Part shown: positions 1-64,000 of the stretch, piece by piece
How the letters are laid out: each line of letters begins with the position of its first letter
Position numbering within the stretch: position 1 is the first letter of the stretch
Assembly: GCF_965638725.1 (NCBI RefSeq)
Contig: NC_134955.1
Span: 5,624,316-5,688,315, forward strand
From: Aptenodytes patagonicus
Taxonomy: Eukaryota; Chordata; Aves; Sphenisciformes; Spheniscidae
Length of the DNA: 64,000 nucleotides
Reading direction: 5' to 3'
Translations under genes and position numbers: made by a program
The notes under the pieces: generated by a model
Told to the model about the DNA's origin: nothing
The model's database searches: none
Seen by the model: only the letters and a program-made list of their open reading frames with translations

Positions 1-260
1 TACCGATAGAATTGGAAAGCCCATACCAAGTGAATTGCTAGTTCTGCTCCTTGTAGCAGCTGCTACATTTCTTGGCTTGCCCTGACCAGCTACAGGTTAA
101 CACCAGTGAATGTGACAAGACTTGGCATCTTCTCTGTGAAGCTGCAGATGTTGAGCTTTGAACAAATGAAGCTGTTAATTTTTTTGTTTTTTAAATAAAT
201 TTCATATAGCAGCTCTTAAGATGCTATGAAAACAGATACTGTACAATATTTTCTCCTCAG
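1..260 (+). other. ANO5: ANO5 intron, 3' end (left window edge)
   Basis: Intronic sequence ending in a pyrimidine-rich TTTTCTCCTCAG acceptor at 249-260. I see no exon here: the hydrophobic reading frame at 32-82 hits TGA at 83 and does not match the expected TM1 segment. Confidence 0.75.
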
Positions 261-366
261 CAAAGAAATCTGTGACCCTGCAATTGGAGGAGAGATCATC
301 ATGTGCCCTCTTTGTGACCGAGAGTGTGAGTACTGGAGACTGAACACCACCTGTGAGTCCTCAGAG
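261..366 (+). CDS. ANO5: ANO5 exon (probably exon 11): cysteine-rich first extracellular loop
   Basis: Encodes (S)[10 protein letters not shown]...[22 protein letters not shown]. Four closely spaced cysteines (two in CPLCDREC) plus flanking ones form the disulfide-rich loop between TM1 and TM2. The human gnathodiaphyseal dysplasia residue Cys356 falls in this loop (from memory). The first base completes a split Ser codon. The frame-preserving donor is the weak GAG|GTCTGT at 367, while a consensus GTGAGT sits 14 bases earlier at 353 (see findings). NTT and NTTC-type sequon present. Confidence 0.93.
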
Positions 367-3300
367 GTCTGTATCTGGTTCTCCAGCCACTTGTCTTTTT
401 TGTTCATACTGAAAACTCTTTTGGTACCGACCTGTTCCTGCGTATTCTGTTGCAGTATTCCCATTTGTTTGACAACGTGGCAACTCTCTTTTTTGCCATT
501 TTCATGGGCATATGGGGTGAGTACATTTGATAAGTTTTATGTCAAGCAGTAAGGAGATCTTGGCCAAACTGCTGAGGGAGCCTGGAAGTGGGAAGAAGAG
601 GAATAATGGCTTCGCTTTAATATCCTGCCTCAGATGCAGAAGTGATAAAAGAGTAAAAGTAATTTAAAGTTACAGAGGGATTGGACTTAAACAAAACCAA
701 ACAAAATACAGCAGATATCTAGGATATCATAAGCATTGCATACTCTAACTGCTAACATTTGTTTCTTTCCTTAGTAACCTAAAACAGAGTGGTCCAGCCT
801 TACACAGTCCTTCTAAGAGTCCTCTCTGCTGAGGCCTGCACATGATCAGTGTCCCTGTGAGGGAGTAGAGAGCTTTTGTGTCCTTTCACTGGATGGTGGT
901 CCAGCACTACCACTTCATTAGCAGCACTTTTAGGATGAGAATCAGTTGGCTTCTATGCCAATGAAGTTCATACATTATCGTATGTTTTGATGATGCAGAA
1001 ATAGGTGGATTTCCTGACTCCCTCTATATGCATGGTTTCACACCAAGTGATACTTGTTCAGACTTTTAAGATTGTATTGTCTTGAATACATGTTCTTTTC
1101 TTAAACTGTGTGAAGGTTTATAGATGCAGGATAATGTAGTTATTGTTCTTATTTCCTTAAATACCTTGTCTCCTGTTTCATACTGTTTGTATGAAATATC
1201 ATCATTAAATCTTCAATTTGAATATAGGTATTTCATTAACACACAAAGATCTCTGTGTGCTAATAGAAAACCTATTTGTGTATTTGTTATCAAAGGACCT
1301 AGCCACTAACTTTTTTGTAGAAAATTCTCAAAAAACCAAAAAATCGAATAAGATGTTGTATGGCTGTTTTCCTAAACTTTTCTTGGTTTTAAGCACTAGC
1401 CTTTGAGTGACACGGATTAGTCATTCGGGAAGTACCAGAAAATGTTTTTAGAACTGCAGAAGATAAGCTTTCCTGTGTTTGTGTAAACCGTAAAACCTCT
1501 CCACTTCAAATAAGAACAATCAGATTACCAAAGGGTTACATTTTACAGTAGTTTATAGAGGGCTTTTTAAATGTTATATAATAGTATAACTTTTATAGTT
1601 GTTTATTTTATATATGAAATCAGTTCTCTCTAGTGTCTTAAAAATTTCTTAAGCCAGCCTCACTCTTGATCGTATGAAAAGCATCAGACGTTCACCGTCT
1701 TTAAAATGACCATGATATCAAATAATCATCAGAAAGCAACAGAAATCTTTGAACATACTACTTGAAAACAGTTCTGCTTATTTGTAATAGTTGTTCATGT
1801 GTTACAGGTTTATACACAAGCAATTAGTTGAATCATCGTGTTCCTTTGTCAGTTCCGTGTTGCTATTTGCGTATGAAAAGTAGTTAAACTGTAATTGAAC
1901 ATGGTCGTCATAACCATGGAAATACCCATATTCTGTCTTGGCATCTTCCTTGTCATCCACTTCTGGAATTCAGTTAGCTAATTAATTACTTAATCCATAT
2001 TGTCATCTTAGCTGTGAACTTTAATAGGTAGTCAATAAAAATAGATGGGTCACACTGTGAGGATAAATGCTAGATCGCAGAATAGAAGCCAGTGCAGAAA
2101 TAAGTTTAACTTAGTTCATGAACTTGTTCACTTCTCCCTTAACTGTATTTTAACATTTCCAAATTGCAGTTACACTTTTCTTGGAGTTTTGGAAGAGACG
2201 GCAAGCTAGACTGAAATATGAGTGGGATTTGGTTGATTTTGAAGAGGAACAGCAACAACTCCAGCTGAGGCCTGAGTACGAGGCAAAATGTACCCAAAAG
2301 AAGAAGAATCCTGTAACTCAGGTAATGAGCCTGCTGGGTTGACATGCATGCAAATTCAGTTGTGTGCTGAAAGATAGTTTGATATCAAAGCAGGATTTAG
2401 TAACACATTGTTTTCTCACTGAAGGCGTCCAGTTGATGAGTGCTGAGGTTTGCGCTCTGATTGACTAGTATCAGACACAAACACTTCAACTGTCGAAAGC
2501 AGCGTAGCTGTGTTAGCATCAGTAAGTTCTGGAGCTGATAGCCCTGCCTTTCAAGGGTCTGTTTACCCTGGCGCAGGGCCACTGCGGCATGGCTGTCCTG
2601 CTTTCCAGTCTGAAGGTAGCAGTAACCGAGGGCGCTCAGCACTTCAGCCTCCTCTTGCACGTGACAGGCATGCCCCATCTCTTGGACCATGGCTCTCTGC
2701 CTGCAGATGTCTTTTGTTACCTAGGCTTTTGACACAGAATAAATGAGAACATGGCGGGTTTTTGCCTCTGGAGTGTGCATAACTTTCATTAAGTATCCTC
2801 TATTGATTTTAATTTTCACAGGAAAGTGATATATTAAATCAGGAACACAAAGGCGAAGTTTATAGCTTTCACTTGGCTAACACCATCTTTACAGGGTCCT
2901 TCACGTTTCAAGGTAGCATTCTCTGAAATCTTCGTGCCTTTAAAAGCACTCTTTCTCATCCCTGCACAACATACGAAGGAGCAGTTGTCTTGATCTAAAT
3001 ATACAAAAGTGGGACTAGCTGTGGTTTTGTTACTGATATACAGCCACTTTGGGGAATGCTAGAGAGATGAAGGCTGCTGAAGCCCTTTGTCTAAAATCTA
3101 ATTGAGATACAATTAACCACACTACTTAACTCTGTTAAATGCTCTATGTAAATACCTACTAGATGTTAATTGTCTTCATTTAAATTTAATTTAGGTAGGA
3201 GTTAGTTGACAAATTTAGGGATCAGATGGTTGCATTCCAATACAACATCTACCATCTTAACTTGATGTATTTTTAAATCATCCTTCCTCTTCCTAGAATT

Positions 3301-6300
3301 GCATATAAATAACTTGTTTTCACTAGTCATAGGTAGACTTAGATAACACAGTCTTCAGAAAAGAAATAGAAGCTTAGCCAGAACATGGGAAGCAGCACTG
3401 TTACATAAACAGTAGCCCTGTCTTTCAGGGTTTCTCTCCTTAATTATTAGGAAATATATACACTAATCTTGTTTCTCATGAGAGGCAGTTTTTCTGTCTC
3501 TCTTTCCTCTTCTGCACATGCAGCAGTAATGCTGTTGTTTCTTGTACGCTGTAGTCATGCAGAGATCTTTGATGACCATGCACTGTGATTTTGAGTGTAG
3601 TTCTGCCGAGGTACTGATTTCTGCATGCTCAGGAAAACAGTCAGGTAAATCATTTTTTGATTAGCTAGTTCACCTAACTGAAAACAGATCCTTGCCTGTT
3701 GCGTATTATTTGCTAGTTTGCATCCCTTTGTATGCTCAGGCTCAAAACCTCCACTTCCTTTCATGGCTGCACAGTGACCAAAACCAGCTGAACCATCTGT
3801 GGTTCTGCTGCAGTTGAAGGAAAGAGCTCGGGGAAATTGCACAGGCGGCATGGCCCTTGTGTGCTCTGAAATAATGGGCTGCAGCAGAGGGTAATTGTGT
3901 GAGGACAGGGAAGTAATGGGCTGACCCGTAGGCAGTGGTTACGTACAGCATGGACCAAAACCCATAGTCTGGGGAGGTGAATCAGCTGCAGCAGCAGCCA
4001 AAGATGGCATGGGTGAGGTGCATTTGTATAGCTGTCCTGAGAGAGAAGATTGTTCTCTCTAAATTCATGCAGATCTCTTGGGTAGGATGATTTATTTGGA
4101 CTTTATTTTGGAAACAGAAGTTGGACCGTGGTATGTTTTTCTTATCTCAGAGTGAGATACTGCACTTTTTTGTGCTTTCTAAGTATGCATTAACAATTAC
4201 CATAAAAATTCAATGACTGTACAATCCTTTTATTTTATGACACATCAATTTATTACCTTGGTGGATTTTCAGAAGCTTTTGTGAGGCAGGGTTTAGCAGT
4301 GATCCTTATCAATACCCAGTTATAGTAAACCATACGGGTTGGCCACACTGTAGTGTAATTTCCTTTCATTAGGTAATGTGCAGTACTGAACATGGGAAAG
4401 GACGGTGATTTCAAGTAACTTAATTCTGCATACTGATAAGATAACATGGATACGGGTCACTGAGTTTCTTCTGTCCCAAGGCTGGCTTTGCTTTGCTCAG
4501 AAAATTGTTTCCTGGCCTCGATTCCAAGTTCTAGGTGCACTGAAACAGAAATTGCCCATCTTGAGGCTTTAATTAACACCTCATGTGGTCACAATGCTGA
4601 ACTATTTAGCTAGATCATAGCTAACATCTGGTTTTGCTGATTACAGTAGAATCTTAATTTACATAAATAATGAAGCATTCCATTCAAATTTGGGCTCTGT
4701 CATTGCACATTATTGCCTACATTTTGTTCTAAAGTAGAAAACTTGTTGAATAGTCTAGAATGTGCGAAACGTCTGTTCTTAGTATAGAATATATGTATTA
4801 TTAATACGTAATAGGTATAAAATGTTATGAGCCTATGTAAAGCCACCTGATATCTGTGCTTGTATCTTATCTTCAGCTGTTTTTTATAGTTCTGTTAATA
4901 GAGCCTTTAACTGTTTTCATCATCAAACAACTTGTTGTGACTCGAGAGTACAGTATTGATAATTGTGTTTAGTAAGTATATTTAGGCAGATACAGGCAGT
5001 ATATCTCGCCTGAGAGAACAGCACGTTGCACTTTAAACAAAATCACATCGGTATGAGCATGCCGATTGACTGAAGAATATCGCCATCGAGAAGCCGCGCT
5101 TGTAAAACAACTGCTACTGCTTGGTGGTGTCAGGGAGAAATGTGCAGCTCAGTTATGGCCGTTGTATTCAGCGTAATTACACTGCGTTACACCAGTGCAT
5201 TCGGCACGTTCTGGGCTTTTGTGCAACAGGAAATAAACTCTCTTCAACACCACTTTACAGGTTCAGTATCTTCTGTTGTCAAAACAAGCATTTCCTGGTT
5301 CAATATACTTACTGATAATATACTATAATATATATTATAATTATAATATGTATTATATATACTATATAATATAATATATTAAATTATTATAATATAATTA
5401 TAATATATAATAATATAATAATATATAATAATATAATTATTATAATATAACTATATATATATACTATATAATATAATATATTGCGCTCACCTGTAGTAAT
5501 CGGTGCCCCTGTGTCCAAGAGGAGCGTAAGCATACTACAATGCCTTGTCCCAAAGATTTATCAAATTCAGATTATTTTTTTACTAAATATTCTTCCACTG
5601 GCATTAGTTCTTAAATGATCCTTTCTTAATACGTGTAATCTGATATTTTAGGAATTAGAGTTGGTTGCAAAAAAGAGACCTTTACACGAACATGGAAAGT
5701 TGTTCATGTGCTATATGGGGATACTCGCTTGGGTAAGACCTAGCTGCCTGATGCTGCAGCAGAGATTGGCAACTAATGAATGTAGCCATTTCTTCAATTA
5801 AAAAAAAAGAATTGAAGGAGTGGAGAAAAATGCTCTCTGGCTGTGTGGAAAAACACGGTACATCCAAATAAATCTCGACATGCAGAATTTCTTAAAGTTC
5901 AGTCCAGTTTTGGACGCAGAGCTGTATGACAGCTGACGTAGCATTACAGTAATAGTTCTGTCCTGTTCATCTAACGAAGGAGGTGGTCTTTTTCTTTCAG
6001 CTACTGATTGATTTTTGCGAAGGTTTAACCATTCTTTCCCAGTACTGTCTTTACTTCTGGCATTGTTATGGCCACTTCTGTCCTGATCTTTTTTCTCCCC
6101 CCAGCACATTCAAAATCATGTCCTATCTGCTCTTTTAGAGAGGGGAGTTCTGAATGGTTTTCCTCAGATGTGGGCACTTTCACACAGCTGATGAGAGCTC
6201 TGTGTGCCGCTTGATGTTAGAATAAGATTATGGATTTGTGAACTGTGCTGTGCTTGCTTGACTGTTTCAGGAGATGGAGCCTTATTTGCCTATAACTAGC

Positions 6301-9300
6301 CAGGCTGTGCGGTTCTGCATCTCAGGAACTACAGTGTTGTTCTGGGTGAGCATCTTTTTGAATCATCATTTTAACATACATCAGAGTTGCTGATCATCAC
6401 TAATCATGACATTAACACAAACTGGTTTTAATCCTATGATATTAACACATGCTTTTATTATCGTCCTGCAGATTTCCTGCTGTCATGCAAAATGCGCTTC
6501 AATTCAGATTAAAAAAAAAAAAAAAAGACCTTGGAAATCTGTCATTAATTAGTAATTTGATTGGACATTTTAGCATAGGGATAACTTTTTCTCTGGCTTA
6601 TGTGCTGTTAACAGACCATACTGAAAAAAATTGTAGTAAAGGCAAAAAAAAAAGTATTACTCACTACAATGAAATATCTACACATTCCTCTGTAGAAATA
6701 TCTGCAGAGTGAATTTCAGGGTGGACAATACAATCTGACTTGTCCCTTCCATCTCCATTTCTATGAGTCTGTATCCTTCTCCACTATTTTTTTTTTTTTT
6801 TAATTTTGGTATTAGATTGTCTGCTTTTCTTGTGTTAACAAAATAATTGTTAGGTTTAATGTATCTAATATAACAAAGCATTTTGCCTGTGTGCTTTGCA
6901 TTTCAGTGCTGCTGATCTCATACCCATAAAGAACAAAATTTAAACACTATAAAGCATGATGATTTACATCTTATTTCAAAAGTTGCATGCATCTAGCTAT
7001 ACCGAGCTGTAAGTGTATTTCACATTTCTGTCCTGTCCTTAGGTGTCTCTGATTATAGCTAGCATGATAGCTGTGATTGTGTATCGTCTTGCCGTGTATG
7101 CTGCCTTTGCCAGCCTGATGGAGAACACTCAAAGTTTACAGCCCATCAGTGGATTACTGACCCCTCAGCTGGCAACTTCAGTCACAGCCTCATGCCTGAA
7201 TTTTGTCATCATCATGATACTGAATTTCTTATATGAGAGAATAGCCATCTGGATTACTGATATGGGTAAGCGGTGTACTTGAAGACAAAACTTTCAAGGA
7301 ATTACTAAAGGTAGAACCCATCTAGAGGTGCTCTATGTAGTTGTTCTCAGCTCGGGCGCAGTGGGAGCACTAGGACGTTAGTCTGTAGCTTGCAGCAATG
7401 ACTCCATTGTATCCATGGCCATACTGAACATTTTCCCTGCATTTGAATAATTATCATAAGCTGGTTTCTCTTAGTATAATGTTTGCTTATATGAAAACTA
7501 GTATACAGAGACAAACAGAGTTCTGAACGTAATTAAAAATTATCATGTGGTATATTAGAGCCACCAAAGCAAGATCAAACTGTCTTGGTTTAGCAGTATT
7601 TCAATTAGAAATCCTGAAGATACATTTTTAAAAAATAGATCACAGCTTTCACAGCCATCTTTACAAAAAAAGGCTAAATAATCATGTCTCTTACTTTGGG
7701 GGGAAAAGGTAGGAGGCTGGGGGATGGGATAGGGCCGTATATTTTCCAGGGTTTTCTCTTGGCACCATTTCCCTTAGCTATGGATTTACAGGTTTGGAGT
7801 TAATACAGACTGAAGGCAAAGATTGAGCAGGTTGAGAAGTTGAGCCCAAGATGTTATTGTGGCTGTAGCCATTGGTAGCGTTACCTGCGGTAGGCTCACT
7901 GCAGAGCTGGAGGAGCCTGCAGGCAGGTAGGCCCAGAAAGATCTGTTGGCTTTGTAGCAGATTTTATGTTTGACTGTTGCTTGGTTGCTGGAAATATCCT
8001 TCCCTAGAGCCCTTCTTACGTATTTTCCTTTGTTTGCCCTTGATGATTTAGATGTACAAGTCCCTGCAGGTGCTTTATAGAAAGAAATAATTGCAGAATA
8101 TTCAGCTGAGGGGGAGAGCTGAAAGTATTATGTATTTGTAGTTTGTACAGCTGTCATAAAAACAGTTGGGTGATCTTTTTTTATGGAGTCTTACAAGCGG
8201 AATCAAGAATTGGAAGGTGTTTCTGGCAGAAACTTAATGGGATGTTGCATTGGCTCTATTTTGATTTATCTTGAAGCATCTCTTGTCTCGGAGATCTGTA
8301 TTATTTCTCTCACTGGGCCAAATTAGACCAAAGACAGAACAAGTAATAAGTAAAAGTGCCCCTAGCAAAAAAAATAACCAACGACCAACCAAACCAACCA
8401 GAAAATCATCATTTTTTAATCTTTCTTTCTCGAAGGGCATGAATTATATAAGCATCAAGGCTCAGCAATGTTGTTTTGCTGCTTGCAAGCATGGAGGATT
8501 AATTTCTTAAGTGTCAGCACTACCTGCGGTTATCGGTTACAGAGGGAAAAATAAATGTTTACTTTTATGGGACTGCTGCCCTCCTCTGGCGGCCGTGGCA
8601 GCTACACTTGGCCCAGGTTTAGAGACACGGTTGGGTCCAGGGTATGAAATGTGGGCTGCAGCCGTCAGGAGCGTCTGTTCTAACTCCCTTTACTCTTGAA
8701 TTCCTTAAAAGGGTTAGGCCAGATTTTGTTTTCAGATGTGCAGGTATAACCTATCTCTGGTGCTCTAGACATTGAGTGTCTGACATAAACTATTGAACAG
8801 CTCACTGCCAATAAAAATATTTTAATGAGCTGCATCCTAGGCAGACTACCTCACCCGAGTACTGCCTCCTCTATAGCGGGTTCCCAGTAAATACCTTCTG
8901 TCATGCAAACTTATGCCAAGCTTGGAAGCGTTAGGTTACTCGGCTATGAAATAACTTTGCCATAGGGCAGGTGAGTTCAACACATCTGCCAGGTCCTGAC
9001 CAATTCAGAGGGTCTTGAATGCCTGTGGTGTATTTTCTTCCCCTTTCTCCCAACTTGAATTGGTTATATGTTATCATTTAACAGCACACTTTACCAATAA
9101 TGTGCTTAGGGCTTCCTGCTACCTTTAAAAATGCAAACATGATGGAGAATGTGATTACAAAGGCAGCAAAATCTTAAGCAAAGGCTTGGTGATGTTCAGT
9201 ACCACCGAGATGCCTGTATCCTTCCCTGTTCTTCCCCCTACTATGAGCCTCATCTTTCAGAGGCACAGGGTCCATCCAGTTTCTGCTGATTTCAATATAA

Positions 9301-12300
9301 AATACACACATACAGCATATTGAAAAAATCAGTACTATAACATACTTCTCTACCACAAAGAAAAAAAAATTCTTTATCATGTGCATTGCTAACAGTGGAA
9401 TTTTCATCGTCTAGGAGACCCTGCTAGTTAATGTGTGAGATTCATCTTGGATCTCCTAAAAACAGTGTAAGATTTGGGCATGGGCAAGTGCTGGTGGACA
9501 GTACAAAGAAGGGGAAGTTGAAGGTTATAAACGTTTCAAGAATGAATTTCACTTCCCTGCCTACTCAGAACATTGCATTGCAAATTAAGGATCGGGTGTC
9601 TGAGAGCCGGAGCTCTATCTGCTGAACTGTTTGTAGGTGGTTCCCCCCCCCCGCCCCTTTGGGATGTAAGGGCAGTGTGGGTGATGAGTATTTATGAATC
9701 TGTATCCTTTTAAAGGGAATAAAGGAAAATAAAACTACTCTTTTCTGGTTTCAGAGATTCCCAGAACTCATATGGAGTATGAGAACAGGCTCACTATGAA
9801 AATGTTTCTGTTCCAGTTTGTCAACTACTATTCATCCTGCTTCTATGTGGCCTTCTTCAAAGGGAAGTTTGTTGGTTACCCAGGTGCCTACACGTACATG
9901 TTTAATCGCTGGCGAAACGAAGAGGTAGGACTTTCTTGATTAAGGTGGATTGAATAATAATAAACTACTTTAAACTCTTTATCCCCTCCAACCTGTGCAG
10001 TCATAAATTGCCAGCTGCAGGTTTGGTCTGGAATGAGCTGGACCTCAGCTGGCCATCCTGAGGCTGATGGAGGGTTTCCAAGGACTCTTCCTGCTGTTGC
10101 TAGTCAGGGAAACACCTGCAGTGAAAATCTGTGGCTCTTGGTCCCAAGGGTGAAAAATCTAAAAGCTTTCCTTGGCCCCAGTTCTCCTGAAATACCAGTG
10201 GATCTCACCATAGGTCTTAAAAGTGATACTCTAGGTTGAAGAAAGCGAGTATAAATGGAAATGGTCTCTGGCTTATGGGTGTCTTCGTAAGCTTTTTGAG
10301 GCACTACATTTTCAGAGAAACCATCTGGTAAGAGGCGCATCTGTAAGCTTCTGCTTTTTTCCCTCATTTCATTGCTCATTATGCTGTTTGTACAGAGATG
10401 AGACAATATTTAATGTGAAGCATTGCTTGGGAGTCAATAGCGGAGGAAAAACTTCATGCAAAACACAATGAAGTAATGCAGTGCACTTATTGATGGAGTA
10501 TCTCCTAATACTGGTCTGGCTGCTAAATTCTTAAGAAGGCCTCAATGAAGAGTTGAAACTTCAAAACTAGTGTTCTCAGCAAACAGCAGAGACCAGATAC
10601 TGGCAGGTATTTAAATACCTCTGGTGTAGGGTTGTGAATAGAAAATGCAGGTGCTTGGTAGGTCAGGGTTGGTCTGGTGTTGAGAGCTAGCCGAGCGCCA
10701 TAGATTCACCTTGCTGGGGCTGTGGGGTGGCTGCTGCATGCGGATCCTGCTGCCCCGCCTTTGTGTATCTGCACAGTGGTCAGCCTGAAGCATCTCTGAA
10801 TTACTCTCTCTTTAAACGGTCGTTATGTTTTGGTGTGTGTTTTTTCAAGCACACTGAGCATTGAAAGCCCTTCTGTAACAGCCTTCCTGAGGGGGTATCT
10901 TAGCTGGCAGTCCAGGTGAAAGTTAAGTATTGTCCTAACAAGTTTTAAGAACTCTTCTTCTTTCTTTCATTTATACAGTAGTAGAATATAGTTTATCTGG
11001 GTAATGTCCATTATTAATGTCCATTAACCCCCAGTTTGTCTCTGCCAGTGCGATCCTGCGGGCTGTTTGATAGAATTGACGACACAGCTCACCATTGTCA
11101 TGGCTGGCAAACAGATCTGGGGAAATATCCAAGAGGCCGTTGTACCGTAAGTTATCTCTTACACAGAGATGCCCATGTTATAGACAGAGGAAATTCTTGG
11201 AAGGAGTGATAACAAGTATTGCCATATGAAGAAGCTAAGAAAAATTCTGTAAATTAAGCACAAATTCTGACAAGTAAATTCATTTCATAGAGGCTTTTGG
11301 CCTCTTTTTATGAAAGCCGTGCTTGTAAAAGCACGTTGCAACAAGGAGTTTGCTTAGAGAAAGATACTTGATTTGCTTCTCTCATTGTTAACTTTTTTCT
11401 GCATATACAGCTGGATTTGTAACTGGTGGGGTCGCCGGAAAGCCAGAAATAATCCAGAAAATTTATACAGTCGCTGGGAGCAAGACCATGATCTGCAGAT
11501 ATTTGGAGCCTTAGGCCTGTTCTATGAATATCTAGAAATGGGTAAGTTTAAAAATACACATTTGGAATTGAGGACAAGACACCTTGTACTGACAGTTCCA
11601 AAAAAATAGCTTCTCAATTAATTGTTACGGGTTGATGCCACCGCTTTCATCTGGTAAACAGTAGATGATTAACTGCTGGAAATCATTAAATAGGTCGACC
11701 CAATTAAAAAAAAAAAACCAACCTGCCTTTGCATCTTAGAGTGCAGGGAATTTCACAGAAATCTGCAAAGACTGTTTCCCTCATTTGAATGGGGAACATT
11801 ATTCTCAGTGCAGCCAGCTGTCTTGATGTCTGTTCTGTTCTCGTTCCCAAGCATATTCTCAGCTGATGTCAGTGGAACTGTATGTATGGGACGAGTGCCA
11901 AATATGCTGTAAGGATGGGTACTGCAGATCTGGATCAGAGAGAATCCATTTAGTTTTAGGTTTGCACCGATCAGTGCTTCAATACAGTCCAGTAGACCAG
12001 CAGAGGGAGCATGGGTAACAGAATAGGATTTTGCCAAGGTAATGTGAACAGGTCAGCATATGAAATTACTTTACAAAACCTGAGAGACTAAAACTAGAAA
12101 TTGAAGCCAAACTAAATGTAAAAGACACTAAAAAAATATTAGTATTTGTCTATTAGAAGGACAAAATTTGTTGAAAAGTGGTCCCTTGTATTGTTTTATT
12201 TGTACAGAAATAATTCTTGCCTAGAGCTTTGCAACTGTATTGTTGTCACTTCATACACTTCATGATATTTCATGCAGGGCTGTGATCTTGTGAAATTCAT

Positions 12301-15300
12301 ACGCTAAGAACCATCAGTGTTGTCAGCCGTGCCTGTTAATAGATGTCCTTGCTCTTCCTGAATTGGAACTGAACCAGAATGCTCCAGCATTGTCCTGGGG
12401 CTGCTAAGCTAGTAGGAATTTTGTTGCTTGTCTAAGATGAAGAACTGATTGCTGAAATAATGGAAAAGCTGATGACTGGTGTATGGAGATTTATTTTTAT
12501 CCACTACCTAAACCAGACAAGATGTTCTATTTCCTGTCTTTAAAATATAGTGGCAGTATTGGCTCTGCACTGAGGACTGTCACATTCTGTACCAAGAGAC
12601 ATTTCATTTTGGTAATGACTAAAGGGATCGTTTGCGTATTTTATTTGCAATTCTTAAACTAATGTTAAGACTCCACAGTGGAACTATTATATACAGATTT
12701 GGTATTAATATTTTGACTAAACCAATAACAGTAGGTGGAGGTAAGGCTGTGATAAAAGTAAAAGTATTTCTTCTTTTTCATTTAGGAGAATGGGCTTCCT
12801 CTATATACAAACTGCAGGAGAGGAAAACTAGCCATTTTATTTTATTTTAAATGACTCCTCTTGTAATTCAGAAATTTGATGTATGAGTACATTCCCATTC
12901 CCCTACAGTTATATTCCATTCACGAGAGGAGAACTGCAGCATCACGAAAGAATTAGTATCCAGCACTGCTGGCAGCACCGTTTGGCAGGACCTGAATGCC
13001 CTGTTCCCTTGGGTGCTGCTGAATGGCAGCCGTAAGAGACTAGAGAAGTGTCTTGGGGCTGGGGCAGGTTGTCACTTAGTTCAGGCCAGGGCTGGAGGTG
13101 TCTTGTTCTGCAGCCTGGCAGAAGTTTGCCATTTGTCTGCGAGTGGCAACTTGCATGTTTCATTGTCACCCTGAGGATACTTTTGTAGGGGCAGATTTTG
13201 GCACTCGGGGCAGATTTTGGCACTTTTCTTTTCTCCCTTGCAGTCATTCAGTTTGGATTCATTACTCTCTTCGTGGCGTCCTTTCCCCTGGCTCCCCTTC
13301 TTGCTCTGATGAATAATATCCTGGAGATTCGAGTAGACTCCTGGAAATTAACCACTCAGTACAGGAGACCTGTGGCTGCAAAAGCACATAGCATAGGAGT
13401 TTGGCAAGAAATCCTTAACGGAATGGCCATCTTGTCTGTTGTCACCAATGTAAGTACGTTAACTGTGCTGCATCAACTTTGATTCTTCCGTGTACTCAGA
13501 ATTTGCAGATTGAAAAATCAGCTGATGCTTTTTCTCCTTCATCAACAGTATTCACTTTATCACATGCTACCCTACGGAGATAGGGTCAAACCATTTGGCT
13601 TCTCCGAACGTTGACGATGTGCAGCTCCCAATCCACATTTCATTGAACCATAATCTTTCATTCACTTGTCTGTCTTTTCCAGTGTTTTGGAATGGCGTAA
13701 GTCAGTCTGAAGCTTAGCCTGATGAAGCACACTGATTGTCCAGAGGGGACAGGAGAGGTGGATTAATTCTGTCGGCCGGATGACATTTCTGTCTTGTCAT
13801 TATGAGGCCTATTCTGTGGGGATTCTGCTCGTTCAGCTGCTTCTGGATGCCCCTAAGGGGGCAATGGCTCAGAGTACTTGTTATAAACTGGAAACTAAAT
13901 GCTATGCTAGTATTTCATCTTAAGTATAAAGTAAAGCAGACTGCTGAGCAAAAGAGTTGCCTGGTTTTAATGTAGAATAGTAAACAGTATCAGATCTGCA
14001 AGTATCTTAGGCAACAAACCCACTTGCAGGTATTGCCTAATTAGCAAGGTACCTGAGCATCCTAAGTATCTCACGTTTCCAGGCAAAATGTGCTGGTAGC
14101 CATTGTTTCCTTTTTAAATACAGCTGGAGAAAATGGCTCCCCTTCTTTCATAAAGTGATCACACACTGGGTTTGAGTTCATCCTTTCTCACAAGAATTCA
14201 AAACCACATCTCCTCTTTCACTAAGGAGTGCTGTTATCACAGATTGAAGACAGTTTGGTGTAAGGGTATATTTGGGATTTGGTGCCTCTTGTAATTGACT
14301 GTTCACATATTTTGTTCACTGAGTGCTGGTCCTTGCAGCAGAGGCTGCAGTCAGCGTCTTTACCAAGGTAAAGTGCCCTAATCATGCTCACCCTTGCTTA
14401 AAAGATCCTGGATTATGCCACAGAGTCACGGTACCAAAACCCCTTTATGAATCTGCTCACAAGTTTTGTGTGCTAATTCCTTAACTTCTTTTTCCAACTT
14501 CTTTTTCAGGCTTTTATTGTTGCATTCACATCAGATATGATTCCTCGTTTAGTTTACTACTATGCTTATTCTGAAAATGAAGACTCGCCTATGTCTGGGT
14601 ACATAAACAATAGTTTGTCAGTGTTTCAAATCTCAGATTTTCCTGACAGAAACAAGCCTAAACTGAATCCAGAAAACTTTGTCATATGCAGGTTGGTGTT
14701 GGTGTAGTAATGAATATTTTATCACTTTGTTTAGAATACAGCATAAAAAGTCAATGCAGATCTAAGTAGTCCACTAGAAATTAAATTATGTCATTCTCAT
14801 CATTCTGAAGTGTGAGAGGTAATACTTAGGTTATTAACAAGGCAGTACTTGAGATGGTAAGAGACGGTAATGAAAAAAAATCACCTTTTTGTTGTTTTAA
14901 GAGAGTCTCATTGCTAATGTGGTTTTGTTTGGTTTTGGTTTGTTACTTAATTGAACTGTTGCTTTTTGAGTGATGGAGGAGATTTATGTCCCTAAGGTTG
15001 CAAACTTCAGCCTATATTTTCAAAGGTTTTTAGGCTGCAATGCCTGAGTGGACAAGAAAGTATCATTAAGGGGATGTTTAGATTCCAAAGCTGAAAATGA
15101 GATATGGTATTTAAAGTCAATCGTTACTGAGCTGGATACCACCAAGGATCTGGGCCATCCTGCTTTCATTAAAAAAATAGTCCTTTCTCGCTAGAAGAAG
15201 CATTGGAGGTTCTAGAAGAATTGAGAAAGAACTTTGGAGAAGTCCATGGTAAAAGAAAAGTACTTGATTTGATGCAAAATAAATCCCAAAACAAACCAAC

Positions 15301-17262
15301 CAGACAAAACCCCCCAACATTTTAAGAAGCAGCTACATTTGTATGATATTTTAGCTTTAAAGCCCCAGGAGTCTTTATCCCATTTATACACGTGAGTGTA
15401 GAACACGTACTCAAGACTGTCCTTCCATTAAACCCTGCATCTGTCCAGTACGTAACCGGTCAAAATCTGTCGCATTTGTTCAATACTTGTCCGTTACTGT
15501 GTGATACGTTCCATCACTCTGTCCTGTATTATTTGATCATTGTCCCCCCAAAAAGTAACCGATGTACAAAATTTTGCTTCTCACACATCCTCACCTCTGT
15601 TGCTGTAAAAATGAGGGTGTTTAAGCTAACATAAGGTAGAAACAAATTGAGAGGCAACCTTTTTCTGCAAAAGGAAACAGACCATTTAAAACAAGATGGA
15701 AAGGTTCCTTAAGTGACAGCTGTATTTGCCTGTAAGTGTCACTGAGCTTGTAGTCTGTCTCAGACTGAATATGACACTTCACCTTTGCATGTCTTTCTAT
15801 CCAACAGGTACAGAGACTATCGATATCCTCCAGATCATGAGCGGAGATACTTACACACTATGCAGTTTTGGCACATTCTTGCTGCAAAACTGGCCTTTAT
15901 AATTATTATGGAGGTATGTTCCCTACAAAGTTTCCTTCTGAAATTGGTACCTTACAGATTGTCTAGGTAGTTACTATTGTTACAGAAAATAGAATTGCTG
16001 AGAGTATGAAATAGTTTCTTCCCTAAGTAATACCAAATAGTCATAGAATCATTTAGGTTGGAAAAGACCTCTAAGATCATCGAGTCCAACTGTTAACCTA
16101 GCACTGCCAAGTCCACCACTAAACCATGTCCCTAAGCACCACATCTACGTATCTTTTAAATACCTCCAGGGATGGGGACTCAACCACTTCCCTGGGCAGC
16201 CTGTTCCAATGCCTGACAACCCTTTTGGTGAAGAAGTTTTACTTAATATCCAATCTAAACCTCCCCTGGCGCAACTTGAGGCCGTTTCCTCTCATCCTAT
16301 CACTTGTTACTTGGGAGAAGAGACTGACACCCACCTCGCTACAACCTCCTGTCAGGTAGTTGTAGAGAGCGATGAGGTCTCCCCTCAGCCTCCTTTTCTC
16401 CAGGCTAAACAACCCCAGTTCCCTCAGCCGCTCCTCATAAGACCTGTGCTCTAGACCCTTACTCATGTCCTAAATGATTACTATAAATAGGTCTTTTAAC
16501 TTCAGGAAGTTAATCTCAGAGTAAGAACAGTGAAAACAGCTGAGGAGACTGCTAGATTTGATCGAAATAAAACAGCAGAATAAAAAAGATCTTCATGCAG
16601 ATGGAAGAGACATGAACCACCAGGACTAGCACTTTCACTTCTCCTGCTTTCATTAAAGTGGTGTATGCGAGATGACTGTATTCAAAATCCAGAAGGCATT
16701 TTGCAGTGATGTATATTGGCTAAAAAAAATGGCTAAAAATAGCTAAATCAGTAATTTGGATAACTGACACTTCAGTGTTAAGCCACTGTCTTGCAAGTTC
16801 TGAAAGGAAAAGGGAGTTTGGAATTAGTTTCTGCATAAAATGAAGTGTTTTAATATTCGTGCACATCTCAGATACACATTACTTTGTTACGTATTGTTCC
16901 AGGACAGCCAAATGAAATGTATTCTCTTTGTGAACAAAAAGAGAAGCGATCTATTTGGTGTTAGATAAAACAATAGGTGTTTCATTTGATAATGAGTTGT
17001 TACATTTCTCCTGGCTTCCTTTTTTTTTTTTTTTTGGCAGCATGTTGTATTCATCGTCAAATTCTTTGTAGCATGGATGATTCCTGATGTCCCAGCAGAT
17101 GTGAAAGCCAAAATAAAACGTGAAAAGTATTTAACGCAGAAGATCCTACATGAGTATGAACTTGAAAAACTGAAGGAGAGACTGTGTCAAGGTGATAAAC
17201 GAGCCACGGAAAAGGAGTTCATCGCCACAGAAGGGAGAATGGAGTTATCCAGAGCAATGTAG
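261..17262 (+). CDS. ANO5: ANO5 (anoctamin-5 / TMEM16E), 3' part, 12 exons
   Basis: Joined exons 261-366, 456-516, 2170-2321, 6271-6345, 7043-7265, 9755-9924, 11049-11146, 11411-11541, 13244-13449, 14510-14691, 15808-15913 and 17041-17262 give one open frame of about 576 residues ending at TAG 17260. Every junction is GT-AG and keeps frame. Blocks such as [31 protein letters not shown] and KAHSIGVWQ fit ANO5 as I recall it and not ANO6. Known family role: Ca2+-dependent phospholipid scrambling and ion conduction in ER/sarcoplasmic membranes, with muscle membrane repair; human ANO5 is mutated in limb-girdle muscular dystrophy R12 and gnathodiaphyseal dysplasia. Transmembrane segments 2-10 are visible. 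The acidic Ca2+ ligands of TM6-8 are kept: Glu at 11133, Glu pair at 11526 and 11535, Glu 13324 and Asp 13336. The N-terminal third lies upstream of the window. Followed by SLC17A6 on the same strand. Confidence 0.96.
367..455 (+). other. ANO5: Very short ANO5 intron (89 bp)
   Basis: Starts GTCTGT, ends CTGTTGCAG. Close to the practical minimum length for vertebrate introns. Confidence 0.85.
456..516 (+). CDS. ANO5: ANO5 exon (probably exon 12): start of TM2
   Basis: Encodes [20 protein letters not shown] plus one base. Acceptor TTCTGTTGCAG, donor GG|GTGAGT. The upstream intron is only 89 bases (367-455) and is not a multiple of three, so it must be removed to keep frame. Confidence 0.95.
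517..2169 (+). other. ANO5: ANO5 intron
   Basis: Unique, AT-rich intronic sequence. No gene, repeat family or RNA recognised. Confidence 0.85.
2170..2321 (+). CDS. ANO5: ANO5 exon (probably exon 13): TM2 end and cytosolic loop
   Basis: Encodes (V)[19 protein letters not shown] followed by an acidic/Gln-rich stretch [20 protein letters not shown] and a basic KKK cluster. The acidic Gln-rich segment is typical of ANO5 and distinguishes it from ANO6. Acceptor AAATTGCAG, donor CAG|GTAATG. Confidence 0.96.
2322..6270 (+). other. ANO5: ANO5 intron, contains an AT-only tract
   Basis: The longest ANO5 intron in the window (about 3.9 kb). It holds an almost pure A/T tract at 5303-5481, listed separately. 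Otherwise I see nothing recognisable. Short open frames on both strands (for example 2397-2690 minus and 5798-6109 minus) resemble no family I know. Confidence 0.8.
5303..5481. repeat. AT-only palindromic low-complexity tract
   Basis: About 180 bases of nearly uninterrupted A and T made of TATAAT/ATTATA words that are self-complementary. A block of about 25 bases containing ATACTATATAATATAATATA occurs near 5357-5382 and again near 5458-5482. This is a likely unstable, hairpin-forming tract, not a mobile element. Confidence 0.9.
6271..6345 (+). CDS. ANO5: ANO5 exon (probably exon 14): start of TM3
   Basis: Exactly 25 codons: [16 protein letters not shown]...TTVLFW. EMEPY is an ANO5 signature as I recall the human protein. 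Acceptor GACTGTTTCAG, donor TGG|GTGAGC; phase 0 at both ends. Confidence 0.94.
6346..7042 (+). other. ANO5: ANO5 intron
   Basis: AT-rich, with A homopolymers near 6510-6525 and T runs near 6787-6800. No gene seen. Confidence 0.85.
7043..7265 (+). CDS. ANO5: ANO5 exon (probably exon 15): TM3-TM4
   Basis: Encodes [20 protein letters not shown] (rest of TM3), an extracellular linker with [17 protein letters not shown], then TM4 [20 protein letters not shown]. Acceptor CTGTCCTTAG, donor GG|GTAAGC. TM4 borders the lipid/ion groove in TMEM16 scramblases. Confidence 0.96.
7266..9754 (+). other. ANO5: ANO5 intron
   Basis: About 2.5 kb of unique intronic sequence, with a C-rich run near 9644-9657. 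No gene or repeat family recognised. Confidence 0.82.
9755..9924 (+). CDS. ANO5: ANO5 exon (probably exon 16): TM5
   Basis: Encodes (E)[15 protein letters not shown], then TM5 [20 protein letters not shown] and [21 protein letters not shown]. The [20 protein letters not shown] block is among the best conserved in anoctamins and contributes to the scramblase pathway between TM4 and TM6. Confidence 0.97.
9925..11048 (+). other. ANO5: ANO5 intron
   Basis: About 1.1 kb of intronic sequence. Open frames at 10033-10239 (plus) and 10104-10406 (minus) overlap each other and match no known family. Confidence 0.82.
11049..11146 (+). CDS. ANO5: ANO5 exon (probably exon 17): TM6 Ca2+-site helix
   Basis: Encodes [20 protein letters not shown] and [13 protein letters not shown]. 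The Glu at 11133-11135 aligns with the TM6 Ca2+ ligand of TMEM16A (Glu654). The position of the TM6 Asn ligand (Asn650) is Gly here (11121-11123), as I also recall for human ANO5. Acceptor CTCTGCCAG, donor CC|GTAAGT. Confidence 0.95.
11147..11410 (+). other. ANO5: ANO5 intron (264 bp)
   Basis: Short intron, GTAAGT donor and CATATACAG acceptor. Nothing else seen. Confidence 0.85.
11411..11541 (+). CDS. ANO5: ANO5 exon (probably exon 18): TM6-TM7 linker and start of TM7
   Basis: Encodes (P)[20 protein letters not shown] then RWEQDHDL...[10 protein letters not shown]. The two glutamates of EYLEM (codons 11526 and 11535) correspond to TM7 Ca2+ ligands Glu702/Glu705 of TMEM16A. The NWWGRRKAR basic linker is typical of ANO5. 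Donor ATGG|GTAAG. Confidence 0.96.
11542..13243 (+). other. ANO5: ANO5 intron
   Basis: About 1.7 kb. A partial CTCF-like word CCAGCAGAGGGAGC lies at about 11997-12010. No gene seen. Confidence 0.82.
13244..13449 (+). CDS. ANO5: ANO5 exon (probably exon 19): TM7-TM8
   Basis: Encodes (V)[58 protein letters not shown] and ILSVVTN. The Glu (13324-13326) and Asp (13336-13338) in LEIRVD align with TM8 Ca2+ ligands Glu734/Asp738 of TMEM16A. This is the most conserved anoctamin exon in the window. Acceptor CTCCCTTGCAG, donor AAT|GTAAGT. Confidence 0.97.
13450..14509 (+). other. ANO5: ANO5 intron
   Basis: About 1.06 kb of intronic sequence, with a duplicated pyrimidine stretch AACTTCTTTTT just before the acceptor. 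No gene seen. Confidence 0.82.
14510..14691 (+). CDS. ANO5: ANO5 exon (probably exon 20): last extracellular loop
   Basis: Encodes [20 protein letters not shown], then a variable loop with [20 protein letters not shown] and FVIC(R). NNSLS contains a sequon. The Arg of IPRLVYYY corresponds, as I recall, to human Arg758, a muscular-dystrophy site. Acceptor CTTTTTCAG; donor AG|GTTGGT is weak. Confidence 0.95.
14692..15807 (+). other. ANO5: ANO5 intron
   Basis: About 1.1 kb of intronic sequence with no recognised element. Confidence 0.82.
15808..15913 (+). CDS. ANO5: ANO5 exon (probably exon 21): TM9
   Basis: Encodes (R)[20 protein letters not shown] followed by [25 protein letters not shown] before the penultimate helix is an anoctamin hallmark. 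Acceptor CTATCCAACAG, donor GAG|GTATGT. Confidence 0.96.
15914..17040 (+). other. ANO5: ANO5 intron with antisense CR1
   Basis: About 1.1 kb, of which about 430 bases are a CR1 LINE fragment (16041-16466). The acceptor is preceded by a long T tract (17020-17036). Confidence 0.9.
16041..16466 (-). mobile_element. CR1 LINE, 5'-truncated 3' end, antisense in ANO5 intron
   Basis: On the + strand it starts TCATAGAATCATTTAGGTTG and continues with GGAAAAGACCTCTAAGATCA. This is the reverse complement of an avian CR1 3' tail, so the element lies on the - strand. Downstream words (ACCTCCAGGGATGGGGACTC, CTGGGCAGCCTGTTCCAATG, CCCTCAGCCTCCTTTTCTCC) are standard CR1 3'-region sequence. Only about 426 bases remain, the usual 5'-truncated form. 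The minus-strand open frame 16239-16466 is a remnant of the ORF2 C-terminus/3' region and is not a gene. The 3' sequence type suggests a neoavian bird. Confidence 0.95.
17041..17262 (+). CDS. ANO5: ANO5 last coding exon: TM10 and C-terminus
   Basis: Encodes [20 protein letters not shown] (TM10) then a charged cytosolic tail with [20 protein letters not shown] and ending GRMELSRAM, stop TAG 17260-17262. MIPDVP and the helical KREK...KILH..EL..LKE tail match ANO5; the last 25 or so residues are divergent, as is usual for the family. Confidence 0.96.
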
Positions 17263-19630
17263 TTGAAAAAACAACTGTTTGGGGTTTAGCTCATTTTAGC
17301 TTTTTTTTTTATCTGTGATTTGCTCAGTATGCATCATCTTGAAAGCTCTAGGGCGGTTTCAACCCTTTGCTTTCACTCCAAAGATTTTAGACTTTTCTTT
17401 AAAAGTCTTACTGAGCATTCTAGGTTTAGTAAAGCTACTTAACTGTATGACTTCAGCACTGTTTCCTATTTACCCATCACTTTGAGTAATAAGTGTAATC
17501 CTGTAATCCTAGAATTTGGATTCCCGGTATAGGGAATGTTACCCTCAAAGGGCTCACAGGATGTAAGGTCATTACCACCAAGCCCTCCCCCTGTTGCTAA
17601 ATGCAAAGTTCCAGGCTGCATCCCAGCTGAATGAAAAGGATTTCATAGAGGACTCCCGCTGTGGAAAATGCTGAGAATTATTATTTTTATGACATGATCA
17701 TTTAAATAGGAGAATGCTCCTGATACAAGGGTTAGGGTTTGGGGCTTTTTTTGTATCCACTATGTCTTATGAAACGTTTGGTTGCAGCTTTGAACTTCTA
17801 TACACTTTTTAGAAGGAATGGATTTTTAAAGCTATATTGGCTTAATTCCACTTGGAATTATTTATAGGCACAGAATTCAGTTAATACATACTAATGAAGG
17901 AAAAAAAACCCATAACTTACTTTCGTAAAGATACCATCTGCCAAAGAGTTTGCTCTTTAATGGCAAATATTGTGGAATCATCTAATGACAGTGTTTTTCG
18001 AAAAGATGTATACACTTTGGAGAAATACAGCTAATTTCTTTCTCAGTCTCAAAAACTGCCATTGGAAGATCATGCTTGACGTTAGTTTTGGCCAAAGCTG
18101 CTCCTTTGTTTGGATTCTCTGTTTGGATTCTCCGTGAATGCCAACAAAGGGCTAAAGCTATGTGTCTGCACTCGATGCGTGCTATGGAGTGTAACCGCAC
18201 AGTGCAGTGGACTGGGAGCTGGACCGCCACACTAATTGATCTAGCTGGATGGTTTGTACATGGATTTGTATTCAGAAGATTTTAAGCATGCCAAATAATG
18301 TATGTTTACATTGTTATTGTCCTTATATGTAGGAGCCTGGGGTTTTTGGTTTTTGTTTTGGGTTTTTTTTTTCTTTTTAATCTTCAAGGATTTTTTTTCT
18401 GTTTTGTCATGAGGCTTTTATACGAAGTTACTGAGTTTATAAATACATAATAACTACTTGTGCAAAGTAGCTACTAGCTGTTTATGAATGTGCCCTCATT
18501 TTATAATTTGAAGCAGGCATTTTTATGATTTTGCTGTATATTTAAAACATATCGACACTCCCATGCGTAGTGCCTTGTTGATTTGCATTTGGCGAAAGAT
18601 GTGAAAATGGTCGCTATGGGGAAATGCATATTTCCGAAGTGTGCTTGCAGGCATCGTGATACTGTGAACCTGCACTCATAGCTGTACAGCGTTAGCCAAA
18701 CCATGCCTGCCTGGGCACACTTGGGTTTGTTAGTGCTATGCGAACGGTTGACAGAGAGCCGTTCATACCTAGACTGCTTAGATAAAGTAGCACCAGACTG
18801 TTGAGTTCTCTCACGCCGAAGTACACTAGCTACAGAGATTAGAAATTTTACTATATTTGCACTTTGAAAGTGTATACTTCCTTGCAAGTATACACAAAAA
18901 AATTTAGATTTGTATTCCCTATCAGCCAAATGATGTACTGTTTACTAGATCCACAACTTAAGGTTTCCATATTTTGTTTTAGCAGACCTAGCCTACGCCT
19001 TGGAATACTTGGCTAGTAATCTTAACGTTGTAACAGTTTTAAATCAATGTCTTGGGTGGAACCGTCGTTATTAGCAAACATTTTAACATTGAAGTGCCTA
19101 CCTCGAACAAACATCACATGGTTTGGCTGCCAGTCAAGGAGTTGAAGCAGATGTACATTTCTCGTTACTGTAAGTTATTCAGCTTCGTTCTGTAAGTTTG
19201 CTTGATAAATCGAGCGTATTGGCAATTCACGTTCGTGATGAATTGACCACGTTCTTGAATATTCAGATATATTTGAAGTAATGGATTTATTGGAGGAATG
19301 CAGATATAAATAAAATAGCTCTGCTGCGTAACGTATAAGCCAAAGAAGAGTATCGGTCACCACAACTATGTATGCGACACCAGAATTTACACAATGCAAG
19401 CACTTTGCTGCTTCTTACACATACACTGTTAACTAAACTGCTTAATTTAGATTTCACGGTTTTGCTACTGTTAGCAATGCAAACAATTGCTTCAAACGGT
19501 AAGGTGGGGAGATGCAAAATGGTATTTCTATGCAAAACGTACAGTCTGACTGACGCTGAAAACAGATTTGAAAACTCAGCATTAGATGCACTGTTCCTGC
19601 TTACGGAACGTTAGTTTCTTCAGGTCCTGT

Positions 19631-19636
19631 AATAAA
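19631..19636 (+). terminator. ANO5: Possible proximal ANO5 poly(A) signal
   Basis: AATAAA followed within about 30 bases by a GT-containing stretch. Another AATAAA lies at 19309-19314. Use would shorten the 3' UTR by about 1.2 kb. Confidence 0.4.
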
Positions 19637-20723
19637 GTGTCCTCACATGCTACACTTGAAAAGATGTCAGCAAAATAGATGTGTTGAGAATGAATAATGC
19701 TATTTAAAAGCAAGATGGAGGAAAACAGGGAAATACCTTAGTTTGGGATACAGCATTGATAGGCAGAAGCCCTGCCTGCAGACCCTGAATTTGAGCTGAT
19801 GTTTTGACCCCTACTTCTTGCTTCTTTCAAACTTATTTTTTGAGATCACTTCCTATTTAATGCTATACAAACAGATGTTTTGCATATGTTGTATCATACA
19901 ATAGAAAGTGGAAAAAATCTGGGATCAGCTTATTTAAAAAGAAATATGTATCTTAAAAATATATCATTACACTTCATAGCATTACTTCTTCGTATATAGA
20001 AACTGTTGAAAAGAGAATGTGTTGTCATATTAAGAGCTAATGTCACGTAACAACATAAGTCTAACACCTCTTTACGTAATAGTTTGCCTTTACTTGTCAT
20101 TAAGCAGTATTTTGACAAAAGATTATTAGTATGATTAGGATTATAATGGTTCACATACGTACACATTTCCTGAAGTGTTCTTGAGAAGTGACAAAAATCA
20201 GAAAAAAGGACTGGTCAGTTTGGGGATGTGCTTATTCTTACTGTTGGAATATTTGATTTTGATGTGTTTAATATAAGTATCTAAAAGTGTCCTTTAACCA
20301 AGGTGAAGATAGTTCTGTGTTGGAACTACTGTAATTTAAGCAACAGTAGATTGCTTCATTAGAATTGGTTAGAAAAAGAAAATTGGCCTTTCAAGTGTAA
20401 TACAATCAGGGATTATTTTTCTTCCAATTAAAATGTAGTATTTTTACCTTGGAAGGATTTAGTGTGGTATGTTCTAAGCAAATGACTGCAAAATAAGAGT
20501 GCTACTATAAGACACTATACTGTTTTTTCTAGAAGATTTTGTTGTTATGTTTTTACTTTTTTATGTAATACTATCAGTTTGAGACAACAGAACGGAGTGA
20601 AAATAGGTGGACTTCCCTACTGTTCTATGTGTACTGCTTGTTTTGACTTGTACTGTCGTGTAATCCGAGTAGCATTTTTGTCTGCTAAGTATGTTGCTGA
20701 TATATATGATACACTAATGTTGG

Positions 20724-20797
20724 AATAAATTTTTTAAACATTGCATTCGGCTAACTTATATATGTACATTTAATAAGATCTAAATCTGGCAAATAAA
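20724..20797 (+). terminator. ANO5: Distal ANO5 poly(A) signals
   Basis: Two AATAAA hexamers (20724-20729 and 20792-20797). The second is followed by a T/GT-rich downstream element (20801-20835), so cleavage near 20,810-20,820 is likely. Confidence 0.65.
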
Positions 20798-23700
20798 GCA
20801 GTGTTTATTTTTAATGTGCTGTCAGCTTGTTTTTGAAAATTCCAAGAATTCGGAGAGAAGCTGAAGTATTAAAAGTTAAATGCCCGGAGACCCCCATGGA
20901 AAGAAGTATTCATACAGATTTCTGCGACTCATTGCAGGATATTTGGGTGCTGTATATAGATGTCCTGCACTTGTAACTTCACAAGTTTCCTAGATTATTG
21001 AAGAAAGCCGCCATCTTCCACTTGATAATCACATCGTGTAACTGTCGTTTCTGTCTTCGTGCATCGTCTTGAGAATGAATTACCGAGGAAAACCTGTACT
21101 AGGCTCTGCATACATTGTAGGCGACGCATGTGGACCGAGATGGCACGAGTGTGTGACAGCCCATGAGGGAATTTAGCTTTGCAAATTCCTTACATTAGAA
21201 GACCACAGTTCAGTGAAAAAGTCTCGGCACTTTCATCTTCCTTTAGGTACGGTACAAACAGTGTGTTAACAGGCGTTCATTTTCAGCCAGGCTGCTTTTC
21301 CCTTCATTTTCTGGATACAGTTTTTAGTCTTGCAATGCCAGGACCTGAGGTGACTTCTCAAGTTCTCCGTCAGTCACACACGCAGCTTTCACACGCAGCG
21401 CGAGTGGTTCACACGCGTGCATTTAAATAGCTTTGAGCGCATATACGGGAAAATATGGCAGAGCTAAAGCTTTTCAGAGGGACTGGGAAAGTCTTACTGT
21501 TCATAGATACCCCTACATATTTTAATCTTTCTTAAAACTCACTTGTGGCACCAGTGTAGGGCTTTGGATTAAGTCAGAGAATCTGGATTCAATTTTATGA
21601 CGTGCTCTCAACAGACAGCATTAGCATGTTCTCTCTCCTGTTATACCACGTTATCAGAACTTCCCTGGGAACAGGGTCACCTGCCAGACTTGGCAGGTCA
21701 CTTCCTTTGTAACTTTGACATGATAAATTGAGAGCTGCAATAGCAGTAATCAAATGAAAGAAATGTATGAGATGAATGAAACAATATCTTGTCTATATTA
21801 AAAAAAGAAAAAAGACAAAACAAGCACTGTGCAATTATGTATTATGCTACTACCGCTGTGCTGGTTACTGAGGTGGCATAGGTTACTTAATTAGCTATCA
21901 AAAGGAAAAATAAAGCATTAAGAAAGTTGGAGAAGAAAGTGGTAGCAAAAGGAAAGTGAGAAAGGAGGGGGAAAAAAGACAGACAAAGGAAGGCGCTGTT
22001 GCTACGCAGGGTATAGGGGAAACTTATGAACGTGTTAAAAGTGTTCAGGTGCATCCAAGCTCTGCTCTTGGAGGTTAAACCTTGCCTCCGTTGAGGCCTG
22101 TGGTAAATGGGTAGTGAAGTTCCATTGGGGGTACAATTTGATCCAAAGGCATCTTACATATTTTATAAGAAAGAGTAGCATGGTAACTTGTGAAGACATT
22201 CACAACTCCTAGAACATACCTGGCTCTCCCCATGATCAGAAATTGCAGCTACCCTTCAGAAGTCTTAATTCCTTCATTTATCTTGTGCAGTAAATGAAGA
22301 GGTGCACCGAAATTTTGGTGGTTGTACTTTTTGCATTAGAAAAATAGGTAAGGCATCGAATTTGCTCAGTGTCTTCGTCTACCCGCATTAAAGGCTCTTT
22401 CTAAAAATAAGTCTGTGTTTATTCCATGCAAAAAAATGGTAGGGAGCACTGAAATAGAAGAAATGTTTTGAACGTGTATCTCAATCAAACTGGTGTAAAA
22501 TACATTGTCTTACAGGAGTAGAAAAATATGTAACCCATTGACTAGCAGATCAGTGGAAAAGAACGGCAAGATGTGGAAGAAACGATATCCCAACATCTGA
22601 AGTCTGCACATTTCATGTCTGTTTCAGATGTGTGGGCTCTGCCACAAATAAAATCTTGTCTAATGTTCCTCAAAACGGTCAAAATTAAAAGAAAACCAGT
22701 GTTTCTGAAAATAACGTCTTAAACGTGGCACTGAAAATACACTGAGGTCAGCACAACCGTACCAACGGCAGCTGCTGCAATCTGAGAGCCCAGCTCGTAA
22801 CTGGAAGGAGATTTGGAACGACGCATGGCGGAGAGACGCGGGGGATGGGGTCGGGGTTCCTAACGTCTGGTGCGGCAAGGAGAGTGTACCAAGAGAGGGC
22901 AAAGGCAGCCCTCCCAAAGGACTCATTTAGACATGAAAAGCTTTCCTTCCCTAAACAGCTGGAAAGAAATAAAGGGAAAAAAAATGATGGGCATTACCAT
23001 ATGAATGATAACAAAATAATTTCCAGAATATTTGAATTACTTTGTAACCTCATTAAGCCACAGCTACTATTTCTTGTCTGCCTGCGTGCTCAGGGTGGTC
23101 ACAACAACTCTGCGGTATAGTCTTGGCATCCTTAAAAAGGGATAGCTAAATTAAGTCTTGTTCTGATTTTAAATAATCCGTTGTCTCTACCCAACACTTA
23201 CATCATTCAGATGCAGCTCAGGAAGTTTTTTTTATGTAAGCATGTGTACCGAGAAATCTGCTGGGAGATGAGTAGGATGTGAAATTCAGCAGCCGTATCA
23301 ATTTTTGGAAGGCGCATATGCACATTCCCCTGCAATAATTAGTGACTATGCTTTCTCAGTCAGAAATGAGTCAGTCTGAAACATTTAGTAAGGGTATGAT
23401 TCTTTCTAATTCTTTTTTCAACTCCTCAACAAACCGGTGCTGTTAGCTAGTCAGAAGCACATTTGTATTTAAACTACTGACCGACCTAGCTTTGTCCTTG
23501 GGTGTTCTAAACATCCAACGCTCTTCAGCATTTCAGTTTTGGTACAGAAAGATGTAGGGGACATCATAACTACTTCTGTAGTCAAGAGGCATTACATAAA
23601 CGGGGGGGTTTGTTATGTTGTCCCTTCCTTACCACAGTAGGTTTGAAATGCTTGACGTTGCTAGTATATCTGAACCATACCATCCTCAGCAATGAAAAAC

Positions 23701-26700
23701 CATGGTGGAGAAGTTCTGTCTCTGATGGCCCCTAGTTCCAGGCGTCTCCCATGCTGATGGCTTTTACTCATTTGCCTCAACTAGCGCTTGGTGCAATAGA
23801 AAAGGAAGCCAATGTTCAAGAAGCATGGGCTGCGTGCTCACTGGCTCTTTTAATATGTTTTCAAAAAGGAATAAAAATACTCCAGACGGAAGGTTTTAGC
23901 AAGCAAAACTGATGGGAAGGCTGGATTCTCTGCCATGTTACAACCTCATCACAACAGACAGTTTTGCTGTCGGATTCTCTTGAATAAACATTTCTGTTGA
24001 CATTAGCCCATTAGTAGAGTGTCAGCAAACAGTAATGCTACAGTTAATCCTGTTTTCTGCTTGTGGCATCTATCTTCTTCAGATAAAATCCTGGCTCCGT
24101 CTATACTGACGGAAATTGTACTACTATTTTCAGACGTGGCCAAGATTGCAACATTTCTCTAACAAAGATCCCGGTAAAAAAAAAACCAGCTGAAATAGGT
24201 GGGCCAAGAGATTTCCATACAGCTCACCATATAATGGCAATCCGTTAATTTTAAGGTGTCTAGACTTCACGCTGCTCTAAGCAAGCTGCTGGCGCATTGC
24301 AATCAGGAAGGATTCCCTGCTTTCCCCTTTCACACAGGATTGCCTCTGTGTCATGACAGCTTTTTTGGCTTCCTCAGAAGCAGTACAGGAGACAATGCGG
24401 CAGTAGTACCAAACACCGAATCCTAGGTGCCAGGTCACACTTCCACTCATCTGCTAACAGAGGCTTCCTGGCATGGATTTTGGTTTCTCAGCTAGAAGCG
24501 AGATTCATGTGCCCCCAGAGCATCCTCCCAGGATGCTGCAGAGTGTGAAGGGGCACATGTCAGGCAATAGAGAATTGTGCTGGGGAGAAGGATACTCGTC
24601 TTGATGCCACATTGCAGGAACATTTCAAGAAATATTCCCTGTATATCAGCCAAGAACTCAAGGCACTCTGCGTCAATGATGGTTCCTGCCACTCCAACTC
24701 CACTGAAGCTGGTGTGGGTAGGTTCAGGCTGGAGAAACAACGAGCGATGATCCTGTGGGGTGTGTCAGGGGTGTTGCCTTGGCAAAAGACAAACACTCCA
24801 GGCCCCTACTTTTTTCTTTCTTTTTTTTTTTTTTTAAATGGGACAGTCTGATATATCACCATAAGTGTGTTGGTTTTTTTTCACAAAGATTTCTAAGTAG
24901 AAAAATCTCATGTTTTGAGTGAGGGAACAAGATCCTGTGTGTTTTATGGTAAGCAATAAGTGGCTCAATGCTTTTTCATTATATTTTTGTTGCTGTGCTC
25001 TCATGTGAAAATAGCAAATGATTCCGTGGCCACAACCAGCCTGTCACAATGACTCATGTTTTAATTAGAAGATGCCACAATATGCCAAGTCACCACGTAC
25101 CAATGAACGGCATTCAACTTTTTCATCCAATGAAAGTACTCTCTCTGGGATTGGTGAAAAGATTATGATCTCGTTAATGGGGTCACTACTGTGATTAGAG
25201 CTGAAGGAGGTGACATGGGTAGAGGGAATCAATGCAGAAAGAAACCTGCTTTGTACTTTTACTGTAAGTTCGAAGTGCTAGGGTTACCTGCTGAACGTGT
25301 GGAGGGAACTGAATTTAGCAAGGAACTATGAAGTCCTTATTCATGACTTTATCTTCAAAAGGCGGAGGGCAAATAAATGGAAGTATAAGGGCTCATGAAC
25401 TGGAGAAGACAGAAAAACTGAGGCACCAGACAGGCTTGAAGCCAGACCATGTAGAGAAACCGCTATGGAGACTTGTTAATATTCAGATGTGTAGAAGAAG
25501 CCTTTAAATGTAAATGCTAGTCTGTCAGCAAGTCTCCCCTGCCTGGGAGAGAGGAGCCAATTTTGTTAGCAGTTAATACAGGAACCGAAATGGGGCATCC
25601 GGGCGGTTGATTCTGCAGGGAAGGGAAAAACAGGCTTTCCTCTGCTTTTGCACCTGGAAGAAATTAAACGCAAAGAAAACATTTGGAGCATTTGCTTCAC
25701 TTTCAGTACTAGGATAAACTCTGCTTCAGATGTCTATCCAGCATAACCAGACACCTCCCTGTGCACTGAGGAGCCTCCCCTTCTCCTGCGCACACACCAC
25801 TCACTCAGCAGTGATTTATTCGTGCATCTGTCATTGCAGGGACCTGACTCATTCCTGGGCACAAAGACAGTCACAGGAGCAAGCGCTTTTCCAAAGAGCT
25901 CAGGGTGTCCGATGAGAATGGGGCAAATGCTGAACAAGGTAACTTCAGTCTCTTTTGTGGAGAGAACAATTACAACTTCCTATAAGGCTACCTTGGCGAG
26001 TTTCTTCATTCTGCAATAAATGCCAATTATTTGGCACACAAATGCACAAAATTCTCAGTCATTCTGAAACTTTATCATTAAACCGCTATCCTGCAAAAGG
26101 GTTGATATTATAAGAAAAGCAAGTGATACGGGATCACTCTCTTCAAAGAACATGTTCCTTGTCGCTTTTTAAAGCATGCTGGAACCTGGAGGTGTTCTGA
26201 TAGGGGCAGTCCAAAGCAGTAGGTAGGAATTTCTCTGTCCATTTTAATGCCTTTGATCAGCCCATAGTGATTTGTCAGTAAAATGTCAAACACCTGAAAA
26301 ATGAAGACAGTCCCACCATAAATCTCTTCTCAGAACTGGCAGTAATGGTACAGGCAATCACAAGATGTTCACGTTAACTGTAACGCAGAGAGGAGACGTC
26401 TGTCATGCAAAGTGGAAACATCGTGCTTTATGTCTCTGCATTTGGACAGAAAACAGAAACAGATTTTTGTGGAAATGCAGATGCCATCTTGGACACTCTT
26501 CACAGGCCCCTCCTTCCAGGGACTTTTTCTTCATCCCATCTGTGGGGCTGACTGAACATCTGTGTTATCTGGATTTTCATCTTCCAGGGGAAATGCTGGA
26601 CTAGGAAAGCATGATTTTCCCTTGCAGCCTGGTCTTAGCTGAACCCATGCGGCTGCGAACCCTTCCCTTTCTGATTGTCTGCCATTTGAGCCAGCTGCAC

Positions 26701-28780
26701 TGTATCTTTCGAGATTTTTTTTTGCAGATAACCAGGACGGTTCACCATGTTTGCTACTACAGTAACATCTATTTTGTCACATGTCGGATCGTGGATCACT
26801 ATTTGGCCCTGATGCATCCACTGGAATCCTTGAGGGTGTTAAACAGTGGTGGGTTCTGATTTGCCTCCCCATATGGACAATGACTACCCTGACCAGTGCG
26901 CCAGTCACGTCCGTTGTCAGTGCTCAGATGTCTCCAAACACCACCGCTATTTGTTGCTTCTATGTAGTGTCCAGCTTCACCTCTCCAGCACTCCCCCTTT
27001 CCTTGAGCTGTGCAGTTTCAGGCTGCTTACCGCCCTTCGTTGGCATTTGCTACTCTTAACTGCAGCAGCACCAGGATGCTCACAAATGGAGCCCTCCTTT
27101 CCTTTTCTTAACAGGAATAAACTCACCAAACTTAGGTATTCCACTCTGATCATTTTTGCCTTCCTTTGTTTTCCTTAACCCTCGTGAAGAAAAACTTGCA
27201 TCTTTTTGAGAGCATGGTGGCCCCACTGCCAGGAAACCCGTTGGGTGGGTGGTTACTTTCTGAAGACGGCAGCGTGCAGCCTAAATACTTGCATCAATCC
27301 TTTCTTCTGCTTCTTAGCTGGTGGGGATTTTTGAGAACAGGTTGCTACCCGAGTAGCCTCCTCATTTTGTAACAGCACAATTCAGAAAGTCAGCAGCAGA
27401 GGGCATCTGTATAACCAGTGAAACTCCAGCCTCCCACAACATTAGCTGAAGAAATTAAAACTTTTCTGCCATTGAAATCAATAGCAAAGCCCCATGGACT
27501 TCCCAAGATGGGATTACACCATCTATGTAGGAAACATACTGACACTCATGCTTATATTCTAACTACTAATTTGGGCAACTTCAGGGATCATGCAAAACGG
27601 CTTCAGGCGCCGCAATTGTCAATCTCCAACCCTGACTATTCTGTGGTTTTGAACAAAGTGAAGTAGGCAATGAACAGAGCTGGCAGAGAAACTAAAACCC
27701 TGACAAAAATTACGCTTTCAAAATTGTCTTTTTGAAGGCTCACAACTGATCTCTTCATCAAGATTTGTTCGTTTATTTCTTTTCTTGCCTCAATACATCC
27801 CATGTACTATTAAAAATGCCAGTGAAATAAGTTAGCACATTTTGACCCACCATTTTTGGCAAATAAATTAAATTTGTCCCTTATTTTTATTTCCTGGCTG
27901 TTAACCCGATTTTTCTAAAATAGGATTTTTCATGAAAAACAAACTTCTATGTGGAGAGTTTTTAAACTGAAAAAGCTTGAAATCATACAAAATTTTCTAA
28001 ACGGTTGTTAAGTATGCTTTTGGGAATATTTTAAAATATTAAGAACAGAAGTTTTCATTATTTTTGGTTATCATCAAAAGCAAAAAGTTTTCCACTTCTT
28101 GCAATTCTCAATCTTCCATCTTGTTCCGCAAGACCGAGTTACCAATTCCCACATTCAAGTTGCATTTCAGCTACTTGCATTTGCGGGCTGCCATGTGACC
28201 ATAATATCAGACAGATCATATATCATTAGTAGCCTATTCATATTAGCTGGAGAACTATTCTCAGGCCAATTCAGTCCTAAAGAATAAATTAAAAAATGCT
28301 GTGCAGTATCAGGTTTTTGAACGTAATCAAGAAGAAAAAAACTCTTGCACATGCTCGGTTTACTCAGTCTTCCCTCCTGATGCACAGAGAACTAAGAACA
28401 ACTGAGCCTGATTTCTCTACTAGCAGAAAAACTGATGAAGTTACACTTTGGTCAAGTATTTGTTAAGGGTATCAGAATTGGGCATAAATGTTTAGCAACA
28501 TGATCAACTGTTGAGAATTATTTTAATTTTGAAAGTGATCTTTTTCTATTTATGTCCCTCTAACCTTTTGTGAAATAACAAGGATTAAAGTAAGAAAAGG
28601 CTTGGAGTAGAGAGTGATTCAGCTGTCCTGTACGTTTGCCATCCCACTTCTGCTGATAAAGAGACATTCATTCATAGACTGGGAACCACTGGATCCATAA
28701 ATTGCTTTTTACCCTACTACAGGGAAATGGGGTAGATGAGGCATGGGATGATGAGGCATAGAGTATTCTGGAAAAAAGGA

Positions 28781-28829
28781 ATATATATGTGAAACAGAAA
28801 CCCCACATGTGAAACTATATATGTGAAAC
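28781..28829. repeat. Small imperfect repeat, ATGTGAAAC word x3
   Basis: ATATGTGAAAC-like words end at 28795, 28815 and 28829, followed by a C8 run. Confidence 0.7.
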
Positions 28830-31800
28830 TTCCCCCCCCACAAAAGGCCTGGTTATGGTCTACTTTCGGGCTGATAACCTGCCTGTGGTATGGGAAAGCA
28901 ATTCCAGAACGTGAATCGTTGTGAGATTTCCTGCAAAAATGCTAGCACTCGTGAGAAAGTTCTATTGTATTTAAGGACATATTCCTTGAGATTGAGTTTG
29001 AGTAGAGAAACTTGGGCTGTTTTTTACACCATCTGACCTCCCCCGTGCTCCACATGGACTTAGGAGAGAATCCTGCTCTCTCTTTCCCTCACTGGTCATA
29101 TTTTCCCATCTCCTTCAAGCTGTATGATTGGTCACCCATCCTTTTAGTGAAGAAGGATTAATGAGGATCATTTTGAAGTCTATTAGAAGTGCTGGAGAGT
29201 ATAGGGCAGCTTTTGAAAGACAAGCAATCGATTTATGAAGCCTTCTGGAGAACACTAGTCAAGGTACAAGACACGAGCAGAGTAAAGATGCCCATGTAGA
29301 CCGGGAAAGCATGTGCTGCACGAAGCCCTTAGGTGTAATGTTAACCAGATGCAAAAGTACCTCTCAGTGATTTATGATGTGCACTGATGATGGAGCACGC
29401 ACCATTCAGAGAGTGATTAATATTCTTGTCATAAATGGAAAGAAATGGGCAGCCTGCCAAGTAAATTTGTCTGTGAAAGTAGAAGACCAACTCAATTCAC
29501 CAAGAGTAACTCAGTAATATGAGACTGATTGAACTCATGGATTCAATGGAGATTTTTATTTAAGATAAGCGACCTCCGGGGAAAGGTGTTTCCATGAGCC
29601 ATGGGGGCCTCATAGTAAAGGAGAATTTGGAAGTGAAGAAGACGTGACTGACAGAATCGATTTTTAAGGACTACTTGCTTTCCAGCCATTCAGTTAGAGG
29701 ATATGTAGTTATTTCAGAGCTTTGATTATTATATGATTATTCCTAACAGAAAGTAAAAAAAGCATAAACCCTGTTGTTCCAAAGGCCACAAAGGCTAGCC
29801 TTTGTAATGCTTCTGATGCGTTCAGCCCTTCAGAAAGCAGAAGACACCCAGAAAAAAAGGAATATATAACAACATGTTAAGTGTGAATGAATTGGCAGTC
29901 TCTGGCCAATTACTGGACACATGCATCCCTCCAAAACAAAACAAAATAAAACAAAAATAGGTACAACCAGTACCTTCCTCACTGAGTTAAAAGTCAGTCT
30001 ATCATGATAAGGGGAAAAAATAATCTGCACAGAAAACATATGGCATGATTCAGATCACTGTAAGAAAATTTAGATCCTTTGCTCTGGAAATAGCCCCAGT
30101 GATTCTACTGGAGTTATATACAAAGTAAGACCTACAGTTTGGAACTGTAGGGAAATATTAAGTGAGAGAGAACAAGAAAACAAACAGCTAAATTTAACAA
30201 GTTACGTGTTGCAGAAATTAATTACCTAGCTGCAGCCCCCAGGGTGTGATCTCAGGACATCTGGCAAACAGCAATAGAACTGTGCTCGTAGCCTACCTTT
30301 GCTTACGTATTTATACACATCTCGGTCTTGATCTTTGCTTGGCTGTAGCGTAATGCATATTTTTCATGGATAAAGCAGGCTTAATATCTAAGAAATACTT
30401 ATTCCTCAAAAGGGCTTTAGAACAACCAAATGGTAAGAAAATTTTTGAGGAACCGGCATCACTTCTGAAAGGAGAGCATAGAGGATGTGAAACTGTGTAT
30501 GGAAGGGTTCTCAGCTAAAGATAGACCACTGGTAAAATGCAATGTGCACATTAAAGTTAGTTCCATACAGAAGGCCAAATCCTGAATTCCTTTCCTGGTA
30601 TTCTGCAGAGACACACCTCCTGCTGAGTTAGGTAGGAATACAGCCCAAGCAGAGACTTTGACATTTGTCTTTTTCCCCCTTTAAATTGTTATTTTCTAAC
30701 AGATTGAGAAGTTTCTGTAGCGCTAAAACAGAGAATAAGTAGCATCGCCTTATAAGAGCTTTCTGTCTACACTTTAGTGTTTGGCTTTGGCAAACAGAGT
30801 GGGATTCATAGATCACGCACCACAGCATACAGAGATAGCACTAATGGTAATACTGATCACTTCTCCAGCTGTGAGAAACAAAGCCGGTTAAGAACTGCCC
30901 ATTAAACAGTGCCCTTTGGGTAGAAAAGGGAAGCAGCCAGAAAATCTTTGCCACAAGTGGAGCCAGCAAGTGCCTCAAGTACAGAACGAGTTGTAATAAT
31001 CAGACATAACGCAGTAAAAGTCCATGGTGAAGGCCCAGTAGATGTCAGCTGTTAAGCTGAGGGCTGTTGGGCTGAAAATCAAAAGACAGATAAGCTTCTC
31101 CTGGCTTTCACGATGCAAATGCCAACTTAAGAGACAGACAAGCAAACCCTGAGCCTGGTAGGGGCTGAAAGTTGAGCATAAGTCTTTTGAACTGTTTGAA
31201 CTTCCAAGTCTTGTAATAGACCACTAAATATGCAATTAAAATTCACCTCCCCTGTAGGAGAAGCCCTGGCATAGCTAAAGACATCAGAAATGGTCATACA
31301 GAGACTGAGTCACACAAGAATTGATGGGTTCAGTTTGACCCAGGTGGAACTGAATAAGCCAGAGGCATTCCTTGAAACATCTGAATTTCTGGCTAACTAC
31401 ACCCAGAGGAACCTGGGAAGGAAGAGGAAGGACAGACTTGGAAGTGAATCAGAACCATGCTGTTAAATGTGTGGATGTGCCTGTCCTTAATCTGGTATAT
31501 CTATATATAAAATTAAGGTGCTAAATAAGGGTCCAGAAGCACTCCACCCATTTCAGTTTGTGCCTGTAGAGCCTAATCATGCCAGAGCAGTGCCATTGTA
31601 GCGTAGCTGTCAAAGCTAATATCACCCCATGGCACTACACAACGTGTTTGGAGCCACAGCTTCCATCAGTGAAATCAAGTAGTTAATCCACCAGCTCTGT
31701 GATGATTTATTTATAACAAACAATAAGAAAAAATAGATATAAAATATTTACTCTTAAACACCAGATTATAAAATGAAACGCACATGAAGCCTAAGCTTGA

Positions 31801-34800
31801 GGGTGTTCCCTGTGACATTTAGAAAAGGGATCTGAACTGAGAACTTGATATTTTTGGTTACACTTAGAGATCACAGATATTTTGAAATGGATGGGTTGAG
31901 TGCTTTGGCCTGAAGCTAGCTATGTGATACCCCGATCTTCCTCCCTGCTCTGTGGAACACAATGTAATCACCATTGAGCTCATTAGCAGTGCCCTAAAAT
32001 AAAGCAGAGGTTTTCCTGTTGTCTTGAATTATGTGCTGCTCTAATGTTTCCAGGGGATGAGGAACATCTTACGTATTCAATAAACGAACAGGAATAGCGG
32101 TTCTGTGCTCAGATTCCCTCAAAACATTTTAGTCGTTGGTTTTCCTTTGTATCTTGTGGTAAGAAAAAGAACATTTGGAATTTTCTGCCTTCATACCCAT
32201 AGACATGTTCTCCAAAGAAGGTACCTAGCACTTCTGAAGTATTTATTTTATAAAAGAGGCGAGACCTTTGTGGTTTATAGAAAGCAGAGGAATTGTTTCT
32301 CAAAAGATAGAGTAATATCAAAGATAACCCCTGCTATTAATGAAACATGAGATCAACAAAAAACCCAACATCTAACGCTGATTGTTTCAGTCCAGTTTTC
32401 TAATGAAATGAGACTTACACATTTTTTTTTTGGTGTCCATTCCCCTTCATAATCCCTTTTGAAGCTATTTCGGTCAAATTTTCCAGGAGCATGAAATTGC
32501 CGGAGTTAAGAGTTCCCTACAATTTTCAGAAAAATAGTTTACCAACAGCAGTTTTGTGAAGAAATATAAAAGAGGCACGATGGGGGAGAGGGAAAAGGCA
32601 TGCTGATGACATGACAGGAACTAAGGATGGGGACAGGAAAGTATTAGGGAACGTGCAGGGGAGGACTGGAGTTCTCATAGATCCTGACCAGGGCCTGGTG
32701 TGGGGACGGGGCAATAGAAAACTAGGGTTACTGAAGACAGGAAGCCTCAGGGAGCCAGATACATTCATTCTGATGCTCATAGAACAAGCAATATTTGATT
32801 TTATATTATAACTAAAATGATGGGAAGCTTTTGATTAAAATACTAGTCATTTGAGGATATGCTGGCATTGCTAGCTTGGATTAGTGTTATCTGATGCAGA
32901 TGCAAACATATGACATAAGAAACCCCCCCAGATTCCTTATTTTGCTATTTTGGATCCAGACTGGAGACAATTCTATTAGACTGATTCCAAGAAAATTTAA
33001 GAGATGAAATGTGATTACATTCCCTCTTGAATTCCTGTGATGGTTGTCAGCTTGTCAAGAAATAAAACTAAAGAAGGAAATATGGGATGAATGGAACCCT
33101 CCCTTAGTGAAAAACATAGTTCGTTCTTGGGAAGGCATGAGAATCACTTTCTACAGACTCCCCTAACCCCAAACATCAACTAAAGACACATGCTTCCTCT
33201 CTGTTTATTTTTTGCTACAGTTATACACGCTGTCTCAATATCCTTCTACATAGAAAAGCTATGGTATAGCAGTTGAAAATACACAAGCGTCCTGAGATCA
33301 CTGGAACCTGTTCTGGTAGAGTCTAGTGGCAAAGGCAAAAATGTGTTGGCTGTCTGTATCACCAGCAAATTATACTTTGTGGATATAGACTACTCATTAC
33401 AGTTTTATGTATGTGCTTCTCCTTAGAGAAACCTCTTTACATGTAATAGAATCTCCATACATTCTTCCTACACAGCATTTTATGTATTTTGGTTTGATTT
33501 AGTCTACTGACAAATCAATATTTGTCCTAAAAAAGGATTATTCTCCCTCTTTCATAACCAAAAAAACTGAGGCATGGAAAAAATGAGTGACAAATTCAGG
33601 CTGTAATATCTATCCCAGACCCAACACTGTAGTCCAGGAGCCTGCCCACAAACTCAGATGTCAGTTCCCTGTTGTACTAAGCACAACTATTTTCCAAATA
33701 TCTATTATGAGAGGTGTTGGGTTGTTTTCCCCCACCAGGAGTAGTTTCCTGATCAAATGGTGTATCTGACGTTACTTTTGGTATCTCTTTAACAGTTCTC
33801 CTAGCAAATGATTGTCTATAATAGATTTAAGCCCTGTTCAAATCAGTGCGACCTGTGATCTGAATCAACAGAAATTCCTTCCCAAACTTCTCTTAATACA
33901 TTTTAAAATAATGTTAAGAGACAAGTCAACAGAAAAGAAAGGACTACTGCAGCCTTAGAAAATCTGGTTCTGATTTTCTAATTCCAGCAATAAAGAGGCA
34001 CCATAATACAGTCTTCAATTTGTACATTTCCCTCAAGTTTTTTCATGCAGTGAAAAAAGACCTGACTATCGCTAAGACCAAACTGACACTTGCGTAAAAG
34101 CCTTGCCTAAGCTGTTAAACAGTCCAATGATGGACATCTTGGAACAATAAAATAATGATTGATTAATCATATAAAAGATCATTAACCATCATATTAATAA
34201 AAGATAGGATAATATGCTGCAATCCTTGGCTAAATTTCATTGTGGGTAATTGCATCCCACTCACCAAGTGTTGCACAGCTTTCTCGTCTACGAAGAGAAT
34301 CGTTACTCCGGCTCACCCCCAGAGGTAGGAGCATTTCTGTCTGTGTAACATGACAGATGGCTTGAGGTCCTTCGGGATCCTTTACATTTAACTCATGGAG
34401 CAGCACAGGAATTCAAAGGAACAGATGTTCCTGTAATATCTGGGAAGAAGATAAGCATCCCCATTTACTTTCAAGATAAATATATTCAATACTGTCAAAT
34501 TTCTCCACAGATATACCAAAAAAAAGAGATATTTTTAATACGAATATCATTGCTTTCATGATTTAATTTTTTTAATCTAGTTGCTAATATTAAAAACAAA
34601 CTAGATTTTAGACAGGAAAGGGAGGACGGAGGAAATAAATAAATCTTTATGTAATCTAACGGGAAAATTTCCAGCCATGGCGTAGTCACATATGGTAACT
34701 GCAAATCACCTAGTCGTTTGGGGTTTTTTTTTTTCACAGTGAAATCTGCTATACTAGTAGAACATCAAAATTGCCTGCACTTCTAGTGCCTTAATGGCCT

Positions 34801-34803
34801 TTA

Positions 34804-34815
34804 CCACTAGAGGGC
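34804..34815 (+). promoter_or_regulatory. CTCF-like motif
   Basis: CCACTAGAGGGC matches the CTCF core (CCASYAGRKGGC) in forward orientation, about 4.6 kb upstream of the SLC17A6 CpG island. Motif match only. Confidence 0.5.
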
Positions 34816-37800
34816 TGAAGCAACAGCCTCAACACCGTAATGAACCTGCCCTCCTACGTGAGCCAAACACACCTTGGATTGTCTGAAAATCAGTCATTGC
34901 CATTAACACTATGAATTTATACACTTAAAAACAAGATATTCCTTAACGCAAAAAAGTGCAGCTTTCAGATACTTTTATGCCTTTTTTTCTTTTTTTTTTA
35001 AATGACCACTGTTACCTTCTCAGAAAGCAATAGCAACCTTCCAAATACTGGGGTTTGTAGCAAGTCATTAAAGTATTTCATCATTTATGTTAGTGCAGAG
35101 ATTTCCGGGCAAACTACGTCCAGTTTGGCTTAAAACTAGAAATCACCCTGAAAAATTAGTGTGCAACTTCTGTCCTCTATTATGTGTCATTTCTTGTGCT
35201 TATTAGGCTATTGGCAAAGCAATGTAATAATGTTCTAGCAACTGAATGGGGGCATCTGGAAGAGAGTAGCCCAATTTGCAAGCTCTAAGCTGTTATATAT
35301 CACACTTAGCTGAAGTGGTGGAAAAGCTACACAACTTTGCTTGAAAAAATCCACAGTCATAGTTTATTTTGTCTCTGCGGCCAGCTTCCTGCTAGATTTT
35401 TCTATTTGTCCCTGAGATCTTGGCCCAAAGTTCCAGATTTCTATTTCCAAGAAGCACGAGCTGGTTGAGAGTGACCTTCCGTGCGAATGTGTATGTTCTG
35501 CCCAGACGCATGCATTCCTTAGCATGTTTCAGCTCAAGCCTGTTCTCTTTGGGACACAAAACAAGAAAGATAAACAGTCTTCACGCTGTTGTAGAGATAC
35601 AGAGCCAAGATCTGATCCAACAGTTCAACTTCTGCCATGTTTGTTTTCTAGCATATAAATTACCAGCCTGGCCCACAGTTCAGGAAATTAAAATATCATT
35701 CAAGATGTAAGCAACACAGATGAGGAGGAAACAGAAAGAAATTCTGTGAACTTCTGGCATTACGGCACATTACAGCTACTGCTTTCAACACCGCTGTGTA
35801 ATACACTTCTCAACGGGATATAATAGCCACATTGTGCACACAACCTAGCTCTGGAGTTACATGCACAAAACAGAACAAGGCCATTTCATAAAATATGTGT
35901 TTAGCCACTGCTGGATATATCTTCAAAAGGCAAAATCATCTATAAAGTATTGTCACTTCAACTTCATGTAGTTTTAGCTGGGTTTCGGGAATCTTTACAG
36001 GTTGGAGTGCGGGATTCAGCATAGACACGTCTTTAATGTGTCAACACATGGACACTACATCTAAATCCTCAAATTGCTTGATTGTGTGATTTTTCAAGAG
36101 ACTTGTCCAGTTGTTGCTGTGAATCACCCATCATGACACTGGAGGATAAAACAAAAGCCCACCTAAGTTGTCCTAGGGAGTGACCCTCACAAATGTTCAG
36201 GGAGAATGAGAAAGCTCCTGGTTTAAAACAATCTCTTTGTCCCCCTTTTCTGCCTCTTCAGTCAAGGGCTTGGCACAAGATTTTATTTCAATTTTTTTTT
36301 GAAATATTGAATGTTTGTTTTCAATAAGTAGTTTACTGAAAAAGAGTTTACACAGCTGTTGCTTCTTCCAGACAACCTTCTTCCCGGTGGCCTGACAAGC
36401 AAGACCACTATTTTGACATTGCTTTGGGATTTTGCAGTTCCATAGTCCCAAAGAAGGTAAAAAATTGCTTTGTTCTTAAGGTGACATCAAATTCCATTGG
36501 ATTCAATGGACAACTGCCATAAATAGGAGCGAGAATTAGATCATAATTTTTGAGGCATGTTTATGCTATCCTCAGTCCCAAATGGCTCTGTATTACAGAC
36601 ATGCATTTAATGGCATAACTATGATTTTAAGCACACAATTTATTTCTGAAGATGATACTGTATCATTAAGAGCAGTATTTTGTCACCTTTGAGTAGACGG
36701 GGAAAACAAAACGTCTTAGATTTTATCTATATGATCATATGAATTTGAAGTAACACATATATGATTATTTTTCAAAATGGATCATAAAATATGTATTCAT
36801 TTATAAGCTCTGCATGCATGGCACTTGGGAAAGAGCAAATCCGTATTGCAGTGTATCAGCAGCAAAGAGAAGGTCAAAAATTGAATTTAAATAATTCATA
36901 TTTTTAAGTCGCTGGTATGTATCACTGATGAAAATTTTAGCTTAGGGTGTAGTTTGCTTCAGCAAGACTAAAACTTAGGTAAGAGAAATGTATATTGCTC
37001 TGTTAACTTTGTAGTCCTCTAAAAGGCTTATGCTATATTTAAACACTATTCTGAGGGTTATTGTCAAAAATTTTGAGATTAGGTATATAGCAATAAGAAA
37101 AACCGAGCTAAGAACCACATCTGTAATTCTTCATCTCTTTCAATTAACTTGTTGAAATAGCTCAGTCAGCAACTTGTAAAAAGGAACTATTTACAGAAAC
37201 AAAAGGGCAAGTAAGGACTCAATCCTTTAGCCTTCACTCAAGCAAAAGAAAAAGAAAATCTTATCAGGCGACGACAATTGTATTTAATTACAAGATTTCA
37301 GGATTAAACAATAAGCTTTCCGTTCTATGTGAAAAACTGCAGCATCTGCAGCATCCTGCATCATACCATATCATCCCACAGATATTCTTAGAGCTTTTTC
37401 AGAACTGCATTTTTTACTGGGTGACTTTTGACTGAATCTCTTTCCTTCTGGTCAATACGTGAACATTTAGCAGTGAGACCTGGACTAGAATTTTCTGCAT
37501 AACGTCCTATTTCACCTGCTACTGACACCAGTGGAAAGAACCCACAGTGATTTCACTGGAGTTTGAATTAGGCCTTTCGCGAGAGGAGTCTGTCTGTGAC
37601 AGGTATTCATTATAGAAATAATTATTGATAACAATTTTGGTAATATATATTAATGCTATGTGTTGTCTCTTCTAGAAACGGCTTATTCTACCAAGGTTAA
37701 ATAACTAATATATAATGTTAAAAAAGCTGACAAATCTGTACATATTTTATAACACTAACGACATTAGCTTTCTACTGCTCTTATTAGTGCCTCGTGTGAA

Positions 37801-38761
37801 ACCAAAACAGCTGACTTTGATCAGGATGTGACTCAGTAATATCCGGATATAACATGTGATAGACATAAAATTTCTACTTCAGATGGCTACAGCAGCAGCC
37901 TACTCACTGTAGCATTTTACTATACCAGGGTTGTTTGCTGTTTTGCATATTTTATTCAATTAAGGACTAACTAATTCTCCTCTAGTAAGAGTCTACACCC
38001 AGGAATGTCTCATCTGGCCCTTAAATTAATTTTCGTGTGATATGATAAATTATTTATCTTTCCCAAATCAGTCATCATTAACTTATTAAATGCTATTATT
38101 TTGCTAATAATTGTTGCTGCTACTTAGTAGCCATAGCATCAAAAACATGCCAGTGCTGAGCTTTCTAAAAAAAGGGCCAGACCTCCTTATTTGCACGTAG
38201 TGTGCAAATAAACAAAGCACCCTTGCCCTGCAGACTTTACAGTCTCAAATTCCAGCTCAAAAAGGTGCTCAGTACTTTTCTGAAAGGCTTGCGTTACGGA
38301 ATCCGATCCCATTTCATCCCTGCTAAACCATTTCCTGCTCCTGCTGCCCCTCAGAAAGATCTATTAATATGGGTTTCCTTTGAGCATCTGCAATGGCACG
38401 CTGGAGCCATGAAACACTGGGAAGACTTGCTTCTATAACTGCGCAGCTTTGCCTCTACTGGGAAAAATCCTTTTGGCAGCATAATGGTAGTGAAGATGCT
38501 GTACTGAAACCTCTGCCGAAAACCACATTCAGTACCCACCATGATTTAGAAATCAGCTCTGTGTTATGATGCTAATTAGCAACATTTCAATTACATATCG
38601 TTTTAATTTATTTTCGACTCTAGTACTTTGTAGTTCTTTCACAACTTTGAAAGGAAATATTGAAATTCTACACGGATTACTCATTATGGGAATTTCAATG
38701 TTAAAATAATTGGTCTTTCTTGTATAAACGTGCTTCGCCGCTGTAAAACTTCATTAACCCT

Positions 38762-38774
38762 CCACCAGAGGGCA
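38762..38774 (+). promoter_or_regulatory. CTCF-like motif upstream of SLC17A6 promoter
   Basis: CCACCAGAGGGCA is a full match to the CTCF core consensus, forward orientation, about 600 bases before the CpG island. Binding is not shown by sequence alone. Confidence 0.6.
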
Positions 38775-39657
38775 ACATCAGAAAAAAACATGTCTATAAA
38801 TCCAAAGAGCAGTTGCTTTTAGGATATTGCAGCTACACGTCTTCATCAGGGAATCTTACTTTTAAAATACGCTGTTTACATTTTGTCACCAACTAGGCAA
38901 GTGAAGGAGCTTAATAATTTTGGAAGGTTTTGTTTAAAGCACAAGTTATATATATATTTTTTTAATTAACAAATCTACATAAACTTTAAGATTAACATGA
39001 AGCCTAAGAGAAATATGACGGTTATGACTTAGAAAGAAATACTACATTTTGCATCTTCAATCTACTTCAAAGTGATTAAAGTCAGAAAATTACTACTAGA
39101 TACTGGAAAGAAAACTAATTCTCTTCAGAATGTGCCCAGCTCATTCCAGTGCTGTAAATATCACAAGTCAAGTCTAAATGTTACGCTGGCCTACTCAGAG
39201 GCACGAAAGCAGAGGACACAAGGAGGTGGGAAATACTAAAGGCTTAAGAGAAAGCAGTCACTAATGGATGCCTAATATGACATAAAATAAGCTGTTTGAG
39301 CAAATATGGATATAGAGATAAATGCACCTTTAGAATAGACGCAATCTGTTCCTAGAGCAGTACTGTTTGCAGTTAATGCCCTGTTTCCCCAGCAGCGCGA
39401 CTGGCTGTGCGAAGGCCACGTCCTTTCTCCGCCCGAACAGTACAGACGGATCAGCGACACTGGCCCCGACGGGCGCCAAACCCCGCGGCGCGGCGCTGCC
39501 CGCGGCCCCGAGCTGGCCCCGGAGAGGGGGGCGACGATGGCCCCCGACGAGGCCCCGCTTGCGCGGCGCCGCTCCCCGCGGAGGCGGGCGGGACGCGAGG
39601 GCGCGGCTCCCCGTGGGCTGCGGGGCGCAGCCCGCCCCCGCGGCGCGGAGTGGGCGC

Positions 39658-39678
39658 GGCGCTGTCCGCGGTGCTGAA
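39658..39678 (-). promoter_or_regulatory. RE1/NRSE (REST site) copy 1
   Basis: Read on the - strand: TTCAGCACC, two bases (GC), GGACAGCGCC. All fixed positions of the 21-bp canonical RE1 are matched. Confidence 0.88.
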
Positions 39679-39685
39679 GGGGCGC

Positions 39686-39706
39686 GGCGCTGTCCGCGGT
39701 GCTGGA
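39686..39706 (-). promoter_or_regulatory. RE1/NRSE (REST site) copy 2
   Basis: On the - strand TCCAGCACC, GC, GGACAGCGCC: one change (second base T to C) from the canonical motif, at a position where variation is tolerated in known RE1s. Confidence 0.85.
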
Positions 39707-39715
39707 GCGGGGCGC

Positions 39716-39736
39716 GGCGCTGTCCGCGGTGCTGAA
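39716..39736 (-). promoter_or_regulatory. RE1/NRSE (REST site) copy 3
   Basis: Identical to copy 1: TTCAGCACC, GC, GGACAGCGCC on the - strand. It is 665 bases upstream of the SLC17A6 ATG. Confidence 0.88.
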
Positions 39737-40228
39737 GGAGGCGAGGCGCCCTCAGGGTGCCGCTCGCCTCCGCCGCCGCCTCGGGGCGCGACCTGCGCGG
39801 CCGCGCTGGGAGCAGCGCTGCGCGGGTGGGCGGGCGGGGGCAGCGCGGACACGCCAGGGCTCCTCGCCGTCCGAGGGATTCAGCCAGCGGCTCCGGGGCG
39901 CGGGGGGCTTCGCAGCTGCCTGCCTACGGCGGCGAATCGCACCCCTCCCCCTCCAGCTCTACAGCCGGGGACACCGCCAGCGCCAAACCGCGATTGCTTC
40001 GAAACGCTCCCGCACAGGGATCTCCGTCCCCTCCCAGCCGGGCATGGCACTGCCTCCACCCGCCACCACTGAACCCTGCAAGGCCGAGAAGACTTTCTGA
40101 CCGTGCCTGGCAACTCCGCGCTGCCGGGAAACCCGGGGGCTGCCTGCAGCGCTCTCAGACTCCCCGCTCGCTGCCGCACACAGGCGCGCTCCCTCGCCCT
40201 CTCCACCCCCCGGCTCCGCACGCCGTCT

Positions 40229-40252
40229 CACACACACACACACGCGCGCACG
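40229..40252. repeat. (CA)n/(CG)n microsatellite in SLC17A6 5' region
   Basis: About eight CA units followed by CGCGCGCA; alternating purine-pyrimidine, potentially Z-DNA forming, about 150 bases before the start codon. Confidence 0.9.
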
Positions 40253-40299
40253 CTTTCTCTCACTCTCCCTTTACCCGGAGGTGCGCTGGTAGCCATTTA

Positions 40300-40317
40300 A
40301 TGAGGGGGAAAAGTTAA
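40300..40317 (+). other. Upstream ORF 1 (MRGKS)
   Basis: ATG 40300 with stop TAA 40315-40317. Only relevant if the transcript starts upstream of it. Confidence 0.45.
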
Positions 40318-40331
40318 GAGATTAAATCAAT

Positions 40332-40352
40332 ATGAACCATCGTTGCTCGTAG
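40332..40352 (+). other. Upstream ORF 2 (MNHRCS)
   Basis: ATG 40332, stop TAG 40350-40352, 49 bases before the SLC17A6 start codon. Six codons, out of frame with the main ORF. Confidence 0.5.
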
Positions 40353-40401
40353 CAGTGCCCTATCCAGAGCAGAGCAGAATCCAGCGAGCACCCCTGCAGG
40401 A

Positions 40402-63622
<23,221 letters not shown>

Positions 63623-64000
63623 GTATGCATTTTTGCTCATCTCACTCCAATATTGTATGACCTTACTCTACCCTTTCTAAAAATGTAAAAGCTACAATTA
63701 AGAGGCCAGAAAAAAAGAGAAGTGGGTCTGTAAAGCTAAAAATACAGTCTAGAGAAAAGGACAATGAAAGAACAGAATTTAAAGGAGAGAGTAGGAAAGC
63801 AACATTGTTAAATAAGAAGAGAAGCTAGTTCATGGTGAAACCTTCATCACTTCCAGTACAAGTAGTGCAAACTACTATGCAGATCAATAGAATCTCAGAT
63901 CATGTAACGTCGCACTTTCATTTATAAAACTGTAACTTTAGAGTACCTGCCCTGACTAAGATGCCCTGATTTTTAACTGAAGACCAACATAACTTCATTC
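63623..64000 (+). other. SLC17A6: SLC17A6 intron 6, 5' part (right window edge)
   Basis: Intronic sequence running off the window; no further exon seen. Confidence 0.85.

What the first reader, a model, noticed from the sequence alone, without database searches (positions are those of the whole stretch)
39652..39739. Three tandem canonical REST/RE1 sites in the SLC17A6 CpG-island promoter
Seen: a 28-30 bp unit repeated three times, each holding GGCGCTGTCC-GC-GGTGCTGRA, the reverse complement of the canonical 21-bp RE1 (TTCAGCACC-N2-GGACAGCGCC). Copies 1 and 3 match all fixed positions; copy 2 differs at one tolerated base. All three share orientation, at 28- and 30-bp spacing (about three helical turns), so up to three REST proteins could line up on one DNA face. 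Known: REST silences neuronal genes outside neurons through RE1s, and one RE1 per gene is usual. Inference: tandem duplication has amplified a silencer at the VGLUT2 gene, possibly setting a sharper or dose-sensitive REST threshold for glutamatergic identity in this lineage.
Basis: partly seen in the sequence, partly recalled or inferred. Interest (0 to 1): 0.85.

Follow-up and report, generated by a model that had tools for sequence, protein, structure and literature searches.

The report
Triplicated REST silencer at VGLUT2 gene
In this probably avian genome the start of the gene for the glutamate-loading protein VGLUT2 carries three head-to-tail, almost perfect copies of the DNA site used by the neuron-gene repressor REST, and it turns out to be one of many places in the same genome where such a site has been copied in tandem.

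Summary
Three same-strand canonical RE1s lie at 39658-39678, 39686-39706 and 39716-39736, 744-666 bp upstream of the SLC17A6 ATG in a CpG island. Two are perfect and one has a single mismatch; chance gives about 0.01 such sites per window. The array is best read as a REST silencer multiplied by local tandem duplication.

It is not unique. In the window's own 1.35-Gb genome, RE1s with at most one mismatch lie at 73 places. At 9 of them two or more sit within 60 bp of each other, and 17 of 73 have a further RE1-like copy within 80 bp, always on the same strand. GC-matched 21-mers in the same islands have a near copy less often: 15 of 73 (21%) for RE1 against 9.5% pooled or 6.9% averaged over places. 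Tandem RE1s are already known in mammals, for example four within 100 bp at NSF.

The 'one DNA face' argument fails (about -115 and -47 degrees), and the array is not a rarity here. REST binding, a sharper threshold, age and lineage specificity are untested; no other vertebrate genome was reachable.

The parts
39658..39678 (-). RE1 copy 1, TTCAGCACC-GC-GGACAGCGCC read on the minus strand; 19 of 19 fixed positions
   Evidence: score 34.6 of 35.2
39679..39685 (.). 7-bp linker GGGGCGC between copies 1 and 2
39686..39706 (-). RE1 copy 2, TCCAGCACC-GC-GGACAGCGCC; one substitution at RE1 position 2, also present in the printed human mir-9-1 NRSE
   Evidence: score 31.7
39707..39715 (.). 9-bp linker GCGGGGCGC between copies 2 and 3
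39716..39736 (-). RE1 copy 3, identical to copy 1
   Evidence: score 34.6
39638..39749 (.). tandem array as called by Tandem Repeats Finder (28-bp period, 3.9 copies); beyond the three RE1s the flanks do not exceed chance similarity to the unit
39486..39514 (-). remote, diverged partial copy of the unit (right half-site with one mismatch, left half-site broken); weak RE1-like score 17.6
39390..40300 (.). CpG island holding the array (G+C 0.75, CpG observed/expected 1.00)
40402..40487 (+). SLC17A6 (VGLUT2) first coding exon from ATG to a GT donor at 40488
43415..43669 (+). SLC17A6 coding exon (tblastn match; edges approximate)
44822..44944 (+). SLC17A6 coding exon (tblastn match; edges approximate)
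61722..61838 (+). SLC17A6 coding exon (tblastn match; edges approximate)
63343..63624 (+). two further SLC17A6 coding exons with the intron between them; the gene runs out of the window

Best explanation
It is a clustered RE1 (NRSE) silencer of SLC17A6. A canonical RE1 in the CpG-island promoter region was multiplied to three copies by local tandem duplication; a GGGCGC stretch precedes each copy and could have helped misalignment. In cells that contain REST, one REST molecule can bind each site through ZF3-8, up to three at once, and recruit its corepressors so that VGLUT2 stays off; in neurons, where REST is low, the promoter is freed. The array is one case of a process that recurs in this genome. 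The most likely effect of the extra copies is higher total occupancy and robustness to loss of one site, roughly additive. Shown here: the sequence, its position, the duplicated structure and the recurrence. Inferred: REST binding, silencing, any dose effect, and why copies are kept.
For: Sites and chance. Copies 1 and 3 equal the human mir-153-1/PTPRN NRSE, and copy 2's substitution occurs in the mir-9-1 NRSE (predicted sites). Gene: the joined window exons match VGLUT2 at 549 bits, VGLUT3 at 421 and sialin at 168; no VGLUT1 chain was among the matches, and pieces are 90-97% identical to a VGLUT2 probe, apart from one piece aligned across an intron. Genome census: 18 exact, 86 with at most one mismatch, 201 with at most two; 0 for the reversed control each time. 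Recurrence: 9 of 73 places hold 2-4 RE1s of at most one mismatch with neighbouring starts at most 53 bp apart (C13 has five if two mismatches are allowed), with tandem units of about 24-53 bp. 17 of 73 have a same-strand neighbour within 80 bp and none an opposite-strand one at up to three mismatches (17 of 17 same strand, P = 1.5e-5), as expected of tandem duplication. Enrichment over GC-matched 21-mers of the same islands: 15 of 73 against 6.9% or 9.5% (P = 0.0001 or 0.003). Two REST molecules bind natural tandem NRSEs 9 bp apart at CELSR3 in EMSA. Two tandem NRSEs on a driver transgene bias expression to the nervous system in zebrafish.
Against: No binding or expression data for this species. 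I saw no tie of REST to SLC17A6 in print (details in Tried and rejected). The 7-bp gap between copies 1 and 2 is shorter than the 9 bp tested at CELSR3. In zebrafish, tandem NRSEs placed only on the UAS reporter did not restrict expression. [quoted passage not shown] The transcription start was not mapped. Among the three copies the core is not clearly better kept than the linkers (1 of 21 and 1 of 21 against 1 of 7 and 2 of 9). The control is not perfect: arrays have more chances to be found by a motif search than single sites, and control 21-mers lie farther from the island centre.
Confidence: 0.75

Rival explanations
1. Only one RE1 matters. The array is an RE1 caught in a GC-rich minisatellite, and the extra copies are neutral by-products of slippage that change repression little or not at all.
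For: The same islands carry other tandem repeats: 6.9-9.5% of GC-matched 21-mers have a near copy too. Copies and linkers are alike. Over all 9 arrays the core differs at 11 of 315 and the better-matching flank at 17 of 210 positions (P = 0.028), but cores were picked for matching the consensus, so this test is biased towards the core. One strong RE1 can silence: 31% of 8,436 canonical sites repress strongly in MPRAduo, sites within 5 kb upstream of a start excluded.
Against: RE1s have tandem neighbours about two to three times as often as matched 21-mers of the same islands, and tandem-repeat coverage is higher at and near the RE1 (16% at its centre, up to 19% within 60 bp, 4-9% at 120-500 bp); both are open to the biases named above.
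Confidence: 0.35
2. A sharpened or dose-sensitive switch: neighbouring REST molecules act cooperatively and set a special threshold for glutamatergic identity in this lineage.
For: Three strong sites at short spacing. Natural tandem sites can hold two REST molecules.
Against: The sites are out of phase. The held study of tandem NRSEs reports one molecule per site and has no word beginning 'cooperat'. Arrays of varied spacing, 24 to 70 bp, occur at many other places, so nothing singles out SLC17A6.
Confidence: 0.1
3. The array serves another transcript, for example a divergent non-coding RNA from the same CpG island, rather than SLC17A6.
For: In human, lnc-FANCF-3:1 is listed as bidirectional to SLC17A6 (PMC4913242).
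Against: RE1s act in either orientation (recalled), so both would be affected; SLC17A6 is the only protein-coding start that I found near, 666 bp away.
Confidence: 0.08
4. Assembly or sequencing artefact.
For: GC-rich bird promoters are hard to assemble (recalled). Reads were not available.
Against: A 79-bp array with distinguishable copies, shorter than one short read, on a 74-Mb contig, and the same structure with other units at many places.
Confidence: 0.03

Closest known systems
NSF regulatory region, human: four predicted NRSEs in under 100 bp (PMC1794552; section 6 read)
   Same: Several RE1s packed within about 100 bp at a presynaptic gene
   Different: Different gene; whether those sites arose by tandem duplication is not said in what I read
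CELSR3 first exon and PCDH gamma-a tandem NRSEs, human (PMC8096226; passages read)
   Same: Same-orientation tandem NRSEs; two REST molecules per probe in EMSA; 9-bp gap as between copies 2 and 3
   Different: CELSR3 sites are noncanonical (written left-11bp-right) and number two; here three canonical sites
NPAS4, human: three predicted NRSEs over 3 kb
   Same: Three sites at one gene
   Different: Dispersed, not tandem
Synthetic 2xNRSE cassettes in zebrafish (PMC3529185; passages read)
   Same: Tandem canonical NRSEs upstream of a promoter bias expression to the nervous system
   Different: Engineered, two copies
Eight other tandem RE1 arrays of the same genome: C2, C6, C13, C15, C16, C18, C21, C23
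   Same: Same-strand tandem copies of an RE1-bearing GC-rich unit; C13 has five copies, C18 and C23 three
   Different: Units of about 24 to 53 bp with different linkers, so the duplications look independent; most copies carry one mismatch

Membership tests
Canonical RE1/NRSE | Left half-site TTCAGCACC, 2-bp spacer, right half-site GGACAGCGCC | tested here: met
   copies 1 and 3 perfect, copy 2 one mismatch
Canonical RE1/NRSE | Weight-matrix score in the range of accepted sites | tested here: met
   34.6, 31.7, 34.6 against leave-one-out scores of 9.2 to 33.3 for 14 printed human NRSEs. JASPAR MA0138.2 and its 20.86 threshold were not available and not computed
Functional REST silencer | REST occupancy in cells that express REST | not testable with these tools
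   needs ChIP-seq or CUT&RUN
Functional REST silencer | Silencing activity that depends on the RE1 | not testable with these tools
   needs reporters or editing
Functional REST silencer | Location at a neuronal gene | tested here: met
   SLC17A6/VGLUT2; array 666-744 bp upstream of ATG
Tandem NRSE | Two or more NRSEs, same orientation, far enough apart for separate REST molecules | tested here: inconclusive
   gaps 7 and 9 bp; 9 bp is bound by two molecules at CELSR3, 7 bp not known
Tandem duplication | The repeat unit extends beyond the motif into the linkers | tested here: met
   29-bp family, copies 93 and 100% identical to the first
Lineage-specific duplication | Single copy in outgroups | not testable with these tools
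   no other vertebrate genome is held

The most novel reading that the evidence does not exclude
In this bird lineage tandem duplication inside CpG islands is a general, selectively favoured way of strengthening REST control: about a fifth to a quarter of strong RE1s sit in same-strand arrays, copy number varies and tunes the REST level at which each neuronal gene is released, and the SLC17A6 triplet does this for neurotransmitter identity.
Probability: 0.2. Interest if true: 0.7.

Novelty: new member of a known kind. Interest (0 to 1): 0.52.

Why it matters
RE1 is a long, nearly unambiguous motif, so a silencer can be read from sequence. A genome in which 17 of 73 strong RE1 places have a tandem neighbour offers a natural series of one to five copies, with which to test whether REST silencing adds up, saturates or cooperates. 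It also adds local tandem duplication to transposon-borne copying (title of Johnson 2006 as cited, paper not read) as a way RE1s multiply. If the copies are neutral, the set still gives a clean measure of motif turnover in CpG islands.

Tried and rejected
Rejected: same-face alignment of the three sites. Rejected: extra decayed copies immediately left or right of the array (similarity reached by 11.4% and 10.5% of equal-length random pieces), so Tandem Repeats Finder's 3.9 copies should be read as three. The remote partial copy at 39486-39514 is real by similarity (0 of 2000), but its RE1 score of 17.6 is exceeded by 2 of 30 whole-window shuffles, so I do not count it as a site. My own first view, from exact matches only, that just two places in the genome hold several RE1s, was too narrow and is replaced.

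Tried without result: linking REST to SLC17A6 in print. Searches list 7 different papers that hold the terms; I saw passages of 5 (PMC8125694, PMC5448011, PMC13118504, PMC4913242, PMC3988108), none with a tie; PMC6607231 and PMC8471187 were not opened. One search lists 25 of 68 papers; of those listed only PMC8125694 holds Slc17a6. PMC4913242 first looked as if it placed REST at SLC17A6, but its list was chosen by H3K4me3. PMC4587775, on Slc17a6 promoter methylation, has none of the REST terms; passages of PMC12645552, PMC4055426 and PMC4499139 gave nothing on SLC17A6. One search also lists PMC8626589, PMC8851790, PMC6393535 and PMC3917250 with phrases on several RE1s or NRSEs; I did not open them. 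(chick) was seen as a listing only. CR1 tail octamers in the window: none. Rfam: none. Core-against-flank constraint: P = 0.15 on two arrays, P = 0.028 on nine with a known bias. A control with an unrelated long motif (CTCF) did not complete; the control stands in for it. Naming genes beside the other RE1s from ORFs gave little.

Full report
The sequence. Searching the window for GGCGCTGTCC-NN-GGTGCTGAA on both strands with up to three mismatches gives three matches and no others: 39658-39678 (perfect), 39686-39706 (one mismatch) and 39716-39736 (perfect). The dinucleotide-shuffled expectation is 0.01 and 0 of 100 shuffles hold three. Read on the minus strand the copies are TTCAGCACCGCGGACAGCGCC, TCCAGCACCGCGGACAGCGCC and TTCAGCACCGCGGACAGCGCC. 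Starts are 28 and 30 bp apart; the gaps are GGGGCGC and GCGGGGCGC. Tandem Repeats Finder calls the array independently, and the direct-repeat search shows a 29-bp family whose identity continues into the linkers, which is what tandem duplication of a unit looks like.

Motif strength. I built a weight matrix from the 14 distinct human NRSEs printed in Table 1 of PMC1794552 (16 rows, two duplicates dropped). Left one out, these sites score 9.2 to 33.3. The three copies score 34.6, 31.7 and 34.6 of a possible 35.2; the next best 21-mer in the window scores 17.6, and the best of 2000 shuffles of the CpG island scores 24.8. One of the 14 sites, listed for mir-153-1/PTPRN, is identical to copies 1 and 3, which lifts their score a little; left out, that same 21-mer still scores 33.3. 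The T-to-C change of copy 2 occurs in the mir-9-1 site. The JASPAR matrix used in the RE1 reporter screen of PMC9903721 (section 10 read) was not available.

Place. The array lies in a CpG island (39390-40300, G+C 0.75, CpG observed/expected 1.00), 744 to 666 bp upstream of an ATG at 40402. Six coding pieces lie downstream in order (the probe was human VGLUT2 recalled from memory). Joined, they match the solved VGLUT2 at 549 bits, VGLUT3 at 421 and sialin at 168. The gene is SLC17A6. The transcription start was not mapped.

The same genome. The 19 fixed positions are matched exactly 18 times, with at most one mismatch 86 times and with at most two 201 times; the reversed control gives 0 each time. 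The 86 sites fall into 73 places. At 9 of the 73, two to four of them stand on the same strand with neighbouring starts at most 53 bp apart: C2 (34), C6 (34), C7 SLC17A6 (28, 30), C13 (25, 49, 27), C15 (24), C16 (30), C18 (34, 34), C21 (44) and C23 (53). Read out in full, C13 has five copies at up to two mismatches and C23 three at up to three. Units and linkers differ from array to array, so the duplications look independent of each other. I then took the sequence around all 73 places. A further RE1-like copy (up to three mismatches) within 80 bp on the same strand is present at 17 of 73; on the opposite strand at none, with one at four mismatches. If copies arose one by one by mutation, both strands would be seen; 17 of 17 on one strand (P = 1.5e-5) speaks for tandem duplication.

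Is that special to RE1? Other 21-mers of similar G+C in the same 73 stretches, at least 170 bp from the RE1, have a same-strand near copy (up to three differences) in 2267 of 23920 cases (9.5%), or 6.9% averaged over places; without low-complexity words 5.7% and 4.4%. The RE1s have one in 15 of 73 (21%) by the same test; binomial P = 0.003 against 9.5% and 0.0001 against 6.9%. With up to two differences it is 12 of 73 against 8.0% and 5.9% (P = 0.013 and 0.001). Coverage by tandem repeats with units of 22-60 bp is 16% at the RE1 centre, 15-19% within 120 bp and 4-9% at 120-500 bp. So RE1s are in arrays two to three times as often as their surroundings. Two biases push the same way: a motif search finds multi-copy places more easily, and the controls lie nearer the island edge. 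A control with an unrelated long motif was asked for eight times and not answered. I therefore hold the enrichment as likely, not proven.

Constraint and age. Between neighbouring copies of the 9 arrays the core differs at 11 of 315 positions and the better-matching flank at 17 of 210 (P = 0.028), but the cores were selected for matching a consensus, so this favours the core by construction. At SLC17A6 alone the difference is small and rests on a few bases. The array cannot be dated here; no other vertebrate genome was within reach.

Geometry. At 10.4-10.5 bp per turn, 28 bp is 2.67-2.69 turns, 30 bp 2.86-2.88, and copies 1 and 3 are 5.5 turns apart: phase shifts of about -115, -47 and -160 degrees. 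The sites are not on one face. PMC8096226 (passages read) shows two shifted bands, hence two REST molecules, on the CELSR3 tandem site whose two NRSEs are 9 bp apart. Our 9-bp gap is therefore known to be permissive; the 7-bp gap is not.

What is known. PMC1794552 (section 6 read) finds more than one NRSE at 75 of 566 predicted human target genes, four within 100 bp at NSF and three within 3 kb at NPAS4; that count spans up to 100 kb around each start, so it is not comparable with the 80-bp count here. PMC2573930 (passages) maps 716 predicted RE1s onto 665 REST-bound clusters because some clusters hold several. PMC4371837 (passages) mentions regions with multiple RE1 sites. PMC3529185 (passages) uses two tandem NRSEs to bias driver transgenes to neurons, without effect on a UAS reporter alone. 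Clustered RE1s are a known kind. I did not find in print this cluster, nor a tie of REST to SLC17A6 (open-licence library only; two of seven candidate papers unopened). Johnson 2006 was not held.

Verdict. A real, strong, tandemly triplicated canonical RE1 at the SLC17A6 promoter, most likely part of a working REST silencer, and one of the best members of a set of tandem RE1 arrays in this genome. Whether three copies do what one cannot is open.

Noticed in passing
L019:4866-5013 (genome C13:1677365-1677512): Five same-strand RE1s (four with one mismatch, one with two) in a 25-bp minisatellite, the largest RE1 array seen; another 32-bp minisatellite lies just beside it.
   Followed up: partly
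L022:4955-5043 (genome C18:10314354-10314442): Three RE1s in a 34-bp unit repeated three times; an ORF about 2.7 kb away looks like the end of a LIM-homeobox protein (recognised from memory only).
   Followed up: partly
L020:4971-5015 (genome C15:15457670-15457714): Two RE1s in a 24-bp perfect tandem duplication about 0.5 kb from an ORF that matches vimentin at 51.6 bits, an intermediate-filament gene that resembles neurofilament heavy to my memory.
   Followed up: partly
L017:4792-4846 (genome C2:55843791-55843845): Two RE1s in a 34-bp tandem duplication directly upstream of an ATG that opens a short reading frame MVFAPG ending at a GT donor; gene not identified.
   Followed up: no
L009:4632-4719 (genome C21:384631-384718): A 44-bp tandem duplication carrying two perfect RE1s, 40 of 44 positions alike with all differences outside the core, about 33 kb from a POU class 3 gene (best match POU3F1).
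   Followed up: partly
39486-39514: A diverged partial copy of the RE1 unit 166 bp upstream of the array.
   Followed up: partly
44001-45000: A second GC-rich stretch (G+C 0.61) inside SLC17A6 around the coding exon at 44822-44944, possibly an internal CpG island.
   Followed up: no
40849-40889: An ATA microsatellite of about 14 units in the first intron after the ATG of SLC17A6.
   Followed up: no
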